A stretch of DNA of 64,000 bases. Source: Rhabdaerophilum sp. SD176 (GTDB lineage Bacteria; Pseudomonadota; Alphaproteobacteria; Rhizobiales; Beijerinckiaceae). The translations under genes were made by a program, and so were the position numbers. The notes beneath the pieces were generated by a model. It was not told the DNA's origin. It was given only the letters and a program-made list of their open reading frames with translations, and ran no database searches. Below are positions 1 to 64,000 of this stretch, piece by piece. The stretch lies in assembly GCF_030143245.1 (NCBI RefSeq), contig NZ_JARJNS010000001.1, positions 434,001-498,000 on the forward strand, in the 5' to 3' direction. Position 1 is the stretch's first letter. Each line of letters starts with the position of its first letter.

Positions 1-2
1 CT

Positions 3-107
3 GCGTCTGCCGCCAGCAGCGACCTGTCGGCTGAAACCGAACAGCTCATTATGACTGACGATGCTGGAGTCGACGCCGCAGGTGAGAAGATTTTCAGCAT
101 AGACTAA
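3..107 (+). CDS. 3' end of an unidentified open frame (partial)
   Basis: The frame is open from the window edge to TAA and gives 34 residues. They form an acidic tail (DLSAETEQLIMTDDAG near the middle, ending KIFSID). Many alphaproteobacteria carry dprA directly upstream of topA, but the residues seen do not let me identify DprA. The codon use is less GC-biased than in the neighbours. The frame could be chance, since no start is visible. Confidence 0.3.
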   Translation, partial: ASAASSDLSAETEQLIMTDDAGVDAAGEKIFSID

Positions 108-268
108 CCGGACATGGTTTGAACGCCGTGACGAGGTTTGGACGAAACAGATTTAGATATCGTTCATACAGTAAGCGGCAGCAGGCCTGCGGGCGCCTTT
201 CCCGTGCGGCAGGACCTGTGCCGGCAGGGCATCGCCGCCTCCCTGTCCGGGCCGGACCACAACCCCAT

Positions 269-298
269 TTGACAAACGGGGCGCGCGCCGCCACTTAT
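269..298 (+). promoter_or_regulatory. Candidate promoter of topA
   Basis: A perfect -35 box TTGACA (269-274) is followed by an 18 bp spacer and ACTTAT (293-298) as a weak -10. Transcription would start near 305 and leave a leader of about 18 nt before the topA ATG at 323. The -10 is imperfect, so this is an inference from the sequence. Confidence 0.4.
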
Positions 299-322
299 CC
301 CGGCCGTTCGGAAGGGACATCC

Positions 323-3046
323 ATGGAAAACCGGGTCGTCATTGTCGAGTCGCCGTCAAAGGCGAAGACGATCAACAAATATCTCGGGCGTGGCTACGAG
401 GTCATCGCCTCCTATGGTCATGTCCGTGACCTGCCGTCGAAGGATGGCTCGGTGGATCCCGACAACGATTTCGCCATGATCTGGGAGGCGGATGGCCGCG
501 GCGCGAAGCAGATTGCCGCCATCGCCAGCGCCGTCAAGGATGCCGACCGCGTCATTCTCGCAACCGACCCGGATCGCGAGGGCGAGGCCATTTCCTGGCA
601 TCTGCTCGAAACGCTGCGCGCCCGCCGTGTCCTGAAGGACAAGCCGGTCGAGCGCGTTACCTTCAACGCCATCACCAAGGATGCCGTCGCCGCCGCAATG
701 GCCAATCCGCGCCAGATCGACCAGGCTTTGGTCGATGCCTATCTCGCCCGCCGGGCATTGGATTACCTCGTGGGTTTCCAGCTCTCGCCGGTGCTTTGGC
801 GCAAGCTGCCGGGCGCCCGCTCTGCCGGCCGGGTGCAATCGGTGGCGTTGCGGCTGGTCTGCGACCGCGAGGCCGAGATCGAGCGCTTTGTCACCCGCGA
901 ATACTGGTCGCTTGTCGCCCGGCTGGCGACGCCGCGCGGCGAGGAATTCGAGGCGCGGCTGGTCGGCGCCGACGGGAAGAAGATCAACCGGCTCGATATC
1001 GGCTCGGGCGCCGAGGCCGAGGCCTTCAAGGCGGCCCTGGCCGAAGCACGCTTCACCGTGGCCGCGCTCGAAGCCAAGCCGGCCAAGCGGCACCCGTTCC
1101 CGCCCTTCACCACCTCGACCCTGCAGCAGGAAGCCTCGCGCAAGCTTGGCTTTGCGCCGGCCACCACGATGCGGGTCGCCCAGAAGCTCTATGAGGGTGC
1201 AGATATCGGCGGCGAGACCACCGGCCTCATCACCTATATGCGAACCGACGGCGTCGATATCGCCCCGGAAGCCCGGGCGCAGGTCCGGGCCTTCATCGGC
1301 AAGGCCTTCGACAAGGATTACCTGCCTGAAGCGCCCCGCGCCTATTCGACCAAGGCGAAGAATGCGCAGGAAGCGCATGAATGCATCCGGCCGACCGATG
1401 CGTTCCGGGTGCCGAAATCCGTCCGGCCCTACCTTTCGGACGACGAGTTCCGCCTGTACGAGCTGATCTGGAAGCGGACTATCGCCAGCCAGATGGAAAG
1501 CGCGCGGCTGGAACGCACCACGGCGGATATCCTCGCCGAGGCCGGGCCGCGCCGGCTGGAGCTGCGCGCCACCGGGCAGGTCGTCCTGTTCGATGGCTTC
1601 CTTGCGCTCTACACCGAAACCTCGGATGACGAGGAAGACGAGGAAAACCGCCGCCTCCCGGCCATGAGCCGCGGCGAGGCCCTGGCGCGCAAGGCGCTGA
1701 ACGCGACCCAGCATTTCACCGAACCGCCGCCGCGCTATTCCGAGGCCAGCCTCATCAAACGCATGGAAGAACTCGGGATCGGCCGGCCCTCGACCTATGC
1801 CGCAACGCTCGCTGTCCTGCGCGATCGCGAATATGTGAAGATCGAGAAGAAGCGCCTCGTCCCCGAGGACAAGGGCCGCATCGTGACGGCTTTCCTCGAG
1901 AGCTTCTTCGCGAAATATGTCGAATACGATTTCACCGCCGATCTCGAGAATGATCTCGACCGCATCTCGAATGCGGAAGTGGACTGGCGCTCCGTGCTCC
2001 GGGATTTCTGGCGCGATTTCAAGGCCGCCATCGAGAGCGCCAAGGAGCAGCGCACGGCGACGGTGCTCGACGGGCTCAACGAGCATCTCGGCCCGATGCT
2101 GTTCCGCGATCGCGGCGATGGCACCGATCCGCGTATCTGCCCGAAATGCAGCAGCGGCCAGCTCTCGCTGAAACTCGGCAAGCTCGGCCCCTTCATCGGC
2201 TGTTCCAACTACCCCGAATGCCGCTTCACCCGTCCGCTTTCCGTTCCGAACGGCGAGGATGGCGAGGCCGAAGCCGGCGCTTCCGGCCCGCAGGTGCTGG
2301 GGACCGATCCGGCTTCGGGGCTCGAGGTCACGATCCGCGACGGGCGTTTCGGCCCGTATGTCCAGCTCGGCGAGGGCGAGAAGCCGAAGCGCGCCTCGCT
2401 CGCCAAGGGCATGACGATCAAGGATACCGACCTTGAAAAGGCGCTCTCGCTCCTGTCGCTGCCGCGCGAGGTTGGCCGCCACCCGGAGAGCGGCGAGGTT
2501 ATCCTGGCCGGGATCGGACGCTACGGTCCCTATGTCCAGCACGGCAAGACCTACGCCAATCTCGAGGGCCTCGACGATGTCTTCACCGTGGGGATCAACC
2601 GCGCCGTCGATCTGATCGCCACGAAGGAAGCCGGCGGTGCGCGGCGTTTCGGAAGGAATGCCGCAAATGCCGGCCGCATCATCGGCCAGCATCCGGATGG
2701 CGGCGACATCTCCGTCCGCGATGGCCGCTATGGGGCCTATGTGAACTGGGGCAGCGTGAATGCCACCATCCCCAAATCCGCCAACAAGGACGAGATCACG
2801 ATGGAGGCCGCCCTCGGCCTGATCGCGGCCCGGATCGAGGCGACGGGCGGCGTGGCGAAGCCGGCGCGCGGCAAGGCCCGGGCCGCGCCGAAGGCTGCCG
2901 CCAAATCGGCACCCAAAGCAGCCGGCGAGAAAAAGGCGGCAACCGGCAAGACCCCGGCCAAAGGCAAGACCCCGGCCAAAGGCAAGACCCCGACCAAGGC
3001 TTCGGCCAAGGGCAAGGGCACGGGCTCGGGCAACACCGAGACCTGA
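323..3046 (+). CDS. topA: DNA topoisomerase I (type IA)
   Basis: A 907-residue type IA topoisomerase that relaxes negative supercoils by cutting one strand. The N-terminus (VVIVESPSKAKTINKYL) opens the TOPRIM domain, whose acidic motif TDPDREGEAISWH follows. The catalytic tyrosine is Tyr305 in GLITYMRTD. A four-cysteine zinc ribbon begins at Cys606 (CPKC...GCSNYPEC). Three repeats of the C-terminal topoisomerase type (GRFGPYVQ, GRYGPYVQ, GRYGAYV) follow. The last 60 residues or so are a Lys/Ala/Pro-rich tail with tandem KGKTPA units. The frame is open further upstream to 119, but the ATG at 323 begins exactly where the family begins. Expected essential housekeeping enzyme. Confidence 0.97.
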   Translation: MENRVVIVESPSKAKTINKYLGRGYEVIASYGHVRDLPSKDGSVDPDNDFAMIWEADGRGAKQIAAIASAVKDADRVILATDPDREGEAISWHLLETLRARRVLKDKPVERVTFNAITKDAVAAAMANPRQIDQALVDAYLARRALDYLVGFQLSPVLWRKLPGARSAGRVQSVALRLVCDREAEIERFVTREYWSLVARLATPRGEEFEARLVGADGKKINRLDIGSGAEAEAFKAALAEARFTVAALEAKPAKRHPFPPFTTSTLQQEASRKLGFAPATTMRVAQKLYEGADIGGETTGLITYMRTDGVDIAPEARAQVRAFIGKAFDKDYLPEAPRAYSTKAKNAQEAHECIRPTDAFRVPKSVRPYLSDDEFRLYELIWKRTIASQMESARLERTTADILAEAGPRRLELRATGQVVLFDGFLALYTETSDDEEDEENRRLPAMSRGEALARKALNATQHFTEPPPRYSEASLIKRMEELGIGRPSTYAATLAVLRDREYVKIEKKRLVPEDKGRIVTAFLESFFAKYVEYDFTADLENDLDRISNAEVDWRSVLRDFWRDFKAAIESAKEQRTATVLDGLNEHLGPMLFRDRGDGTDPRICPKCSSGQLSLKLGKLGPFIGCSNYPECRFTRPLSVPNGEDGEAEAGASGPQVLGTDPASGLEVTIRDGRFGPYVQLGEGEKPKRASLAKGMTIKDTDLEKALSLLSLPREVGRHPESGEVILAGIGRYGPYVQHGKTYANLEGLDDVFTVGINRAVDLIATKEAGGARRFGRNAANAGRIIGQHPDGGDISVRDGRYGAYVNWGSVNATIPKSANKDEITMEAALGLIAARIEATGGVAKPARGKARAAPKAAAKSAPKAAGEKKAATGKTPAKGKTPAKGKTPTKASAKGKGTGSGNTET

Positions 3047-3129
3047 CCGCATCATCAGGGCGGGAAAACTCCCCTGGCCTGTCCCTCCCCGCCGGGGCGT
3101 GAAACAATCCGCGCCGGGGGGACGATTCG

Positions 3130-3480
3130 ATGCTCGAAGGCCTGACGATCCTGATTTTCCTGCAATTCACCGGCGAGCTGATCGCCGGGGTGACGCGCCT
3201 TCCGATCCCCGGCCCGGTCATCGGACTTGCGCTGCTGGCGGGCTTCGCGCTCTGGCGCGGGCGGATGCCCGAGCCGGTGATCGTCGCCGGCGACGCGATC
3301 CTGCGGCACCTCTCGCTGCTCTTCGTGCCGGCCGGCGTCGGCCTGATCGCCTTCGGTGATCGCCTGGCCCGCGAGGGCCTGCTGATCGTGATCGTGCTGG
3401 TCCTCTCCACGGCCATCACCATGACGGTGACGGCCCTCGTCTTCCGGGCTCTGACGCGGGATGACGGGGACGCGGCATGA
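3130..3480 (+). CDS. LrgA/CidA family holin-like membrane protein
   Basis: A 116-residue hydrophobic protein with about four membrane segments. It carries the family signature around LPIPGPVIGLALL (residues 23-35) and LSLLFVPAGVGLIAF (about 61-75). LrgA/CidA proteins are described as holin-like membrane proteins; roles in autolysis control or in pyruvate/small-acid transport have been proposed. Its stop overlaps the start of the LrgB gene by ATGA (3477-3480), so the two are translationally coupled, as is usual for this pair. A GGGGGGA ribosome site precedes the ATG at 3130. No dedicated LytTR or LysR regulator lies next to it. Confidence 0.88.
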   Translation: MLEGLTILIFLQFTGELIAGVTRLPIPGPVIGLALLAGFALWRGRMPEPVIVAGDAILRHLSLLFVPAGVGLIAFGDRLAREGLLIVIVLVLSTAITMTVTALVFRALTRDDGDAA

Positions 3481-4205
3481 CCCTGCGCAGCCTCGACCCT
3501 TCCGCCTTCTGGATCTATCTCGCCGAGCAGCCGCTCTTCTTCCTCGCGATCACCCTCGCCGCCTATCTCGTCGGCGACCGGATCGCCGCCGCCACGCGCC
3601 GCCATCCTTTGGCCAACCCGGTTCTGATCGCCATCCTGCTTGTCGGCACAGCCCTGCTGGTCTCGGGCACCTCCCATGCCCGCTATTTCGAGGGCGCGCG
3701 CTTCGTCCATGTGCTGCTCGGCCCGGCCACCGTGGCGCTGGCCCTTCCGATCTGGCGCAACCGTGCCCTGATCGCCCGGCATTGGCGGGCCATCGGTGCC
3801 GCGCTCGGGATCGGCGCGCTGGTGGGTATCGGCAGTACGCTGATCCTGGCCCGGCTTCTCGGCCTGTCCGGCGCCACGCTTGCCTCGCTGGCGCCGAAAT
3901 CGGTGACAGCCGCCATCGCCATGGGCATTGCCGAGCAGGTCGGCGGCACTCCGCCGCTCACCGCCGTCCTCGTCATCGCCACCGGCATTCTCGGGGCGGT
4001 GATGGTCACGCCGCTGATGAACCTGCTCCGGATCCGCGATTATGCCGCGCGCGGCTTCGCCGTAGGGATCGCCGCCCATGGCATCGGCACCGCGCGGGCG
4101 CTTCAGGTCAACGAGAAGGCCGGCGCCTATGCCGCCCTCGGCATGGCGCTGAACGGGCTGGTCACAGCCATTCTCGTGCCGCTGCTGCTCTTCCTCTTCC
4201 GATAG
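3477..4205 (+). CDS. LrgB family membrane protein
   Basis: A 242-residue polytopic membrane protein, close to the usual length of LrgB/YohK proteins. The conserved block LAPKSVTAAIAMGIAEQVGG lies near residues 138-157, and the later GIAAHGIGTARAL block near 196-208 is also typical. It overlaps the upstream LrgA-like gene by four bases and probably works with it in the inner membrane. The pair sits between topA and rnr, two nucleic-acid housekeeping genes. No functional link to those is evident from sequence. Confidence 0.9.
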   Translation: MTLRSLDPSAFWIYLAEQPLFFLAITLAAYLVGDRIAAATRRHPLANPVLIAILLVGTALLVSGTSHARYFEGARFVHVLLGPATVALALPIWRNRALIARHWRAIGAALGIGALVGIGSTLILARLLGLSGATLASLAPKSVTAAIAMGIAEQVGGTPPLTAVLVIATGILGAVMVTPLMNLLRIRDYAARGFAVGIAAHGIGTARALQVNEKAGAYAALGMALNGLVTAILVPLLLFLFR

Positions 4206-4215
4206 GGCGCGGGCT

Positions 4216-6612
4216 GTGCGAGAAGGAGGCATGTCGCGCTTGCCCCGCTCCCTGGCCCCCCGCCGGCAACCGAAATCTCCGGAATCACGGCCCTTTCCAA
4301 GCCGCGAGGAGATCCTCGCCTTCATTGCCTCGGCGAAAACCAAGGTCGGCAAACGGGAAATCGCCCGCGAATTCGGGATGAACCCCGCCGCCAAGATCAT
4401 GCTCAAGCGCCTGCTGAAGGAATGGGAGGCCGAAGGCACGCTGGAACGCAAGCGTGGCGCGCTGCATTCGGCTGGCCAGCTTCCGCCTGTGGTGGTAGCG
4501 GACATTATCGGCCGGGATGTCGACGGCGACTTCATCGCGATTCCCGCCGAATGGGATCCCTCGCGCGGCGAGCCGCCCCGCATCGTGCTGCCCCTGCCCC
4601 GCCGTTCGCGCGAACAGGGCCCGGCACCGGGCATCAACGACCGCGTGCTGATGCGCGTCGAGCCCGCCGACGAGGAGGATGGCCCGGATTACACCGGCAA
4701 GGTGATCAAGGTCCTGTCCAACCAGGCCAAGCGTGCTGTCGGAATTTTTCGCGCCGACAAGGATGGTGGCGGACGCCTGATCCCGATCGACAAGAAAGCC
4801 AAGGGCGTCGAGATCCTGATCCCGCCCGGCCAGTCGGCCGGCGAGGCCGAGGATGGCGACCTGATCGCCGTGGAAATCGGTCGCGACCACCGGCTCGGGC
4901 TCAAGACCGGCCGCGTGCGCGAGCGGCTCGGATCGACCAAAAGCGAGCGCGCCATCTCGCTGATCGCGATCCACACGCATGAAATCCCGCATGTCTTTTC
5001 GGAAGCAGCCCTGCGCGAGGCGGAGCAGGCCGAGGAGGCCACGCTTGCCGGCCGCGAGGATTGGCGCCCCATCCCGCTGATCACCATCGACCCGGCGGAT
5101 GCGAAGGACCATGACGATGCCGTTCATGCCGAGCCGGATCCCGATCCGGACAATCTCGGCGGTTTCATCCTGCATATCGCCATCGCCGATGTGGCGCATT
5201 ACGTCCGGCCCGGCTCCGCGCTGGACCGCGAGGCGCTGACCCGCGGCAACTCTGTCTATTTCCCGGACCGCGTGGTGCCGATGCTGCCGGAGCGGATCTC
5301 GAATGATCTCTGCTCGCTCAAGCCGCTGGTCAACCGCGCGGCACTCGGGTTGCGGGTGGTGATCAGCGCGCGCGGCGAGAAGCGCGGCCATTCCTTCCAC
5401 CGCGTGCTGATGCGCTCGGCTGCCAAGCTCGCCTACCAGCAGGCCCAGACCGCGATAGACGGCACGCTAGATGATATCACCGGCCCGCTCATCAAGCCGG
5501 TCCTGACCCCGCTCTGGCGCGCCTACGAGGCGCTCAAGATCGCCCGCGATGCCCGCGAGCCGCTCGAACTCGATCTGCCGGAACGCAAGCTCGTGCTCGA
5601 CGTGCAGGGTCATGTGGCCGATGTGATCGTACCGCAGCGGCTGGATGCGCATCGCCTGATCGAGGAATTCATGATCCTCGCCAATGTCTGCGCGGCGGAA
5701 ACCCTCGAAAAGGCGCGGATCCCGCTGCTCTACCGGATCCATGACAACCCGAGCCTCGAGAAGATGCAGGGGTTGCGCACCTTCCTCGAGAGCATCGCCA
5801 TCTCCCTGCCGAAGCAGGGCGCGCTGAGGCCGGACCTGTTCAACCGCATCCTTGCGCGAGTGAAGGACGGCCCGAATGCCACGCTCTGCAACGAGGTGAT
5901 CCTGCGTTCGCAGGCCCAGGCCGAATACAGCCCCGACAATATCGGCCATTTCGGCCTCAACCTCCGTCGCTACGCGCACTTTACCTCCCCGATCCGCCGC
6001 TATTCGGACCTGATCGTCCATCGCGGGCTGATCCGCGCGCTCGGCTTTGGCAAGGACGGCCTGCCCGACATCACCGTCGAGGCCATGCGCGAAATCGGCG
6101 CGCAGATCTCGGCCGCCGAACGCCGCGCCATGGCAGCCGAACGCGAGACGGTCGACCGGCTGATCGCGCTCTACCTCGTCGATCGCGTCGGCGAGAGCTT
6201 CCGCGGCCGTATTGCCGGCGTGACGCGGGCGGGGCTGTTCGTCAAACTGGACAAGACAGGCGCCGATGGCTTCATCCCTGCCGGCAGCCTCGGCGACGAT
6301 TTCTTCCGCCATGATGAGGCCGCCCATGCCCTGACCGGCGCGCGGACAGGCGAAAGCTATCGCCTCGGCGACAGCGTCAATGTCCGGCTGGTCGAGGCCC
6401 AGCCCATGGCCGGCGCGCTGCGCTTTGAAATGCTGAGCGAGGGGCGCTACGTCAAGGTCACGCGCGGCAAGGGCCGAAATGGCAAGATGAGCAGCACCAA
6501 GCCGGCCTTGCGCGAGAATGCGGAACATGGTTCAAGGCGAAACGCATTCACAAAACCCGATATGAGCAAGCCGTCCGGTCGGCGCAATCGCCGCGGATGG
6601 GTGGAGGACTGA
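4216..6612 (+). CDS. rnr: Ribonuclease R (RNB family 3'-5' exoribonuclease)
   Basis: A processive 3'-5' exonuclease that degrades structured RNA. The order is an N-terminal winged-helix region (about 25-80), cold-shock-like domains (about 90-250), the RNB catalytic domain with DPADAKDHDD at residues 292-301 supplying the metal-binding aspartates, a C-terminal S1 domain (about 640-720, GRIAGVTRAGLFVKL) and a basic tail. Length (798 if GTG 4216 is used) fits the family. The start is uncertain. A strong AGGAGG at 4224-4229 is only one base from the ATG at 4231, too close to serve it, and would better suit the TTG at 4240. The GTG at 4216 has only a weak site upstream. Confidence 0.95.
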   Translation: MREGGMSRLPRSLAPRRQPKSPESRPFPSREEILAFIASAKTKVGKREIAREFGMNPAAKIMLKRLLKEWEAEGTLERKRGALHSAGQLPPVVVADIIGRDVDGDFIAIPAEWDPSRGEPPRIVLPLPRRSREQGPAPGINDRVLMRVEPADEEDGPDYTGKVIKVLSNQAKRAVGIFRADKDGGGRLIPIDKKAKGVEILIPPGQSAGEAEDGDLIAVEIGRDHRLGLKTGRVRERLGSTKSERAISLIAIHTHEIPHVFSEAALREAEQAEEATLAGREDWRPIPLITIDPADAKDHDDAVHAEPDPDPDNLGGFILHIAIADVAHYVRPGSALDREALTRGNSVYFPDRVVPMLPERISNDLCSLKPLVNRAALGLRVVISARGEKRGHSFHRVLMRSAAKLAYQQAQTAIDGTLDDITGPLIKPVLTPLWRAYEALKIARDAREPLELDLPERKLVLDVQGHVADVIVPQRLDAHRLIEEFMILANVCAAETLEKARIPLLYRIHDNPSLEKMQGLRTFLESIAISLPKQGALRPDLFNRILARVKDGPNATLCNEVILRSQAQAEYSPDNIGHFGLNLRRYAHFTSPIRRYSDLIVHRGLIRALGFGKDGLPDITVEAMREIGAQISAAERRAMAAERETVDRLIALYLVDRVGESFRGRIAGVTRAGLFVKLDKTGADGFIPAGSLGDDFFRHDEAAHALTGARTGESYRLGDSVNVRLVEAQPMAGALRFEMLSEGRYVKVTRGKGRNGKMSSTKPALRENAEHGSRRNAFTKPDMSKPSGRRNRRGWVED

Positions 6613-7044
6613 ATGGAATACGGCACAAAGGGCGCGGCTGCGCTCGAAAAGCGGGACTGGAAGCAGGCCATTGGCCGCGGCTTCCGCTGCACTTGCCCGC
6701 AATGCGGGCAGGGCCACCTCTTCGCCAGCTTCCTCAAGGTTGCGCCGGCCTGCGATTCCTGCGGCGAGCAACTGGATGGCCACCGGGCGGATGACATGCC
6801 GGCCTATATCACCATCACGATTGTCGGCCATATCATCGTCGGGCTGAACCTGTTCTTCGAGCGTGCGGCTGAATGGCCGATGTGGTGGCACATGGTGCTC
6901 TGGCCGGTCCTGACCATCATCATGACCCTGCTCATCATGCAGCCGGTCAAGGGGGCACTGGTCGGCTACCAATGGGCGTTGCGGATGCACGGCTTCGACC
7001 CCGAGGGGGACATCCACGAGATCCGAACGGCCGCCAAGCCCTGA
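6613..7044 (+). CDS. DUF983 family zinc-ribbon membrane protein
   Basis: A 143-residue protein whose ATG directly follows the rnr stop codon, so it is probably co-transcribed. A zinc-ribbon pair CPQCGQGHLF (about residues 29-38) and CDSCGEQL (about 51-58) is followed by two membrane helices (about 65-90 and 95-120). This matches the DUF983 family, common in alphaproteobacteria next to rnr and a NUDIX gene. The molecular role is unknown; the cytoplasmic zinc ribbon could bind a partner. Confidence 0.88.
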   Translation: MEYGTKGAAALEKRDWKQAIGRGFRCTCPQCGQGHLFASFLKVAPACDSCGEQLDGHRADDMPAYITITIVGHIIVGLNLFFERAAEWPMWWHMVLWPVLTIIMTLLIMQPVKGALVGYQWALRMHGFDPEGDIHEIRTAAKP

Positions 7045-7055
7045 AGCCTGCCCGC

Positions 7056-7817
7056 ATGTCCGCCGAAACGCTCCTCTCCGAAGACGAGAAGCTGGCCCGC
7101 CTGACGGGCGAGGCCCGCGACCGGCGTTGGGCCAATGTGCGGCCCGTCGATGCCGCTACGCTGATCATCGTGGACCGCACCGGCAAGGAGCCGCGGGTCC
7201 TCATGGGCAAGCGGCATCCCAACCACAAATTCATGCCGGACAAGTTCGTCTTCCCCGGCGGCCGGATGGAAAGCCAGGATGCGCGGATCCCGGTCGAAAG
7301 TGAATTGCGCGACGAGGTCGTGGCTGCCCTGCTTGCCCGCACGCCGCGGGCCACAGCGCAGCGGGCGCGGCGCCTCGCGCTGGCGGCGATCCGCGAGACC
7401 TTCGAGGAAACCGGCCTCGTTATCGGCCTGCCCTGCGCCCTGTCGCGCACCTTGCCGGACGGGCCCTGGCAGGAATTCGCCGCGACCGGCCACCTGCCGG
7501 ATCTCAGCGCGGTGCACTATCTCGCCCGCGCGATCACCCCGCCGAAGCGGCCGAAACGGTTCGACACCCGCTTCTTCGTCGTGGATTCGGGGGCGATCCG
7601 CCACAATGTCGGCACGCGGGTCGGACCGGAGGCGGAACTGACCGAACTCGCCTGGCTGACTTTGCGCGAGACGGCCGATCTGCCGCTTCCCGCAATCACC
7701 CGCGTGATCCTGACCGATCTCGATGAGCAGATCCGCGCCGGCATGATCGGCCATCGGCACGCGATTCCGTTCTACTATGAGCGACAGCGCGTCTTCCGGC
7801 GTGACCTGATCGACTGA
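7056..7817 (+). CDS. NUDIX family hydrolase
   Basis: A 253-residue NUDIX protein. The phosphohydrolase box is GGRMESQD then AAIRETFEETGL (about residues 70-77 and 112-123), with a stretch of about 35 residues between the glycine pair and the REXXEE part. This split box is known in the NUDT7/NUDT19-like subgroup. The catalytic glutamates are intact. The substrate cannot be read from the sequence; nucleoside diphosphate derivatives or CoA esters are the family's usual substrates. The ATG at 7056 lies 11 bases after the DUF983 stop, so this is the last gene of the rnr cluster. Confidence 0.85.
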   Translation: MSAETLLSEDEKLARLTGEARDRRWANVRPVDAATLIIVDRTGKEPRVLMGKRHPNHKFMPDKFVFPGGRMESQDARIPVESELRDEVVAALLARTPRATAQRARRLALAAIRETFEETGLVIGLPCALSRTLPDGPWQEFAATGHLPDLSAVHYLARAITPPKRPKRFDTRFFVVDSGAIRHNVGTRVGPEAELTELAWLTLRETADLPLPAITRVILTDLDEQIRAGMIGHRHAIPFYYERQRVFRRDLID

Positions 7818-7837
7818 TCCGGGCCGGCAACGGGCCT

Positions 7838-8461
7838 TCAGAACAACCCCTTGGGGATGCTGTCCTCGGCACCGCCGGGCAGCGGCTTGGGCTTGAGCCC
7901 TTTCGGCAGCTCGAACAGGGCGACAGGCTGGGTCTCGCGCAGGAGGCGTTGGGCCACGCCCTGCCCGTTGCCGAAATCCACCATGACCGGGATGCCATCG
8001 GCTGTCACGCAGAGCGTCTGGCCGCCGGCCGAGAATTCCCGGCAGGATTCGCCGACAATCGTCCGGATCTCGCCGATCTGCTCGGGCTGGAAGGCGCCGA
8101 TCGGGGCCGTTTTCCCCGCGAAGGCGCCTTTCGTCCCGTTGGCGACCAGCACCACGATATGCCCCTTGGCGAGGTCACGATGCATGGTCTGCTCGGAACC
8201 ATCCAGCATGTCGATGCGCAGCCGTTGCGTCGCGCCGTGATAGCGGAAACGCAGCATTTTCGAGCCCGGCTGGAGGGTCCAGTCCATCTCGAAATCACTT
8301 TTGCCGAACAGGACCGGGTTGCTCGCCTGGGCAAGGGCAGCTTCCGGCAGGAAGGCACAGGCCGCCAGCGCAAGGCCGGCCAACAGCCGGCCCGGCTTTG
8401 CGCCGCACCGTCGCAGGAACGACGGAAAACCATGCCAGGAGGAGGACAGGATACGAATCAT
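7838..8461 (-). CDS. Secreted (periplasmic) protein, possibly DUF4412-like
   Basis: A 207-residue protein with a long basic N-terminus and a hydrophobic signal segment ending in PEAALAQA (cleavage near residue 45). The mature part has repeated beta-strand patterns (FEMDWTLQPGSKMLRFRY, TQRLRIDML, HIVVLVANG) and two cysteines (ESCREF and TLCVTA). The strand pattern recalls outer-membrane lipoprotein-sorting-like or DUF4412 proteins, but I cannot assign a family with certainty. It converges on the NUDIX gene and is transcribed divergently from the MFS gene. The ATG at 8461 was chosen because the signal peptide begins there. Confidence 0.7.
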   Translation of the reverse strand: MIRILSSSWHGFPSFLRRCGAKPGRLLAGLALAACAFLPEAALAQASNPVLFGKSDFEMDWTLQPGSKMLRFRYHGATQRLRIDMLDGSEQTMHRDLAKGHIVVLVANGTKGAFAGKTAPIGAFQPEQIGEIRTIVGESCREFSAGGQTLCVTADGIPVMVDFGNGQGVAQRLLRETQPVALFELPKGLKPKPLPGGAEDSIPKGLF

Positions 8462-8576
8462 CCTCGCGAGGGTATGTCCAAACCCGGAAAATGCCGAGAC
8501 TTTTGACCAAGGCTCACCAAGGATTGCTTCCTGCCCTCGCGAAAGCCACAGTGTCGTCCCGCCGCCGGAGCCTGCC

Positions 8577-9731
8577 ATGACCGAAATCGCCCCGTCCCAG
8601 CAACCGCGCGTCATCGCGGCGGCGATCCTGCTGGTCACGCTGGTCGGCGTGTCGCTGGCGCTGTCGAACCCGCTCCTTTCGCTCGAAATGGAGCGCTGGG
8701 GCCTGTCCAGCACCATTGCCGGGCTGACGGCCTCGGCCGCCGGGCTCGGTACCGTGCTGGCCGTCCCGCTCGTTCCACGCACGGCCCGCCGGCTTGGCGT
8801 CCCGCTGACGCTCGGCCTCTCGCTGGTCGCGGCTTCGGGCGGCATGATCCTCTTCTGGCTCTGGCAGGATGTCTGGGCATGGACGGCCCTGCGCTTCCTG
8901 CTGGGCTGCGCGATCGGCGTGGTCTTCACGCTGTCGGAATTCTGGATCAATGCCGCTGCCGATCCTGCCCGGCGCGGCACGATCATGGGCATCTATGCCA
9001 CGGCGCTCTATGCCGGATTTGCCAGCGGCCCCCTGCTGCTCGCCCTCTCGGGCACGACCGGCTTTGCGCCCTATGCCCTCACGGCTTTGCTGATCGCCCT
9101 CGGCCTGATCCCACTGCTCCTCGCCGGAAAGAATACGCCGCGCGTCGACCAGCCGGCCTCGCATTCCGTCCTGCGCTTCGTGATTGCCGTGCCGACCGCG
9201 ACGTTCGGCGCCCTCATCTTCGGCGCGGCGGAAACAGGAATCATTGTCCAGTTGCCGGTCCACAATGTCCGGCTCGGCTACCCGGAACAGGATGCTGCCC
9301 TGCTCCTCTCCGCCTTCACGCTCGGCAATGTGCTGATGCAGATGCCGCTCGGCTGGCTGTCCGACCGGATGGACCGGCGGGTGCTGCTGTTCATCCTCGC
9401 CACGAGTTCAGCCCTTCTCGCCCTGACCTTGCCATTCGGGCCGCCGGGCTTCTGGTCGTTCTCTTTCCTGCTCTTCCTGCTCGGCGGGGCCTCCGGCGCG
9501 ATCTACACCGTCGGGCTTGCGCATCTCGGCGCGCGTTTTTCGGGGGCTGATCTCGCGGCCGCCAATGCCGCCTTCGTGCTTCTGTATTCGGTGGGGCTGA
9601 TGATCGGCCCGCCGGTGATCGGCCTGGGCATGGACCATCTCGGCCGTCTCGGCCTGCCGGTGGCAATGACGGCCATGTTCGGGCTCTATGCCCTGCTGGT
9701 CCTCGCACGGATGCGCAGCGGCCCGCGATGA
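8577..9731 (+). CDS. Major facilitator superfamily transporter (YcaD-like)
   Basis: A 384-residue protein with about twelve hydrophobic segments. The typical MFS inter-helix motif [10 protein letters not shown] lies near residue 260, between helices 8 and 9 in this compact architecture. Overall length and layout resemble the YcaD group, but the substrate is unknown. The frame is open upstream to 8301; the ATG at 8577 is preferred because the first membrane helix starts about 12 residues later. Such an MFS gene often neighbours rpmG in Hyphomicrobiales. Confidence 0.85.
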
Positions 9732-9771
9732 GCGCGCTGCACTTTCTCGGCTCCAGCCCGACCGTTTGGGC

Positions 9772-9800
9772 TTGACTTGGGCTCGGCTTTCCGCAATACG
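9772..9800 (+). promoter_or_regulatory. Promoter of rpmG
   Basis: TTGACT at 9772-9777, a 17 bp spacer and AATACG at 9795-9800 form a good vegetative promoter. The expected start near 9807 would give a leader of about 80 nt before rpmG. It lies in the 154 bp gap after the MFS gene. Confidence 0.6.
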
Positions 9801-9885
9801 ACCGTCCGGTGCTGGGCTCTTCGCCCGGCTATTCGTTTCACGCGATGTGCGGGCCAACAGGGCCCAGTTCTCGCCGGAGGTTCCC

Positions 9886-10053
9886 ATGGCCAAGGCCACC
9901 ACGATCAAGATCAAGCTGCTGTCGACGGCGGATACGGGCTATTTTTACGTCACGAAGAAGAATGCCCGCACGGCCACCGAAAAGCTGGCCTTCAAGAAGT
10001 ATGATCCGGTTGCCAAGAAGCACGTGGAATTCAAGGAAACCAAGATCAAGTAA
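9886..10053 (+). CDS. rpmG: 50S ribosomal protein L33
   Basis: A 55-residue basic protein with the L33 pattern: [20 protein letters not shown] at the start, then [11 protein letters not shown] and a lysine-rich end (FKETKIK). The two CxxC pairs of zinc-binding L33 are absent, so this is the cysteine-free C- form that does not need zinc. CGGAGG at 9875-9880 is a good ribosome site. It is monocistronic, with its own promoter and a strong terminator. Confidence 0.97.
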
Positions 10054-10080
10054 GGTGGATTTCCACCGCCTGACGACCAG

Positions 10081-10102
10081 GGCGCCGCAAGGCGCCTTTT
10101 TT
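10081..10102 (+). terminator. Intrinsic terminator of rpmG
   Basis: GGCGCC (10081-10086), loop GCAA, GGCGCC (10091-10096), then six T. It is a textbook Rho-independent terminator 27 bases after the rpmG stop. Confidence 0.92.
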
Positions 10103-10140
10103 GTTGCCCGGAATTCAGCCGCGTTTCCGTTTCCGGCGTC

Positions 10141-10358
10141 GGTTCAGGGCCGGGTAGCGGGCGTGGCGATTTCTCGGGAGATTTTTCTAGGCACCCCCGG
10201 AAGCTTGGTTCCGGAAGGGTGGCCGGCCCAGAAAGGAAGACGAGGAGGCAACTCACTCCCCTTCTGAGCCGGCCGAACCTCGTGGGACGCAGGAGATGCG
10301 GCGGACCTGAACATCCCGCGAGGGATTCCTGTGCCACGCAGGCAGGCGCGGCAGAACC
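10141..10358 (+). ncRNA. Unidentified structured RNA candidate between rpmG and pleD
   Basis: This 218-base segment fills most of the gap between the rpmG terminator and the end of pleD. It folds by eye into one closed shape. The ends pair as GGTTC (10141-10145) with GAACC (10354-10358), GCCG (10149-10152) with CGGC (10349-10352), and GCGTGGC (10161-10167) with GCCACGC (10333-10339). A long inner arm pairs 10207-10258 with 10274 and beyond: GGCCGGC (10221-10227) with GCCGGCC (10268-10274), CAGAA with TTCTG, and GAGGAG with CTC-A-CTC closed by a GCAA tetraloop at 10248-10251. ATCCC-GCGA-GGGAT (10313-10326) is a second GNRA hairpin. GNRA loops arise only on the plus strand, which favours that strand. 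The shape, closed ends plus a long arm and a small hairpin in the 3' bubble, recalls 6S RNA, but no family is established. It carries no SRP, RNase P or tmRNA hallmark. No clear promoter or T-run end was found. Confidence 0.45.
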
Positions 10359-10377
10359 CTCAGGCTAAGCGAGTCGC

Positions 10378-10399
10378 GGGGAGAAGCAAGAGGCCTTGC
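10378..10399 (-). terminator. Weak terminator candidate of pleD
   Basis: On the minus strand GCAAG-GCCT-CTTGC (10399-10386) is followed by TTCTCCCC. The stem is only five pairs and the T-run is short, so this could simply be part of the neighbouring structured element. Confidence 0.35.
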
Positions 10400-10408
10400 G
10401 GTCTGCCG

Positions 10409-11779
10409 TCACGCAGCGATGCGCACGCAGTTCCGACCGGCGCGCTTGGCTTCGTACATGGCTTTGTCGGCGTTCTTGAACAGCGAATCCCCGCTGCGCA
10501 GCGAGGCTCCAGCCGTGGCCACACCGATCGAGGCGGTCACGCGGAGCGTCTTCGTGCCGTTCGCCACGGAAAAGGGTTGATTGTCGATTGACTGGCGGAT
10601 GCGTTCCGCCACGCGCTGGGCGGCGAAAGGCTCGGTATCGGGCATGGCGACAACAAACTCCTCGCCGCCGAACCGGGCAACGATGTCGATGCCGCGCACT
10701 GCCTGTCGCAGACGTTCCGCGCATTCACGGAGCACCTCGTCGCCGACATCATGGCCATGCTGGTCATTGATCGACTTGAAGTGATCGAGGTCGAGCACCA
10801 GAAGGGAAACCGCGGCCCCGCGGGCTGTATCATCGGCCAGCAGGCTCTGGAGCTGCGTATGAAGGAAGCGGCGATTATGCAGCTTCGTCAGCGGATCGAC
10901 GATGGCAAGTTCCATCGAAGCGCGAAGATTGTCGCGCAGGCGCTCCTGATAGCGCCATTTGCGGATCTGCGTCGTCACCCGGGCGATCAGCTCGTTCCGG
11001 TCGATCGGGCGGATCAGATAATCATTGACGCCCATATCGATCGCCCGGGTCACCAGCGGATCGCTGATCGCTTCCGCGAGGACGAGAATCGGCAGGTTGC
11101 GCAAGCCATTGTCCGAACGGATCTGCGAGATCAGCCGCAGCGGATCGGCCTCGTGGAGGCCGAGACTGATGATCGCGACATCATATCCGCCCTCCTGCAC
11201 CTGCTGGAGGACGTTCTGCGCATGGGCCTCGATCTCGACGACATGATGCTGCTTCAGCGCAGCGCTCATCCGGTCAGCGGCATTCGCGCGGTCTTCCACC
11301 AGCAGGATGCGCCCGTTCTGCCCGTCTTCAGCCGCCGCCATCGAAAGCGGGTCCGGCAGGCCGAGGCCCTGGGTGCCGGCCGCGCGGGCACGCAACTCAT
11401 CGGTCAGGTGCTTGAGCCGCACCAGCGAGCGGACGCGGGTCAGCAGGGCGAGTTCGTTGATCGGCTTGGTCAGGAAATCATCGGCGCCGGCCTGAAGCCC
11501 GGTCAGGCGATCGGAGGGGCTGTCCAGCGCGGTGACCATGATCACGGGGAGATGCGCGGTCTGCGGGGCGGATTTCAGCCGCCGGCAGACCTCGTAGCCG
11601 TCCATGCCGGGCATCATCACGTCGAGCAGCACGACGTCGCATTCGCCGCGCTCGCAGATATCCAGCGCCTGCGGGCCCGACATGGCCGTGAGCACGGTGA
11701 AGTACTCGGCCGTCAGCCGCGCTTCGAGCAGGCGGATATTCGCGAACACATCGTCGACGATCAGGACGCGTGCGGTCAT
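10409..11779 (-). CDS. pleD: Response regulator / diguanylate cyclase PleD
   Basis: A 456-residue REC-REC-GGDEF protein that makes cyclic di-GMP. The first receiver (about 1-125) has the phospho-acceptor Asp53 in VVLLDVMMPG. The second receiver (about 155-275) is the adaptor-type pseudo-receiver used in dimerisation. The cyclase domain has GGEEF at residues 371-375. The inhibitory I-site RGID at 362-365 is intact, so product inhibition is expected. In Caulobacter PleD drives the swarmer-to-stalked transition. Here it follows divK in the same direction, 14 bases away, so an operon is likely. Its 3' end faces rpmG. Confidence 0.96.
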   Translation of the reverse strand: MTARVLIVDDVFANIRLLEARLTAEYFTVLTAMSGPQALDICERGECDVVLLDVMMPGMDGYEVCRRLKSAPQTAHLPVIMVTALDSPSDRLTGLQAGADDFLTKPINELALLTRVRSLVRLKHLTDELRARAAGTQGLGLPDPLSMAAAEDGQNGRILLVEDRANAADRMSAALKQHHVVEIEAHAQNVLQQVQEGGYDVAIISLGLHEADPLRLISQIRSDNGLRNLPILVLAEAISDPLVTRAIDMGVNDYLIRPIDRNELIARVTTQIRKWRYQERLRDNLRASMELAIVDPLTKLHNRRFLHTQLQSLLADDTARGAAVSLLVLDLDHFKSINDQHGHDVGDEVLRECAERLRQAVRGIDIVARFGGEEFVVAMPDTEPFAAQRVAERIRQSIDNQPFSVANGTKTLRVTASIGVATAGASLRSGDSLFKNADKAMYEAKRAGRNCVRIAA

Positions 11780-11793
11780 GCCGATTTCAACCC

Positions 11794-12159
11794 TTACCCG
11801 ATAAAGCTTCGCACAGTCTCGATGAACTTCGCGACCGAGATGGGCTTCGAAAGATATCCCTCGCAGCCCGATTCGCGGATCCGCTCCTCATCGCCCTTCA
11901 TGGCAAAAGCCGTGATCGCGATGACGGGAATCGGCCGCATGTCATCGTCCTCCTTGAGGAGTTTGATGACATCGATGCCGGACACTTCCGGCAGCTGGAT
12001 ATCCATCAGGATGAGGTCGGGGCGATGCGTCCGCGCCAGTTCAAGCCCTTCAAGGCCCGACCTGGACTTGAGCGTCGCATAGCCATGCGCTTCAAGCAGA
12101 TCGTTGAAGAGCTTCATGTTGAGGTCATTATCCTCAACGATCAGAACTTTCTTGCTCAT
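11794..12159 (-). CDS. divK: Single-domain response regulator DivK
   Basis: A 121-residue stand-alone receiver domain. The acidic pair E9-D10, phospho-acceptor Asp53 ([13 protein letters not shown]), and the conserved Thr (ITAFA) and Lys (LSKPIS) are all present. The length and sequence match DivK, which in alphaproteobacteria controls cell polarity and CtrA activity through the DivJ/PleC kinases. It is the first gene of the divK-pleD pair. The 200 bp upstream region is shared with the divergent DUF3572 gene; I see no complete CtrA box TTAA-N7-TTAA there. Confidence 0.95.
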
Positions 12160-12358
12160 CCCCGACCGCCTGAACCCGAAATCCCCGGCCGCCCGAAAAC
12201 AGGGCTGCCCAATTCGTGTTCACCCTAGCCAGCAACCCTGAATCAATCTGTAATCCGCCCGGGATGCTACCCCGGTGTGCCCCCCTTCGGCAAAGATGGT
12301 TTAAAGTCACTTTCCGCGACCGGATGCTGGCCGGCCTTTCAACAGGGAGACCCGAAAG

Positions 12359-12658
12359 ATGCGCCTGAAGAACAAGGGACCGGATGCGGAGGCCCTGGCC
12401 ATCGACGCGCTGGGTTTCCTCGCCGAAGACATGGAGCGGCTCGGCCGCTTCCTCGCGCTGACAGGGATCGATCCGGCCCGCCTGCGCGAGGCCGCCGCCA
12501 ATCCCGGCTTTCTCGCTTCTGTTCTGGATTATCTTGGGCAGGACGAGAGCCTGGTTCTTGCCTTCGCCGCCAACCGTCAAGTCCGCCCTGAATGGATCGC
12601 CACGGCACAACGCCAGTTGGCCGGAGCCGCGCCCGGCCCCGGCGATTTCCGGGGCTGA
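12359..12658 (+). CDS. DUF3572 family protein
   Basis: A 99-residue acidic, helical cytoplasmic protein (AIDALGFLAEDMERLGRFL near the N-terminus, then LDYLGQDESLVLAFA). The pattern fits DUF3572, a family of unknown function often found divergent to divK in Hyphomicrobiales. GGGAG at 12345-12349 is a good ribosome site, nine bases before ATG 12359. Its position next to divK suggests a link to cell-cycle signalling, but that is only inference. Confidence 0.82.
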   Translation: MRLKNKGPDAEALAIDALGFLAEDMERLGRFLALTGIDPARLREAAANPGFLASVLDYLGQDESLVLAFAANRQVRPEWIATAQRQLAGAAPGPGDFRG

Positions 12659-12667
12659 TGGCGGAAT

Positions 12668-13516
12668 TCAGCGCGTGCAGGCTTCTTCCGGCAGCGGCTC
12701 GTAGCGCACGGCCTTGGCGGCGAGCGAGAATTCGGGGAACTCGAACAGGAGGTCGCTGACGACGCCATTGGCGAAGGTCACGCTCTTCATCGTATAGACG
12801 GGCACGCGATCCCCCGGGCCGCCATCGAAATAGGCCATGGAAACCGGCCAGCGCGGCACTTTCTCGAGGCTGGAAACCTGCAAGGCGGGCTCCAGCCGCC
12901 GGTTGCGGTCGCCCTCGAGCTTCGGCCCGATCGAGGCCACCGTCTCGAACACCTTCTCGCCGCCCTCGGAACCGTCGAAGAGCCGCGCCTCGTAGCGGCG
13001 CTCGCCCTTCAGGGCCGCCTCGACCAGCTGGATCATCATGGCCGAGGGGAACAGGATATTGCCGTCAAAATCCCCCTTCTTGCCGCGTGGCTTCTTCATC
13101 GCCACCGAGACCGAACCGTCCCGGACCCGCTGGGCCTCGCCATCGGCATCGCGCGTGGTCCGGCCGTTGACATCGTTCTTCACGGTGAACCGGAAGCGCT
13201 TGCCAGCCCCCTCCTCCCAGAGATTGACCCGGAAATCGAGGTTCCGGCTCTGCCCGTCCGAATCGGCCAGTATCGTCGCCTGCCGGAAATTCGTGACGAA
13301 GCCATCGCAGCGGTTACCGGTGAATTCGAGGGCCATCAGCCCGGAAGCCGCGGTGAGCGCCGATCCGCTCCGCCCGCCAAGGGTGATCTCGTAGGCAATG
13401 CGATGCGGCTGCAGCTGGACGCCGCCGGGCGGCACGCCCTGGGCGAATGCTGGCGCGGCCGCCAGCAGCGGCACCAGAAGCGTAGCGGCGAGAAGGCGCT
13501 GCATGATTCGTTTCAA
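12668..13516 (-). CDS. eipB: EipB family (DUF1849) periplasmic envelope integrity protein
   Basis: A secreted beta-spiral protein of the EipB/DUF1849 family, shown in Brucella to support envelope integrity. A signal peptide (MQRLLAATLLVPLLAAAPAF, cut near AFA-QG) is followed by PHRIAYEITLGG, a family landmark. Two cysteines remain, Cys66 (NRCDGF) and Cys276 (EEACTR), counted from the ATG. They correspond to the known structural disulfide that links the chain ends. I prefer TTG at 13516, because GGGAG (13528-13524) stands seven bases before it and it adds LKRI in front of the hydrophobic core. The ATG at 13504 is the alternative, giving 278 residues. It is divergent from the Rid gene. Confidence 0.88.
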   Translation of the reverse strand: MKRIMQRLLAATLLVPLLAAAPAFAQGVPPGGVQLQPHRIAYEITLGGRSGSALTAASGLMALEFTGNRCDGFVTNFRQATILADSDGQSRNLDFRVNLWEEGAGKRFRFTVKNDVNGRTTRDADGEAQRVRDGSVSVAMKKPRGKKGDFDGNILFPSAMMIQLVEAALKGERRYEARLFDGSEGGEKVFETVASIGPKLEGDRNRRLEPALQVSSLEKVPRWPVSMAYFDGGPGDRVPVYTMKSVTFANGVVSDLLFEFPEFSLAAKAVRYEPLPEEACTR

Positions 13517-13752
13517 GTCCAGTCTCCCTCGAGCACTGTCAGGGTGAGGCCGCGGCGGGTTCCGATCAAGGAAATTCCTGGCCATCGGCTTTGTTACCGG
13601 TACGAGGGAACCGTTCGGAGATGGCGAAAATCCGGCGGGAATTCACACATCCGCGTGATCGCCCCCCTGCCCTTCGCTGCCCGCTTGCGATAATCGGAAT
13701 GCGGTCCGGCCGGCTTTCGCCAGCGCCGCCCGCCATCCAGACAGAGGTTGTC

Positions 13753-14223
13753 ATGTCCGATATTGAAAATCGCTTGCGCGAAGCTGGAATTGTCCTGCCC
13801 GCCCCGGTGCCGCCGGTGGCAAATTATGTGCCCTGGCGGATCAGCGGCTCGTTGTTGATCATTTCCGGCCAGGTCTGCCTTGGCACGGATGGGAAACTCG
13901 CGGAGCGTCACAAGGGCAAGCTCGGCGGCGCGGTGACGATGGAAGCCGGCGTGGAGGCGGCGCGGTTCTGCGCGATCAACGTTCTCGCCCAGGCCAAGGC
14001 GGCGCTCGGCTCGCTGGACCGCCTGCGCGGATGCCTCCGTCTCGGTGGCTTCATCGCGGCGACGCCCGATTTCATCCCGTTGCCGCAGGTGATGAACGGC
14101 GCCTCTGACCTGATGGTCGAGGCACTTGGCGAAGCCGGCAAGCATGCCCGCTCGACGATCGGCGTGCCCGTGCTTCCGCTCGACTGCGCCGTCGAGGTCG
14201 AGGGCATGTTCGAGATCGCCTGA
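13753..14223 (+). CDS. Rid family (YjgF/YER057c/UK114) protein
   Basis: A 156-residue Rid-superfamily protein of the longer subgroup. Members remove reactive enamine/imine intermediates or have related hydrolase roles. The family core GSLLIISGQVCLG (about residues 31-43) is followed by RSTIGVPVLPLDCAVEVEG near the C-terminus, where the arginine corresponds to the catalytic or substrate-binding Arg of RidA. Its stop overlaps the start of the phosphodiesterase gene by one base, so the two are coupled. A second, short RidA is encoded at 30215. Confidence 0.85.
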   Translation: MSDIENRLREAGIVLPAPVPPVANYVPWRISGSLLIISGQVCLGTDGKLAERHKGKLGGAVTMEAGVEAARFCAINVLAQAKAALGSLDRLRGCLRLGGFIAATPDFIPLPQVMNGASDLMVEALGEAGKHARSTIGVPVLPLDCAVEVEGMFEIA

Positions 14224-14981
14224 TGTATACGCCCTTGCCCCTTCCCGCTGGCTTTCTCGATCGCCCGATCGCCCATCGTGGTTTCCATGATGCGGCAGCC
14301 GGCCGGCTCGAAAACACGCGGGCAGCCTTCGTTGCGGCGATCGAGGCCGGCTATGGCATTGAATGCGACATCCAGCTCAGCGCGGATGGCGAGGCCGTGG
14401 TCTTCCATGACTTCACGCTCGACCGGCTGACCGTCGAAACCGGCCGGGTCGATGCCCGGCCGGCAGCTGCACTCGCAGCGATTCCGTTCCGCCGTGGCGA
14501 GCACGGCATCGAGTCTCTCGCGGCCCTGCTGGCACTGGTCGCCGGAAAGGTGCCGCTGGTTGTCGAGGTCAAGAGCCGCTTCAACGGTGATGATACTCTG
14601 GCCCGGGCGGCTCTGGCCGTCCTCCAGGGCTATGCCGGCCCGGCGGTTCTGAAATCCTTCGATCCCGGCGTGCTGGTCGCCTTGCGCAAGGCCGGCGCGC
14701 AAGTGCCGCTCGGCATTGTCGCGACCTCTTCCTATGACGATCCCGAGGCTGGCCTCGACGAAGCCGGAAAGTTCCGGCTGGCCAATCTCCTGCATCTGCC
14801 GGAATCAGAGCCAGATTTCGTGTCCTGGAACCAAGCCGCAATTCCCAGCGCCGCGCCCTTCCTCAGCCGCTTCGGGCTCGGCCTGCCGCTGATGAGCTGG
14901 ACGGTGCGCGACCAGGCAACGGCGGACCGCCTGCGCCCGCATGTAGACCAGATCGTCTTCGAAGGATTTACCCCGGCTTGA
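14223..14981 (+). CDS. Glycerophosphodiester phosphodiesterase family protein
   Basis: A 252-residue GDPD-fold enzyme expected to hydrolyse glycerophosphodiesters to glycerol-3-phosphate and an alcohol. Motifs in order are IAHRGFHD (residues 16-23, catalytic His), LENTRAAF, IECDIQLSADGEAVVFHD (metal ligands Glu/Asp and the second catalytic His near 60) and VVEVKSR. There is no signal peptide, so it is probably cytoplasmic. It overlaps the Rid gene by one base and is followed by a COG3146 gene 49 bases later. Confidence 0.9.
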   Translation: MYTPLPLPAGFLDRPIAHRGFHDAAAGRLENTRAAFVAAIEAGYGIECDIQLSADGEAVVFHDFTLDRLTVETGRVDARPAAALAAIPFRRGEHGIESLAALLALVAGKVPLVVEVKSRFNGDDTLARAALAVLQGYAGPAVLKSFDPGVLVALRKAGAQVPLGIVATSSYDDPEAGLDEAGKFRLANLLHLPESEPDFVSWNQAAIPSAAPFLSRFGLGLPLMSWTVRDQATADRLRPHVDQIVFEGFTPA

Positions 14982-15030
14982 CGCAACCGCGCCCCTTGGT
15001 TCGGGGCGTTCGGGCGTTACATGGAGAGGC

Positions 15031-16383
15031 ATGACACCGAAGCCGCCCAGCCTTTCCATCGAGGTGCTGACCAGCCTGTCCGAGGTGCCGGCCACCGAAT
15101 GGGACCGGCTGGCTCTTGGACCGCGCAAAGCAGAAAAATCCTGTGCGGCCAAAGCCTTGGACGCCGCAGCGGAATCAGGCGCGGAAGTGCCTGTGGAATC
15201 GGAATGCGAGCCCGCTGAATCCGCGTCGCAGGCGCCGGATTCATCACCGGAAGAAGCGGAATCCCTGCCTGAACTTCCGGAATCCGCCTCTGAGATAGAC
15301 CCGGATAACCCTTTCATATCCCACGCTTTTCTCAACGCGCTGGAGGAATCCGGCTCGGTCGGCGGCCGCACGGGCTGGACCCCGCTTCACCTGCTCGTCC
15401 GGGACGCCGGAGGCCACCCGGTCGGCGCAATGCCGCTTTATGCCAAGGCGCATTCGCGCGGCGAATATGTGTTCGACCACGCCTTCGCAGAGGCCTATCA
15501 CCGCGCCGGCGGGCACTATTACCCCAAGCTCCAGATCTCGGTGCCCTTCACGCCGGCCACCGCGCGCAAGATCCTGCTCGCGCCCGACGCACCGGAAGCA
15601 GCCGTGACCGCCGCGCTGGCGACCGGTCTCGACACGCTGCTCGGCCGGATCGAAGGATCCTCGATCCATGCGACATTCCTCACCCCGGCGGACCGCGCCC
15701 GCTTCGAAGCGGCCGGCTACCTTTTGCGATCGGACCAGCAATTCCATTTCTTCAATGCCGGTTATGCCAGCTTCGACGATTTCCTCGCCGATCTCGCCTC
15801 GCGCAAACGCAAGGTCCTGAAGCGCGAGCGCCGCGAGGCACTGGCCGAGGGCATCACGGTCGATTGGCTGACGGGCCCGTCACTGACAGAAGCCCATTGG
15901 GACGCGTTTTTCGCCTTCTACATGGATACCGGGAGCCGGAAATGGGGCACGCCCTATCTCACCCGGGCGTTCTTCAGCCGGATCCACGAAACCATACCCG
16001 AGCGCATCCTGCTGATCATGGCGAAACGGGCCGGCCGCTACATCGCCGGAGCGCTGAGTTTCATCGGCGGCAACACGCTTTATGGCCGGAACTGGGGCGC
16101 CATCGAGCATCACCCCTTCCTGCATTTCGAACTCTGCTACTATCAGGCGATCGATTTCGCACTCGCGCATGGCCTCCGCCGCGTCGAGGCCGGCGCGCAG
16201 GGCGAACACAAGCTCGCGCGGGGCTATCGCCCGGTCAAAACCTGGTCCGCCCATCGTTTCGCCGATGCCGGCCTTGCCCGCGCGGTGGCGGATTACCTGC
16301 GCCGCGAACGGCACCATGTCGATCAGGCCCAGGACGAACTGGAAGCCTTCACGCCCTTCCGGCGGGGCACGGGACCGGGTTGA
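15031..16383 (+). CDS. COG3146/DUF482 N-acyltransferase-like protein with acidic insertion
   Basis: A 450-residue GNAT-fold protein of the DUF482 (COG3146, peptidogalycan-type) family. Landmarks are NPFISHAFLNALEESGSVG (about 93-111), HYYPKLQISVPFTP, the DFLADLASRKRKVLKRERR block, and GGNTLYGRNWG followed by FELCYYQAIDFAL. Typical members run from the N-terminal WDRLA motif almost directly into NPF. Here about 60 residues (31-91) of low-complexity Glu/Ser/Ala/Pro sequence separate them, coded by repeats of GGAATC and GAAGC-like triplets. Substrate and product are unknown. It lies downstream of the phosphodiesterase gene and may share its transcript. Confidence 0.85.
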   Translation: MTPKPPSLSIEVLTSLSEVPATEWDRLALGPRKAEKSCAAKALDAAAESGAEVPVESECEPAESASQAPDSSPEEAESLPELPESASEIDPDNPFISHAFLNALEESGSVGGRTGWTPLHLLVRDAGGHPVGAMPLYAKAHSRGEYVFDHAFAEAYHRAGGHYYPKLQISVPFTPATARKILLAPDAPEAAVTAALATGLDTLLGRIEGSSIHATFLTPADRARFEAAGYLLRSDQQFHFFNAGYASFDDFLADLASRKRKVLKRERREALAEGITVDWLTGPSLTEAHWDAFFAFYMDTGSRKWGTPYLTRAFFSRIHETIPERILLIMAKRAGRYIAGALSFIGGNTLYGRNWGAIEHHPFLHFELCYYQAIDFALAHGLRRVEAGAQGEHKLARGYRPVKTWSAHRFADAGLARAVADYLRRERHHVDQAQDELEAFTPFRRGTGPG

Positions 16384-16428
16384 AAACCGGATGCTCCCAA
16401 AGCCTTTGTTCCTTGTGGAAATCGATCG

Positions 16429-16446
16429 ATGTGCGATCACGCACAT
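16429..16446. promoter_or_regulatory. CRP/FNR-like palindromic operator candidate
   Basis: ATGTGCG-ATCA-CGCACAT is a perfect 18 bp inverted repeat. Written as TGTGC-N6-GCACA it has the spacing of CRP/FNR-family sites. It is centred about 66 bp before the start expected from the promoter at 16469-16497, a position used by class I activators. Binding protein unknown. Confidence 0.4.
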
Positions 16447-16468
16447 TCACCCTGATTGAACCGGCGCA

Positions 16469-16497
16469 TTGTCAGCCTGCATTCATCGGCGCAGACT
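16469..16497 (+). promoter_or_regulatory. Candidate promoter of the Tyr/Arg-repeat protein gene
   Basis: TTGTCA (16469-16474), a 17 bp spacer and CAGACT (16492-16497). The -10 is weak, which would fit an activated promoter. The leader to ATG 16563 would be about 60 nt. Confidence 0.35.
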
Positions 16498-16562
16498 GAA
16501 CATGTCGATGCTGACAACCTTCGCCATCGGGTGGCGGCGAAAGAGCAGGAGAAGGATAGACC

Positions 16563-16904
16563 ATGGAACAGATCGAAAAATCCCGCCTTGACCGCCGTGG
16601 CGCCCTGAAGGCGCTGTTCGGCTTCGCCGTCGTTGCCGCCGGAGCCACCGCCCTGATGGCCCCGACCGCCGCCGAAGCGGCCCCCGCCCTGAACCCGGAA
16701 GGCGCCCTCCCGGAAGCCGAACCGGCTGGCCTGCAGGATATGGCCCCGGACAGCGAATTGCCGGAATCGGAGCAGACCCAGTATTACTATTATCGCCGCC
16801 CGGTTCGCCGCCGCGTCGTCTATTATCGCCCGGTCCGCCGCCGTGTCGTCTATGTCCGGCCGCGCCGCCGCGTTTACTACGTCCGCCGCCGCCGCTATTG
16901 GTAA
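16563..16904 (+). CDS. Small exported protein with Tyr/Arg-rich repeats
   Basis: A 113-residue protein. Residues 9-40 look like an export signal with a twin arginine (LDRRGALKALFG) and a hydrophobic stretch ending in AAEAA. Residues 41-72 are acidic and Pro/Ala/Glu-rich. Residues 74-113 are almost only Tyr, Arg, Val and Pro in tandem units of the form RPVRRRVVYY. The charge therefore switches from acidic linker to very basic tail. I know no function; binding to an anionic envelope polymer or nucleic acid is conceivable. GAAGGA precedes the start. The gene is flanked by a possible CRP-like operator upstream and the HIT gene downstream. Confidence 0.75.
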   Translation: MEQIEKSRLDRRGALKALFGFAVVAAGATALMAPTAAEAAPALNPEGALPEAEPAGLQDMAPDSELPESEQTQYYYYRRPVRRRVVYYRPVRRRVVYVRPRRRVYYVRRRRYW

Positions 16905-16990
16905 GCAAGGCGGAACGACCGGCTCAGGGGCGGCTTCGGCCGCCCTTTTCATGTCGCCTGCCTTGCCACCGGAACTTTCAGGACCTGCCG

Positions 16991-17413
16991 ATGCCTTATG
17001 ATCCCGACAACATCTTCGCGAAGATCCTGCGTGGGGAAATTCCCTGCCACAAGGTCTTCGAGGATGAGGCTGTGCTCTCCTTCATGGACATCATGCCCCG
17101 TTCGCCCGGGCATCTGCTGGTCATCCCGAAAGTGCCCGCCCGCAACCTGCTCGACATTGCGCCGGACGATCTCGCGGCCTTGATCCGCCGCGTGCAACGC
17201 ATTGCGCTGGCGGCGAAGGAAGCGCTCGGGGCCGAGGGCATCACGCTACAGCAATTTTCGGAAGCCGCCGGCGGGCAGGAAGTCTTCCACCTGCATTTCC
17301 ACATCCTGCCGCGCTGGGAAGCCCAGCGCATGACGCCCCATCCCGCACCGCGCGGCGATATGGCCGTGCTGGCGGAGCAGGCTGCGCGCATCCGGGCCGT
17401 TCTCGGCCAGTGA
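16991..17413 (+). CDS. HIT family nucleotide-binding protein
   Basis: A 140-residue histidine-triad protein. The triad HLHFHILP lies near residues 98-105. The N-terminal part (NIFAKILRGEIPCHKVFED) and PRSPGHLLVIPK are standard for bacterial HIT hydrolases, which cleave nucleotide phosphoramidates or related adenylates. No zinc-binding cysteine pair is visible. The stop overlaps the GTG start of the next gene by four bases (GTGA), so the two are coupled. ATG 16991 was preferred to the open frame upstream because the family starts there. Confidence 0.92.
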   Translation: MPYDPDNIFAKILRGEIPCHKVFEDEAVLSFMDIMPRSPGHLLVIPKVPARNLLDIAPDDLAALIRRVQRIALAAKEALGAEGITLQQFSEAAGGQEVFHLHFHILPRWEAQRMTPHPAPRGDMAVLAEQAARIRAVLGQ

Positions 17414-17841
17414 ACCCTCGCAAGGCCATCCTGCTGGCCGGCTTCATGGCGCTTGGCGCGCCGGCAGGGGCCCAGGAACCGCGGGATGAACCGCGCGAGA
17501 TCGTCCGGCTCATCGCCTGGCGCTACACGCTTGGCCCGCCACCGGATCCGGCAAGCCTGCCGTTGGTCGACCGGCTCCTCAGGGCCCTCGCCCGGGCTGA
17601 TATCGATGGCGACGTGGTGATGCGGAACCCGGAAAACAGGATGGAGCAGGCCGAGACCGGCTGGTCGCAGCGCATCGACCACCAGCGTGTCCGCCTTGTC
17701 CTGCGCTTCCGCGAGAAAGGCCAACCCGGCGAGGTCGAATTCCTGTTCGACCGCGCCTCCGGCCCGTGGCTGATCACGGATATCCGCAACCGCGACGGCC
17801 GTTCGCTGCGCAAGCTGTTGCAGATCCCGGCTCCGCTTTGA
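17410..17841 (+). CDS. Periplasmic protein of unknown function
   Basis: A 143-residue protein starting at GTG within the stop of the HIT gene. It has a short signal peptide (MNPRKAILLAGFMALGAPAGAQ, cut near residue 22). The mature part contains EIVRLIAWRYTLG, VRLVLRFREKG and WLITDIRNRDGRSLRKLL, which read as strand-rich segments of a small periplasmic domain resembling DUF3828-like folds. No family is assigned with confidence. It ends one base before the convergent AzlD gene. Confidence 0.7.
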   Translation: MNPRKAILLAGFMALGAPAGAQEPRDEPREIVRLIAWRYTLGPPPDPASLPLVDRLLRALARADIDGDVVMRNPENRMEQAETGWSQRIDHQRVRLVLRFREKGQPGEVEFLFDRASGPWLITDIRNRDGRSLRKLLQIPAPL

Positions 17842-18210
17842 TCAGCCGGTCGCCAGCAGGGCGGCGCTGACCAGCACGATCTCGCCGATAATGACCCCGG
17901 CCAGCATCGACTTGCGGAAAGCGAAAAAGGCGAGGATGCCGGCACCGAGCGCTCCCCAGCGCCAGAAAACCGGCACAACCGCCAGCGCGCCCGATGGAAC
18001 GAGCAGCAGCTTTGCCACGACACCGGCCAGCAGGGCTGTGGCCACAGCCCGCACCCAGACGAGGATTTCCGCATCCTCCGACAGGCCCCGGACGAGGAAG
18101 ACCGAAGCCCAGCGCCAGATCTCGCTCGGCAGGAAGCCGAACAGGATCACCACGAGATAGGGCCAGAGCCCGCCGCTCCAGTGTTCGAGGGCCGCAAGCG
18201 TCGCGGTCAT
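17842..18210 (-). CDS. AzlD-like small subunit of a branched-chain amino acid exporter
   Basis: A 122-residue hydrophobic protein with about four membrane segments (LWPYLVVILFGFLPSEIWRW at the start). Its ATG overlaps the AzlC stop by ATGA, the usual arrangement for the AzlCD/YgaZH export pair. AzlD proteins are short partners needed for export by AzlC. The assignment relies on size, membrane pattern and position. Confidence 0.8.
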   Translation of the reverse strand: MTATLAALEHWSGGLWPYLVVILFGFLPSEIWRWASVFLVRGLSEDAEILVWVRAVATALLAGVVAKLLLVPSGALAVVPVFWRWGALGAGILAFFAFRKSMLAGVIIGEIVLVSAALLATG

Positions 18211-18995
18211 GCGCCGGCCCCACCGTCGCGCCGCGCCCGCTGGAGGCGATGGATCGCATAGGCCAGCGTACCCATGCCGATCCCGCCGACCATCAGGTCG
18301 AAACCCGCCGGCACGACCAGGGCCACCAGCGGCGCGGCGCCAAAGCCCAGAACCAGCGCCAGCCAGTCGACGCTCTGCCGCACCCCGGCCGCCAGCGCGA
18401 CGGTGAAATAGATCGGCGAGGTGAAGAGCAAGCCGGCCGCCAGCGCGGGCGGAAGCTTGGCGATCAGGTAATATCCGGCGCCGGTCGAGAAGGCCGCTGC
18501 CAGCATCACGGTCGAGGCGAAGGCGAGAAAATACGGAATGCGCTCCGGCTTGGGCATGCCGGGCAGCCGCCGCATCCCCTCGACCCAGGCCGTCACTGCC
18601 ACGAAATGCGCAAGGATCAGCAACAGCCAGGTCGGCGTGCCCTTCCGGGCCGGCTGCCCGTCCCGCGCAGGGACGGCCGGCTCGCGCATCAGCGGCAGGA
18701 TCGACATGCACATCGGCACGAAGCGGATGGACGAGACGCAGATCGCCACGGCGATCAGCGGCAGCGCCACGCCGGCGGCGATGGAGCCGAACAGCACCAT
18801 CTGCGCCGGCCCGGCCCAGACCAGCAAGGTCGAGGCGACGGCGGCGCCCATCGGATAGCCGACATCACGGCACAGCCCGCCAACCCCGATCAGCGAGGCC
18901 ATCAGCATGAAGCTCGGCAGACCGGCTGCGGCTTTCGCGCCGGCCAGAGCGGCCTGCCGTGCAGTCTTCAAGGGAGGGGAGGAATCGTCGGCCAT
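18207..18995 (-). CDS. AzlC family amino acid exporter large subunit
   Basis: A 262-residue polytopic membrane protein of the AzlC/YgaZ family, which exports branched-chain amino acids with AzlD. Landmarks are GLPSFMLMASLIGVGGL near the N-terminus, LLVWAGPAQMVLFGSIAAG (residues about 57-75) and SIRFVPMCMSILPLMRE (about 88-104). The pair could give relief from excess leucine; leucine breakdown genes lie further along, but no shared regulation is visible. Confidence 0.88.
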   Translation of the reverse strand: MADDSSPPLKTARQAALAGAKAAAGLPSFMLMASLIGVGGLCRDVGYPMGAAVASTLLVWAGPAQMVLFGSIAAGVALPLIAVAICVSSIRFVPMCMSILPLMREPAVPARDGQPARKGTPTWLLLILAHFVAVTAWVEGMRRLPGMPKPERIPYFLAFASTVMLAAAFSTGAGYYLIAKLPPALAAGLLFTSPIYFTVALAAGVRQSVDWLALVLGFGAAPLVALVVPAGFDLMVGGIGMGTLAYAIHRLQRARRDGGAGA

Positions 18996-19061
18996 GGTGG
19001 AATGGCGGCGAAGCTAAGCCTCGCCGCCCTTCCCGTCGAGCCGGAAAAATATCCGGGGCCG

Positions 19062-20237
19062 TTACTTCGCGAGGAAATCGCGGATCTGTGTCTCGACCTG
19101 CTTCATCGAAACCACGCCATCGAGATGGCCGCGATCGCCCTTCAGCTGGAGCTGTGTCACCGCAACGCCGGCCTGCCTGAGGCGATTGGCCGTGTCATCC
19201 ACGCCGCCGGACGGGAAGACGAGATCCTTCGGGGAATGCACCAGCAGGACCGGCGCCTTGATCTTCTTCAGCCCCTCGTCGAGCGTCCCGCCGCCTGTCA
19301 CGAAAAGCTGGTTGGCCTTGACGAGATAGAGGAAATGGTTCGCATCCGAGACCTTGGCCCGTGCGGCGCCGGCATTGTCGAGAACCTGCTCGATCTGGAA
19401 ACGCTTGTCGAAGCCGGCCGCCGGGCTCTCGCCCTCCTTCGCCGGCTTGCGGCCGAAGGTCTTGTTCGCCCAGTCCCAGTGATTGGCGTGCAGCGTGACG
19501 ATCTTGAGCGACTGGGCGAGCCCGTTATTCGGCGGCGTCTTGCCGTAGTAATCACCCTTGTTCCAGTTCGGATCGAGGCGGATCGGCGCTGCCCAGATAT
19601 CGAGCCAGGCGATCAGGTTGGCATCCGCCTCGCCGAAGGAGATGACCGGCATGGCCCGCGCCACGCGATCCGGATAGGTGGCGGCCCATTCGAAGGTCTG
19701 GATGCCGCCCATCGAGGCGCCCGCCACCAGCTGCAGACGGTTGATGCCGAGGCTGTCGACCAGCTGCTTCTGCACCTCGATGAAATCGCGGATCGTGACG
19801 ATCGGGAAATCCATGCCGTAGGGTTTGCCGGTATCCGGATTGTTCGTCGCCGGCCCGGTCGTCACCGTATTCGGGTCCCCCGTATTGAGGTTGACCAGCG
19901 TATCGGATGAAATCACGAAATACTTGTTGGTGTCGATCGCCTTGCCCGGCCCGATGATCGCATCCCAATAGCCGGGGGCGGCGTCGCTCTCCTTGTATTT
20001 CCCGGCAGCATGGCTGTTGCCGGAGAAGAAATGGCAGATCAGGATCGCATTGGACTTGTCCGCATAGAGCGTGCCGTAGCTCTCCCAGCCGACCTTCACA
20101 TTTTTCAGCACCCGGCCAGACTGGGTCATGAAAGTCGGAATTTCGAACGTCTTCTTCTCGGTCAGCAGGGTCTGCGCGCCCGCCGGCGCAGCCACCAGCG
20201 AAGCCGCAAGGGCAAATGCCGCAATCAGTCTTTTCAT
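19062..20237 (-). CDS. Secreted MetX-like alpha/beta hydrolase
   Basis: A 391-residue alpha/beta hydrolase of the homoserine O-acetyltransferase (MetX) superfamily with a clear Sec signal peptide (MKRLIAAFALAASLVAAPAG, cut after GAQ). It has the MetX-type VGWESYGTL block, the NTGDPNTVTTGPA region, the nucleophile elbow GASMGG, and acid and base residues in HSPKDLVFPSGG and GDRGHLDGV. A true MetX is cytoplasmic because it needs acetyl-CoA. An exported form is therefore likely to be a hydrolase or transesterase with another substrate. GGGAGG precedes the ATG at 20237. It stands alone between azlC and clpA. Confidence 0.85.
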   Translation of the reverse strand: MKRLIAAFALAASLVAAPAGAQTLLTEKKTFEIPTFMTQSGRVLKNVKVGWESYGTLYADKSNAILICHFFSGNSHAAGKYKESDAAPGYWDAIIGPGKAIDTNKYFVISSDTLVNLNTGDPNTVTTGPATNNPDTGKPYGMDFPIVTIRDFIEVQKQLVDSLGINRLQLVAGASMGGIQTFEWAATYPDRVARAMPVISFGEADANLIAWLDIWAAPIRLDPNWNKGDYYGKTPPNNGLAQSLKIVTLHANHWDWANKTFGRKPAKEGESPAAGFDKRFQIEQVLDNAGAARAKVSDANHFLYLVKANQLFVTGGGTLDEGLKKIKAPVLLVHSPKDLVFPSGGVDDTANRLRQAGVAVTQLQLKGDRGHLDGVVSMKQVETQIRDFLAK

Positions 20238-20324
20238 GAGTTCCTCCCTCGCCGGACATGGGCCAACGGCAGGAAGATTTGACAATCTGTCGCAGGCGCC
20301 TGTCAACGCACAGCCCGCACCCGA

Positions 20325-20353
20325 GACAGAAAAGCCGGGCTCCCGCCCGGCTT
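20325..20353 (-). terminator. Intrinsic terminator of clpA
   Basis: On the minus strand AAGCCGGGC-GGGA-GCCCGGCTT is followed by TTCTGTC. The hairpin starts four bases past the clpA stop. Confidence 0.8.
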
Positions 20354-20356
20354 GTC

Positions 20357-22888
20357 CTATTTCTTCAGCGGAAGCTTCGGCACCGGCGAACGGCGCGGCT
20401 TCGAGGGCTCGTCCTTCGGCGCATCCGGCGGGCCGGGGTCCCGCGCGGGCGGGGGCAGCGGCGGCGCAGGCGGCGGCTTGGGCAGGGCCGCGCGGGTGGC
20501 TTTCGGCGCGGCCTTGCGCGCCTTGGGCTTTGCGCGGGTCTTGGCTTTCGGCTGGGCGGGAATCGCTTCCGGCCGCGGCTTGATCGGGCCTTCCGGAAAC
20601 TCGAGACCGAGCTTCTTCTCGCCCTCCTTCTCGGTGACGATGACGCGCACCGCCCCGCCACCCTTGAGCTTGCCGAACAGCACTTCCTCGGCGAGCGGCG
20701 TCTTGATCGTCGCCTGGATCAGCCGTGCCATCGGGCGGGCGCCCATCGCCTCGTCATAGCCATGCTCGACCAGCCAGTCCCGCGCCTCGTCCGACAGCGA
20801 GATGGTGACATGCCGATCCGCCAGCTGCGCTTCCAGCCCGGCAACGAACTTGTCGACCACCTGTGCAATCACCTCGCGCGGCAGGTTCCCGAACGAGACC
20901 GTCGCATCGAGGCGGTTGCGGAATTCCGGCGTGAACAGCCGGTTGATCGCCTCCGTATCCTCGCCTTCCCGCCGCTGGCGGGTGAAGCCGAAGGCGGATT
21001 TCGCCATATCGGAGGCCCCGGCATTGGTGGTCATGATCAGGATCGTGTTGCGGAACTGGACTTCCTTGCCGTTATGGTCGGTCAGCTTGCCGTGATCCAT
21101 CACCTGCAACAGGATGTTGAACAGGTCGGGATGCGCCTTCTCGATTTCATCGAGCAGCAGCACGCAATAGGGGTTCTGGTCGACACCATCGGTCAGCAGG
21201 CCACCCTGGTCGAAGCCGACATAGCCGGGAGGCGCGCCGATCAGCCGCGAGACGGTGTGGCGTTCCATATATTCGGACATGTCGAACCGGAGCAGTTTCA
21301 CGCCGAGCACCGAGGCCAGCTGCTTGGCTACTTCCGTCTTGCCGACGCCGGTCGGCCCGGAGAAGAGATAGCAGCCGATCGGCTTCTCTGCCTCGCGCAG
21401 GCCGGCCCGGGCCAGCTTGATCGCGCTGGACAGCTGCTCGATCGCCTTTTCCTGCCCGTACACGACGCGCTTCAGGGTGGTCTCGAGATTCTGCAGCACG
21501 GCCGCATCGTCCTTCGAGACCGTCTTTGGCGGGATCCGCGCCATGGTGGCGATCGTCGCCTCGATCTCCTTGAGGCCGATCGTCTTCTTGCGGCGGCTCT
21601 CCGGCAGCAGCATCTGCGAGGCGCCGGTCTCGTCGATCACGTCGATCGCCTTGTCCGGCAGCTTGCGGTCATGGATATACCGGGCAGAAAGCTCCACCGC
21701 GCCCTTTACCGCCTCGTTGGTGTATCTCAGCCGGTGGAACTCCTCGAAATAGGGCTTGAGCCCCTTGAGGATCTCGATCGCATCGGGGATCGACGGCTCG
21801 TTGACATCGATCTTCTGAAAGCGCCGGACAAGCGCCCGGTCCTTTTCGAAATACTGGCGGTATTCCTTGTAGGTGGTGGAGCCGATACAGCGCAAAGTGC
21901 CGGCAGCGAGCGCCGGCTTGAGCAGGTTCGAAGCGTCCATCGAACCGCCTGACGTCGCCCCGGCACCGATCACCGTATGGATTTCGTCGATGAACAGAAT
22001 GGCCTTGGGATGGGCCTCGATCTCCTTCATCACCTGCTTCAGGCGTTCCTCGAAATCACCCCGATAGCGCGTGCCGGCCAGCAGCGTGCCCATATCGAGC
22101 GCAAAAACCGTGGCATCGGCCAGCACATCGGGCACCTCGCCATCGACGATCTTCCGCGCGAGCCCCTCGGCGATCGCGGTCTTGCCGACGCCGGGATCTC
22201 CCACGAAAAGCGGGTTGTTCTTCTGCCGGCGGCACAGGACCTGGATCGTCCGGTTGACCTCGGATTCGCGGCCGATCAGCGGATCGATCTTGCCTGTACG
22301 CGCCTTCTTGTTGAGGTCGACGGCATAAGCCGCAAGTGCGCTTTCCTTCTTCTTGCCGCCCTCGCGCTCGGCGCCCGCGCTGCCATTGTCCGGGCTCTCC
22401 TCGGGCTCTTCTTCCACGCCGCGGGGGGCACGGCTCTCCGAGGCGCCGGGGCGCTTGGCAATGCCATGCGAGATGTAATTGACCGCATCATAGCGGGTCA
22501 TCTCCTGCTCCTGCAGGAAATAGGCGGCATGGCTTTCGCGCTCGGCAAAGATCGCGACCAGCACATTCGCGCCGGTCACTTCCTCGCGCCCGGAGGATTG
22601 CACATGGATCACCGCGCGCTGGATCACGCGCTGGAAGCCCGCTGTCGGCTTGGTATCGGCGCGGTCCCGCACCACCAGCGCCTCCAGCTCGGTGTCGATA
22701 TAGGTCGTCACCGTCAGGCGGAGGACGTCGAGATCGACATTGCAGGCCCGCATCACCGCGGCGGCATCCTCGTCGTCGATCAGCGCCAGCAGCAGGTGCT
22801 CGAGCGTGGCGAATTCGTGCCGGCGCGCAGAAGCGTGACCGAGCGCCTGGTGGAGGGCGTTTTCGAGGCTTTTCGAAAAACTGGGCAC
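20357..22888 (-). CDS. clpA: ATP-dependent Clp protease ATP-binding subunit ClpA
   Basis: An 843-residue AAA+ unfoldase that feeds substrates to ClpP. The Clp-N repeats (about 1-145) are followed by an acidic linker ([11 protein letters not shown]), AAA-1 with GDPGVGKT and AAA-2 with GPTGVGKT plus [12 protein letters not shown]. After the normal end of the family (LEFP near residue 764) there is an extra tail of about 79 residues, rich in Pro, Lys and Ala. The frame is open upstream, but ClpA proteins begin PSFSxxLE, so the GTG at 22888 is the likely start. The adaptor gene clpS is 83 bases upstream in the same direction. Confidence 0.95.
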
Positions 22889-22971
22889 GGTCTGCTCGCT
22901 TTCCTGTTGCGACGCCGGAGGGCGCCTGCCTGTGGTCCTGGCGGGCAATCGGGCGCCCGCCTGGCTTCACG

Positions 22972-23340
22972 TCACTTCTTTTCCATCACGCATTGCAGCG
23001 GATGCTGGTTCTCACGGGCGAAATCCATCACCTGCGTCACCTTCGTCTCGGCAATCTCGAATGTGTAGGTGCCGCATTCGCCTACGCCATTGTGATGGAC
23101 ATGGAGCATGATCTGCGTCGCCTGCTCCTCGTTCTTGTTGAAGAAACGCATCAGCACATGCACGACGAACTCCATCGGCGTGTAGTCATCGTTCAGCAGC
23201 AGCACGCGATACAGGTCGGGTCGCTTGCGAAGGGTCTTGGTCCGCGTCGCAAGGGCTGTCCCATTGGCCGGATTCTTGCCCGGGCCATTGTTGGTGGGGC
23301 CGGCGAGAGGTGTCCAGTTCAGGGTCAAATCACCATCCAT
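22972..23340 (-). CDS. clpS: ClpS adaptor protein
   Basis: A 122-residue adaptor that delivers N-degron substrates to ClpA. Known motifs are present: [20 protein letters not shown] (substrate pocket with the Asn-Asp pair), [13 protein letters not shown] and the C-terminal [16 protein letters not shown]. The 40-residue N-terminal extension is flexible, as in the family. It lies directly upstream of clpA, the standard arrangement. The ATG at 23340 was chosen; the frame is open further but unlike ClpS. Confidence 0.95.
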
Positions 23341-23493
23341 GGTGTGAAAGGTTATGCCGGTTCGCGCGACAATCAAGCGGGTTCTGGCAGGTTGGGCACA
23401 ACATGCCGCAGGGCAGCAAGGCCGCGCAAGCCAACATGTAGGCAAGCCGGTCACGAATTGTAAGGTCTGGCGGGAAAACGGATCCGAAACAGC

Positions 23494-23520
23494 AAAAAGC
23501 CCGGTCACAGGACCGGGCTT
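23494..23520 (-). terminator. Intrinsic terminator of the phasin gene
   Basis: On the minus strand AAGCCCGGTC-CTGT-GACCGGGCTT (ten pairs) is followed by TTTGCTG. It lies about 73 bases past the phasin stop and separates it from clpS. Confidence 0.85.
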
Positions 23521-23592
23521 CCGCTATCGGGGAGCAGGCCGGCAGCCGGAGCTGCCGGACAGGTCGACCCTTGCGGGCCTGCCTGTTTGGGC

Positions 23593-23928
23593 TTACTTGC
23601 CCTGAACCTTGGCCATCGCGCCTTCGATCGGCTTGAAGGCTTCCTTGGTGAGCTCGGTCACGAGCTCGCCGACCTTCGTGGCATGGGCCACATAGCCTTC
23701 GTAGGCGGTCTTGGCGAAATCGGTCTGGATTTCGACGGCCTTGTCGAGCGTCTTCACGCCGAGCAGCTTCTCGAACGTGGTCGAGCTGGCTTCGATGGCC
23801 TTCTTCGAATAATCGGCAACTTCCGTCGCGATGGCCTGGATGCCCTTCTGCTGGGCCCCGAACGCCTTGACGGCGAGATCGAGATTTTCCTTGCCGAACT
23901 TCTGCATGTCTTCGAACGCGTTGATCAT
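23593..23928 (-). CDS. Phasin family protein (polyhydroxyalkanoate granule coat)
   Basis: A 111-residue amphipathic helical protein with the phasin pattern: FEDMQKFGKENLDLAVKAFG, then KGIQAIATEVADYSKKAIE, TFEKLLGVKTLDKAVEIQTDFAK, and YEGYVAHATKVGELV. Phasins coat polyhydroxybutyrate granules, so the organism probably stores PHB. GGGGA lies just upstream of ATG 23928. It has its own strong promoter with an overlapping repeat and its own terminator, so it is a monocistronic and probably highly expressed gene. No pha synthesis genes are in the window. Confidence 0.9.
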   Translation of the reverse strand: MINAFEDMQKFGKENLDLAVKAFGAQQKGIQAIATEVADYSKKAIEASSTTFEKLLGVKTLDKAVEIQTDFAKTAYEGYVAHATKVGELVTELTKEAFKPIEGAMAKVQGK

Positions 23929-23977
23929 GATACGTCCCCTTGAGCTTGTTCCGGCGTCGTTTTGTCCGGATGACGCT

Positions 23978-24006
23978 GATCTATGTTGCGGTGCACAAAA
24001 TGTCAA
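23978..24006 (-). promoter_or_regulatory. Phasin promoter
   Basis: On the minus strand TTGACA (24006-24001), a 17 bp spacer and TAGATC (23983-23978). The -35 box is perfect and the spacing is ideal. The leader to ATG 23928 would be about 43 nt. Confidence 0.7.
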
Positions 24007-24022
24007 GAAACTATTTTGCGCT
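23992..24022. promoter_or_regulatory. Imperfect inverted repeat overlapping the phasin promoter
   Basis: TGCACAAAAT (23992-24001) and ATTTTGCGCT (24013-24022) are imperfect arms around the -35 box, and a further GCTGCA follows. In other bacteria phasin genes are repressed by PhaR at palindromic sites in this position. That this is a PhaR site is inference. Confidence 0.35.
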
Positions 24023-24224
24023 GCACCATGCGCATTTGACATGGATCAACGGAAGCGGCGCATGGCTCGCCGTGAAAGGCCTTGCCGCCACAGGCCTCGG
24101 TTCAACCCGGCAAAAACTCGCTCAGCCTTAAGACTCGCGTAACCGGGATGGTCGCATTTTAAGCAGAACGTGGAGCAGAAGCTGCACGGTGTCGAGGCGT
24201 CCCGGTCTTCCGGAGTGGGTAAGT

Positions 24225-26150
24225 ATGCGTTCTCCTTGCGTAGCCGCGGTCCGCTGGCCGCTTTCGCCGCGTTTGCTGGCGACTGTCCTGCTGGCGCTCG
24301 TGATGACCGCCGCCCTGGTGGTCCCGGAAGCGGAAGCGCGCCGCAAGCGTCATCGCGCGGCCGGCGGTGGCTACAACCCGCCTTATGCGTCGATGGTCTA
24401 TGATGTGAATTCCGGTCGCGTGCTCGAAGCGACCAATGGCGATGCCCTGCGCCATCCGGCTTCCGTCACCAAGGTGATGACGCTCTACATGCTGTTCGAG
24501 CAGCTCCAGACCGGCCGTTTCAAGCTGAGCACGGAACTGCCCGTCTCGCGTGAGGCGGCCAGCCAGTCCCCGTCGAAACTTGGCCTTCGCCCGGGCGAGA
24601 CGATCGCCGTCGAGGATGCCATCAAGGCGCTGGTCACGAAATCCGCCAATGATGTTGCTGTCGTGGTCGCCGAGGCGATCGGCGGCGAAGAAGAGCGTTT
24701 CGCCGCGATGATGACGCGGAAGGCGCGGTCCATCGGCATGAAGCGGACGACCTTCCGCAATGCATCGGGACTGCCCAATCCCAGCCAGTGGACGACCGCG
24801 CGCGATCTGGTGACCCTCGGCCGCGCCATCCAGGACCGCTTCCCGCGCTACTATCATTATTTCGGCACCCGGAATTTCGCCTTCGAGGGCCGTGCCTATC
24901 GCAACCACAACCGGCTGCTCGGCCAGGTCGAGGGCGTGGACGGCATCAAGACCGGCTATACCCGGGCTTCCGGCTTCAACCTCCTCACCTCGGCCAAGGC
25001 TGACGGGCGCCACCTGATCACCGTGGTCCTCGGCGGCCGATCTGGCCGGGCCCGCGACGCGCAGGTGGCGAGCCTGATCGAGAACCATATGGACCGCGCC
25101 TATGCCGGCCGCCGCATGACGGCGAAGGCCGTCGAGGTTGCCCGCGCCCCGGATGAGGATGACGAGATCGAGGAAGGCAGCCCGGCGCGTCCGGCCGTTG
25201 CTGCGCTTCCCCCGGCCCGCACCGCACAGCGCCAGCTTCCGCCGCCGCCGGCCCCCGTAGGGCTGATGGCCGCCCCGGCTGGCGCGGCTCCGGCCGGCGC
25301 CATGCCGCTGCCTCCGTCCCGGCCGCGACCGGCGGTGATCGCCGAGACCGGCCCGCGCCAGCAGGCCCAGGATGATCCGGGCCTGACGCGCACCCGCCCG
25401 CTGGCGCTTTCCTCCAGCGGCTCGACCAACATCGTCGCCTCGGCCACGACCCCGCTGGCCCTTGTCGGCACCACGCCGCGCTCACCGGCCATGCGCTGGC
25501 AGGCCGGGCCGGGCTCCAATGACCTGCCGCCGCCGCGCCATGCAGCCCCGCGTGACGAGCAGCGCCTCGTGCCGCCAGGTTCGATCCGCTACACCAATTC
25601 CATTCCAGGCGAGGCACCGAAGGCCGAGGAAAGCCAGGCCCTGCCGGCGGCAGCGCCCGCGCCGCGCCCGACACCGGAGCCCCGCCCCGCCGAGGTGAAG
25701 GCCGAGGAGCGCCTGCCGACGATGCAGCGCCGCGCCGAGATCGCCGCCATCACCCCGCCGCCGCAGCCCGAAGCCGCCCGCCGCGCGCCCGCGCCGGAAC
25801 CGGCTCGCCCCGCTGCCGAGGCCCCGCGCCCGGCCACGCCGGTTGCCGCTGCGCCGGCACCGAAAGAAACGCCGAAAGAAACGCCGAAAGCCGCTGCACC
25901 CGCGCGCACGGGCTGGGTCATCCAGCTCGCCGCCGCCGAGAGTGATGCCAAGGCCCGCACGATCCTCGACCAGGCGATCGAAAAGACCGGGCGCGCCCTG
26001 AAATCCGCCGAGCCCTTCACCGAAGCGGTGACCAAGGGCGGCACCACGTTCTATCGCGCCCGCTTCGCCGGCTTCGACGCCGACGAGGCGCAGGCCGCCT
26101 GCAGGACGCTGAAGCGCAGCGGCTTCAACTGCTTCGCCCAGAAACTCTGA
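24225..26150 (+). CDS. D-alanyl-D-alanine carboxypeptidase (PBP5-type) with C-terminal SPOR domain
   Basis: A 641-residue exported penicillin-binding protein of the DacA/DacF type, which trims D-Ala from peptidoglycan stem peptides. After a signal peptide (membrane core about residues 13-33) come the active site Ser80-Val-Thr-Lys83, Ser140-Ala-Asn142 and Lys242-Thr-Gly244 (DGIKTGYT). Residues about 300-560 are a long Pro/Ala-rich linker. The last 80 residues (GWVIQLAAAES to the end) form a SPOR domain, which binds denuded glycan strands at the division septum. The start is ATG 24225, with GGAG nine bases upstream; GTG 24189 is also in frame. Confidence 0.92.
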   Translation: MRSPCVAAVRWPLSPRLLATVLLALVMTAALVVPEAEARRKRHRAAGGGYNPPYASMVYDVNSGRVLEATNGDALRHPASVTKVMTLYMLFEQLQTGRFKLSTELPVSREAASQSPSKLGLRPGETIAVEDAIKALVTKSANDVAVVVAEAIGGEEERFAAMMTRKARSIGMKRTTFRNASGLPNPSQWTTARDLVTLGRAIQDRFPRYYHYFGTRNFAFEGRAYRNHNRLLGQVEGVDGIKTGYTRASGFNLLTSAKADGRHLITVVLGGRSGRARDAQVASLIENHMDRAYAGRRMTAKAVEVARAPDEDDEIEEGSPARPAVAALPPARTAQRQLPPPPAPVGLMAAPAGAAPAGAMPLPPSRPRPAVIAETGPRQQAQDDPGLTRTRPLALSSSGSTNIVASATTPLALVGTTPRSPAMRWQAGPGSNDLPPPRHAAPRDEQRLVPPGSIRYTNSIPGEAPKAEESQALPAAAPAPRPTPEPRPAEVKAEERLPTMQRRAEIAAITPPPQPEAARRAPAPEPARPAAEAPRPATPVAAAPAPKETPKETPKAAAPARTGWVIQLAAAESDAKARTILDQAIEKTGRALKSAEPFTEAVTKGGTTFYRARFAGFDADEAQAACRTLKRSGFNCFAQKL

Positions 26151-26234
26151 CCCCGGAAACTGTCAACATGGTGAGGAGCCATCGCGATGTATGACCCCGC
26201 CGATCTTTCGCCGGAAATGAGCCGCCCGCTGGGG

Positions 26235-26942
26235 CTAGGCGCCCCGGCGCCGTGCTTCGAGCGCGATGTCCTTCGCCCGGTTGACCATCGCCGCGAGATA
26301 GGTCGAACCGCCTTTGTCGGGGTGAAACCGCGAAATCAGGGCCCGATGCGCCGCCCGGATGGCCTCTTCGGAAGCCCCCGGTTCAAGGCCAAGGACCTCA
26401 TAGGCCTCCTGTTCACGCATTTCAGCCACGCTCGCCGGCGGTCCCTGCCCCGCTGCCGCATCGAACTGCACGTATTGACGCCAGCCGGGCGCCCGGCGGT
26501 CGAGATCCTGCGCGATCAGGTTTAATCCCTGCGGGTCAGTCTGCACCAGTTCGCGGACCAGATCGGGGATCTGGTCCGGCTTGAGCTTGTGCAGCCATTT
26601 CCCGGCATATTTCCCGGTCCGGATTTTCGCCTCGATCTCGCCGGTCGTCAGGTCGAACCAGACCAGCAGGGCCAGCGTGTGGATCTCGCTGCGCCGCGCC
26701 CGGCCAATCGGGTCGAACATCGCCGGCAAGCGGAAGCCGAGCAGCCAGGCCGAAAGCGAGACCAGCACAATCGCGAAATCCCAGCGCCCCCTGAGGGCCA
26801 GCAGGATCCCGGCACCACCGGCCACGGCCCCGACGAGCTTGCGTGTCAGCGGCGACAGGGCCTCGCCGGTCTTGCGGCCGGGCCCGACCGCAAACCACCA
26901 GACGATCGCGCCGAACACGATCATGGAGAGAATATAGTTCAT
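26235..26942 (-). CDS. Membrane-anchored J-domain protein
   Basis: A 235-residue protein with three N-terminal hydrophobic segments (about 1-18, 28-48 and 50-68). A cytoplasmic middle part follows (GEIEAKIRTGKYAGKWLHKL), and a C-terminal J-domain whose HPD motif is SRFHPDKGG, near residue 208. J-domain proteins stimulate DnaK ATPase, so this one probably recruits DnaK to the inner membrane. The J-domain at the C-terminus is as in DjlA-like proteins. ATG 26942 is taken; GTG 26966 in frame would add eight residues. It converges on the carboxypeptidase gene. Confidence 0.85.
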   Translation of the reverse strand: MNYILSMIVFGAIVWWFAVGPGRKTGEALSPLTRKLVGAVAGGAGILLALRGRWDFAIVLVSLSAWLLGFRLPAMFDPIGRARRSEIHTLALLVWFDLTTGEIEAKIRTGKYAGKWLHKLKPDQIPDLVRELVQTDPQGLNLIAQDLDRRAPGWRQYVQFDAAAGQGPPASVAEMREQEAYEVLGLEPGASEEAIRAAHRALISRFHPDKGGSTYLAAMVNRAKDIALEARRRGA

Positions 26943-27015
26943 CGCTCCGTCGGCGCTCCCGCTCACCCATGGCCAGGCCGCAAGGGCCCCCGAACTTCCT
27001 GCCGGTCAGCCGAAG

Positions 27016-27450
27016 CTAAAGCAAGCCCAATGCACGCAAATCATCCCGCATCGCCTGCGGCATGCTTTCCGGCGCAGTATCGGGGCGAATATCGGCCGGA
27101 GTATCGCCAGCAGGCAGGTAGCGCCAGCCCTGGAAGGGGCGGCAGGGCCGCGACTGGACCGGGACGACAACCGGCTCCAGCACGAGATGGCAGCGCTGGA
27201 TGCCATCCTCGGCCGTGAAGGGCTCGATTGCCTCGACGCGCTGGCGCGCAGCAATGCGGCCCTTGATCACCCAGTAGAGCGAGCCGCCATCGAGGATCTC
27301 GTCCATCCTTTTCGGCACCATCCGTGTCGTATGCGTCTGGCGATAGGGCCGGCCGAGCCGCTGGAACAGCAGGCGCGTCTCCTCGATCCAGCTTTCGAGA
27401 TCCGCGATGGACTCGCAGCCAACACAGAGTTTCAGCAGATGCAGCGTCAT
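27016..27450 (-). CDS. DUF1489 family protein
   Basis: A 144-residue protein beginning MTLHLLKLCVGCESIADLE, characteristic of DUF1489, a conserved alphaproteobacterial family of unknown function. TRMVPKRMDEILDGGSLYWVIKG and CHLVLEPVVVPVQSRPCRPF are further conserved blocks. Its ATG overlaps the mccA stop by four bases, so it is translated from the same message. No signal peptide or membrane segment is seen. Confidence 0.88.
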   Translation of the reverse strand: MTLHLLKLCVGCESIADLESWIEETRLLFQRLGRPYRQTHTTRMVPKRMDEILDGGSLYWVIKGRIAARQRVEAIEPFTAEDGIQRCHLVLEPVVVPVQSRPCRPFQGWRYLPAGDTPADIRPDTAPESMPQAMRDDLRALGLL

Positions 27451-29414
27451 GATGCCGGGTCGGCCTCCGCGATGCTCATGATCCGGGCGCCTTCGCCAAG
27501 TTGCGTGCCCGCTTCATGGGCGAGGCCCTCGACACGCCCGGCCCGCGGGGCAAGCACCGGATGCTCCATCTTCATCGCCTCGACAATCGCCACGCGTTGT
27601 CCCTTCTCCACGAGGTCGCCCTCGGCCACGAACACGGCGACAAGCTTGCCATGCATCGGCGCCTTGACGAGGCCGCCGCCATCGCCACCGCCGGCCTCGA
27701 AGGAGACATCCAGAGGGTCGACAAGCGCCAGTCGTGTCTGCCGGCCTCGATCAAGCACATAGAGCGCATCCCCGCCCTCGACGAGGGCGAAACTCCGCTC
27801 CGGCCCGTCCAGATCCATCAGGATGGCCTCGCCCGCCGCATCGACGGGCAGGAAAATCGGCTCACCCTCGACCTGGAGGCGGATCTCGCCCTTGCGGCCC
27901 GGCGCCATGGCGAAGCCGTCCGTCGCATTCCACGGATCGCTCGCCCAGCCCGAGCGGGACATGGCTGCCTCGGCCAGTCGGGCCTTCTCCTCGGCCAGCA
28001 GTGCCAACGCTCCCGCCGCGACAGCGGCATCATCGCGTTCCGGCGGCACCGCGCCGAGCGCGGCGAGGTTACGGTCGATCAGCCCGGTATCGAGCTTTCC
28101 GGCGCGGAAATCCGGATGGTCGATCAGGTTGCACAGGAAGCGCGTATTGGTCTTCGGCCCGGCCACGACCGATTCCGCCAGCGCATCACGCAGCCTGTCG
28201 AGCGCAATATCGCGCGTCGGGCCATGGGCGATCACCTTGGCGATCATCGGATCATAGAACGGCGTCACCTCGCCGCCCTCGATGACGCCGGAATCGATCC
28301 GGATCCCCTCGCCGCCTGCCAGCCGCAGGGCATGCAGCCGGCCGGTCGAAGGCAGGAAGCCGCGCTCGGGTTCCTCGGCATAGAGCCGGGCCTCGACGGC
28401 ATGGCCATCGATCCGGAGGTCCTCCTGCCGCATCGGCAGCTTCTCGCCGGCTGCCACGCGGAACTGCCATTCGACGAGGTCGAGCCCGGTAATCGCCTCC
28501 GAGACCGGATGCTCGACCTGCAGGCGCGTATTCATTTCCATGAAATAGAACCCGTCCGGCCGGAGCCCCTGCGAGCCATCCGCGATGAATTCCACCGTCC
28601 CGGCGCCGAAATAGCCGACAGCCCGGCCCGCCTCGACCGCCGCCTTGCCGAAGGCCGCGCGCACCTCCGGCGTCATGCCGGGCGCCGGCGCTTCCTCGAT
28701 CACCTTCTGGTGGCGGCGCTGCATCGAGCAATCGCGCTCGAAGACATGCAGGATATTGCCATGCCGGTCGCCGAAGATCTGCACCTCGACATGGCGCGGC
28801 GCCGTCACGTATTTCTCGATCAGAACGCGCGCATCGCCGAAGGAATTCGAGGCCTCGCGCTGGCAGGAAGCCAGGGCCTCCTCGAAATCGGCATGTTTGT
28901 CGACGCGGCGCATGCCCTTCCCGCCCCCGCCGGCCACGGCCTTGATGAGGACCGGGTAGCCGATCTGGTAGGCCTTTTCCTTGAGGAAGGCGGGGTCCTG
29001 GATCTCGCCGTGATAGCCCGGCACCACCGGCACACCGGCTTTCTCGACCAGGCTCTTGGCGGCATCCTTCAGCCCCATCGCCCGGACAGCCGAAGGCGGC
29101 GGGCCGACAAAGACCACGCCGGCGGCAGCACAGGCCTCGGCAAATTCGGCATTTTCCGACAGGAACCCGTAACCGGGATGCAGGCATTCGGCGCCTGTGC
29201 GGCGGGCGACGTCGAGGATGCGTTCCGTGACGAGATAGCTCTCCCGCGCCGGGGCCGGGCCGATGCAATGGGCCTCGTCGGCAAAGGCCACGAAGGGCGC
29301 CGCCGCATCGGCCTCGGAATGGACGGCAATCACCCGGAGGCCAAGCCGGCGGGCGGTGCGGGCGACGCGAAGGGCGATTTCACCGCGATTGGCAATCAGG
29401 ACGCTGGAAAACAT
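27447..29414 (-). CDS. mccA: Methylcrotonyl-CoA carboxylase biotin-carrying (alpha) subunit
   Basis: A 655-residue acyl-CoA carboxylase alpha chain. The biotin carboxylase part (about 1-450) contains GGGGKGMRRV (ATP grasp loop) and FMEMNTRLQVEHPVSEAITG. The C-terminal biotinyl domain has EAMKMEH with the biotin-bearing lysine, preceded by VKAPMHGKLVAV. Acetyl-, propionyl-, geranyl- and methylcrotonyl-CoA carboxylase alpha chains look alike. I call methylcrotonyl because the carboxyltransferase at 32736 and the isovaleryl-CoA dehydrogenase at 37800 are leucine-pathway enzymes on the same strand. It is coupled to the DUF1489 gene downstream. Confidence 0.9.
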   Translation of the reverse strand: MFSSVLIANRGEIALRVARTARRLGLRVIAVHSEADAAAPFVAFADEAHCIGPAPARESYLVTERILDVARRTGAECLHPGYGFLSENAEFAEACAAAGVVFVGPPPSAVRAMGLKDAAKSLVEKAGVPVVPGYHGEIQDPAFLKEKAYQIGYPVLIKAVAGGGGKGMRRVDKHADFEEALASCQREASNSFGDARVLIEKYVTAPRHVEVQIFGDRHGNILHVFERDCSMQRRHQKVIEEAPAPGMTPEVRAAFGKAAVEAGRAVGYFGAGTVEFIADGSQGLRPDGFYFMEMNTRLQVEHPVSEAITGLDLVEWQFRVAAGEKLPMRQEDLRIDGHAVEARLYAEEPERGFLPSTGRLHALRLAGGEGIRIDSGVIEGGEVTPFYDPMIAKVIAHGPTRDIALDRLRDALAESVVAGPKTNTRFLCNLIDHPDFRAGKLDTGLIDRNLAALGAVPPERDDAAVAAGALALLAEEKARLAEAAMSRSGWASDPWNATDGFAMAPGRKGEIRLQVEGEPIFLPVDAAGEAILMDLDGPERSFALVEGGDALYVLDRGRQTRLALVDPLDVSFEAGGGDGGGLVKAPMHGKLVAVFVAEGDLVEKGQRVAIVEAMKMEHPVLAPRAGRVEGLAHEAGTQLGEGARIMSIAEADPAS

Positions 29415-29417
29415 GCT

Positions 29418-30095
29418 CTAATCCATCGATTTGGGATCATTGGCGCCGGACGTTGCATGGCTTTCGGGGTCTTGTCTATCAGGCAGGCGACAACGTCCCC
29501 AATCTTGATAGACGCTCAGGCCGATCGCCCCGGCCGCTTGCAAGTTGAGCGCGATCACCACCAGATCGAGGATGATTTCCGGCGTCTGCGAGGGGTTGAG
29601 CCGCGCCCAGAGGCCGACAATGGCGAAAGCCGTGGTGGAGACCATGTCGTTGCGGCTCGACAGCCATGTCGCCATGATCAGCGGGTTGTCGCTGCCGCGG
29701 AACCGGACCATCAGCCCCACCACGAACAGCGCCAGACCGATCGCCGTGAAGGCCGACCAGCCAGCCACCCAGGGTTCTGGGCGGCGGCCGGTTGCGATCT
29801 TGTCCCAGAGGTCGTAGCCCGTATGCGCGGCCGCGACGAGCAGCACGCCGGCCACCCAGAGCGCGGCCAGTTCCTCGAACCGCTGGCCGCGCCCGAAAAC
29901 CGCAAGCGCCACCGCCCAGAGCGCGACATCATAGATCCAGTCGATCCCGTCCTTGAGCAGGAACCGATCGCCGAGATGCAGCGCATAGAGGCTCTGCGTG
30001 ACGGCCAGCCCGGCAATGACGCCGACAATCAGCATCACCCGGCGCCGGTAGAGGCGGGATTCGTCAGCAGTGATTGGCTGGGCAGCGTGATCCAT
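29418..30095 (-). CDS. Membrane protein related to the transmembrane half of CDF cation transporters
   Basis: A 225-residue protein with about five or six hydrophobic segments. RLYRRRVMLIVGVIAGL and the block NPLIMATWLSSRNDMVSTT resemble the fifth helix region of cation diffusion facilitators (HxxxD-type). The usual metal-binding residues are not all there, and the C-terminal cytoplasmic domain is missing. It may be a degenerate or specialised relative. It lies three bases upstream of mccA. The ATG at 30095 follows the RidA terminator by about 60 bases, so it could have its own promoter. Confidence 0.65.
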   Translation of the reverse strand: MDHAAQPITADESRLYRRRVMLIVGVIAGLAVTQSLYALHLGDRFLLKDGIDWIYDVALWAVALAVFGRGQRFEELAALWVAGVLLVAAAHTGYDLWDKIATGRRPEPWVAGWSAFTAIGLALFVVGLMVRFRGSDNPLIMATWLSSRNDMVSTTAFAIVGLWARLNPSQTPEIILDLVVIALNLQAAGAIGLSVYQDWGRCRLPDRQDPESHATSGANDPKSMD

Positions 30096-30154
30096 CCGCC
30101 GATGGTGCCCCGGCTGGCGCCTGAAATCTACAGGCCCGCCCGGCCCGTCCCTGC

Positions 30155-30186
30155 AAAGAAAAAGGGCCGGCGCATCGCACCGGCCC
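30155..30186 (-). terminator. Intrinsic terminator of the ridA-like gene
   Basis: On the minus strand GGGCCGGTGC-GAT-GCGCCGGCCC (ten pairs, one G-T) is followed by TTTTTCTTTG. It ends the transcript of the gene at 30215-30565. Confidence 0.87.
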
Positions 30187-30214
30187 CGAAGGTTCGCGCA
30201 ATCGCTCCGCCGCT

Positions 30215-30565
30215 TTACTTCGCGGCGACAACCATGATCTCGACCTTGTAATCCGGCGTCGCCAGGCTGGCTTCCACCGTGGCGCGGGCCGGGGTGTTGC
30301 CGGGGCTGACCCAGGCATCCCACACCGCATTCATCTGCCCGAAGGTCGACATGTCGCTGATCCAGATATTGGCGCGCAGCAGCTTCGACTTGTCCGTGCC
30401 GGCCAAAGCCAGCAGGCGGTCGATCTCGGCAAGGATCTGCTGGGTCTGGCCGGTCACGTCCTGCTTGTTGTCATCGGCGACGATGCCCGCGAGATAGACG
30501 GTATCGCCATGGATGACGGCCTTTGACATGCGCGGACCGGTTTCGATGCGGGTGATGCTGGCCAT
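30215..30565 (-). CDS. RidA family protein (enamine/imine deaminase type)
   Basis: A 116-residue Rid protein of normal RidA length. The active-site arginine lies in TPARATVEASLATPDYKVEI near the C-terminus, matching RidA Arg105. HGDTVYLAGIVADD and LLRANIWISDMSTF are the other family blocks. The likely role is hydrolysis of reactive 2-aminoacrylate-type enamines. It is followed by a strong terminator. The upstream gap to the SDR gene contains a short direct repeat. Confidence 0.88.
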   Translation of the reverse strand: MASITRIETGPRMSKAVIHGDTVYLAGIVADDNKQDVTGQTQQILAEIDRLLALAGTDKSKLLRANIWISDMSTFGQMNAVWDAWVSPGNTPARATVEASLATPDYKVEIMVVAAK

Positions 30566-30617
30566 AGGGGCTCCTTCGGGTTGGGCAGGGGTAAACAGGC
30601 AGTTGGCAGTCGGAGTA

Positions 30618-30647
30618 GGCAATCACCCTCCAAAAGGCAATCACCCT
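30618..30647. repeat. Short direct repeat between ridA-like and SDR genes
   Basis: GGCAATCACCCT occurs at 30618-30629 and again at 30636-30647, 18 bp apart start to start. It lies about 55-80 bp upstream of the RidA start codon on its coding strand, so it might be a tandem regulator site. It may also be a trivial slippage product. Confidence 0.5.
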
Positions 30648-30676
30648 TCCCGACAGCTCACGGTCGAATCCCGCGT

Positions 30677-31426
30677 TCAGCCGCGCCCGACGAAGGGCAT
30701 CTTGGTCGCCATGACATTCATGGTCAGCACATTCGCCTCGAGCGGCAGGCTGGCCATATGCGCCACAGCATTGGCGACATGCTCGACATCCATCACCGCC
30801 TCGACGGCCGTGGTGCCATTGGCCTGCAGCACGCCGGTCGTCATCTTGCGGGCCATATCGGTCAGCGCGTTGCCGATATCGATCTGCCCGACGGCGATAT
30901 CATGCTCGCGGCCATCGAGGGCCCCGGTCTTGGTCAGGCCGAGCACGGCATGCTTGGTGGCGGTATAGGCCGCCGAGAACGGCCGTGGCGTGTAGGAGGA
31001 AACCGAGCCATTATTGATGATGCGGCCGCCTTTCGGGCTCTGGCGCTTCATCACGCGGAACGCCGCCTGCATGCAGTAGAACACGCCCGACAGGTTCGTA
31101 TCGACCACGGCCTTCCATTGCTCGACCGGAAGCTCATCCCACTGGACGGGCGGCGCGCCGATCCCGGCATTGTTGAACACCACGTCGATCCGGCCGAATT
31201 TGGCCACCAGCGCGTCAAACGCCGCATTGACCTGCACCGGATCGGTCACATCGGCCGGCAGCGCGATCGCCTCGCCCGGGCCGGCCAGCGCGATCGTCTC
31301 GTTGAGGGCATCGGCGCGGCGGCCCATCAGGCCCACCTTGTAGCCGTCCTTGAGGAACCTGATCGCCACCGCGCGACCCACGCCCGAACCGGCGCCCGTG
31401 ATCAGCGCCACCTTGTTGCTCGCCAT
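30677..31426 (-). CDS. Short-chain dehydrogenase/reductase family oxidoreductase
   Basis: A 249-residue classical SDR. The cofactor loop TGAGSGVG is at residues 10-17, NNAGIG near 90-95, a serine in NNGSVSS near 144, and the catalytic YTATK near 157-161. The arginines following the first strand (GRRADAL) suggest NADP preference. The substrate is unknown. It stands among leucine catabolism genes without being part of that pathway as usually known. Confidence 0.9.
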
Positions 31427-31570
31427 CGAAACCTCCCATTGGTTGGGGTTACGATTAGCCGGGCGGATGGCGCTTGTCAGCAGGGAAGTGCAGGATTGTA
31501 TGCAGTGTGCAGGTCAGCTGGCGGGGGATCCGGGCAGAGCGGATGCCCTGTCCGCCGGGAACATTCAGGC

Positions 31571-32641
31571 TCAGACCAGCAGGAAGTCTCCCTTGTCGAA
31601 GGCGTAGATGCTGGCACCGTGGAACGTTACGGTGCTGGCAAGGCCCGTCTTGATCACGACATCATCACCCACCTGCTTCATGGCAGCAAAAACGTCATCG
31701 ACAGATTTGAAGGTCGAGCCGGCAATCTGCAGCACATCCTCGCCGTACCAACCGGCCTCGAACTGGTAGATATGGTCGTGCGTATAGCCGCTAGTGTTCA
31801 GCTGTGCCTGATGCCGGACGAGATCAGACGCGTAGTCATGGCTGCCAGGCCAGCGTTGGCCGGGATTGGTGCCGCAGTAAATGTCGTTGTAGCCTTCCCC
31901 CCCAGCCAAGAGATCAAAGCCGGTACCGCCATTGAGCGTGTCGTTCCCGGTCTCGCCGAACAGGAAGTCATTCCCGGCATCCCCGAACATCACATCGTCG
32001 GAATTGCCGCCACGCAAAACGTCTTTGCCATCGCCGCCCCAGATATAGTCTGCACCTTCATCGCCCATCAGCGTGTCGTTGCCGGCATCGCCGGAGATAT
32101 AATCCGTCAGCGCACCGCCTGAGATGTAGTCATCGCCGTCACCGCCGAACAGATAATCCTCGCCGGCATTGCCAAAGAGCTTGTCATTGCCCTTGCCGCC
32201 GAAGAACCAGTCGGTTCCCTCATTGCCCTTCATGGTATCGGCATAATTGGAGCCGACGAATTGTTCGACGGATTGCACCGTATCGGTTTTGCCTGATGCG
32301 GAGCTCACATAGGTCAGATTCGGTGAAGCAGCGTATTTGGAGCCGACATTGATCGTAACGCCGTAGAATGACAGCGAGTAATCGACCGTATCAAAGCCGC
32401 CATCACCGGAGATGTAGTGTCCGCCGGCGTCAGAATAGATGAGGTCATCGCCAGCACCGCCATAGCCGGAATGTTTTCCGCTGAAAAGATAGAGCGTATC
32501 GTGGCCATTACCGCCGTCGACATAATCGCTGCTCGACATTCCATAAAGCGTGTCATTGCCATCCTCTCCAAGGATGATGTCGTGATCTGACGTCCCGTAG
32601 AGAATATTGGCGAGCGCGTTGCCGAGAATCGTGTTGGCCAT
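31571..32641 (-). CDS. RTX (hemolysin-type) calcium-binding repeat protein
   Basis: A 356-residue protein built almost wholly of nonapeptide repeats of the form GGxGxDxLx (for example GEDGNDTLYG, GGDGDDYISGG, GDAGNDFLFGE). These fold into Ca2+-binding parallel beta rolls outside the cell. There is no N-terminal signal peptide. The C-terminal part ends in a hydrophobic DFLLV, which fits type I secretion. No ABC exporter or HlyD gene lies nearby, and no enzyme domain is attached. Codon use is visibly less GC-rich than in the neighbours. It sits between mccB and the SDR gene and may be a later insertion. Confidence 0.88.
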   Translation of the reverse strand: MANTILGNALANILYGTSDHDIILGEDGNDTLYGMSSSDYVDGGNGHDTLYLFSGKHSGYGGAGDDLIYSDAGGHYISGDGGFDTVDYSLSFYGVTINVGSKYAASPNLTYVSSASGKTDTVQSVEQFVGSNYADTMKGNEGTDWFFGGKGNDKLFGNAGEDYLFGGDGDDYISGGALTDYISGDAGNDTLMGDEGADYIWGGDGKDVLRGGNSDDVMFGDAGNDFLFGETGNDTLNGGTGFDLLAGGEGYNDIYCGTNPGQRWPGSHDYASDLVRHQAQLNTSGYTHDHIYQFEAGWYGEDVLQIAGSTFKSVDDVFAAMKQVGDDVVIKTGLASTVTFHGASIYAFDKGDFLLV

Positions 32642-32735
32642 TGGTTGTCCCCTGATTGCATGGCGACTGCCTTTGCCGCCGATGATCAGAAGATGTCAGG
32701 CCAGGGTCCGGGACGCTGTGCTTTGGAGCACCCCG

Positions 32736-34343
32736 TTACATCCGGAACACACCAAACCGTGTCTCGGGGATCGGCGCGTTGAGGCAGGCCGAGAAGGCAA
32801 GGCCCAGCACGCGGCGCGTCTCGCTCGGCAGGATGACGCCGTCATCCCAGAGCCGTGCAGTGGCATGATAGGGCGAGCCTTCCTGTTCGTATTTCGCGCG
32901 GATCGGGGCCTTGAACCCTTCCTCGTCCTCGATGCTCCAGCTCTTGCCTTCGGCCTCGAGATTGTCGCGCCGCACCGTCGCCAGCACGGAAGCCGCCTGC
33001 TCGCCGCCCATCACCGAGATGCGGCTGTTCGGCCAGGTGAAGAGGAAGCGCGGGCTGTAGGCCCGGCCGCACATGCCGTAATTGCCGGCGCCGAACGAGC
33101 CACCGACCAGCACGGTGATTTTCGGCACTTCCGCCGAGGCCACGGCGGTGACGAGCTTCGCCCCGTCCTTGGCGATGCCGCCGGCCTCGTACTGGCTGCC
33201 GACCATGAAGCCGGAGATATTCTGCAGGAAGAGCAGCGGAATCCGCCTTTGGCAGCACAATTCGATGAAATGCGCGCCCTTGAGCGCACTTTCCGAGAAC
33301 AGGATGCCGTTATTGGCAATGATGCCCACCGGCATCCCGTAGAGCGAGGCAAAGCCGGTGACGAGCGTGGTGCCGTACAGCGCCTTGAACTCATCGAAGC
33401 GCGAGCCGTCGACGATCCGGCCGATCACCTCGCGGATATCATATTGCCGCTTGAGGTCGGTCGGGACCAGCATTTCCAGCTCGGCCGGGTCGAGCACCGG
33501 ATCTTCCGGCTGCCCGAGCGCGATATCGATCAGCTTCCGGCTGTTGAGATTGGCCACGATGCGCCGGGCCAGAGCGAGGGCGTGGCGGTCATCGGCGGCG
33601 TAATGGTCCGCCACGCCGGAGCGGCGGGCATGGACATCGGCCCCGCCTAGATCCTCGGCCGAGACCACCTCGCCCGTTGCCGCCTTCACCAGCGGTGGTC
33701 CGCCGAGGAAGATCGTGCCCTGCTGGCGAACGATGATCGTCTCGTCGCTCATTGCCGGCACATAGGCACCGCCGGCCGTGCAGGAGCCCATCACCACCGC
33801 GATCTGGGGGATGCCCATGCTCGAAAGCCGGGCCTGATTGTAGAAGATGCGGCCGAAATGCTCGCGATCCGGGAAGACATCGGTCTGGTGCGGCAGGTTC
33901 GCGCCACCGGAATCGACGAGATAGACGCAGGGAAGCCGGTTCTCGCGGGCGATTTCCTGCGCCCGGAGATGCTTCTTCACCGTCATCGGATAATAGGTGC
34001 CCCCCTTGATGGTCGCGTCATTGCAGACAATCATCACCTCGCGGCCCTCGACGCGGCCGATCCCGGCAATCATCCCGGCGCCATGGATATCGTCATCGTA
34101 CATGCCATGGGCGGCAAGGGCCCCGATCTCGAGGAAGGGCGAGCCGGTATCCAGCAGGCCGAGCACCCGGTCGCGCGGGAGCAGCTTGCCGCGCGCCACA
34201 TGACGCTCGCGCGCCTTGTCCGGCCCGCCGAGCGCCGCAATGTGCCGCTTCTCGACAAGCTCGCTGCGGAGGGCGGCCCAGGCCTCCTGGTTCGCCAGGG
34301 CTTCGGGAAGGGAAGGATCAAAACCGGAACGCAAAATCGCCAT
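32736..34343 (-). CDS. mccB: Methylcrotonyl-CoA carboxylase carboxyltransferase (beta) subunit
   Basis: A 535-residue biotin-dependent carboxyltransferase that carboxylates 3-methylcrotonyl-CoA in leucine breakdown. Typical blocks are [66 protein letters not shown] and [25 protein letters not shown]. The last is the MccB form of the acyl-CoA-binding loop, and [20 protein letters not shown] follows. These features separate it from propionyl-CoA carboxylase beta chains. GAGG precedes the ATG at 34343. The partner mccA lies 3.3 kb downstream on the same strand. Confidence 0.93.
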
Positions 34344-34370
34344 ACGACCTCGCAAAGAGACACGAATGAA

Positions 34371-34406
34371 TAAAAAACGGGCGCGGCACCTGAAAATGCC
34401 GCGCCC
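34371..34406 (-). terminator. Intrinsic terminator upstream of mccB (end of GST transcript)
   Basis: On the minus strand GGGCGCGGCA, an eight-base loop, and TGCCGCGCCC are followed by GTTTTTTA. This ten-pair stem ends transcription from the GST gene and isolates mccB, which needs its own promoter in the remaining 27 bases or reads through. Confidence 0.87.
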
Positions 34407-34500
34407 ATATTCCCGTTTCCGGCGCCGGTTTCAACGGCAATAAAGTTTCTCCGAACGGCGAAATTTTTCGCCCTCTGTCAGGCCCAGCGCTTGACAGACT

Positions 34501-35214
34501 TCACCGCATCGTCGGCCGCAACTTGTCGATATTGTCGGTCGAGGCAATCTTCCACGGCTCCGCCACCGCCGCCTGATACCATTTCTGGAAAGCCGGCAAG
34601 TTGTAGATCGCGTCGATATATTCGTTGGTGACCCGGTCGACCGGGACCTCGTAGGAACGGATCCGGGTGGCGAGCGGGGCCATCATCGCATCGACGGCGC
34701 CGAATTCCCCGAACAGGAACGGGCCGTTGCCGGCCGCTTCCAGCCGGAACTTGCGCCAGTAATTGCACAGGCGCATCACGTCCTCGTCGGCGGCGGCACT
34801 CATCCGACGGGCCGCGCGGCGGCGCAGGTTCATCGGGCAATGGGCGCGAAACGCCTGGAAACCGGAATGGACTTCCGAGGCGAGCGCGCGGGCCAGCGCG
34901 CGGTATTCCTGCTCTTCCGGCCAGAGATTGGCTTCGGGATGCTTCTCCGCCACGTATTCGATGATGGCGAGCGATTCCCAGAGCAGAAGGTTTCCGTATT
35001 TCAGCGCCGGAACCTGCCCGGTCGGTGAATACTGGAGCACCTGCTGCTTGGTATTCGGGTGATCGAGCGGGATCAGCACCTCGGCAAAGGGGATACTCTT
35101 GGCAGCCATGGCCAGCCAGGGCCGGAGCGACCACGAGGAATAATTCTTGTTCCCGATGACCAGCGTGAGCTTCGGCGGGTATTTCGGCTTGTCGTGAATA
35201 TTTGTCGCAACCAT
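34501..35214 (-). CDS. Glutathione S-transferase family protein
   Basis: A 237-residue GST-fold protein. The N-terminal thioredoxin-like domain has IGNKNYSSWSLRPWLAM, with the Ser-Ser pair typical of zeta-like or YfcF/YibF-like bacterial GSTs. It also has the cis-proline loop TGQVPALKYG and LLWESLAIIEYVAEKHP. The C-terminal helical domain follows (FLFGEFGAVDAMMAPLATR). Substrate unknown. It is upstream of a strong terminator and downstream of the rhodanese gene, which has 25 bases between them. Confidence 0.88.
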   Translation of the reverse strand: MVATNIHDKPKYPPKLTLVIGNKNYSSWSLRPWLAMAAKSIPFAEVLIPLDHPNTKQQVLQYSPTGQVPALKYGNLLLWESLAIIEYVAEKHPEANLWPEEQEYRALARALASEVHSGFQAFRAHCPMNLRRRAARRMSAAADEDVMRLCNYWRKFRLEAAGNGPFLFGEFGAVDAMMAPLATRIRSYEVPVDRVTNEYIDAIYNLPAFQKWYQAAVAEPWKIASTDNIDKLRPTMR

Positions 35215-35239
35215 TCAATTCTCCCCAGACAGGCAGACC

Positions 35240-35632
35240 TCAGGCATCCACGGGACCGCCGTGCTTCTTCCACGCCCCGAACCCACCCTGAATATGCGCA
35301 ACTGGTTTCAAACCCATTTCCTGCGCGACTTTAGCGGCCAGCGCGGAGCGCCAGCCGCCGGCGCAGAAAAACACGTAGGTCTTGTCCTGCTGGAAGGCCG
35401 GCTTGGCATAGGGGCTCTCAGGGTCGATCCAGAATTCAAGCATGCCCCGGGGGCAATGGAAGGCACCGGGCATCCGGCCCTCGCGCTCGAGTTCCCGCGG
35501 ATCGCGGAGATCCACGAACTGGACATCCTCGCGCCCGGCCATTGCCACCGCTTCCTCCACCGACAGCGTGCGGATGACGGCCTCGGCTTCTTCGAGCAGG
35601 GCCTTGTAGCCCTTGGTGATGACAGGCGGCAC
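35240..35632 (-). CDS. Rhodanese-like sulfurtransferase
   Basis: A 130-residue single-domain rhodanese. The active-site loop is CAGGWRS, following KTYVFF, with the catalytic cysteine. VQFVDLRDPRELEREGRMPGAFHCPRG is the other family hallmark. It probably transfers sulfane sulfur in the cytoplasm. The frame extends to a TTG at 35695, but the GTG at 35632 has GGGG eight bases upstream and starts where the homologous domain starts. It seems to be co-transcribed with the GST gene. Confidence 0.87.
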   Translation of the reverse strand: MPPVITKGYKALLEEAEAVIRTLSVEEAVAMAGREDVQFVDLRDPRELEREGRMPGAFHCPRGMLEFWIDPESPYAKPAFQQDKTYVFFCAGGWRSALAAKVAQEMGLKPVAHIQGGFGAWKKHGGPVDA

Positions 35633-35754
35633 GGCGAAACCCCGAATCGCTGGTTGATTATGACCAATCTGTATGGTCTCCGCGTGAACACGCAATTACT
35701 GGTATAGGAAAACAGGCAGCAATTCACGGCTTGACGGGCCCTCATGACCATGAA

Positions 35755-36042
35755 ATGCCCGCCACCATGACACATCCCGCTCCAGATGCAGCCGCCATCG
35801 AGGCCACCATGCTCCAGCTTGTGGCCGAGCGCGGACCCGAAAAGTCGATCTGCCCGTCCGAGGTTGCCCGCAGCCTGGCCGGTCCGGCTTCGGAGCAATG
35901 GGGGCCGCTGATGCAGCCGGTCCGGCAGGTTGCGGTACGTCTGGCCTCAGCGGGACGCATCGTCATCCTCCGCAAGGGAAAGCCGGCCGATCCGCATGAT
36001 TTCAAAGGCGTTTACCGCCTGTCCCTGCCCCGGCTCGACTGA
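35755..36042 (+). CDS. DUF3253 family protein
   Basis: A 95-residue cytoplasmic protein. AIEATMLQLVAERGPEKSICPSEVARSLAG and MQPVRQVAVRLASAGRIVILRKGKP read as a winged-helix domain, the pattern of DUF3253. The C-terminal DPHDFKGVYRL is also typical. The function is not known; a DNA-binding role is plausible from the fold. The ATG at 35755 or 35767 may be the start; neither has a strong ribosome site. Confidence 0.8.
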   Translation: MPATMTHPAPDAAAIEATMLQLVAERGPEKSICPSEVARSLAGPASEQWGPLMQPVRQVAVRLASAGRIVILRKGKPADPHDFKGVYRLSLPRLD

Positions 36043-36087
36043 AACGTCCGGCTCTTCGTTCACCGTTTGGTGACGAAGCGCAGGGAG

Positions 36088-36105
36088 AGCCCGCTCCGGC
36101 GGGCT
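36088..36105 (+). terminator. Weak hairpin after the DUF3253 gene
   Basis: AGCCCGC-TCCG-GCGGGCT with a UNCG-like loop, followed only by TGGCAAG. It could be a terminator or processing hairpin for the DUF3253 transcript. Confidence 0.4.
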
Positions 36106-36118
36106 TGGCAAGACCGGG

Positions 36119-36184
36119 TTTCTGTGGTTTTTTGCGTTCAGATTTTTTGACTTTATTCCTTTATTTTTTTGATTTGAGGATTTC
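36119..36184 (+). promoter_or_regulatory. T-rich leader in front of the TadG-like gene
   Basis: These 66 bases are dominated by T (runs of six to seven T at 36130-36135, 36147-36152 and 36165-36171) in a genome that is otherwise strongly GC-rich. TTGAGGA at the end supplies the ribosome site before ATG 36185. The stretch may hold the promoter, a U-rich translation enhancer or an Hfq-type binding region. No standard -35/-10 pair stands out. Confidence 0.45.
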
Positions 36185-37375
36185 ATGCGGTTTTTCCGCA
36201 GGTTCAGGGCCGATGTCTCGGCCTCCATCCCTGTTATCGCCAGTATGCTCATGCTGCTCATCGTCGGCGTGACCGGCGCAGCCGTCGACTTCAGCATGGC
36301 CGCCCAGCAGAAGGCCCGCCTTCAGGGCATGATCGATTCCGCCGCCACGGCTTTGGCGATGGATCCTGAAGCGCCGCGCCTCGGTGCGGCCGAGATCGAC
36401 GCGCGTGCACTGGCCTATGCCCTCGCAGCCGGATCAGGCGAAGCGCCGGACGGTCTGCAGCTCCTCGCCCAGTACTCGTCCGGGCAGGTAACGATCGAGG
36501 CGAGAGCCCGGGTCGCCATGTTCATCGGGCGCATCTTCGGTTTCGATTTCGCCTCGATCGCCGCCACGGTCACGGTGGAGCGGGCCCAGACCAGCGCGCT
36601 CGAAATCGCCCTGGTGCTCGACAATACAGGGTCGATGGAGGACGAGAAGATCCGCGAACTCAGGCGTGCCGCGAAGCTCTTCCTCGACCGGATGGAGCAG
36701 CTGGCGCGCCAGCCCGGCGATATCCGCATCGCCATGGTGCCGTTCGGCCGGAATGTGCGGGCCGATCCCGACTGGATGCAGGAAAAGTGGCTCTCCGGCA
36801 CGCGCCCGAAGAAATGGAAAGGCTGCCTGACGGATCGGGCCATGCCGCATGACATCGCGGATGATCCACCGGACGGGCAGGCCGCCCGCCTTTTCGTGGC
36901 CGTGGATGACAAGGAATGCGGCAAGCTTGCTCCGATCCTTCCGCTCACCGAGGATTTCCGGAAGCTCCGGAGCCATGTGGACGAGATGATCGCCGATGGC
37001 AGCACCAACATCCCGATCGGCCTTGTCTGGGGCCTGCATGCCCTCTCGCCGCGCGCACCGCTGGAGCAGTCACGCCGTGCCGAGCGCCCCAACCTCCGGC
37101 AGGTCCTGATCGTGCTGACCGACGGCGACAACACCGACAATCGCTGGAACATGAAGAGCGAGGCCATCGATGCACGCCTGCGACTGGCTTGCCGCAATGC
37201 CCGCGATGCGGGGATCGTGGTCTTCACGATCCGGCTGATCGAGGGCAACGAACGGCTCCTGCGGGACTGCGCCACCTCGGACGAGCACTATTTCAACATC
37301 CGCCGGGCGAAGGACCTGCCGGAGCTCTTCTCCGGGATTGCCGGCTCGCTCACCGGGCTGAGGATCACCCGGTAA
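36185..37375 (+). CDS. TadG-like membrane-anchored von Willebrand factor A protein
   Basis: A 396-residue protein with one N-terminal membrane segment (about 13-38, preceded by the basic MRFFRRFRADVSA) that is the TadE/TadG-type anchor. An extracytoplasmic vWA domain follows. The MIDAS metal site is intact: DNTGS near residues 146-150, a threonine in GSTNIPIGL and the aspartate in TDGDNTDN. Tad pilus gene clusters commonly carry such a protein, but no other tad gene is in the window. Unusual T-rich sequence precedes the start. Confidence 0.85.
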   Translation: MRFFRRFRADVSASIPVIASMLMLLIVGVTGAAVDFSMAAQQKARLQGMIDSAATALAMDPEAPRLGAAEIDARALAYALAAGSGEAPDGLQLLAQYSSGQVTIEARARVAMFIGRIFGFDFASIAATVTVERAQTSALEIALVLDNTGSMEDEKIRELRRAAKLFLDRMEQLARQPGDIRIAMVPFGRNVRADPDWMQEKWLSGTRPKKWKGCLTDRAMPHDIADDPPDGQAARLFVAVDDKECGKLAPILPLTEDFRKLRSHVDEMIADGSTNIPIGLVWGLHALSPRAPLEQSRRAERPNLRQVLIVLTDGDNTDNRWNMKSEAIDARLRLACRNARDAGIVVFTIRLIEGNERLLRDCATSDEHYFNIRRAKDLPELFSGIAGSLTGLRITR

Positions 37376-37423
37376 CGCGGGCTGCCCCCAAGCCGGGCTG
37401 CACCGGGCGCGCCGAGCTACCGC

Positions 37424-37756
37424 TCAGCCGCATTCCCGTTCGATCAGCCCGGCGGAAACCCAGCCCGGCTGGACCTTCCCCTCGCCATCCTCGCGGAAGA
37501 TCACCGCTTTCCAGCCGCGCGGATTGCGACGGGTGGAATCGAGCTGCACCATCTCGCCGGCCTTGAGCCGCCGGATCAGCTTTCCCCCGGTGGAAGGCGC
37601 GTCCCGGAGGGCCACGAATCCGTCCCGCGTGGCCTTGACCTCGCAGAAGGCCGTTGCCCGGGCTGCGCCGCCCGGAAGCAAAAGGAAAATCGCCGCCAAA
37701 AGGATCGCCGACGCCAGTGCCCGCCGGAACGCGCCCCTCGTTGCATGATGCGGCAT
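37424..37756 (-). CDS. Secreted SH3-domain protein
   Basis: A 110-residue exported protein. After a signal peptide (core about residues 14-32, cut near ARA-TA) there is one bacterial SH3 domain: GFVALRDAPSTGGKLIRRLKAGEMVQLD, then RGWKAVIFR and GWVSAGLIERECG. Two cysteines (Cys38 region and the next-to-last residue) may form a disulfide. Bacterial SH3 domains often bind peptidoglycan or metal-linked ligands. GGGAGGGAG lies just before ATG 37756. It is 43 bases downstream of ivd on the same strand. Confidence 0.85.
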   Translation of the reverse strand: MPHHATRGAFRRALASAILLAAIFLLLPGGAARATAFCEVKATRDGFVALRDAPSTGGKLIRRLKAGEMVQLDSTRRNPRGWKAVIFREDGEGKVQPGWVSAGLIERECG

Positions 37757-37799
37757 GGCGGTCTCCCTCCCGCGTATCTTGTTGATCCGGCTGCGGGCC

Positions 37800-38972
37800 T
37801 CACGCCCCCTTGTTGAACAATTCCCTGCCGATGAGCATACGGCGGATCTCGCTGGTGCCGGCGCCGATCTCGTAGAGCTTGGCGTCGCGCAGAAGGCGGC
37901 CGGTCGGATAGTCGTTGATATAGCCGTTGCCGCCCAGCAGCTGGATCGCATCCAGCGCCAGCTTGGTCGCCTTCTCCCCGGCATAAAGGATGGCGCCAGC
38001 GGCATCCTCGCGCGTGGTCTCGCCCCGGTCGCAGGCCTTGGCCACCGCATAGACATAGGCCTTGCACGCGTTCATGCCGACATACATGTCCGCCACCTTG
38101 CCCTGCACCAGCTGGAATTCGCCGATCGACTGGCCGAATTGCTTCCGCTCATGGATATAGGGCATCACGACATCCATCGCCGCCTGCATGATGCCGAGCG
38201 GCCCGGCCGCCAGCACGGCGCGCTCGTAATCGAGGCCGGACATCAGCACATTCACGCCCTTGCCGATCTGCCCGAGAACATTCTCTTCCGGCACCTCGCA
38301 ATCCTGGAAGACGAGTTCGCCGGTCTCCGAACCGCGCATGCCGAGCTTGTCGAGCTTCTGCGCCACGGAAAATCCCTTGAAGCCCTTCTCGATCAGGAAG
38401 GCAGTGATGCCGCGCGGCCCGGCCTCCGGGTCAGTCTTGGCATAGACGATCAGCGTCTCGGCGGAGGGCCCGTTGGTGATCCACATTTTCGAGCCGCTGA
38501 GGATGTAGCGGTCGCCCTTCTTCTCGGCGCGGAGCTTCATCGAGACGACATCCGAACCCGCGCCCGGCTCTGACATGGCCAAAGCGCCGAGATGCTCGCC
38601 CGAGATCAGCTTCGGCAGGTAGCGGGCCTTCTGCTCGGCACTGCCCCAGCGGCGGAGCTGGTTGACACAGAGATTGGAATGCGCGCCGTAGCTCAGCCCC
38701 ACCGAGGCCGAGGCTCGCGAGATTTCCTCCATCGCCACGCAATGCTCGAGATAGCCGAGCCCGGTGCCACCATCCTCTTCCGGCACAGTGATGCCATGCA
38801 GGCCGAGCGCGCCCATATCCGGCCAGATCTCGCGCGGGAACCAGTCCTCGCGGTCGATCTTGTCGGCCAACGGCGCGATCTTGTCCTGGGCGAAAGCCGC
38901 GACGGTCTCGCGAATGGCATCGGCGGTCTCGCCGAGGTCGAAATTGAACGGCTTCGCGCTGTTCGGGATCAT
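37800..38972 (-). CDS. ivd: Isovaleryl-CoA dehydrogenase
   Basis: A 390-residue FAD-dependent acyl-CoA dehydrogenase that oxidises isovaleryl-CoA to 3-methylcrotonyl-CoA in leucine breakdown, giving the substrate of Mcc[22 protein letters not shown] and the FAD-binding block WITNGP are present. The catalytic glutamate lies in [15 protein letters not shown] (near residue 247), the position used by isovaleryl-CoA dehydrogenases. [25 protein letters not shown] closes the protein. GGGAG is eight bases upstream of ATG 38972. Electrons would go to ETF, not encoded here. Confidence 0.93.
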
Positions 38973-39017
38973 GATTTCACTCCCAGGATCATGGTTTCTT
39001 ATGCGCCGGCAGGGCCG

Positions 39018-39036
39018 GTATTTAGGACAATAATAC
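39018..39036. promoter_or_regulatory. Inverted repeat in the ivd upstream region
   Basis: GTATT (39018-39022) and AATAC (39032-39036) flank nine bases. On the ivd strand the sequence TATTAT (39035-39030) inside it looks like a -10 box, but no -35 box stands 17 bases upstream. An operator for a leucine-catabolism regulator such as LiuR is a guess. Confidence 0.3.
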
Positions 39037-39190
39037 TGACCCTTCTGCCGCGTCCGCCAGGCTTTGGCAAGCCCGCCCGGCCTTTCAGAAGCTGCTAACC
39101 CTGCCGTCCGAATGCCGCAATGCCTTAACGCAGCAATGAACACTCGCCGCTAGGCTTGCGCAAGGAAAGGATGCGCAAGAAAGGGCGTGA

Positions 39191-40555
39191 ATGGCCAGCC
39201 TGCCGGAGACTGATGTGCCGCCAGCGGGCCAGCTCGCCCGCAGGCTGCCGCGCCTCGCCGCGCGGTGGCATCGGCATGGTGCGGCCCTTTCGGCCCTCTC
39301 GGTGCGCCTTGCCGCCGCAGGCCTCGCCTACCTGCTCCAGATCGTGCTGGCCCGCAGCCTCGGCCTCGCCGAATACGGCACGTTCAGCTTCGCCTGGAAC
39401 CTCGTGACGATCGGCGGCTTCCTCGCCACGCTCGGCTTCGGCCAGATCGCCGTGCGCTTCCTCGCGCAATACCAGGCCGGCGGCGATGCCGGCCTCGCCC
39501 ATGGCTTCCTCCGCGCCGGCACCATGGTCACTGTCGGCGGCGCGCTGGCCTTCGCCGCTCTGGGCTTCGCGATCTTCCCGTGGATCACGGCAGGATATGG
39601 CGAAACCTGCAGCCGGGTTCTCGCTATCGGCCTGATCGCCCTGCCCTTTTTCGCCCTGTCGGATTTCATCGAGGGCATTGCCCGCTCGCAGGGCTGGACA
39701 TGGCGCGCCCTCGCACCGTCCTATCTGGTCCGGCAGGGGCTGATCATCCTGCTGCTGCTCGGCGCCATGGCCTTGGGGCTCAACCTCGATGCCGACTATG
39801 CCATGATGGCGGCGCTGGTCGGCACGCTGGTTGCAGCGTCCCTGCATCTCGCCCTCGTCGTGCCGCCGGTCCTCCGGCTGTTCCCGCCGGCACCACCCCG
39901 CCATGCTTTCCGCGAATGGCGGCAGGCCGCAGGGCCGATGCTGCTCTCGGACCTTGCCGTCCTCGCACGCCAGCATGGCGATCTGATCCTGCTCGGCCTG
40001 CTCGCCCCACCCGCGACGGTAGGTCTCTATTTCGCCGCCACGCGGATCGCGTCACTGCTCGGCCTGATCGAATTCGCCCTCGGCGCCGCATTCGGCCATC
40101 GCTTCGCCCGTCAGGCCCGCATCGAGGATCCCCGGGCCTTCGAGGCGCTCTATGCGGAAACGCGACGTCTGACCTTCTGGCCCGGCCTTCTCGCCGCCAT
40201 CGCGTTGATGGTGCTGGCGCCCTTCATCCTCCAGCTGTTCGGCGAGGCCTTTGTCGCCGGTGCGCTGCCGGCGCAGATCCTCATCGCGGCCGCCGCCGTC
40301 AAGCTGGCTGCCGGCCCGGCAGAGGAAGCCCTGGCCATGGCGGGCCATCCCGAAACGGTCTGGCGCGGCCAATGCGCCGGCGCCCTGCTGACAGCCCTCC
40401 TCTGCCTTCTGCTCGCCGGCCCATGGCAGGCCGGGGGCACGGCGATCGCCGCCGCCGCCGGCACCGTCTTCACAACCCTCTGGCTGGCCCTCGCGGTCCG
40501 GAGGCATCTCGGCTTCCAGCCTTTCGCCGCGCGCCGGAGCGGTGAAGCGGGATGA
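39191..40555 (+). CDS. Polysaccharide/oligosaccharide flippase (MATE-like Wzx superfamily)
   Basis: A 454-residue polytopic membrane protein with about twelve to fourteen hydrophobic segments, of the polysaccharide-synthesis/MVF superfamily. The N-terminal LLQIVLARSLGLAEYGTFSFAWNLVTIGGFLATLGFGQ is the typical start of a Wzx-like flippase. Such proteins move lipid-linked glycans across the inner membrane. No glycosyltransferase cluster surrounds it. Its stop overlaps the next start by ATGA, so it is coupled to an acyltransferase gene. Confidence 0.87.
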   Translation: MASLPETDVPPAGQLARRLPRLAARWHRHGAALSALSVRLAAAGLAYLLQIVLARSLGLAEYGTFSFAWNLVTIGGFLATLGFGQIAVRFLAQYQAGGDAGLAHGFLRAGTMVTVGGALAFAALGFAIFPWITAGYGETCSRVLAIGLIALPFFALSDFIEGIARSQGWTWRALAPSYLVRQGLIILLLLGAMALGLNLDADYAMMAALVGTLVAASLHLALVVPPVLRLFPPAPPRHAFREWRQAAGPMLLSDLAVLARQHGDLILLGLLAPPATVGLYFAATRIASLLGLIEFALGAAFGHRFARQARIEDPRAFEALYAETRRLTFWPGLLAAIALMVLAPFILQLFGEAFVAGALPAQILIAAAAVKLAAGPAEEALAMAGHPETVWRGQCAGALLTALLCLLLAGPWQAGGTAIAAAAGTVFTTLWLALAVRRHLGFQPFAARRSGEAG

Positions 40556-41697
40556 GCCGCATGCCGGCCTGGTCGATCCTGCCTTTTGCCGCACTTGATG
40601 CGCTCCGCGAGGAATGGCGCGCTCTGGCTGCGCGCGCGCTGGACCCGAACCCCTTCTACGAGCCGGATTTCCTGCTGGCCGCCGAGGCGCTTGGCGAAGC
40701 CGGCCGGCTCTCGGTACTGGTCGCGCGCGAGGCGGAGGGCACAGGCGCCCTTCTGGCCCTGATCCCGCTATGTCGTCCGGGCTGGCGGCAGGGCTGGCTT
40801 CGCAGCACCTGGATGATGCACGCGAACGCCTATACGCCGCTGACCACGCCTCTCCTTGACCGGGAACGCGCGCCGGAACTGGTTTCCGGCCTGCTGGAGG
40901 CTGCGCCCGCACGGCTGCCCGGCAGTGCCTGGCTGATCCCGCTGCTGCCGACAGCCCGCCCCTTCTGGCAGCATCTCCGGCAGGCGCTGGATGCGAAGGG
41001 TCTCGCCCATCTCCCTGTCCGGAGCTTTGCCCGGGCCGCCATCGAGACCGATCAGGAATTCGAGCGCTATACCGGCCGCCACGGCCAGACCCTGCTGCGC
41101 CGGGAACGCAAGCTCGCGACCCATGGGCGTATCCAGTATGTGGTTGCCGAGGGGGATACCCCCGCAGGCCGGGCCATGCTCGACGCCTTCCTGGACCTTG
41201 AGGCAAAAGGCTGGAAGGGCCGGCAGGGCACGGCACTCGCCAGCCGTCGGGCGAGCCTAGCCTTTGCCCGGCAGGCCTTCCGTGGTGCCAGCCCGACGAC
41301 GTTGTACGAGGCGCTCATGCTCAACGACCGGCCTATCGCGGTCAATGTGAACCTGCTTTCCGGGGGTGTGCTCTACACCATCAAGGCCGCTTTCGACGAG
41401 GATTACCGCGGCTACAGCCCGGGCAACCTGCTGGACCGCCACACGATCGCGCTGGCCACCGGCCCATCGGCGGTTACCCGCGTCGATTCCTGCGCCAGCC
41501 CCGATCATCCGCTCGAACTGCACTGGCGCGAGCGCGAGGCGATCGGCACCCTGCTGGTGGACTGGACGGGGCGTTTCGGGCCGGCTGGCCTCGCAACAAT
41601 GGCGGCCTGGCTCACGCGCGTCGATCGGGGGATCAGCCGGCTCGGCGCCCTGCGCGCGCGCTGGCGCAGGGCCATTCCCGGCAACCGGAAGGCGTGA
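40552..41697 (+). CDS. GNAT-type acyltransferase of the CelD/BcsL family
   Basis: A 381-residue protein of the CelD/BcsL (acetyltransferase 6) family, found with cellulose or other exopolysaccharide genes. Landmarks are LREEWRALAARALDPNPFYEPDFLLAA near the N-terminus, the basic helix QTLLRRERKL (about 182-191), LDLEAKGWKGRQGTAL, and AVNVNLLSGGVLYTIKAAFDEDYRGYSPGNLL near 263-292. It probably acylates a saccharide or lipid intermediate. The ATGA overlap with the flippase suggests that the two handle the same glycan. Confidence 0.86.
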   Translation: MSRMPAWSILPFAALDALREEWRALAARALDPNPFYEPDFLLAAEALGEAGRLSVLVAREAEGTGALLALIPLCRPGWRQGWLRSTWMMHANAYTPLTTPLLDRERAPELVSGLLEAAPARLPGSAWLIPLLPTARPFWQHLRQALDAKGLAHLPVRSFARAAIETDQEFERYTGRHGQTLLRRERKLATHGRIQYVVAEGDTPAGRAMLDAFLDLEAKGWKGRQGTALASRRASLAFARQAFRGASPTTLYEALMLNDRPIAVNVNLLSGGVLYTIKAAFDEDYRGYSPGNLLDRHTIALATGPSAVTRVDSCASPDHPLELHWREREAIGTLLVDWTGRFGPAGLATMAAWLTRVDRGISRLGALRARWRRAIPGNRKA

Positions 41698-41715
41698 ACC
41701 TCACGCCGGCCGGCC

Positions 41716-42549
41716 TTACTCCTCGGCGTCGTTGCTGGCAACCTGCCGCCCGGTCACGCCGTTCTCGGCAAGGAATCGCTGCCAGTCGCGTCGCGGACCG
41801 GCATAGACGTTCCGGTCCACCGGACCCTTGATCCCGGGAACACGGCCCGTCGTGGTGAATTGCCAGAACTTCCAGTTGCGGTTCTCGTAGCGCTCATGCG
41901 GCTCGGCAGCCACCGAACGCAGCCAGAAATCATGGTCCTTGTAGTGGCCCTCGAGCACCTCGGCATGGAAGGGGATGTCGGTATAGATGATCGGCTTCTT
42001 GCCGGTATGCTCGCGCATGGCCTTCAGCATGATGGCGATTTTCTGCCGCGCCAGTTCCGGGTCGATCTTCTTCGGGCAGGTGCGCGAATGGCCGTTCCAT
42101 TCCACGTCGAGAACCGGCGGCAGCGCATCGGCATCGCGCGGCACGTTCTGCCGGAACCACGCCGCCTGCTCCTCCGCCGGGCGGCACCAGAACACGAAAT
42201 GATAGGCCGCGCGCGGCACGCCGGCCTGGCGGGCGCCCTCCCAGTTCAGGCGGAAGCGCTCGTCGAGATGGTCGCCGCCTTCGGTCGCCTTGATGAAGGC
42301 AAAGGCGGTGCCGGCGCGCTTGACCTCGAACCAGTCGATCTCGCCCTGCCATTTCGACACGTCGATGCCGTGAACGGGGAAGCGATGCGCCTTGGCCACG
42401 CCGGGATGCGGCTTGGCATCGCTCTTCAGCGGATAATAGGACGCTTCCATCACGCCCGTCGAATTGCAGGCCGAGATCATCAGGGTCGCGGCCAGGGCGA
42501 GGAGACCCGAACCCAACCGCTTTCCGGTCGTTCTGAGGCAGATCGTCAT
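41716..42549 (-). CDS. GH25 family lysozyme-like lipoprotein
   Basis: A 277-residue GH25 (Cpl-1/N,O-diacetylmuramidase type) protein. The N-terminus ends in the lipobox LMISAC, so Cys36 should be lipidated. HGIDVSKWQGEIDW carries the family's first aspartate, FIKATEGGDHLDERF follows, and the DVEWNG motif holds the catalytic Asp-Glu pair. It should cleave peptidoglycan from the periplasmic side. The gene starts one base after the stop of the GGDEF-EAL gene (TGA-C-ATG), so it is translated from the same message. Confidence 0.9.
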   Translation of the reverse strand: MTICLRTTGKRLGSGLLALAATLMISACNSTGVMEASYYPLKSDAKPHPGVAKAHRFPVHGIDVSKWQGEIDWFEVKRAGTAFAFIKATEGGDHLDERFRLNWEGARQAGVPRAAYHFVFWCRPAEEQAAWFRQNVPRDADALPPVLDVEWNGHSRTCPKKIDPELARQKIAIMLKAMREHTGKKPIIYTDIPFHAEVLEGHYKDHDFWLRSVAAEPHERYENRNWKFWQFTTTGRVPGIKGPVDRNVYAGPRRDWQRFLAENGVTGRQVASNDAEE

Positions 42550-42550
42550 G

Positions 42551-44632
42551 TCATGCAGCCTGTACTGGTGAATCAAGGGTAGTCAGTTTCGTGTCATCGA
42601 CAAGGCCCAGCTCGGCGATGGGCGCCGGTCGCCCGAAAAGATAGCCCTGCAATGCGCCGCATCCGGCACTGGCGAGGAAGCGCTGCTGCGCGGGCGTCTC
42701 GATTCCCTCGCCGACAACCTGCATCCCCAGAGACCGGGCAAGGCTGACCACAGAGGTCACGATCATGGGCGCTTCAGGCTTGTCATCGAGGCTGGCGATG
42801 AAGCCCCGGTCGATCTTCAGCACGTCGAATTTGAACCGGAGCAGATGCGTCAGGCTGGAATAGCCGGCGCCGAAATCATCGATCGCGAAGCGGATCCCCC
42901 GCCCCTGCAACGTCTCCATGATGGTGGCGAGGCTGTCCGGATCGCTGATGATGCTGGTCTCGGTCAATTCGAGGCAAAGCCGCCCCGGCGCGACACGATG
43001 CCGGGCCAGCGCATCCATCACGAAATCGGTGAAGCCCGGCGCCAGCACTTGCCGGCCGGTGGCATTCACCGAGATCCGGCACTCCCCGTGCGGCCCGAGT
43101 TCGGCCAATGCCCGGTCAAGCACGAAATTGCCGAGGCCGATGATCAGATCGGATTTCTCGGCGATCGGGATGAAGTCACCCGGCTGGATCACGCCACGCG
43201 ACGGATGCTGCCAGCGCACAAGCGCCTCGTAGCCAGTGACCTCGCCGGACAGCGCCTGCACGATCGGCTGGTAGGCGACGAAAAGCGCCTGCGTCAGGAT
43301 CGCTCCGCGCAATTCCCGCTCGAGCATCCGGCGATAGGCGATGTCGCGTTTCATATCGGGGTGATAAGTCATCGCAACGCCCCGGCCGGCAGCCTTGGCG
43401 GCATAGACGGCCAGATCAGCCATTTTCAGCAGGTCCTCGCCATCGCCGGTTTCCTGGACCGAACTCGCCGCCCCGATCGAAACGCCGATTGGCACCAGCC
43501 CTTCCATCGGAATGCGCTGCCGCAGCGATTGCTGGAGATGGTAATGGAGACGCTGGAGGGCGCCATCCCCGACGGTTTCCGGCAGGATGGCGACGAACTC
43601 GTCACCGCCGAGCCGAGCCACGAAGCCGGATGCCCCGATTTCCGTACGGAAGACCTCCGCCGCCAGTTTCAGCACCCGGTCGCCGGCCTGATGGCCGTGC
43701 TGGTCGTTGACGCTCTTGAACCCGTCGAGATCAAGCATGAGTACGGTCGTCGGCGGGAAGGCGCGGGTGGCCGGCGCCACATTCTGCAGATGGTCAAACA
43801 GCGCCCGCCGGTTCGGCAGCCCGGTCAGCGGATCGGTATGGGCAAGCGCCTCAACCTGCTTGAGTTCACCCATGAAACCGTCCCGAGCCTGGCTCCAGTA
43901 GCGGCGCAGCAGCATCAGCACGAACAGCCCGAGGGCGAGCGCGGCAGCCAGAACCGGCAGGACCAGCCCGGTGATCGTCCGGGAAATGCGTCCGCTCCGC
44001 CACCCCAGATAGGCGATGGGGTCGCCGTCGAGGCCGTCAACCGCAAGCCGGCCATTCGCATGGAGGATATCGCCGGGCTGCGCGGCAACAGGTTGCAGAT
44101 GCAGGCCGAAGCTCTCGAGCGCGGCTGTCAGCGGCGCGAAATCGATCAGACCGATCATCAGCCGGCTCTGCCCCAGCAGATCGCGGGTCAAGGCGATGAA
44201 GGCGAGGTTCTCGTCCCTGGGGGGGCCGATCCGGACAAGATCCACTCGCTCGCCCTTCGGGTCGATCCGTTCGAGCGCGTGCAGCGCCTGTTCCAGCCGA
44301 GCCACCGTGCGCTCATCGGCGAGGAGGCCGGCAATGCGGCTGCCCGTCCTGCTGACCACGAAGCGCCCGGCCGCGGACGCGGCAAAGACGGCATGGCTCT
44401 GAACGTTCCGCGCCAGCCAGCCATCCGCCTCGAGGCCGGGCTGGGGCAATTGTTCGCGGAAATCGGCGGCAAGGCCGGTCAGGCTCTGGCGGACGAGTGT
44501 AGCCTCGTTCTCGAAAGCGCTGTGATCGATAAGGCGGGTGGTCCAGGCCATCAGGCCGAGCGTCGCAACCGCGATCACCATGATGATGATCGCGCCGGCA
44601 TCAAGGGTGCGGACCAATGAACGGCCGTGCAT
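42551..44632 (-). CDS. Membrane GGDEF-EAL cyclic di-GMP protein
   Basis: A 693-residue inner-membrane protein. Two membrane helices (about 11-32 and 226-248) enclose a periplasmic sensor domain of about 190 residues with no recognised family. A GGDEF domain with intact ARLGGDEFVAI follows, then an EAL domain with EALVRW, ELTETSI and AIDDFGAGYSSL. Both catalytic signatures look intact, so it could be a cyclase, a phosphodiesterase or both. GGAG precedes ATG 44632. It is the first gene of a two-gene unit with the GH25 lipoprotein. Confidence 0.92.
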   Translation of the reverse strand: MHGRSLVRTLDAGAIIIMVIAVATLGLMAWTTRLIDHSAFENEATLVRQSLTGLAADFREQLPQPGLEADGWLARNVQSHAVFAASAAGRFVVSRTGSRIAGLLADERTVARLEQALHALERIDPKGERVDLVRIGPPRDENLAFIALTRDLLGQSRLMIGLIDFAPLTAALESFGLHLQPVAAQPGDILHANGRLAVDGLDGDPIAYLGWRSGRISRTITGLVLPVLAAALALGLFVLMLLRRYWSQARDGFMGELKQVEALAHTDPLTGLPNRRALFDHLQNVAPATRAFPPTTVLMLDLDGFKSVNDQHGHQAGDRVLKLAAEVFRTEIGASGFVARLGGDEFVAILPETVGDGALQRLHYHLQQSLRQRIPMEGLVPIGVSIGAASSVQETGDGEDLLKMADLAVYAAKAAGRGVAMTYHPDMKRDIAYRRMLERELRGAILTQALFVAYQPIVQALSGEVTGYEALVRWQHPSRGVIQPGDFIPIAEKSDLIIGLGNFVLDRALAELGPHGECRISVNATGRQVLAPGFTDFVMDALARHRVAPGRLCLELTETSIISDPDSLATIMETLQGRGIRFAIDDFGAGYSSLTHLLRFKFDVLKIDRGFIASLDDKPEAPMIVTSVVSLARSLGMQVVGEGIETPAQQRFLASAGCGALQGYLFGRPAPIAELGLVDDTKLTTLDSPVQAA

Positions 44633-44683
44633 GCAGGGTTCTCCAGACCAGTCCCTGCCGATTTGGCTGACCAACGCTTAAGG

Positions 44684-44701
44684 CGACGTTTGAAAACGTC
44701 G
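44684..44701. promoter_or_regulatory. Perfect palindrome between mgtE and the GGDEF-EAL gene
   Basis: CGACGTTT-GA-AAACGTCG has eight perfect pairs around two bases, and GTTAACG follows. It lies 52-69 bp upstream of the GGDEF-EAL start codon and 30 bp past the mgtE stop. There is no T-run beyond it, so an operator is more likely than a terminator. Confidence 0.5.
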
Positions 44702-44730
44702 TTAACGCGTTTGGCTTTCGTTAGGATGCC

Positions 44731-46149
44731 TCAACCGAGGCCGAACCACAGGGTTGCGACCCCGAGAAAGGCAAAAAAGCCGATAATATCAGTGACCGTT
44801 GTCACGAAGGGCCCGGACGCCACCGCCGGGTCGACATCCAGGCGGTGAAGGACCAGCGGAATGACCACGCCCGCCAACCCGGCCGCCACCAGCGTGACGA
44901 TGATCGCCACGCCGATCACCAGCCCGAGTTCGGCATTGCCGAACCAGAGCGCCGCGACAACACCCATGATGAGAGCGAAGGACAGGCCGTTGAACAGCCC
45001 GACCAGGATCTCACGGTTGATGATCCGGCGGACATTGTGCCCGGAAAGGGCCCGTGTCGCCAGCGCGCGCACGGCCACCGTCATCGTCTGCGTGCCGGCA
45101 TTGCCGCCCTGGCTCGCCACGATCGGCATGAGTACGGCCAGCGCCACCATCTTTTCCAGTGATCCCTTGAACAGGTCGATCACGGCGGAGGCGATGATCG
45201 CCGTCAGCAGGTTCACGAAGAGCCAGGTGAAGCGCGCTCGCGCGGTGGCCATCACCGAATCGGACAGTTCCTCCCCGGAGGTGACACCGCCCATCGCGCG
45301 GATCTCGGCATCGGCCTCCTCGTCGATGATGTCGACGATGTCGTCGAAGGTCAGCACGCCGACCAGCCTTTCGGCATCGTCGACGACGGGGATCGAGACG
45401 AGATTGTAGCGCTTGAACAGATCCGCCACCTCGTGCTGGTCATCGGTGACGCGGGCCACATGGTCGGCCTCGTCCATGATCTCGTCGAGCGGCACGGGGC
45501 GCTTGGTCCGCAGCAGCCGGTTGAGCGAGACATGGCCGATGATCCGCCCCGCCGGATCGATAGCGAAGATCTCGTAGAACTCGTCCGGCAGCTCGCTCGT
45601 CTCGCGCAGATAGTCGATCATCTGCCCGACCGTCCAGAACGGCGGCACGGCGATGAAATCCGTCTGCATCAGGCGGCCGGCGGAATCCTCCGGATAGTCG
45701 AGGCTGCGCTCGAGCGCGACACGGTCCGGCGCAGGAAGGTTGGCGAGAACCTCTTCCTTGTCCTCGGGTTCGAGGTCTTCCAGGATGTAGACGGCATCAT
45801 CCGAATCGAGATCGCGCACGCCCTCGGCGATCTGCTCGTTCGGGATTTCCTCGAGGATCTCCTCGCGGACCGTGTCATCGACCTCGGTCAGCGCCCGGTA
45901 GTCGAAATCCGCGCCGAGAATCGTCACGAGCCGCGGGCGATCCTCCGTCGGCAGGGCCTCGATCAGCGCACCGAGATCGGCCTCGTAGAGATCCCCGGCC
46001 AGAGCCGTCAGCGCATCGTGATCCTCCCGGCCGATCGCCTCGCGGATCGCCTCGATGAATTCGGCGAGGATCTCGCCTTCCTCGTCGCGGAAATCGCGCG
46101 GCAGGGTCGATTCGACCATGGCAGGTTCGGCAGGCGGGAGCGACACCAT
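44731..46149 (-). CDS. mgtE: MgtE family magnesium transporter
   Basis: A 472-residue Mg2+ channel. The acidic N domain (about 20-140, DLYEADLGALIEALPTEDR, EILEEIPNEQIAEGVRDLDSDD) and two CBS domains (about 145-270) act as the Mg2+ sensor. Five membrane helices follow (about 295-472), with the pore motif PIVASQGGNAGTQT near 345-358. All are intact. GGAGG is six bases upstream of ATG 46149. Distance to tRNA-Leu is about 100 bases. Confidence 0.94.
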   Translation of the reverse strand: MVSLPPAEPAMVESTLPRDFRDEEGEILAEFIEAIREAIGREDHDALTALAGDLYEADLGALIEALPTEDRPRLVTILGADFDYRALTEVDDTVREEILEEIPNEQIAEGVRDLDSDDAVYILEDLEPEDKEEVLANLPAPDRVALERSLDYPEDSAGRLMQTDFIAVPPFWTVGQMIDYLRETSELPDEFYEIFAIDPAGRIIGHVSLNRLLRTKRPVPLDEIMDEADHVARVTDDQHEVADLFKRYNLVSIPVVDDAERLVGVLTFDDIVDIIDEEADAEIRAMGGVTSGEELSDSVMATARARFTWLFVNLLTAIIASAVIDLFKGSLEKMVALAVLMPIVASQGGNAGTQTMTVAVRALATRALSGHNVRRIINREILVGLFNGLSFALIMGVVAALWFGNAELGLVIGVAIIVTLVAAGLAGVVIPLVLHRLDVDPAVASGPFVTTVTDIIGFFAFLGVATLWFGLG

Positions 46150-46251
46150 CTGGAACCTCCGGAAAAGCGGGCTGGATGCATCCACTTAAGGAGAGGATCG
46201 GCGTTTGGGAAGGCTCGTTCTGCCCCGGCCAAGCAAATGCCACCGGAAACG

Positions 46252-46278
46252 CGAAAACCCGGCCTGTCGACCGGGTTT
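46252..46278 (-). terminator. Terminator of tRNA-Leu
   Basis: On the minus strand AAACCCGG, an eight-base loop and CCGGGTTT are followed by TCGCG. The stem begins about 50 bases past the tRNA end. The T-run is short. Confidence 0.65.
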
Positions 46279-46326
46279 GCAGCTTGCCTTCGCAGAAGAC
46301 GGGACGGACCTTCCCGGAGAAGGAAA

Positions 46327-46411
46327 TGGTGCGGACGAGAGGACTCGAACCTCCACGGTGTTACCCACTAGCACCTCAAGCTAGCGCGTCTACCAATTCC
46401 GCCACGACCGC
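46327..46411 (-). tRNA. tRNA-Leu (anticodon GAG)
   Basis: An 85-base tRNA with encoded CCA. The order is acceptor GCGGTCG, D-arm with GGTAGACGC, anticodon stem CTAGC/GCTAG around TTGAGGT (anticodon GAG at 46377-46375), a long variable arm with GTGGGTAACACC, the T-arm with TTCGAGT, and acceptor CGTCCGC-A-CCA. It reads CUC and CUU. The fifth acceptor pair is U5-U68 rather than a Watson-Crick pair; all other acceptor pairs match. Its promoter lies at 46452-46480. Confidence 0.96.
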
Positions 46412-46451
46412 ACACCGGGAAAAGGGGGTTGCCCGTCTCACCGAGGCGCGC

Positions 46452-46480
46452 TGTCTAACAAAGCCCGCCGGGTCTGGCAA
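46452..46480 (-). promoter_or_regulatory. Promoter of tRNA-Leu
   Basis: On the minus strand TTGCCA (46480-46475), a 17 bp spacer and TAGACA (46457-46452). The expected start lies near 46445, about 34 bases before the mature 5' end. Confidence 0.65.
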
Positions 46481-46541
46481 GCCCGAAAAGACCGGGCGGA
46501 ACGCGCCTGCGCCCGCCACAACCGGGCCGTGCTTCAATGGA

Positions 46542-46844
46542 TCAGAATTCCTCGTCCTGGTCGCGCATCGCGGGCCTCGGCATCGTGCGCTCCACTTCCG
46601 GCCGGCGGATCAGGCTGGTCACTTCCACCTGGATGCGCTTGCCCTGCACGATCACCTGCCCCCGGGCCACCGGGAAATCATTGGCGAGGATCTCGATCTC
46701 GTCATTCTCGTTCGAATCGAGCTCGATCACCGCGCCGCGCCCCATGCGGAGCAAGTGATGGATCGGCATCCGCGCCCGGCCGATCACGACCTCGATCTCC
46801 ACCTCGACGCTATCGACCGTGTTGGTCCGTTCTTCACCCGACAT
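46542..46844 (-). CDS. fliN: FliN family flagellar motor switch / SpoA domain protein
   Basis: A 100-residue SpoA-domain protein. VEVEIEVVIGRARMPIHHLLRMGRGAVIELDSNENDEIEILAND and VARGQVIVQGKRIQVEVTSLI match the FliN core, including the usual Gly-Arg start and the VARG strand. FliN builds the lower ring of the flagellar C-ring. No other flagellar gene lies in the window, so it is an orphan copy here. It could also be the SpoA part of a type III secretion system. It is transcribed divergently from lipB. Confidence 0.82.
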   Translation of the reverse strand: MSGEERTNTVDSVEVEIEVVIGRARMPIHHLLRMGRGAVIELDSNENDEIEILANDFPVARGQVIVQGKRIQVEVTSLIRRPEVERTMPRPAMRDQDEEF

Positions 46845-46913
46845 CCGGAATTGCCCCCGCTGGATTGACCCTGAAGCCGGAACGTCTCAGGTTCGAACGA
46901 CTCGAAACTTCGA

Positions 46914-46942
46914 TTGACCCGGCAATTTCTGCCCATCTATGT
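46914..46942 (+). promoter_or_regulatory. Promoter of lipB
   Basis: TTGACC (46914-46919), a 17 bp spacer and CTATGT (46937-46942). Transcription should start within 46947-46951, at or next to the proposed lipB ATG at 46951. The upstream in-frame ATG at 46939 lies inside the -10 box and cannot be used from this promoter. Confidence 0.6.
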
Positions 46943-46950
46943 GCCAGCTT

Positions 46951-47652
46951 ATGGTCAACAGCCCGTTAACGCGCCCCGAATTCCGCCCGCAGGCGGCCAG
47001 CCATTCCCCGGTGGAATGGCGGCTGTCGGAAGGGCTCGTCCCCTATCCCGAGGCCGTCGCCTGGATGAAGGCCCGCGCCGCCGCCATCGCGGAGGGGACC
47101 GCGCCGGAATGCGTCTGGCTGGTGGAGCATCCCCCGCTCTATACCGCCGGCACCAGCGCGCAGGGCGCGGACCTGCTTCAGCCGCGCTTTCCCGTCTACG
47201 AAACCGGCCGCGGCGGGCAATATACCTATCACGGCCCCGGCCAGCGCGTGGCCTATGTGATGCTGGATCTGCGGGCCCGCCGGCAGGATGTGCGCGCCTT
47301 CGTTTCCGCGCTCGAGGCCTGGGTGATCGGCACGCTGGCGGAATTCTCGCTGACCGGCCTCACCGATCCGGCCCGCGTCGGCGTCTGGGTCCGGCGGCCC
47401 GACAAGGGCCCAGGCCATGAGGACAAGATCGCCGCCATCGGGATCCGCCTGCGCCGCTGGGTATCGTTCCATGGCATTTCGCTCAATGTGGAGCCCGATC
47501 TCGGCCATTTCGACGGCATCGTGCCCTGCGGCATTGCCGAGGCGCGCTATGGCGTAACCAGCCTTGTCGATCTCGGCCTGCCGGTGACGATGCCCGAAGC
47601 CGATCTCGCGCTGAAGCGCGCCTTCCGGCCGATCTTCGGGGATGTGTCATGA
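46951..47652 (+). CDS. lipB: Octanoyl-(acyl-carrier-protein) protein N-octanoyltransferase
   Basis: A 233-residue lipoate-biosynthesis enzyme that moves octanoyl groups from ACP to lipoyl domains. Motifs are [29 protein letters not shown] (near residues 87-98) and the active-site cysteine in GIVPCGIAE, with the lysine in [15 protein letters not shown]. No Shine-Dalgarno site is evident before ATG 46951. A good promoter places the start of the transcript at this ATG, so the message may be leaderless. The stop overlaps the next start by ATGA. Confidence 0.95.
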
Positions 47653-48161
47653 GCGCATCCGGCATCTCCCTCCTCCGCGGCTGGGCGCCCGGTCTGCCCG
47701 GCTGGGTCATTGCCGAGCACGGCCGCTCCTACGCCCGGGACTGGCAGTTCGGCGCCGGCTTCGAGGCCAAGGTTGCCGAGGCGATGGGCGAATGGCTCGG
47801 CCGCTACGACCCCGGGCGGGACCTCCTGCTGACCGCGATGCTCGATGGCAAGCCCGTCGGTTCGATCAGCCTCGACGGGTCCGGCCCGCATGCTGCCAAA
47901 GAGGGGGCGCGGATCCGCTTCTTCATTCTCGCCGAGGCGGCGCGCGGCCTCGGCATCGGCCGCCGTCTGATGGGCGAGATGATGGCCTTCATCGAGGAGA
48001 CGGGCTTCGACCGCGTATTCCTGACAACCTTCCGCGGGCTCGATGCCGCCCGCCATCTCTACGAGGCGGAAGGCTTCCAGCTTGTCACGGAGACGCTTGA
48101 TTCGAGCTGGGGCCGCCCGCTCCACGAACAGCTCTTCCTCTGGGAGAGGCCGCGGCCATAA
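47649..48161 (+). CDS. GNAT family N-acetyltransferase
   Basis: A 170-residue acetyltransferase. The acetyl-CoA loop is [16 protein letters not shown] (near residues 96-111), with the preceding strand [22 protein letters not shown] is the usual C-terminal motif. Substrate unknown; the shape resembles MarR-associated or small-molecule GNATs. The ATGA overlap couples it to lipB. Confidence 0.88.
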
Positions 48162-48167
48162 GCGGTT

Positions 48168-48710
48168 TCAGCCATCCCACTCGCCGGCGCGGTTGTCGCG
48201 CGGGCGCTGGTCCGGCGAAGCCGCGCGCGGGCGGACCCCGGCCACCGGCCCGGCCGAAGGCACTGCGGCGGCGGGAACCGTCTTCGCGCCGCTGCTTTTC
48301 CAGCGCGCAAGTTCGTCGAGATAGGGTTTCGGAAAGCCATGGGCCTGCGCTGCGGCGAGAATGCCTTCGAGATAGCCGGGGCGCGGCCGCCCCGGCGCGG
48401 CATTGGCGGCCACATAGACCAGCGCCCGCTTCGCGCCATCGGCCGCAATCACCGGCTGGTTGATCTTGGCATAGAGGCCGCGATCGACCCCTTCGAACCG
48501 GTCGAGCGGGCGGAGATCGGCGAGAGCGAGGTCCCAGAGCACGCCATGGACGCTCTGGCGCGGATCGCGCACGATGCTGGCATAGCCCTCGGCCATGATA
48601 ATGAAGCGATGGCGCGGCAGGCGCGCGGGCCCGATCAGGCGGGATTGCGGGGCGCGGGCCGCCATATCGGCGACGTCCATATTGGCGCCATAGGCGAAAT
48701 AGAGCGGCAT
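48168..48710 (-). CDS. Gamma-glutamylcyclotransferase-like protein
   Basis: A 180-residue GGCT/AIG2-fold protein. The N-terminal YFAYGANM (residues 4-11) forms the family's substrate loop, and the acid residue lies in LDRFEGVDRGLY near 70-81. SVHGVLWDL is a further family element. The last 45 residues or so are a low-complexity Arg/Pro/Ala-rich tail. It may turn gamma-glutamyl compounds into 5-oxoproline. It converges on the GNAT gene, six bases apart. Confidence 0.82.
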   Translation of the reverse strand: MPLYFAYGANMDVADMAARAPQSRLIGPARLPRHRFIIMAEGYASIVRDPRQSVHGVLWDLALADLRPLDRFEGVDRGLYAKINQPVIAADGAKRALVYVAANAAPGRPRPGYLEGILAAAQAHGFPKPYLDELARWKSSGAKTVPAAAVPSAGPVAGVRPRAASPDQRPRDNRAGEWDG

Positions 48711-48800
48711 GGTCCCTCGGGCTGTTCTCGGCCTCAGAGGTCAGGCCAGCGCCCCGCTCCTGTCAAGCCGCCTGCCGCTTGCGGGCAGGCAGCCGGGATG

Positions 48801-49211
48801 TCAGTGCCAACCGCGCAGCCGGTTGCGCGAGTGCTTCAGCGCCAAAGCCGTCAGGGCCTCGGGCACATCATTCAGCTCGCGGACCAGCGCGAAGAGCAAA
48901 GCCGGCATGGAAGGGGAAGGCTCGCCGGCGAGGTGGTCGACCAGCCAGGCAAGGTCCTCGGCGCCGATGCGGCCGGCGGGAGCCTTCTGCCAGACGAGAT
49001 ATTCGACCATCGCCTCGACGAAATACGCCGTCCATTCGGTATCGGCATGGCCCTGGAGCATGTCCTCACGGATCATGTCTTCCGCCTGGGCCCGGCTTTC
49101 GAGGATCAGGAACGCCCGGGCATCGAGTTGCTCGGCCAGAGAAGCCGGGCATCCGGGCAACCCGACGGTTTCGATCACCGGGCTGACCGGCATACGCAGA
49201 AGCGCCGACAT
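48801..49211 (-). CDS. Conserved hypothetical acidic protein behind a structured leader
   Basis: A 136-residue soluble protein without signal peptide. The middle part (EDMIREDMLQGHADTEWTAYFVEAMVEYLVWQK, then GAEDLAWLVDHLAG) is helical and rich in Glu and aromatic residues. The C-terminus is basic. I do not recognise a family. GGGAAG (49223-49218) lies six bases upstream of ATG 49211. A series of stable hairpins precedes the ribosome site, so expression may be controlled at the RNA level. Confidence 0.75.
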   Translation of the reverse strand: MSALLRMPVSPVIETVGLPGCPASLAEQLDARAFLILESRAQAEDMIREDMLQGHADTEWTAYFVEAMVEYLVWQKAPAGRIGAEDLAWLVDHLAGEPSPSMPALLFALVRELNDVPEALTALALKHSRNRLRGWH

Positions 49212-49231
49212 CGTTTTCTTCCCTGTTCGCG

Positions 49232-49334
49232 GGGGCGCCGGAGCGCCCCGTCCTGTGATCCCGGGTCCGGAGACCCTGTTTCGCCTGTTCGGGCTTTCGC
49301 CCTTTTTCCTGTTGTCACGGGGCGTTTTCCGCCC
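49232..49334 (-). promoter_or_regulatory. Multi-hairpin RNA leader upstream of the gene at 48801-49211
   Basis: On the minus strand four consecutive hairpins are seen. They are GGGCG-GAAAA-CGCCC (49334-49320), GGGC-GAAA-GCCC (49302-49291), GGGTC-TCCG-GACCC (49276-49263) and GGGGCGC-TCCG-GCGCCCC (49249-49232). Two loops are UNCG and one is GNRA, which is seen only in this orientation. This suggests a folded RNA that ends about nine bases before the ribosome site of the next gene. The gap 49212-49532 holds nothing else I can identify, apart from a weakly repeated TTTAGGT motif. Confidence 0.5.
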
Positions 49335-49532
49335 TCGTTGTCGTGAGAATGAGCTTTAGGTGTTGCTCAAACCTGAATCTGTGCGCTGGAACACAAATCG
49401 CGGTTTAGGTTTCACCAGCAAATGCCGTTAACGTGACGTTGCCGGCCGGGTGCCATGGGTCATTCCCTCGCTTCCCATTCCCGTGCCATGATGCGGCGAA
49501 TCCATGATCAAACCACGATGGAATTGGGAAAA

Positions 49533-50666
49533 ATGCAGCGCGATTTCATGTCCGAAGCGCGGGATTTCCTCGCGCGGACCCGGCTTGTCGATGGCCATAA
49601 CGACCTGCCCTATGTGATCTGGGCGCGCGGCAGCCATGGCGATGTCCGGGCCTGGAATGCCGCCCGGCTCCACCCCGAAACCGATACCGACATTCCGCGC
49701 CTGAAGGCCGGTCTCGTCTCCACCCAGGTCCTGACAGCTTTCATCCCCACCATGGTGGAAAAGCCGATCGATGACCGGCTGGCCGTGATCGACGTCATGC
49801 TCCAGCTCGAGCAGCTCTATCCGGAAACCTTCCATCCCGTTCTCGCGCCGGATGACATGGAGGCCGCGCAGGCTGCCGGGAAAATCGGGCTGTTCAAGGC
49901 GGTGGAGGGGCTGGTCGGGGTCGAATCCCTCGGCCATCTGCGGCTGCTCCATGCCATGGGCATCCGGCTTGTCACGCTCTGCCACAACGAGACCCTGCCC
50001 TTCATCGACAGCGCGACAGACCATCCTGGCCGCCGGCCCGGCAATCGCCCGCTTTCGCCGTTCGGCGAGAGCATCATCGGGGAAATGGAACGCCTCGGCC
50101 TGATCATCGACATGGCGCATGTCTCCCCGCCCGCCCAGCATGCGGTGATGGATTGCGCGAAAGGCCCGGTCATGATCAGCCATGCGAATGCACGCGCCCT
50201 GTGCGACCACCCGCGCAATGCCCCGGATGATGTGATCCGGCGGATCGCCGAGGGGGGCGGCATCGTCATGGCCACCTTCGTGCCGGCTTTCCTCGAACAG
50301 GCGGTCTTCGAGAGCATGCAGCCGGTCATGGATGGCCTCGGCAAGGTGCGCGAGGATATCGGCGACGAGGAGTACCGCCGCCACAAGGATCGGGCCTTCC
50401 GCCGCTTCGAGGGCGATGGCATCGACGCGCTCATCCGCCATCTCGAGCATATCCGCAATGTCGGCGGGGCGGATTGCCTCGGGATCGGCTCGGATTTCTA
50501 TGGCGGGCCAAACCCGCCCGGCCTTGAGGATGCCGCCACCTTCCCGGCCCTCTTCGCCCGGTTGATGCAGCGCGGCTGGTCAACAGGCGATATGGAAAAA
50601 CTGGCTGGCGGAAATTTCGAGCGGCTCTGGCGGCAGGTCTACCGCGAAAAGCCGGCAATGGCCTGA
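49533..50666 (+). CDS. Membrane dipeptidase (M19, renal dipeptidase family)
   Basis: A 377-residue zinc amidohydrolase-fold dipeptidase. Metal and substrate residues are in VDGHNDLP (His-x-Asp near residues 22-24), KAVEGLVG (Glu), SHANARALCDHPRN (His and Arg) and GIGSDFYG (Asp). All are intact. Family members split dipeptides, often with D-residues, and some hydrolyse beta-lactams. There is no signal peptide. ATG 49533 is preceded by GGGA; MELGK at 49518 is an alternative start. Confidence 0.92.
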   Translation: MQRDFMSEARDFLARTRLVDGHNDLPYVIWARGSHGDVRAWNAARLHPETDTDIPRLKAGLVSTQVLTAFIPTMVEKPIDDRLAVIDVMLQLEQLYPETFHPVLAPDDMEAAQAAGKIGLFKAVEGLVGVESLGHLRLLHAMGIRLVTLCHNETLPFIDSATDHPGRRPGNRPLSPFGESIIGEMERLGLIIDMAHVSPPAQHAVMDCAKGPVMISHANARALCDHPRNAPDDVIRRIAEGGGIVMATFVPAFLEQAVFESMQPVMDGLGKVREDIGDEEYRRHKDRAFRRFEGDGIDALIRHLEHIRNVGGADCLGIGSDFYGGPNPPGLEDAATFPALFARLMQRGWSTGDMEKLAGGNFERLWRQVYREKPAMA

Positions 50667-50676
50667 TCGCGGGCGG

Positions 50677-51252
50677 TCAACTGCGCGGCAGGCAGGCCTT
50701 CAGCGCCTGGACATGGCTGGCGAGCCCGCCATTGGCCTCGTTGTCCTCGCGGCCATGCAGCGTCTCGAACCGCGCGATCTCGGCCTCGGTCAGGCGGCGC
50801 TTCTCGTCGCGATCGCCGAGCGGGTTGAGCGCGCTGAGATAGGCACAGCTCGCAACATGGAGCGGCAGCGCGTTCCGCTGGCTGAAGGTGCAGATCTGCC
50901 GGATCAGCGAAACCGGCAGCACATCGCGCCGCCCATGCAGCAGCAGCCCGATCCCGACCATGGTGACGCTGGCGCCAGCCTCGCCTTTCAGCACCTGCGC
51001 CCGGGCCCTGTCGAGCGCCTGGGCTGGTTCCATCCCGGCATCGATCGCTGCCGTTGCAGGTTCGGCATAGCGGTCGAGCAACTGGCCGAGCCTGCCGATC
51101 AGCGCCGCACAATCCTGCCCCTGCGCGAAGCCGGCCTGCGGGGCCAACAACAGCAGGAAGCCGACGAGGCTAGCCTTGAAGCGCCAGGAGAAGCGCCGCA
51201 GCCGCCCGGAAATCGGCGAGCCGGGCCGCCCGGCGATGGGCAGCTTCCTCAT
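50677..51252 (-). CDS. Exported protein of unknown function, overlapping the ATP12 gene
   Basis: A 191-residue protein. A basic N-terminal stretch (residues 1-28) precedes a hydrophobic segment (ASLVGFLLLLAPQAGFAQ) with a cleavage site near residue 44. The mature domain has cysteines (QDCAAL, RQICTF, ASCAYL, KACLPRS) that could form two disulfides. No family recognised. The only sensible start, ATG 51252, lies inside the ATP12 gene, so the two overlap by 83 bases on the same strand in different frames. No start codon lies closer to the signal core. Confidence 0.65.
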   Translation of the reverse strand: MRKLPIAGRPGSPISGRLRRFSWRFKASLVGFLLLLAPQAGFAQGQDCAALIGRLGQLLDRYAEPATAAIDAGMEPAQALDRARAQVLKGEAGASVTMVGIGLLLHGRRDVLPVSLIRQICTFSQRNALPLHVASCAYLSALNPLGDRDEKRRLTEAEIARFETLHGREDNEANGGLASHVQALKACLPRS

Positions 51253-51967
51253 CAGCCCCCCAGAGATCCAATTCGAAATCGGCATCGACCTCTCCCGCAT
51301 CGTATCCGGCATCGGCGGTCAGGGCCCCGTCCGCCACGGCAAGCGCGATCAGAGCGGAGCCGGAAACCGAGGTCAAGACATGGAGCGCTGCCAGCGCCGC
51401 TGCCGGTCCATGCCGGAGGATGCCCGGATGCAGGGCTTCGATGGCCGCAGGGTTCTGCGCGACATGCGTGATCCCCTCCGCAAGCAGGAACCGCGCGCCA
51501 TAGCGCAGCTGCGCATGGGCGAGCACAGGGTCCCAATGCCGCGCCTGCAGGGCCACCAGCTTTTCCGGCTCGCCGGCGCGGTAGCAGACGAGATCTGTCC
51601 CGGCATAAGCGAGGATATCCGCGACCACCGCCTCGCGGGCTTCGGCCACATGGTCAATGGCGGCATGGGCGATCCGCGTCACCGGCATCGTGGCGGGGTT
51701 GATCTCCTCGTCCTGCGCGGCCCATTCGGCGGCGAGCTGGGAGGCCGCCGCCTCGGTCTCGAGCGCGAGCGGACGCTTCAGCTTCGTGCGCGCCGGTTTT
51801 CCGTCGAGCAGGAGGCGGAACCCCTCCGGTGACGGCTCGATCGAGACCTCGCTGTAGAAACGCTTCGGCCGTTGCGGCTTCAGCGCCGCGCGCGCGATCC
51901 GCACGGGATCAAGCCGGGCCGGATCCTCGCCATCGCCGAACCAGTCTTCGGAAAATCTGTTGCTCAT
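51170..51967 (-). CDS. ATP12 family F1-ATPase assembly chaperone
   Basis: A 265-residue protein of the ATP12 family, which protects the F1 alpha subunit before F1 assembly. Landmarks are RFYSEVSIEPSPEGFRLLLDGKPARTKLKRPLAL, AAEWAAQDEEINPATMPVTR and DLVCYRAGEPEKLVALQARHWDPVL. The last is strongly conserved in alphaproteobacteria and mitochondria. It follows the HAD gene in the same direction, 31 bases away. In many Hyphomicrobiales the order crcB-rluC-HAD-ATP12 is conserved. Confidence 0.92.
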   Translation of the reverse strand: MSNRFSEDWFGDGEDPARLDPVRIARAALKPQRPKRFYSEVSIEPSPEGFRLLLDGKPARTKLKRPLALETEAAASQLAAEWAAQDEEINPATMPVTRIAHAAIDHVAEAREAVVADILAYAGTDLVCYRAGEPEKLVALQARHWDPVLAHAQLRYGARFLLAEGITHVAQNPAAIEALHPGILRHGPAAALAALHVLTSVSGSALIALAVADGALTADAGYDAGEVDADFELDLWGADEEAAHRRAARLADFRAAAALLLALQG

Positions 51968-51998
51968 GTCGCGGAGATAGGATGCCGGAACGGGCCTG

Positions 51999-52655
51999 TC
52001 ACCCCGGAAGGCGGAGAATCCGGGCAAGATCATCATAATCCTGCGCAATCACCTCGGCGCCGGCCTCGCGCAGCGCCTCGACAGGCTGGAACCCCCAGGC
52101 CACGCCGATCGCCCGCGCGCCGGCCGCCCGGGCCATCTGCATGTCGAAGACGGAATCGCCGATCATCACCGTCTCTTCCGGCGGAATGCCGGTTGCGGCG
52201 GAAGCCTGCAGGATCATGCCGGGATGCGGCTTCGAGGGCGCGTCATCGGCCGTCTGGATGGTGGCCATGAGATCATGCCAGCCATGGGCATCGAGCAGGG
52301 CCGCCACGCCCCGCCGCGACTTGCCGGTGGCGATGCCCAGCCGGAAGCGTGGATCGGCGCCGGCTTCGGCCAGCAGGCTGGCTGCGCCGGGATAAAGCGG
52401 TTCGCCGATCGTCGCTGCCTTGCGCAAGGCATGGAACACCTCGCGATAGGCCGCAACCAGCGCGTCGACGGGGCCCTCCGGCCCGGCAAGAACCGTAAAG
52501 GCTTCGTGCAGCGAAAGCCCGACAATGGAAAGCCCGCGCTCCCGGGAGGGCGCGGGCAGGCCGACGGCCGCGAAGGTCTGGGCCTGGGCGGTCAGGATGA
52601 TCGCTTCGGAATTGACGAGCGTGCCGTCGACGTCGAACAGGAGGAGCTGGGTCAC
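51999..52655 (-). CDS. HAD superfamily hydrolase (phosphoglycolate phosphatase-like)
   Basis: A 218-residue HAD hydrolase with C1-type cap. Motif I is FDVDGTL (residues 6-12), motif II IATGKS, motif III lysine in SKPHPGM and motif IV GDSVFDMQMA. It resembles phosphoglycolate phosphatases and pyrimidine phosphatases; the substrate is not fixed by sequence. The start is GTG 52655, which overlaps the stop of the upstream PsiF-like gene as GTGA. It is part of the crcB to ATP12 block. Confidence 0.87.
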   Translation of the reverse strand: MTQLLLFDVDGTLVNSEAIILTAQAQTFAAVGLPAPSRERGLSIVGLSLHEAFTVLAGPEGPVDALVAAYREVFHALRKAATIGEPLYPGAASLLAEAGADPRFRLGIATGKSRRGVAALLDAHGWHDLMATIQTADDAPSKPHPGMILQASAATGIPPEETVMIGDSVFDMQMARAAGARAIGVAWGFQPVEALREAGAEVIAQDYDDLARILRLPG

Positions 52656-53206
52656 GCGCCCCGGATACACGAGCGCATGAAGTCGCGATATGGCCCGCTG
52701 CGCTTTTCCAGTTTTTTCGAATCCGCCTCGCGCCGGCAGGCCAGTGCCTTGGCATAGCGGGGATTGGCCTTGGCGACACAATCCTCGATGCCGGTGCGGC
52801 GCTCATCTTCGGTCAGGCGCTCGTTCTTCAGGCCCTCGCGGCAGGTCTTGCGCGCTTCCTTCACGGCGGTGCGATCGGCACCGCGCATCTCGCGGATGCG
52901 GTTGCGCTCGGCTTCGCTCAGCTGGGGGCCGGTGCCGGCACCACGCGTCTCGGCCATGCATTTGCGCATCGCCTCGCGGCGGTCCTGCCCACGGAGATCC
53001 GAACCCACCTGGTTGCGGCAGGCCTCGCGGGCGGCGCGCCCATCCATGCGCGAACTGTCCGGCGCCGGGCTCGTTCCCGGCTGGGCGGGCGCCGGAGCTG
53101 GAGCCGGCGCAGGAGCCGGCGCCGTCTGGGCGACAGCCAGCCCGATGGCGAGGATCAGGGCACCCGCCCCGATGGCGGCGCGTTGCAGGATCAGCTGAAG
53201 GTTCAT
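52652..53206 (-). CDS. Secreted Cys-containing protein resembling PsiF repeats
   Basis: A 184-residue exported protein. The signal peptide (core GAGALILAIGLAVA) ends near residue 27 and is followed by a tandem Pro-Ala spacer (APAPAPAPAP). The mature part has repeated units with cysteines (REACRNQVGSDL, MRKCMAET, RKTCREGLKNERLT, IEDCVAKANP, ALACRREAD, RSCIRGA). The spacing resembles PsiF-type repeats, but the likeness is partial. AAGGAG lies before ATG 53206. It is translationally coupled to the HAD gene. Confidence 0.7.
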   Translation of the reverse strand: MNLQLILQRAAIGAGALILAIGLAVAQTAPAPAPAPAPAPAQPGTSPAPDSSRMDGRAAREACRNQVGSDLRGQDRREAMRKCMAETRGAGTGPQLSEAERNRIREMRGADRTAVKEARKTCREGLKNERLTEDERRTGIEDCVAKANPRYAKALACRREADSKKLEKRSGPYRDFMRSCIRGA

Positions 53207-53301
53207 GGCAGGCTCCTTGTGTCTTCCCTGCACAAGGTCTAGGCGAGTCGACCTGCCCGCGAAATGACCGGAACCTGAACTCTTCGTAATGTGCGGAAAG
53301 C

Positions 53302-54387
53302 CTACTTTTCGGGTGCCTCTTCGATCGGATCGTAATGGCTGGCATCGAAGCCGAGCAGGTTCCAGCTCTGCTGCATATGCGGCGGCAGGGGCGCGGAGAC
53401 ATCGATGATCCGCCCGTCGCGCGGATGCGGGAACTGGATCCGCCGCGCCAGCAGATGCAGGCGGTTCTGCAGCCCGCCCGGCAGGTGCCAGTTCTCCTTG
53501 TCGAAATATTTCGGATCCCCGACAATGGGATGCCCGATCTCCGCCGCATGCACGCGCAGCTGGTGCATGCGCCCGGTCACCGGCTTCAGCGAAAGCCAGG
53601 TCAGCTTCTGCCCCGCCGTATCCACCACGGCGTAATAGGTGAGCGCATGGTCGGCCCCCTCGTCGCCATGCTTGGCGATCTGCATCTTCTGGTCGCCGCG
53701 CTCATCCGTACCCTTGGCGAGCCAGGTCGAGACGCGGCCCTGCCGCACGCGCGGCACGCCCGGAACCAGCGCCCAGTAGATCTTCCGCGCCGAACGCGAG
53801 CGGAAAGTCTTGGCCAAAGTTGCCGCGGCCAGCCTGGACTTCGCGACGATCAGGCAACCGGCCGTATCCTTGTCGAGGCGGTGGACAAGGCGCGGCTTCA
53901 CGCCGTCCTTGTCACGCAAGGCCTCGAGCAGCCCGTCGACATGCCGCGTCATGCCCGAGCCGCCCTGCACGGCAAGGCCATGCGGCTTGTTGAGGACCAT
54001 CAGGTCCTTGTCCTCGTAGAGCGTGATGGATTTCAGGAAGGCCGCATCATCGCTGATCTTCCCGCCACGCCGAACCGGCATCGCGCTCTCGGCCTCGGCC
54101 CGCGCGGCCTGCGGGCCAGCAGCCTTGCGCGCCGGCGCGCCGACCTCGCGGATGCCGGGCTGCGGCACGGCAGCCTCCACCCGCTCCAGCGGCGGAATGC
54201 GGATCACCTGCCCCGGCTCGATCCGCGTCTCGGCCTTGGCGCGTGCGCCGCTGACGCGCACCTGCCCGGTGCGCAGCAGCTTGTTGAGATGGCCGAACGC
54301 CAGATCGGGATAATGGGTCTTGAACCAGCGATCGAGCCGCATGCCCGCTTCGTCCGGCCTGACCTCGCGCGTCGTGACGCCGCTCAT
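53302..54387 (-). CDS. rluC: RluA-family 23S rRNA pseudouridine synthase (RluC/RluD type)
   Basis: A 361-residue pseudouridine synthase. An S4 RNA-binding domain (about 10-75, MRLDRWFKTHYPDLAFGHLNKLLRTGQVRVSG) precedes the catalytic core with RLVHRLDKDTAG (near residues 167-178, catalytic Asp) and LSLKPVTGRMHQLRVHAAEIGHPIVGD. An extra Ala-rich linker of about 50 residues joins the two. RluC-type enzymes modify 23S rRNA; the exact target sites are inferred from the family. It lies nine bases downstream of crcB. Confidence 0.9.
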   Translation of the reverse strand: MSGVTTREVRPDEAGMRLDRWFKTHYPDLAFGHLNKLLRTGQVRVSGARAKAETRIEPGQVIRIPPLERVEAAVPQPGIREVGAPARKAAGPQAARAEAESAMPVRRGGKISDDAAFLKSITLYEDKDLMVLNKPHGLAVQGGSGMTRHVDGLLEALRDKDGVKPRLVHRLDKDTAGCLIVAKSRLAAATLAKTFRSRSARKIYWALVPGVPRVRQGRVSTWLAKGTDERGDQKMQIAKHGDEGADHALTYYAVVDTAGQKLTWLSLKPVTGRMHQLRVHAAEIGHPIVGDPKYFDKENWHLPGGLQNRLHLLARRIQFPHPRDGRIIDVSAPLPPHMQQSWNLLGFDASHYDPIEEAPEK

Positions 54388-54395
54388 GCTCAATC

Positions 54396-54776
54396 CTATC
54401 GTGTCAGGAGGCCGCCGAGCCAGAGGCCGGCCGCAAGGGCGGCGATCGAGCCGCCGACAGAAACCGCGACATAGACCCCTGCAAGGGTCGCCTCGCCCCG
54501 GTTCCACAGGGTGACGGCATCCAGCGAGAAAGCCGAGAAGGTGGTGAAGCCGCCGAGAATGCCGGTCATCAGGAAGATGCGCATATCATGCCCGCCCGCA
54601 GGCAGGACCACCAGCAGCCGCGCCAGCACGCCCATCACCAGCCCGCCGGCGAGATTCACCGCCAGCGTGCCGGCCGGGAAACCCGGTCCGAACGCGCGCA
54701 AGGCTGCCAGCCCGACGAGCCACCGCCCGACCGACCCCAGCCCGCCGCCCAGAAAAACCAGCAATGCCGTCTGCAT
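54396..54776 (-). CDS. crcB: Fluoride channel protein CrcB/FluC
   Basis: A 126-residue four-helix membrane protein. GGGLGSVGRWLVGLA near the N-terminus, FPAGTLAVNLAGGLVMGVL (near 33-51) and TGILGGFTTFSAFSLDAV (near 71-88) are the classic CrcB motifs lining the fluoride pore. It forms dual-topology dimers that expel F-. It is the first gene of the rluC-HAD-ATP12 block. I see no fluoride riboswitch upstream. Confidence 0.93.
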   Translation of the reverse strand: MQTALLVFLGGGLGSVGRWLVGLAALRAFGPGFPAGTLAVNLAGGLVMGVLARLLVVLPAGGHDMRIFLMTGILGGFTTFSAFSLDAVTLWNRGEATLAGVYVAVSVGGSIAALAAGLWLGGLLTR

Positions 54777-54882
54777 GCCCCCTTTTGAACCAAGGGGGGG
54801 CAAGGCGCAAGGGCAGGCCAGCCGGGCCGGCCCCATGCCCTTCCGCGCCCGGCTGCAAGATCGTTGCAGGCCACCATCAGCC

Positions 54883-54936
54883 CTTATTCATGTCATGAGC
54901 ATAAGATTCGCGCTTGCCGAAGGGACCGAAAGGTCC
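54883..54936. other. Inverted repeat and GNRA hairpin between crcB and the Tat-type gene
   Basis: CTTAT (54883-54887) and ATAAG (54901-54905) surround TCATG-T-CATGA. Further on, GGACC-GAAA-GGTCC (54923-54936) forms a hairpin in the transcript of the plus-strand gene at 55002. The first may be an operator for the divergent promoters, the second part of a leader. Confidence 0.35.
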
Positions 54937-55001
54937 GAGCCTCGGTGCCGGCCGCTGACAAGGGCTGTCCGGCCTTTCCCCTCGATCCCCGGAGGATCTC
55001 C

Positions 55002-55418
55002 ATGTCCCGCAACCTGACTTCCCGTTCAACCCTGTCGCGTCGGCTTGTCCTCGCCGGTGCCACCGCCGCAGCCGCCTTCCCGGCCATGGCCGCCAGCCCC
55101 GCCGCGCCGGCCACGCCGATCGCCCGCCTCTGGGCGGAAGCCGAATCGCTCAAGCTGGGCCTTTTGCGCCATCGCGGCGCGATCGCCGATGCGGCTGCCA
55201 GCGGGGGCATTCCCGGCTGGATGCGCCTCGGCGGCGAGGCCAACCGCATGGCCGAAGCCCGCTATGGCAAGCTGGTCGCCATCCTCAACAGCCGCGCGGA
55301 ATCGCAGGGTGACATCGCCATTCTCGCCCGCGTGGCGCAGGATGACGATATCCTCGCCGGCCCGCGTGCCTGGGCCAGCGAGCGGCTCGCCGCCGCCAGC
55401 GCCGCCCTCGCTGCCTGA
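55002..55418 (+). CDS. Small exported protein with twin-arginine-like signal
   Basis: A 138-residue protein. TLSRRLVLAGATAAAAFPAMA (residues 9-29) is a twin-arginine-like signal, cut near AMA-AS. The mature part is helical and Ala-rich with IARLWAEAESLKLGLLRHRGAIADAAA and YGKLVAILNSRAESQGDIAILARVAQDDD, which looks like a small helical bundle. No family recognised. GGAGGATCTCC directly precedes ATG 55002. Confidence 0.75.
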   Translation: MSRNLTSRSTLSRRLVLAGATAAAAFPAMAASPAAPATPIARLWAEAESLKLGLLRHRGAIADAAASGGIPGWMRLGGEANRMAEARYGKLVAILNSRAESQGDIAILARVAQDDDILAGPRAWASERLAAASAALAA

Positions 55419-55470
55419 GGCCGTTCGCACAGGCACATCAAGGGCATGCCCGGTCCGCCGGGCATGCCGA

Positions 55471-56100
55471 TCAGCGCTGCCCCGCCGGCAGGACCCGGCT
55501 CACCGCGACCATGCCCAGCCCGGCCGCGAACAGGATGACGGCAATGCCGAGCCCGTTGGCCAGAACCGGCCCATAGCCCAGTCGTCCGACATCCAGGAAC
55601 GGATAGGGATACCAGCCATCCGCAGCACCCCGGACCAGGGCGTAAACGAAATAGCCGGCGGGATAGAGCAGCCAGCGTAAGGAATCGCGCCAGACAAGCG
55701 CGGCTTTCGGCGCAAACAGCGCCCAATAGGCAACGAAGAGCAGCGGAACCGCTGTATGCACACCCTGATCGGCCCAGAAATGCAGGCCGGCCGGCGCCCA
55801 TAGATCAGACAGCAGCAGGTGATAGACGAGCCCCACCAGCCCGATCTGCAAGGCGAGGCCAGCCAGTGCCCGGCCCGGCTCCGGCCAGAAGGCGGGCCAG
55901 GGGCCGATAAGGCGAGCAAGGCAGCAGGCCGTGACCAGCAGGTTGGTCAGGATCGTGTAGAAACCGAGAAACACCCAAAGCGCATGGCCGGCATGGCCGC
56001 CTTTCGCCGCCACAAGGCCGAGAAGCATATGCCCCTGTCCCGCAAGTGAGAGCAGGGCGATGGCCGCGATAAACCCGGCCAGCCCGCGTTCCGCGCTCAT
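55471..56100 (-). CDS. Pr6Pr family membrane protein
   Basis: A 209-residue protein with six hydrophobic segments. FLGFYTILTNLLVTACCL (about residues 44-61), the mid-chain histidine DQGVHTAVPLLFVAYW and GWYPYPFLDVGRLGYG (near 161-176) are the family's conserved points. Pr6Pr proteins resemble eukaryotic AIG1/FAR-17a (androgen-induced) hydrolases, which use a Thr/His pair, but bacterial roles are unknown. Its start overlaps the rarA stop by four bases. Confidence 0.85.
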   Translation of the reverse strand: MSAERGLAGFIAAIALLSLAGQGHMLLGLVAAKGGHAGHALWVFLGFYTILTNLLVTACCLARLIGPWPAFWPEPGRALAGLALQIGLVGLVYHLLLSDLWAPAGLHFWADQGVHTAVPLLFVAYWALFAPKAALVWRDSLRWLLYPAGYFVYALVRGAADGWYPYPFLDVGRLGYGPVLANGLGIAVILFAAGLGMVAVSRVLPAGQR

Positions 56101-57410
56101 TCGCGCCCGCTCCGCTCGCGGCGCAGCTTCTCCCAGAATTCCAGCCGCTTGCGGATCTCGCGCTCGAAACCCCGTTCCGGCGGATCGTAGAAAAGCTGCC
56201 GGCCGAGTGCAGGCGGCCAGTAATCCTGCCCGGAAAAGGCATGCGGGGCATCATGGTCATAGGCATAGTCGGCGCCGTAACCCTCCTCTTTCATCAGCCG
56301 CGTCGGGGCGTTGAGGATGGTCTTGGGCGGAGCGAGCGAGCCCGCACGCTTCGCCGTGGCAAGGGCGCCCTTGTACGCGGTATAGGCCGCGTTCGATTTC
56401 GGCGCCGTGGCGAGATAGATCACGGCATTGGCCAGCGCCAGCTCGCCTTCAGGCGAGCCGAGCTGCTCATAGGCCTCGGCGGCGGCGCGCGCATGGATGA
56501 GCGCCTGCGGATCAGCAAGGCCGATATCCTCCACCGCCATCCGCACCAGCCGTCGGGCGAGGAAACGCGGATCCTCGCCGGCATCGCACATGCGGCAGAA
56601 GTAATAGAGCGCGGCATCGGGGTCGGAGCCGCGCACGCATTTATGCAAGGCCGAGATGAGGTTGTAATGCCCGTCCTCGCTCTTGTCATAGACGGGCGCG
56701 CGGCGCTGGATCACCGAGGCGAGACCGGCCTCGTCGAAGACCTCGCCTTCGCCGGCCGCGCGCCAGACCTCCTCGGCAAGGGTCAGCGCCGCCCGCCCGT
56801 CGCCATCGGCGAAGCGCGCCAAAGCCAGACGTGCCGCCTCGTCCAGCGGCAGGGGGCGGGCTTCCTGCTTTTGAGCCCGGTCGAGCAGGCGAAGGATCGC
56901 GGCCTCGTCGAGCGGCCGGAAGGTCAGCACCCGCGCGCGGGAGAGCAGGGCTGCGTTGAGTGCGAAGGAGGGATTTTCCGTCGTGGCCCCGATCAGCACC
57001 ACGGTGCCGTCTTCCATCACGGGGAGGAAACTGTCCTGCTGGGCGCGGTTGAACCGGTGGATCTCGTCGACGAAGAGCAGCGTCCCCTGCCCCATTTTCT
57101 GCCGCAGCCGGGCTGCCTCGAACACCTTCTTGAGATCGGCCACGCCGGAAAAGATGGCCGAGATCTGCTCGAAGATCAGATCCGTCTCATGGGCCAGAAG
57201 CCGCGCCACCGTGGTCTTGCCGGTGCCCGGCGGCCCCCAGAGCACCAGCGAGCCGAGGCTCCGCGCCTCGACCACCCGGCGCAGCGCCCCGCCCGGCCCG
57301 GTCAGGTGTTCCTGCCCGACAAGATCGCTCAACACGGCCGGCCGCATCCGGTCGGCCAGCGGGCGATGCGGTTCGGCCGGCGGGCGATGCGGTTCGGCCG
57401 GCGCGACCAC
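56097..57410 (-). CDS. rarA: Replication-associated recombination protein A (MgsA/RarA, AAA ATPase)
   Basis: A 437-residue clamp-loader-like ATPase acting at stalled replication forks. Walker A is GPPGTGKT, Walker B VDEIHRFN, followed by IGATTENPSF. The C-terminal MgsA_C domain contains RMAVEDIGLADPQAL and GYGADYAYDHDAPHAFSGQDYWP. The N-terminus contains a repeat (EPHRPPAEPHRPLADRM) coded by a 21 bp tandem duplication. The start is GTG 57410. It lies four bases downstream of the protease gene and its stop overlaps the Pr6Pr gene. Confidence 0.94.
   Translation of the reverse strand: MVAPAEPHRPPAEPHRPLADRMRPAVLSDLVGQEHLTGPGGALRRVVEARSLGSLVLWGPPGTGKTTVARLLAHETDLIFEQISAIFSGVADLKKVFEAARLRQKMGQGTLLFVDEIHRFNRAQQDSFLPVMEDGTVVLIGATTENPSFALNAALLSRARVLTFRPLDEAAILRLLDRAQKQEARPLPLDEAARLALARFADGDGRAALTLAEEVWRAAGEGEVFDEAGLASVIQRRAPVYDKSEDGHYNLISALHKCVRGSDPDAALYYFCRMCDAGEDPRFLARRLVRMAVEDIGLADPQALIHARAAAEAYEQLGSPEGELALANAVIYLATAPKSNAAYTAYKGALATAKRAGSLAPPKTILNAPTRLMKEEGYGADYAYDHDAPHAFSGQDYWPPALGRQLFYDPPERGFEREIRKRLEFWEKLRRERSGRE
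57359..57400. repeat. 21 bp tandem repeat in the rarA N-terminus
   Basis: Two perfect 21 bp copies (57359-57379 and 57380-57400) lie in frame and add seven residues. They lie directly downstream of the rarA start on its strand. Confidence 0.9.
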
Positions 57411-57413
57411 GTT

Positions 57414-58835
57414 TCAGCCGCCGAAGGCCGTGCTGAAAGTCTGGCCGCCGCGGTTGAAGGTGATCCGCCAGAGATAGCTCCGGCCGCGCGTCGCCCGATC
57501 CATCGCCCCGGTATCCTCGATGCGCTGGCCATTGAGCGTGAGGATGACATCCCCCTTCCGGAAACCGACCTGCTCCGCGCTCGAACCCGGTTCGACTTCG
57601 CTGATCGCAACGCCGGAATCGATGCCGCTGATCGAGAATTCCTCCTTCACCGCCGGCGAGATATTCACCACGGTCGCGCCCTGGAAAGGCGAGTTGGACT
57701 TGATCAGCGTGGCATTGCGCGCCGGAATTTCCGGCGCCGGCACCAGCCGCAAAGTGAGATCCTGCTTGCGCCCGCCACGCAGCACAGTCAGGCGCATCGT
57801 TCCGCCCAAGGCCTTGGTGGCGAAGCGGAACCCGAACGCATCCGGATCATCGATCTCCACCCCATCCACGGCCTGGATGACATCCAGCCGCTTGAGGCCG
57901 GCCTGGTCTGCCGGCGAGCCGGTGGTCACGCCTGAAACCAGCGCCCCGACCGGTCGCGGCAGCGAAAGCGTTTCCGCCAGTTCGCTCGTGATCACCTGCA
58001 GCGAGGCGCCCAGCCAGGGCCGCCGCACCACGCCGCCGCCACTTCGGGCACTGTCGAGCACCGAGCGCACCATATTGGCGGGAATGGCGAAGCCGATCCC
58101 GTGGCTGCCGCCGGATTTCGAATAGATCGCCGTGTTGATGCCGATCACCCGGCCCTGCATATCGACCAGCGCGCCGCCCGAATTCCCGGGATTGATCGCC
58201 GCGTCGGTCTGGATGAAGAACTGGTAGTCACTGATCCCGACCTGCGTGCGCGCCAGCGCCGAGACGATGCCCTGCGTCACGGTCTGCCCGACGCCGAACG
58301 GATTGCCGATGGCCAGCACGAAATCACCGACTTCCAGCGCCTCGGAATCTCCCAGTTCCAGCGCCGGGAAGGTGCCTCCACCCTTGATCTGCAGCACGGC
58401 GAGATCGGTCTTTGGATCGCGCAGCTTGATCTCGGCCTCGAATTCGCGCCGGTCCGGCAGCGCGACCTTGATCTCTGTCATCCCCTCGATGACATGGTGG
58501 TTCGTCACCACCATCCCGTCGCGGCCGAGGATCACGCCGGAGCCGACGGATTGCCGCGCCCGGTCCGGCTGGGCGAGCCCGCCGAAGAAGCGCTCGAAGA
58601 ACGGATCGCCCTCGAACGGATTGCGCGCACGGTTCTGTTTCTGCGAAGCATAGATGTTGACAACGGCCGGGGCCGCCGAACGGACGATCGGCGCGAAGGA
58701 CAAGGTAACCTCTGCCCGATTCACCGGCGGCCGGACCTCGCGCGGCGCCTGCGCCAGCACCGGCGCGACCAGCCCCACGAGCGACATGAGAAGCCCCAGA
58801 ACCAGTCCCCTGTGACACGTTCTTGCCGACATCAT
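57414..58835 (-). CDS. Deg (HtrA) family periplasmic serine protease
   Basis: A 473-residue trypsin-like protease and chaperone of the envelope. After a signal peptide (core GLVLGLLMSLVGLVAPVLA) the catalytic triad is His in TNHHVI, Asp in PKTDLAV and Ser in GNSGGALV. Two PDZ domains follow (about 270-365 and 375-470; GVTTGSPADQAGLKRLDVI and EVEPGSSAEQVGFRKGDVI). It probably degrades misfolded periplasmic proteins. GGGAG precedes ATG 58835. DegP and DegQ type cannot be told apart here. It is upstream of rarA. Confidence 0.92.
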   Translation of the reverse strand: MMSARTCHRGLVLGLLMSLVGLVAPVLAQAPREVRPPVNRAEVTLSFAPIVRSAAPAVVNIYASQKQNRARNPFEGDPFFERFFGGLAQPDRARQSVGSGVILGRDGMVVTNHHVIEGMTEIKVALPDRREFEAEIKLRDPKTDLAVLQIKGGGTFPALELGDSEALEVGDFVLAIGNPFGVGQTVTQGIVSALARTQVGISDYQFFIQTDAAINPGNSGGALVDMQGRVIGINTAIYSKSGGSHGIGFAIPANMVRSVLDSARSGGGVVRRPWLGASLQVITSELAETLSLPRPVGALVSGVTTGSPADQAGLKRLDVIQAVDGVEIDDPDAFGFRFATKALGGTMRLTVLRGGRKQDLTLRLVPAPEIPARNATLIKSNSPFQGATVVNISPAVKEEFSISGIDSGVAISEVEPGSSAEQVGFRKGDVILTLNGQRIEDTGAMDRATRGRSYLWRITFNRGGQTFSTAFGG

Positions 58836-59022
58836 GTGGAACTCCCGGAATCCATTCGGTTTCGCCTAACCGTGCCGGAAACGATTCGCCAGCCCGGATC
58901 GCGGCGCGCCCCCGGAAACCACAGGGTCGGCCACGAATTCTGCGGTCCACAGCAAATAGGGATCGATGGCGATGGAAAAAAGGCGGCACCCGGCAAAGCT
59001 GCCCCGGGCGGGCCTGTCCGCA

Positions 59023-59050
59023 ACAAAAAAGGCGGCCCTGAGGCCGCCTT
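59023..59050 (-). terminator. Intrinsic terminator of the rpsM-rplQ operon
   Basis: On the minus strand AAGGCGGCC-TCAG-GGCCGCCTT (nine pairs) is followed by TTTTGTTG. It lies 26 bases past the rplQ stop and ends the alpha operon. Confidence 0.92.
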
Positions 59051-59075
59051 GATGGTCTGGACGGGCATGCGCCGG

Positions 59076-59504
59076 TCAGGCGGCAGCCGGCGCCGATTCG
59101 GCCGCAACAGCGGCACGGGCCTTGTCGGCCGAACCCTTGGCGTCGATGTCGCGATCGACGAACTCGATCACCGCCATCGGGGCTGCATCGCCGAAGCGGA
59201 AGCCGGCCTTCATGATGCGGAGATAGCCGCCATTGCGCGAGGCATAGCGCTTGGCAATGACGTCGAACAGCTTGCGCACCACGGTCTCGTCGCGAAGCTG
59301 CGCGATGGCCTGGCGGCGGGCATGCAGGTCGCCCCGCTTGCCGAGCGTGACCAGCTTTTCCACGATCGGGCGAATATCCTTCGCCTTCGGCAGCGTGGTC
59401 GTGATCTGCTCATGGGTGATCAGCGACTGGGCGAGGTTCATGAACATCGCCTTGCGGTGGCTGGACGTGCGGCCGAAACGACGGCCACGGAAACCGTGAT
59501 GCAT
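59076..59504 (-). CDS. rplQ: 50S ribosomal protein L17
   Basis: A 142-residue L17: [44 protein letters not shown] and [24 protein letters not shown]. The C-terminal 25 residues form an Ala-rich extension common in alphaproteobacteria. It is last in the alpha operon, after rpoA. Confidence 0.97.
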
Positions 59505-59597
59505 ATTGGCTCTCCATCATTCTGACGACCGCCGTGCCACGGTACGGCCGCCCTGCTTTTGGGTCAGCGCCCCCGGTTTTCCCCGGAGGCGACCGCC

Positions 59598-60614
59598 TCA
59601 GTAATGCTCTTCGAAGCGCTTCGCGAGATCTTCGATATTTTCCGGCGGCCAGCCCTGCACTTCCATACCGAGATGCAGGCCCATCTGCGCCAGGACTTCC
59701 TTGATTTCGTTGAGCGACTTGCGGCCGAAATTCGGCGTGCGCAGCATCTCGCTCTCGGTCTTCTGGATCAGGTCGCCGATATAGACGATGTTGTCGTTCT
59801 TCAGGCAATTCGCCGAACGGACCGACAATTCGAGTTCGTCCACCTTCTTGAGCAAGGCCGGGTTGAAGGCGAGATCGGGGATCGCGGCCTGCGTTTCCGG
59901 CTTCTTCGGCTCTTCGAAGTTCAGGAAGATCTCGAGCTGGTCCTGCATGATGCGGGCCGAATAGGCCAGCGCATCTTCCGGGGTCACCGAGCCATCGGTC
60001 TCGATGGTCATGGTCAGCTTGTCATAATCGAGGATCTGGCCCGAACGGGTATTCTCGATGCGGTAGGAAACCTTGCGGACCGGCGAGAACAGGCTGTCGA
60101 CCGGGATCAGGCCGATCGCAGCGTCTTCCGCGCGGTTACGCTCGGCCGGGACATAGCCCTTGCCGGTCGAGACGTGGAATTCGATGCGGATCTCCGCGCC
60201 GTCATCCAGCGTGCAGAGTTCGAGTTCCGGGTTCAGGACCTGGATGTCACCGGTCACCTGGATGTCACCTGCCGTGACAATGCCCGGGCCCTGCTTGCGG
60301 AGCAGCAGGCGCTTCGAACCCTCGCCCTGCATCTTCAGGGCAATGTCCTTCACGTTCAGCACGATGTCGATCACGTCCTCGCGGACGCCGGCAATCGACG
60401 AGAATTCATGCAAAACGCCATCAATATGGATGGCCGTCACCGCAGCGCCCTGAAGCGATGAGAGCAGGATGCGGCGCAGCGAATTGCCGAGCGTCATGCC
60501 GAAACCGCGCTCGAGCGGTTCCGCCACAATGGTCGCGACACGCGACGGATCATCGCCCGGCGAAACTTCGAGCTTCGACGGCTTGATGAGGTCCTGCCAA
60601 TTCTTCTGGATCAC
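59598..60614 (-). CDS. rpoA: DNA-directed RNA polymerase alpha subunit
   Basis: A 338-residue alpha subunit. The assembly domain (about 20-235) has [26 protein letters not shown]. The C-terminal domain (about 250-320) has [46 protein letters not shown], the DNA UP-element and activator contact surface. Its order between rpsK and rplQ is standard. Confidence 0.98.
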
Positions 60615-60684
60615 GGTGCTTTATCCCTGAAACGGCAAAGGGCCCCGCAACCATTGCGGCGCCCGTGGAGCGGAGCGTGGGAGG

Positions 60685-61074
60685 TCAGACGCGGCGGCGC
60701 TTGCGCGGGCGGCAGCCATTATGCGGGATCGGCGTCACGTCGCGGATGGACGTGACCGTGAAACCCGCCGCCTGCAGAGCACGAAGTGCCGATTCACGGC
60801 CCGAACCCGGACCGGAAACCTCGACCTCGAGGGTCCGCATGCCATGCTCGGAAGCCTTGCGGGCCGCATCTTCCGCAGCCACCTGCGCGGCATAGGGCGT
60901 CGACTTCTTGGAGCCCTTGAAGCCCATCGTGCCGGCGGACGACCACGAGATCGCGTTGCCCTGGGCATCCGTGATCGTGATCATCGTGTTGTTGAACGAG
61001 GCATTCACATGCGCGATGCCCGAAACAATGTTCTTGCGCTCGCGGCGGCGAATACGTTGCGCTTCCTTGGCCAT
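60685..61074 (-). CDS. rpsK: 30S ribosomal protein S11
   Basis: A 129-residue S11: [46 protein letters not shown] and the conserved end [23 protein letters not shown]. Lies between rpsM and rpoA in the standard order. Confidence 0.98.
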
Positions 61075-61134
61075 AATGCTCTCGAGCCTTCGTGTCTGAA
61101 TTCGGGGCGCGGCAGAAAGGCGCCGCGCGAAACC

Positions 61135-61503
<369 letters not shown>

Positions 61504-61631
61504 GTCACTTCTCCTTAACTGGCGACACAGAAACTGTGCCTGCGGCTTTCGCGCCAGAACGGCTCGACAACCAGCCTAAAAATCCGTCTTCCGACGGCGC
61601 GTCCAACCCAGGCCCAGGGAGCCTGCAATCG

Positions 61632-61664
61632 GAAAAGACAAAAACGCGCGAGTTGCCCCGCGCG
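61632..61664 (-). terminator. Terminator-like hairpin between the rpsM promoter and rpsM
   Basis: On the minus strand CGCGCG, an eight-base loop and CGCGCG (61664-61645) are followed by TTTTTGTCTTTTCC. The hairpin starts about 20 bases after the expected start of transcription, so it could be an attenuator. It also ends messages running in from adk. Confidence 0.75.
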
Positions 61665-61689
61665 AACGGCCTCGTCGGTAAGGGCTTGC

Positions 61690-61718
61690 GGATAGACGAC
61701 ATCCGCCGCCGCCGTCAA
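61690..61718 (-). promoter_or_regulatory. Promoter of the rpsM-rpsK-rpoA-rplQ operon
   Basis: On the minus strand TTGACG (61718-61713), a 17 bp spacer and CTATCC (61695-61690). Strong match, in the 273 bp gap downstream of adk. The leader to rpsM is about 180 bases. Confidence 0.72.
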
Positions 61719-61777
61719 GCCCTAAACGACTCTCCGGCGCGCTTTTTCCGCCCCGGAAAGCTGCCCTGCCCCGGGGT

Positions 61778-62359
61778 TCAGCCCCCGAGAACCTTGTCCA
61801 TCGCGGCGGCCACGGCCTCGATCGGCTGCATGCCGTCGATCACCGTCAGCTGGCCCTTTGCCGCATAGAACGGCGTCACCGCCGCCGTATCCCGGTTATA
61901 GGCTTCCAGCCGCGTCTTGAAGACGTCCGGATCGTCATCCTTGCGGACAGGCTGCCCGGCGGCCTTCGCCTCGTCGGCCCGCTTGATGATCCGGCCTACA
62001 AGGGCGTTCTGGTCCACCTTCAGCTCGATCACGGCATCCAGCTTGAGCTTCTGCTCGGCCAGCATGGTGTCGAGCGCCTCGGCCTGCTTCACCGTCCGCG
62101 GGAAGCCATCGAGGATAAAGCCCTTTGCGGCATCCGGCTCGGCGATCCGGTCGCGGATGATACCGACGACGATTTCGTCCGAGACCAGGCCCCCCGATTC
62201 CATGACAGCCTTGGCCTGCAGCCCGACCGGCGTACCGGCGGCGACTGCCGCGCGCAGCATGTCGCCCGTCGAGAGCTGCACGATGCCGTAACGGGTGACC
62301 AGCCGCTGCGCCTGCGTTCCCTTGCCCGCGCCGGGCGGACCCAGCAGAATCAATCTCAT
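61778..62359 (-). CDS. adk: Adenylate kinase
   Basis: A 193-residue nucleotide kinase that turns AMP + ATP into two [17 protein letters not shown] is the P-loop (residues 7-20), [10 protein letters not shown] binds AMP and [12 protein letters not shown] follows. The lid is the short form without a zinc-binding domain, as in most alphaproteobacteria. Its ATG overlaps the secY stop by one base. Confidence 0.97.
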
Positions 62360-63690
62360 CAGCGTTTGCTCCCCCGCAATTTGGCCTTCTTCACGAGGCC
62401 CTCGTATTGGTGCGCCAGCAGATAGCCGTGCACCTGGGCCACTGTATCCATTGTCACCGAAACCACGATGAGAATGGACGTGCCTCCGAAGTAGAACGGA
62501 AGCGAGGCCGCGGAAATGAGAAATTCGGGTAAGAGACAGATCACGGTGAGGTAGGCCGCACCGATCACGGTGATGCGCGACAGCACGTGGTCGATATAGG
62601 ACGCGGTCTTCTCGCCCGGGCGGATGCCGGGAATGAAGCCGCCATGCTTCTTCAGGTTATCGGCCGTCTCGGTCGGATTGAACACGATCGCCGTGTAGAA
62701 GAAAGCGAAGAAGATGATCAGCGCGGCGTAGAGCGCCATGTAGAGTGGCCGGCCATGCCCGAGATAGGTGTTCATCGTCTGGAGCCATTCCGGCCCGCCT
62801 GCCTGCGCGAAACTGGCAAAGGTCGTCGGCATGAGCAGCAGCGACGAGGCGAAGATCGGCGGGATCACCCCGGCCGTATTCAGCTTGAGCGGGAGGAACG
62901 AGGTCTGGCCCTCGAACACCTTGTTGCCCATCTGCCGCTTCGGATAGTTGATCAGCAGCCGACGCTGCGCACGCTCCATGAAGACGATGAAATAGATCAC
63001 CACGACCGCCATCAGCAGCACGCCGAGGATCAGCCCGGTCGACAGGGCACCCTGGCGGCCGAGTTCGAGCGTGCCGGCCAGCGCGGAAGGCAATTCGGCC
63101 ACGATCCCCGCGAAGATGATCAGCGAGGTGCCGTTGCCGATCCCGCGGCTGGTGATCTGCTCGCCCAGCCACATCAGGAACAGCGTGCCGCCGGTCAGCG
63201 TCACCACGGTCGAGAGCACGAAGAACGGGCCGGGATTCTGCACGATCGAGCCGGAACTCTGCAGGCCGACCGCAATGCCCCAGGCCTGGAACAAGGCCAG
63301 GACCACCGTCAGGTAGCGCGTGTACTGGTTGATCTGCCGCCGCCCGGATTCACCCTCCTTCTTGAGGGCCTCGAGCGTCGGCGACACCGTCGTCATCAGC
63401 TGGATGATGATCGAGGCGGAGATATAGGGCATGATGTTCAGCGCGAAGATCGCGAGACGCCCCACGGCACCGCCGGAAAACATGTTGAACAGGCCGAGCA
63501 CGCCCGCCTGCTGCTGCTTGAAGACATCCGCCAGCGCTTCCGGGTTGATGCCGGGCAGCGGAATATAGGTGCCGAGGCGGTAGACGAGCAGCGCGCCCAG
63601 GGTGAACCAGATCCGCTTCTTGAGCTCCTCCGCCTTGGCGAGCGCGCCAAAGTTAAGATTCGCTGCAAGCTGTTCTGCTGCCGATGCCAT
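62359..63690 (-). CDS. secY: Preprotein translocase subunit SecY
   Basis: A 443-residue core of the protein-conducting channel with ten membrane helices. Landmarks are [67 protein letters not shown] and [18 protein letters not shown]. The frame is open upstream, but ATG 63690 matches the family start. The gap to rplO is 255 bases. Confidence 0.97.
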
Positions 63691-63907
63691 CGATGAACCC
63701 TTGTCCCCGTCCCGGACGACGCGGCTCCCCGGCGGGAGGCGCCAGCCTGTCGGAACGATCAGCGGCCTGCCGCCGGACAATGAGGGCGCAATCGGGCGCT
63801 GCGCTCAAGAACCGGCGAAAGAGCTGTCGTTCTTCCGTCGAAATTGATCGTCCCGCGCGACGGGGAAACCCATCCCCGCAACCGGAACGTTGCACACATA
63901 AGAACGA

Positions 63908-63930
63908 CGCCGGGGAAAGTCACCCCGGCG
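63908..63930 (-). other. Hairpin between rplO and secY
   Basis: CGCCGGGG, a seven-base loop and CCCCGGCG. On the minus strand it is followed by TCGTTCTTATG, without a clear T-run. It may be a partial terminator, attenuator or processing site. The rest of the 255 bp gap to secY holds no gene that I can support. Confidence 0.45.
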
Positions 63931-63945
63931 CCGGTGTTTTTTGGA

Positions 63946-64000
63946 TCAGGCGGTCTCGCCGGCGAGCAGCTTCACCGAGCCGCCGGCCTTCTCGATCGCG
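63946..64000 (-). CDS. rplO: 50S ribosomal protein L15, C-terminal end (partial)
   Basis: The last 17 codons of a frame cut by the window edge: AIEKAGGSVKLLAGETA. AIEKAGG is the conserved C-terminus of L15, and rplO is the expected neighbour upstream of secY in the spc operon. Confidence 0.88.
   Translation of the reverse strand, partial: AIEKAGGSVKLLAGETA

Follow-up and report, generated by a model that had tools for sequence, protein, structure and literature searches.

An EcpR1 small RNA gene beside pleD in Rhabdaerophilum sp. SD176 and its probable contact with the gcrA ribosome site

The stretch of DNA considered here, 64,000 nt from Rhabdaerophilum sp. SD176 (referred to below as the window), includes rpmG and pleD and the gap between them. 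rpmG, which encodes ribosomal protein L33 (9886..10053, plus strand; TIGR01023, 73.2 bits against a cut-off of 23.95), is followed by a predicted intrinsic terminator (10079..10102, plus strand). pleD lies on the minus strand at 10409..11779 (NF007135 equivalog, 618 bits against a cut-off of 474). On the minus strand at 11794..12159 is a gene for a single-domain response regulator, presumably divK, a name that we take from its position before pleD; its product had receiver-domain matches, none of them over cut-off among the 25 listed. A tRNA gene was found elsewhere in the window (46330-46411, minus strand, 52.1 bits).

Judged by its sequence, the gap between rpmG and pleD almost certainly holds a real RNA gene of a known family, EcpR1. 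The Rfam covariance model RF02500 (Atu_C6/EcpR1) matched positions 10326-10216 of the minus strand with 76.4 bits, compared to a gathering score of 60, and the match spans model positions 1-113 of 113 (E 6.7e-9 over the 64,000-nt window). The plus strand of the same locus reached only 19.6 bits (E 2.7), as expected of a near-palindromic hairpin. EcpR1 is single-copy in this genome at E<=0.001. The core small RNA (10216..10326, minus strand) is convergent with rpmG, and pleD is directly upstream on the same strand. All sequence-level features that define RF02500 were found, namely the model score, the loop of stem-loop 1 (SL1), a second stem-loop (SL2) and the place between pleD and rpmG on the pleD strand. 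SL1 (10278..10323, minus strand) was delimited from the minus-strand fold and the alignment. Its loop motif UCCGCCGCAUCU (10294..10305, minus strand) is an exact match to the published EcpR1 motif (PMC4414408, excerpt), and all 12 columns are invariant in 29 of 29 EcpR1 sequences. SL2 (10221..10274, minus strand) has a stable, variable and covarying stem, with changes on both sides in 9 of the 12 pairs of its main helix, and is topped by UUGCCUCCUCG, the UCCUCG loop expected of the family, the final bases of which are paired in the fold of this genome.

The orientation follows from the alignment. Over 29 EcpR1 sequences and 20 consensus pairs, the minus-strand reading gave 487 Watson-Crick, 65 G-U, 8 A-C and 20 other cells. 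The 65 G-U cells would become mismatches on the plus strand, an asymmetry that favors the minus strand. Changes on both sides were seen in 11 of the 20 pairs, with 46 double-change cells where shuffling gave 15.1 (none of 500 shuffles reached this count), and sliding the pair partner by 1 to 3 columns lowered them to 1-13. This covariation confirms the model rather than discovers it, because the sequences are related and were collected with the covariance model. Wobble pairs, covariation, a conserved minus-strand promoter and the position beside pleD all agree with EcpR1 on the minus strand.

The predicted promoter is of sigma70 type and is located just after the pleD stop codon (10362..10390, minus strand), with a -35 element CTTGCT (10390-10385), a 17-nt spacer and a -10 element TAGCCT (10367-10362). 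A similar motif is present in most of 16 aligned congeners, being less clear in a few, among them G287, G354 and G401. A strict sigma70 scan of positions 9600-10800 returned no promoter on either strand; its consensus is that of Escherichia coli and omits the EcpR1 promoter. From these elements we infer a transcription start near 10355, about 29 nt upstream of the 5′ end of the core. Likewise, two 5′ ends separated by 29 nt are reported for EcpR1 of Sinorhizobium meliloti (PMC4414408, excerpt). At the other end the transcript would stop near 10216. The SL2 stem is strong, but CACCCUUCC, a poor U tract, comes next in the source genome and in four close relatives. The tract at 10220-10213 of the minus strand is weak (ACCCUUCC), likewise in the loci L162-L165, and U runs are present in several other congeners. 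This is a difference from S. meliloti EcpR1, for which a Rho-independent terminator with terminal U residues has been described, a feature outside the Rfam definition.

EcpR1 is widespread in the order, where 271 of 397 sampled genomes carry the family (223 of them over cut-off), and was found in 16 of the 17 genomes of the genus (14 over cut-off). From at least 590 loci encoding pleD relatives, the 80 top-ranked ones, a few of them distant, were examined; 16 of these had EcpR1 at E<=0.01, and in every case it followed the pleD match, downstream and in the same orientation. One further locus (L063) gave a borderline match (E 0.18) yet carries the SL1 motif. Of 20 genomes from the family to which the source belongs, 9 have the RNA at E<=1e-5; the other 11 had no match or one at chance level only (four at E 0.27-0.93). 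These 11 are G042 and G147 (both of genus g2), all eight of genus g3, and G329 (g7). In addition, three pleD loci named as Methylobacterium or Methylorubrum (L049, L050, L053) had no EcpR1 at E<=1. EcpR1 thus appears to be absent from several genera of its own family. In Methylosinus sporium 5 the RNA is likewise beside rpmG and has two stem-loops, and its transcript was sequenced; in the excerpted account no target is assigned, and the predictions of two programs overlap minimally (PMC12403871, excerpt).

The best-studied relative for comparison is EcpR1 of S. meliloti (also SmelC291, sra33 or smrC10), which shares the SL1 motif, the two stem-loops and the (divK-)pleD/rpmG location. It is induced by stress and ppGpp and represses gcrA and dnaA via the SL1 loop, and Hfq is not needed (PMC4414408, excerpt). 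The gcrA site is placed 13 nt downstream of a start at -122, i.e., near -109 (PMC4414408, excerpt), and the mechanism of gcrA repression is called still unknown in a review (PMC7143759, excerpt). By homology, EcpR1 in Rhabdaerophilum would be an RNA of stress and stationary phase that lowers GcrA and slows the cell cycle.

The contacts known from S. meliloti, which lie outside the Rfam definition of the family, were poorly reproduced by computation in this genome. The SL1 loop paired with the organism's own gcrA no better than 37% of 1496 random pieces did, and with its own dnaA no better than 79% of them (59% if an alternative dnaA start is taken). No favorable SL1 contact was found at -160 to -60 of gcrA, in which respect this genome differs from S. 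meliloti, and neither SL1 nor SL2 made a good contact with dnaA. In contrast to S. meliloti, SL2 is able to pair with the Shine-Dalgarno of gcrA. Ahead of A-ATG, the ribosome site of this gene reads AGGAAGGCGAGGAGGCAAC, and the plus strand of the window at 10234-10252 reads AGGAAGACGAGGAGGCAAC; therefore the SL2 loop and its 3′ arm (10234..10252, minus strand; 12-nt core 10241-10252) can form 19 contiguous pairs with it, one of them G-U. This match was first spotted by eye in the output of the SL1-loop pairing and was tested afterwards.

The SL2-gcrA Shine-Dalgarno duplex has an energy of -38.9 kcal/mol, compared to -28.7 for the best of 381 background gene starts of the same genome. When the costs of opening both RNAs were included, the best contact comprised 13 pairs at -15.8 with an 80-nt leader, and none of 376 background genes was as good (mean -2.8, sd 2.8, best -14.5). 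This net energy shifts with the length of the leader, being -16.0 at 170 nt and -12.5 at 200 nt. Background genes were mechanical, not curated, open reading frames from about 460 kb of the genome; several starts per gene were allowed in the set of 381 and only the first start in that of 376. In the whole genome, the wobble-tolerant 19-mer occurred exactly only at EcpR1 itself and at the gcrA ribosome site. Three more places had one mismatch, and with up to two mismatches there were 79 matches vs 68 for the reversed control. The complement of the 12-nt core, CGAGGAGGCAAC, is found at four genome sites, one in EcpR1, one at the ribosome site of gcrA and two in what appear on inspection to be coding regions. 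The core of the match is a strong Shine-Dalgarno, and some of the complementarity is no more than an anti-Shine-Dalgarno. Cofolding of EcpR1 with the gcrA leader placed the SL2-Shine-Dalgarno contact in the minimum-energy dimer of this genome at 0 of 3 leader lengths. This result speaks against the contact but is weak evidence, because such a calculation cannot represent a contact made by the loop while the SL2 stem stays closed.

It is reasonable to think, from these sequence comparisons, that contact of SL2 with the Shine-Dalgarno is the more probable way in which EcpR1 meets gcrA in this organism, replacing the SL1 leader contact of S. meliloti. The SL2 loop GUUGCCUCCUCG, extended by the 3′ arm, would pair with the gcrA Shine-Dalgarno and block ribosome binding. 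In the excerpts of open-licence literature on EcpR1 and gcrA small RNAs, we found no published contact of this kind for EcpR1. Another alphaproteobacterial RNA, CcnA of Caulobacter crescentus, is likewise proposed to mask the ribosome site of gcrA through a loop; unlike EcpR1, it does so with a CCCC loop facing GGGG and also raises CtrA (PMC8959179, excerpt). Taken as a whole, the explanation that combines an EcpR1 gene, its own promoter, lowering of GcrA and an SL2 contact with the gcrA Shine-Dalgarno seems to us quite likely.

Both contacts were compared across genomes with one energy measure and a 5% cut taken from 600 control windows, the regions and the cut being fixed after a first look at the contact energies. 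The congener set comprised 15 of the 17 genomes of the genus, counting the source; G400, in which gcrA is cut by a contig end, and G403, which has no EcpR1 and is 78% complete, were excluded. Start codons were set by hand in G301, G366 and G378, and in G397 a further in-frame ATG precedes the start that was taken. The other-genus set was obtained from 30 genomes by removing G114, which had no GcrA match, and four of the genus including the source. These 25 genomes, which are not a random draw, are the best-scoring EcpR1 matches, with one over-sampled family (f24) thinned by hand, together with all five matched genomes from other genera of the source's own family. As to GcrA itself, its family PF07750 also passed cut-off in the control genome of the archaeon Sulfolobus acidocaldarius, perhaps a cross-match of the DNA-binding domain, and G238, of the same family as the source, has five extra matches to the C-terminal third of GcrA only.

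Of the 15 congeners, 12 passed the 5% cut (-2.8) for SL2 at the gcrA Shine-Dalgarno and 11 reached -8 or better; of the 25 genomes from other genera, 4 and 1 did so, respectively. SL1 at -160 to -60 of gcrA passed its cut (-8.0) in 1 of 15 congeners and 11 of 25 other-genus genomes; ten of these 11 sites fall between -100 and -118, near the position published for S. meliloti. These contrasts are not independent events, because the genomes within each set are related. The congeners G399, G287 and G401 lack the SL2 contact and G082 has a weaker one (-5.8). Cofolding in the 15 congeners, source included, gave the contact at all three leader lengths in three (G402, G404, G405), at one of three lengths in G407 and G409, and at none in nine, with one stray pair in G397. 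Searching 17 congeners for CGAGGAGGCA-N1-8-ATG returned 37 matches, of which 11 are gcrA by position, vs 3 for the reversed control. Of 30 matches with loci, 9 are gcrA, one open reading frame recurs in three genomes and the rest occur once each; the recurring frame, with inconsistent lengths (22, 87 and 202 aa), is taken as spurious.

Two genomes deserve mention on their own. G168, which belongs to another family (gcrA locus L142, EcpR1 locus L018), has a strong SL2-Shine-Dalgarno contact at -13.7 kcal/mol, possibly an independent gain. In G405 (gcrA locus L181) an SL1 site at -82 exists alongside an SL2 site, and this genome is a possible intermediate between the two contact states. There is no signal of coevolution between SL2 and gcrA, because matched pairs were no better than mismatched ones (permutation values of 0.21 for 15 pairs and 0.35 for 10 pairs within the genus, and 0.70 for the 25 other-genus pairs); within the genus, SL2 and gcrA covary no further than the motif they share. 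We give an even chance to the broader proposal that the EcpR1-gcrA interaction was rewired within the genus: the contact would have left SL1 and a leader site some 100-140 nt before the start codon in favor of SL2 and the Shine-Dalgarno, with direct blocking of the ribosome.

One alternative is that SL2 targets many mRNAs as a general anti-Shine-Dalgarno arm, and that gcrA is simply one of these. The UCCUCG-type loop of SL2 is indeed kept widely in the order, including genera whose gcrA lacks a matching site, and anti-Shine-Dalgarno loops have been described for further small RNAs of rhizobia (PMC3927594, excerpt). However, CGAGGAGGCAAC occurs at only four sites in the genome, and gcrA outdoes the best of the 381 background gene starts by 10 kcal/mol. 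We regard general action as rather unlikely.

It was also considered that EcpR1 acts exactly as in S. meliloti, its SL1 loop contacting gcrA and dnaA, in which case SL2 would be terminator-like and its match to gcrA accidental. The SL1 loop is invariant in all 29 sequences and has been proven to make the contact in S. meliloti (PMC4414408, excerpt), and cofolding left SL2 out of contact here at all three leader lengths. On the other hand, the pairing of this loop with the organism's own gcrA and dnaA was no better than random (37% and 79% of the 1496 pieces as good), the -160 to -60 region of gcrA offered it no favorable contact, and an accidental 19-nt match placed precisely at the Shine-Dalgarno of a known target is unlikely. 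Action through SL1 only is doubtful in view of these results.

The gap had been described in a sequence-only reading as a closed, unassigned structured RNA of about 218 bases on the plus strand, resembling 6S RNA. That a structured RNA gene lies there, with a conserved and covarying core, was borne out; the strand, the extent, the lack of an assignment and the likeness to 6S were not. The Rfam search that it called for gave RF02500 at 76.4 bits, and the covariation and helix conservation that it asked to be checked are both present, but for the EcpR1 core on the minus strand. The plus strand can indeed take the fold proposed for it (-108.4 kcal/mol, z -4.0, equalled by 0 of 200 shuffles). This minimum-energy structure contains the closing helices that were listed and a GAG-GCAA-CTC hairpin at 10245-10254; the GCGA hairpin is missing from it. 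The minus strand (-107.9, z -4.7, 0 of 200 shuffles as good) lies further below its own shuffles. In four close relatives, only 7, 12, 10 and 9 of the 21 outer closing pairs (10141-10168 with 10332-10358) are kept, so that the closed unit is not conserved. For 17 further plus-strand pairs starting below 10216 the counts are 10, 11, 13 and 12, and all 34 pairs starting inside 10216-10326 are kept in each relative. Across five close genomes including the source, invariant positions number 109 of 111 in the EcpR1 match vs 11 of 75 in the 10141-10215 flank, with 28 of 29 in the promoter and 20 of 35 between promoter and EcpR1. From helix retention and these counts, the conserved unit is EcpR1 with its promoter and not a 218-base loop; the core is about 111 nt and the primary transcript perhaps about 140 nt. 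The statement that GNRA loops occur only on the plus strand carries little information: the GCAA simply mirrors, as its complement, a portion of the SL2 loop of EcpR1. The outermost helix proposed, GGTTC with GAACC, is unlikely to form within one transcript, since GAACC (10354-10358) lies at the predicted EcpR1 start and GGTTC (10141) 75 nt past the end of the match.

A separate plus-strand RNA of that size retains the fold statistic (z -4.0) in its favor and is very improbable: its closing helices are not conserved, its flank is only 11 of 75 invariant, the asymmetry of G-U over A-C pairs favors the minus strand, and the gap starts right after the rpmG terminator; the strict promoter scan is indecisive here because it found nothing on either strand. 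We reject this candidate on the helices, the invariant-position contrast and the wobble asymmetry. A 6S or 6S-like RNA, suggested by a closed layout seen by eye that is all the locus shares with 6S, has next to no chance and was set aside, as RF00013 of Rfam matched nowhere in the window at gathering score and nowhere in 9800-10600 even at E<=10, and the one clear 6S RNA of the genome lies elsewhere (C17:239947-240104, 86.7 bits).

The RNA gene itself was already known, and what is new is the probable place of contact between EcpR1 and gcrA, SL2 at the Shine-Dalgarno. If this is true, a small RNA would have kept its target while changing both the hairpin that binds and the site that is bound, with both states present in living relatives. 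In this organism, gcrA would gain a direct route of repression at its ribosome site.
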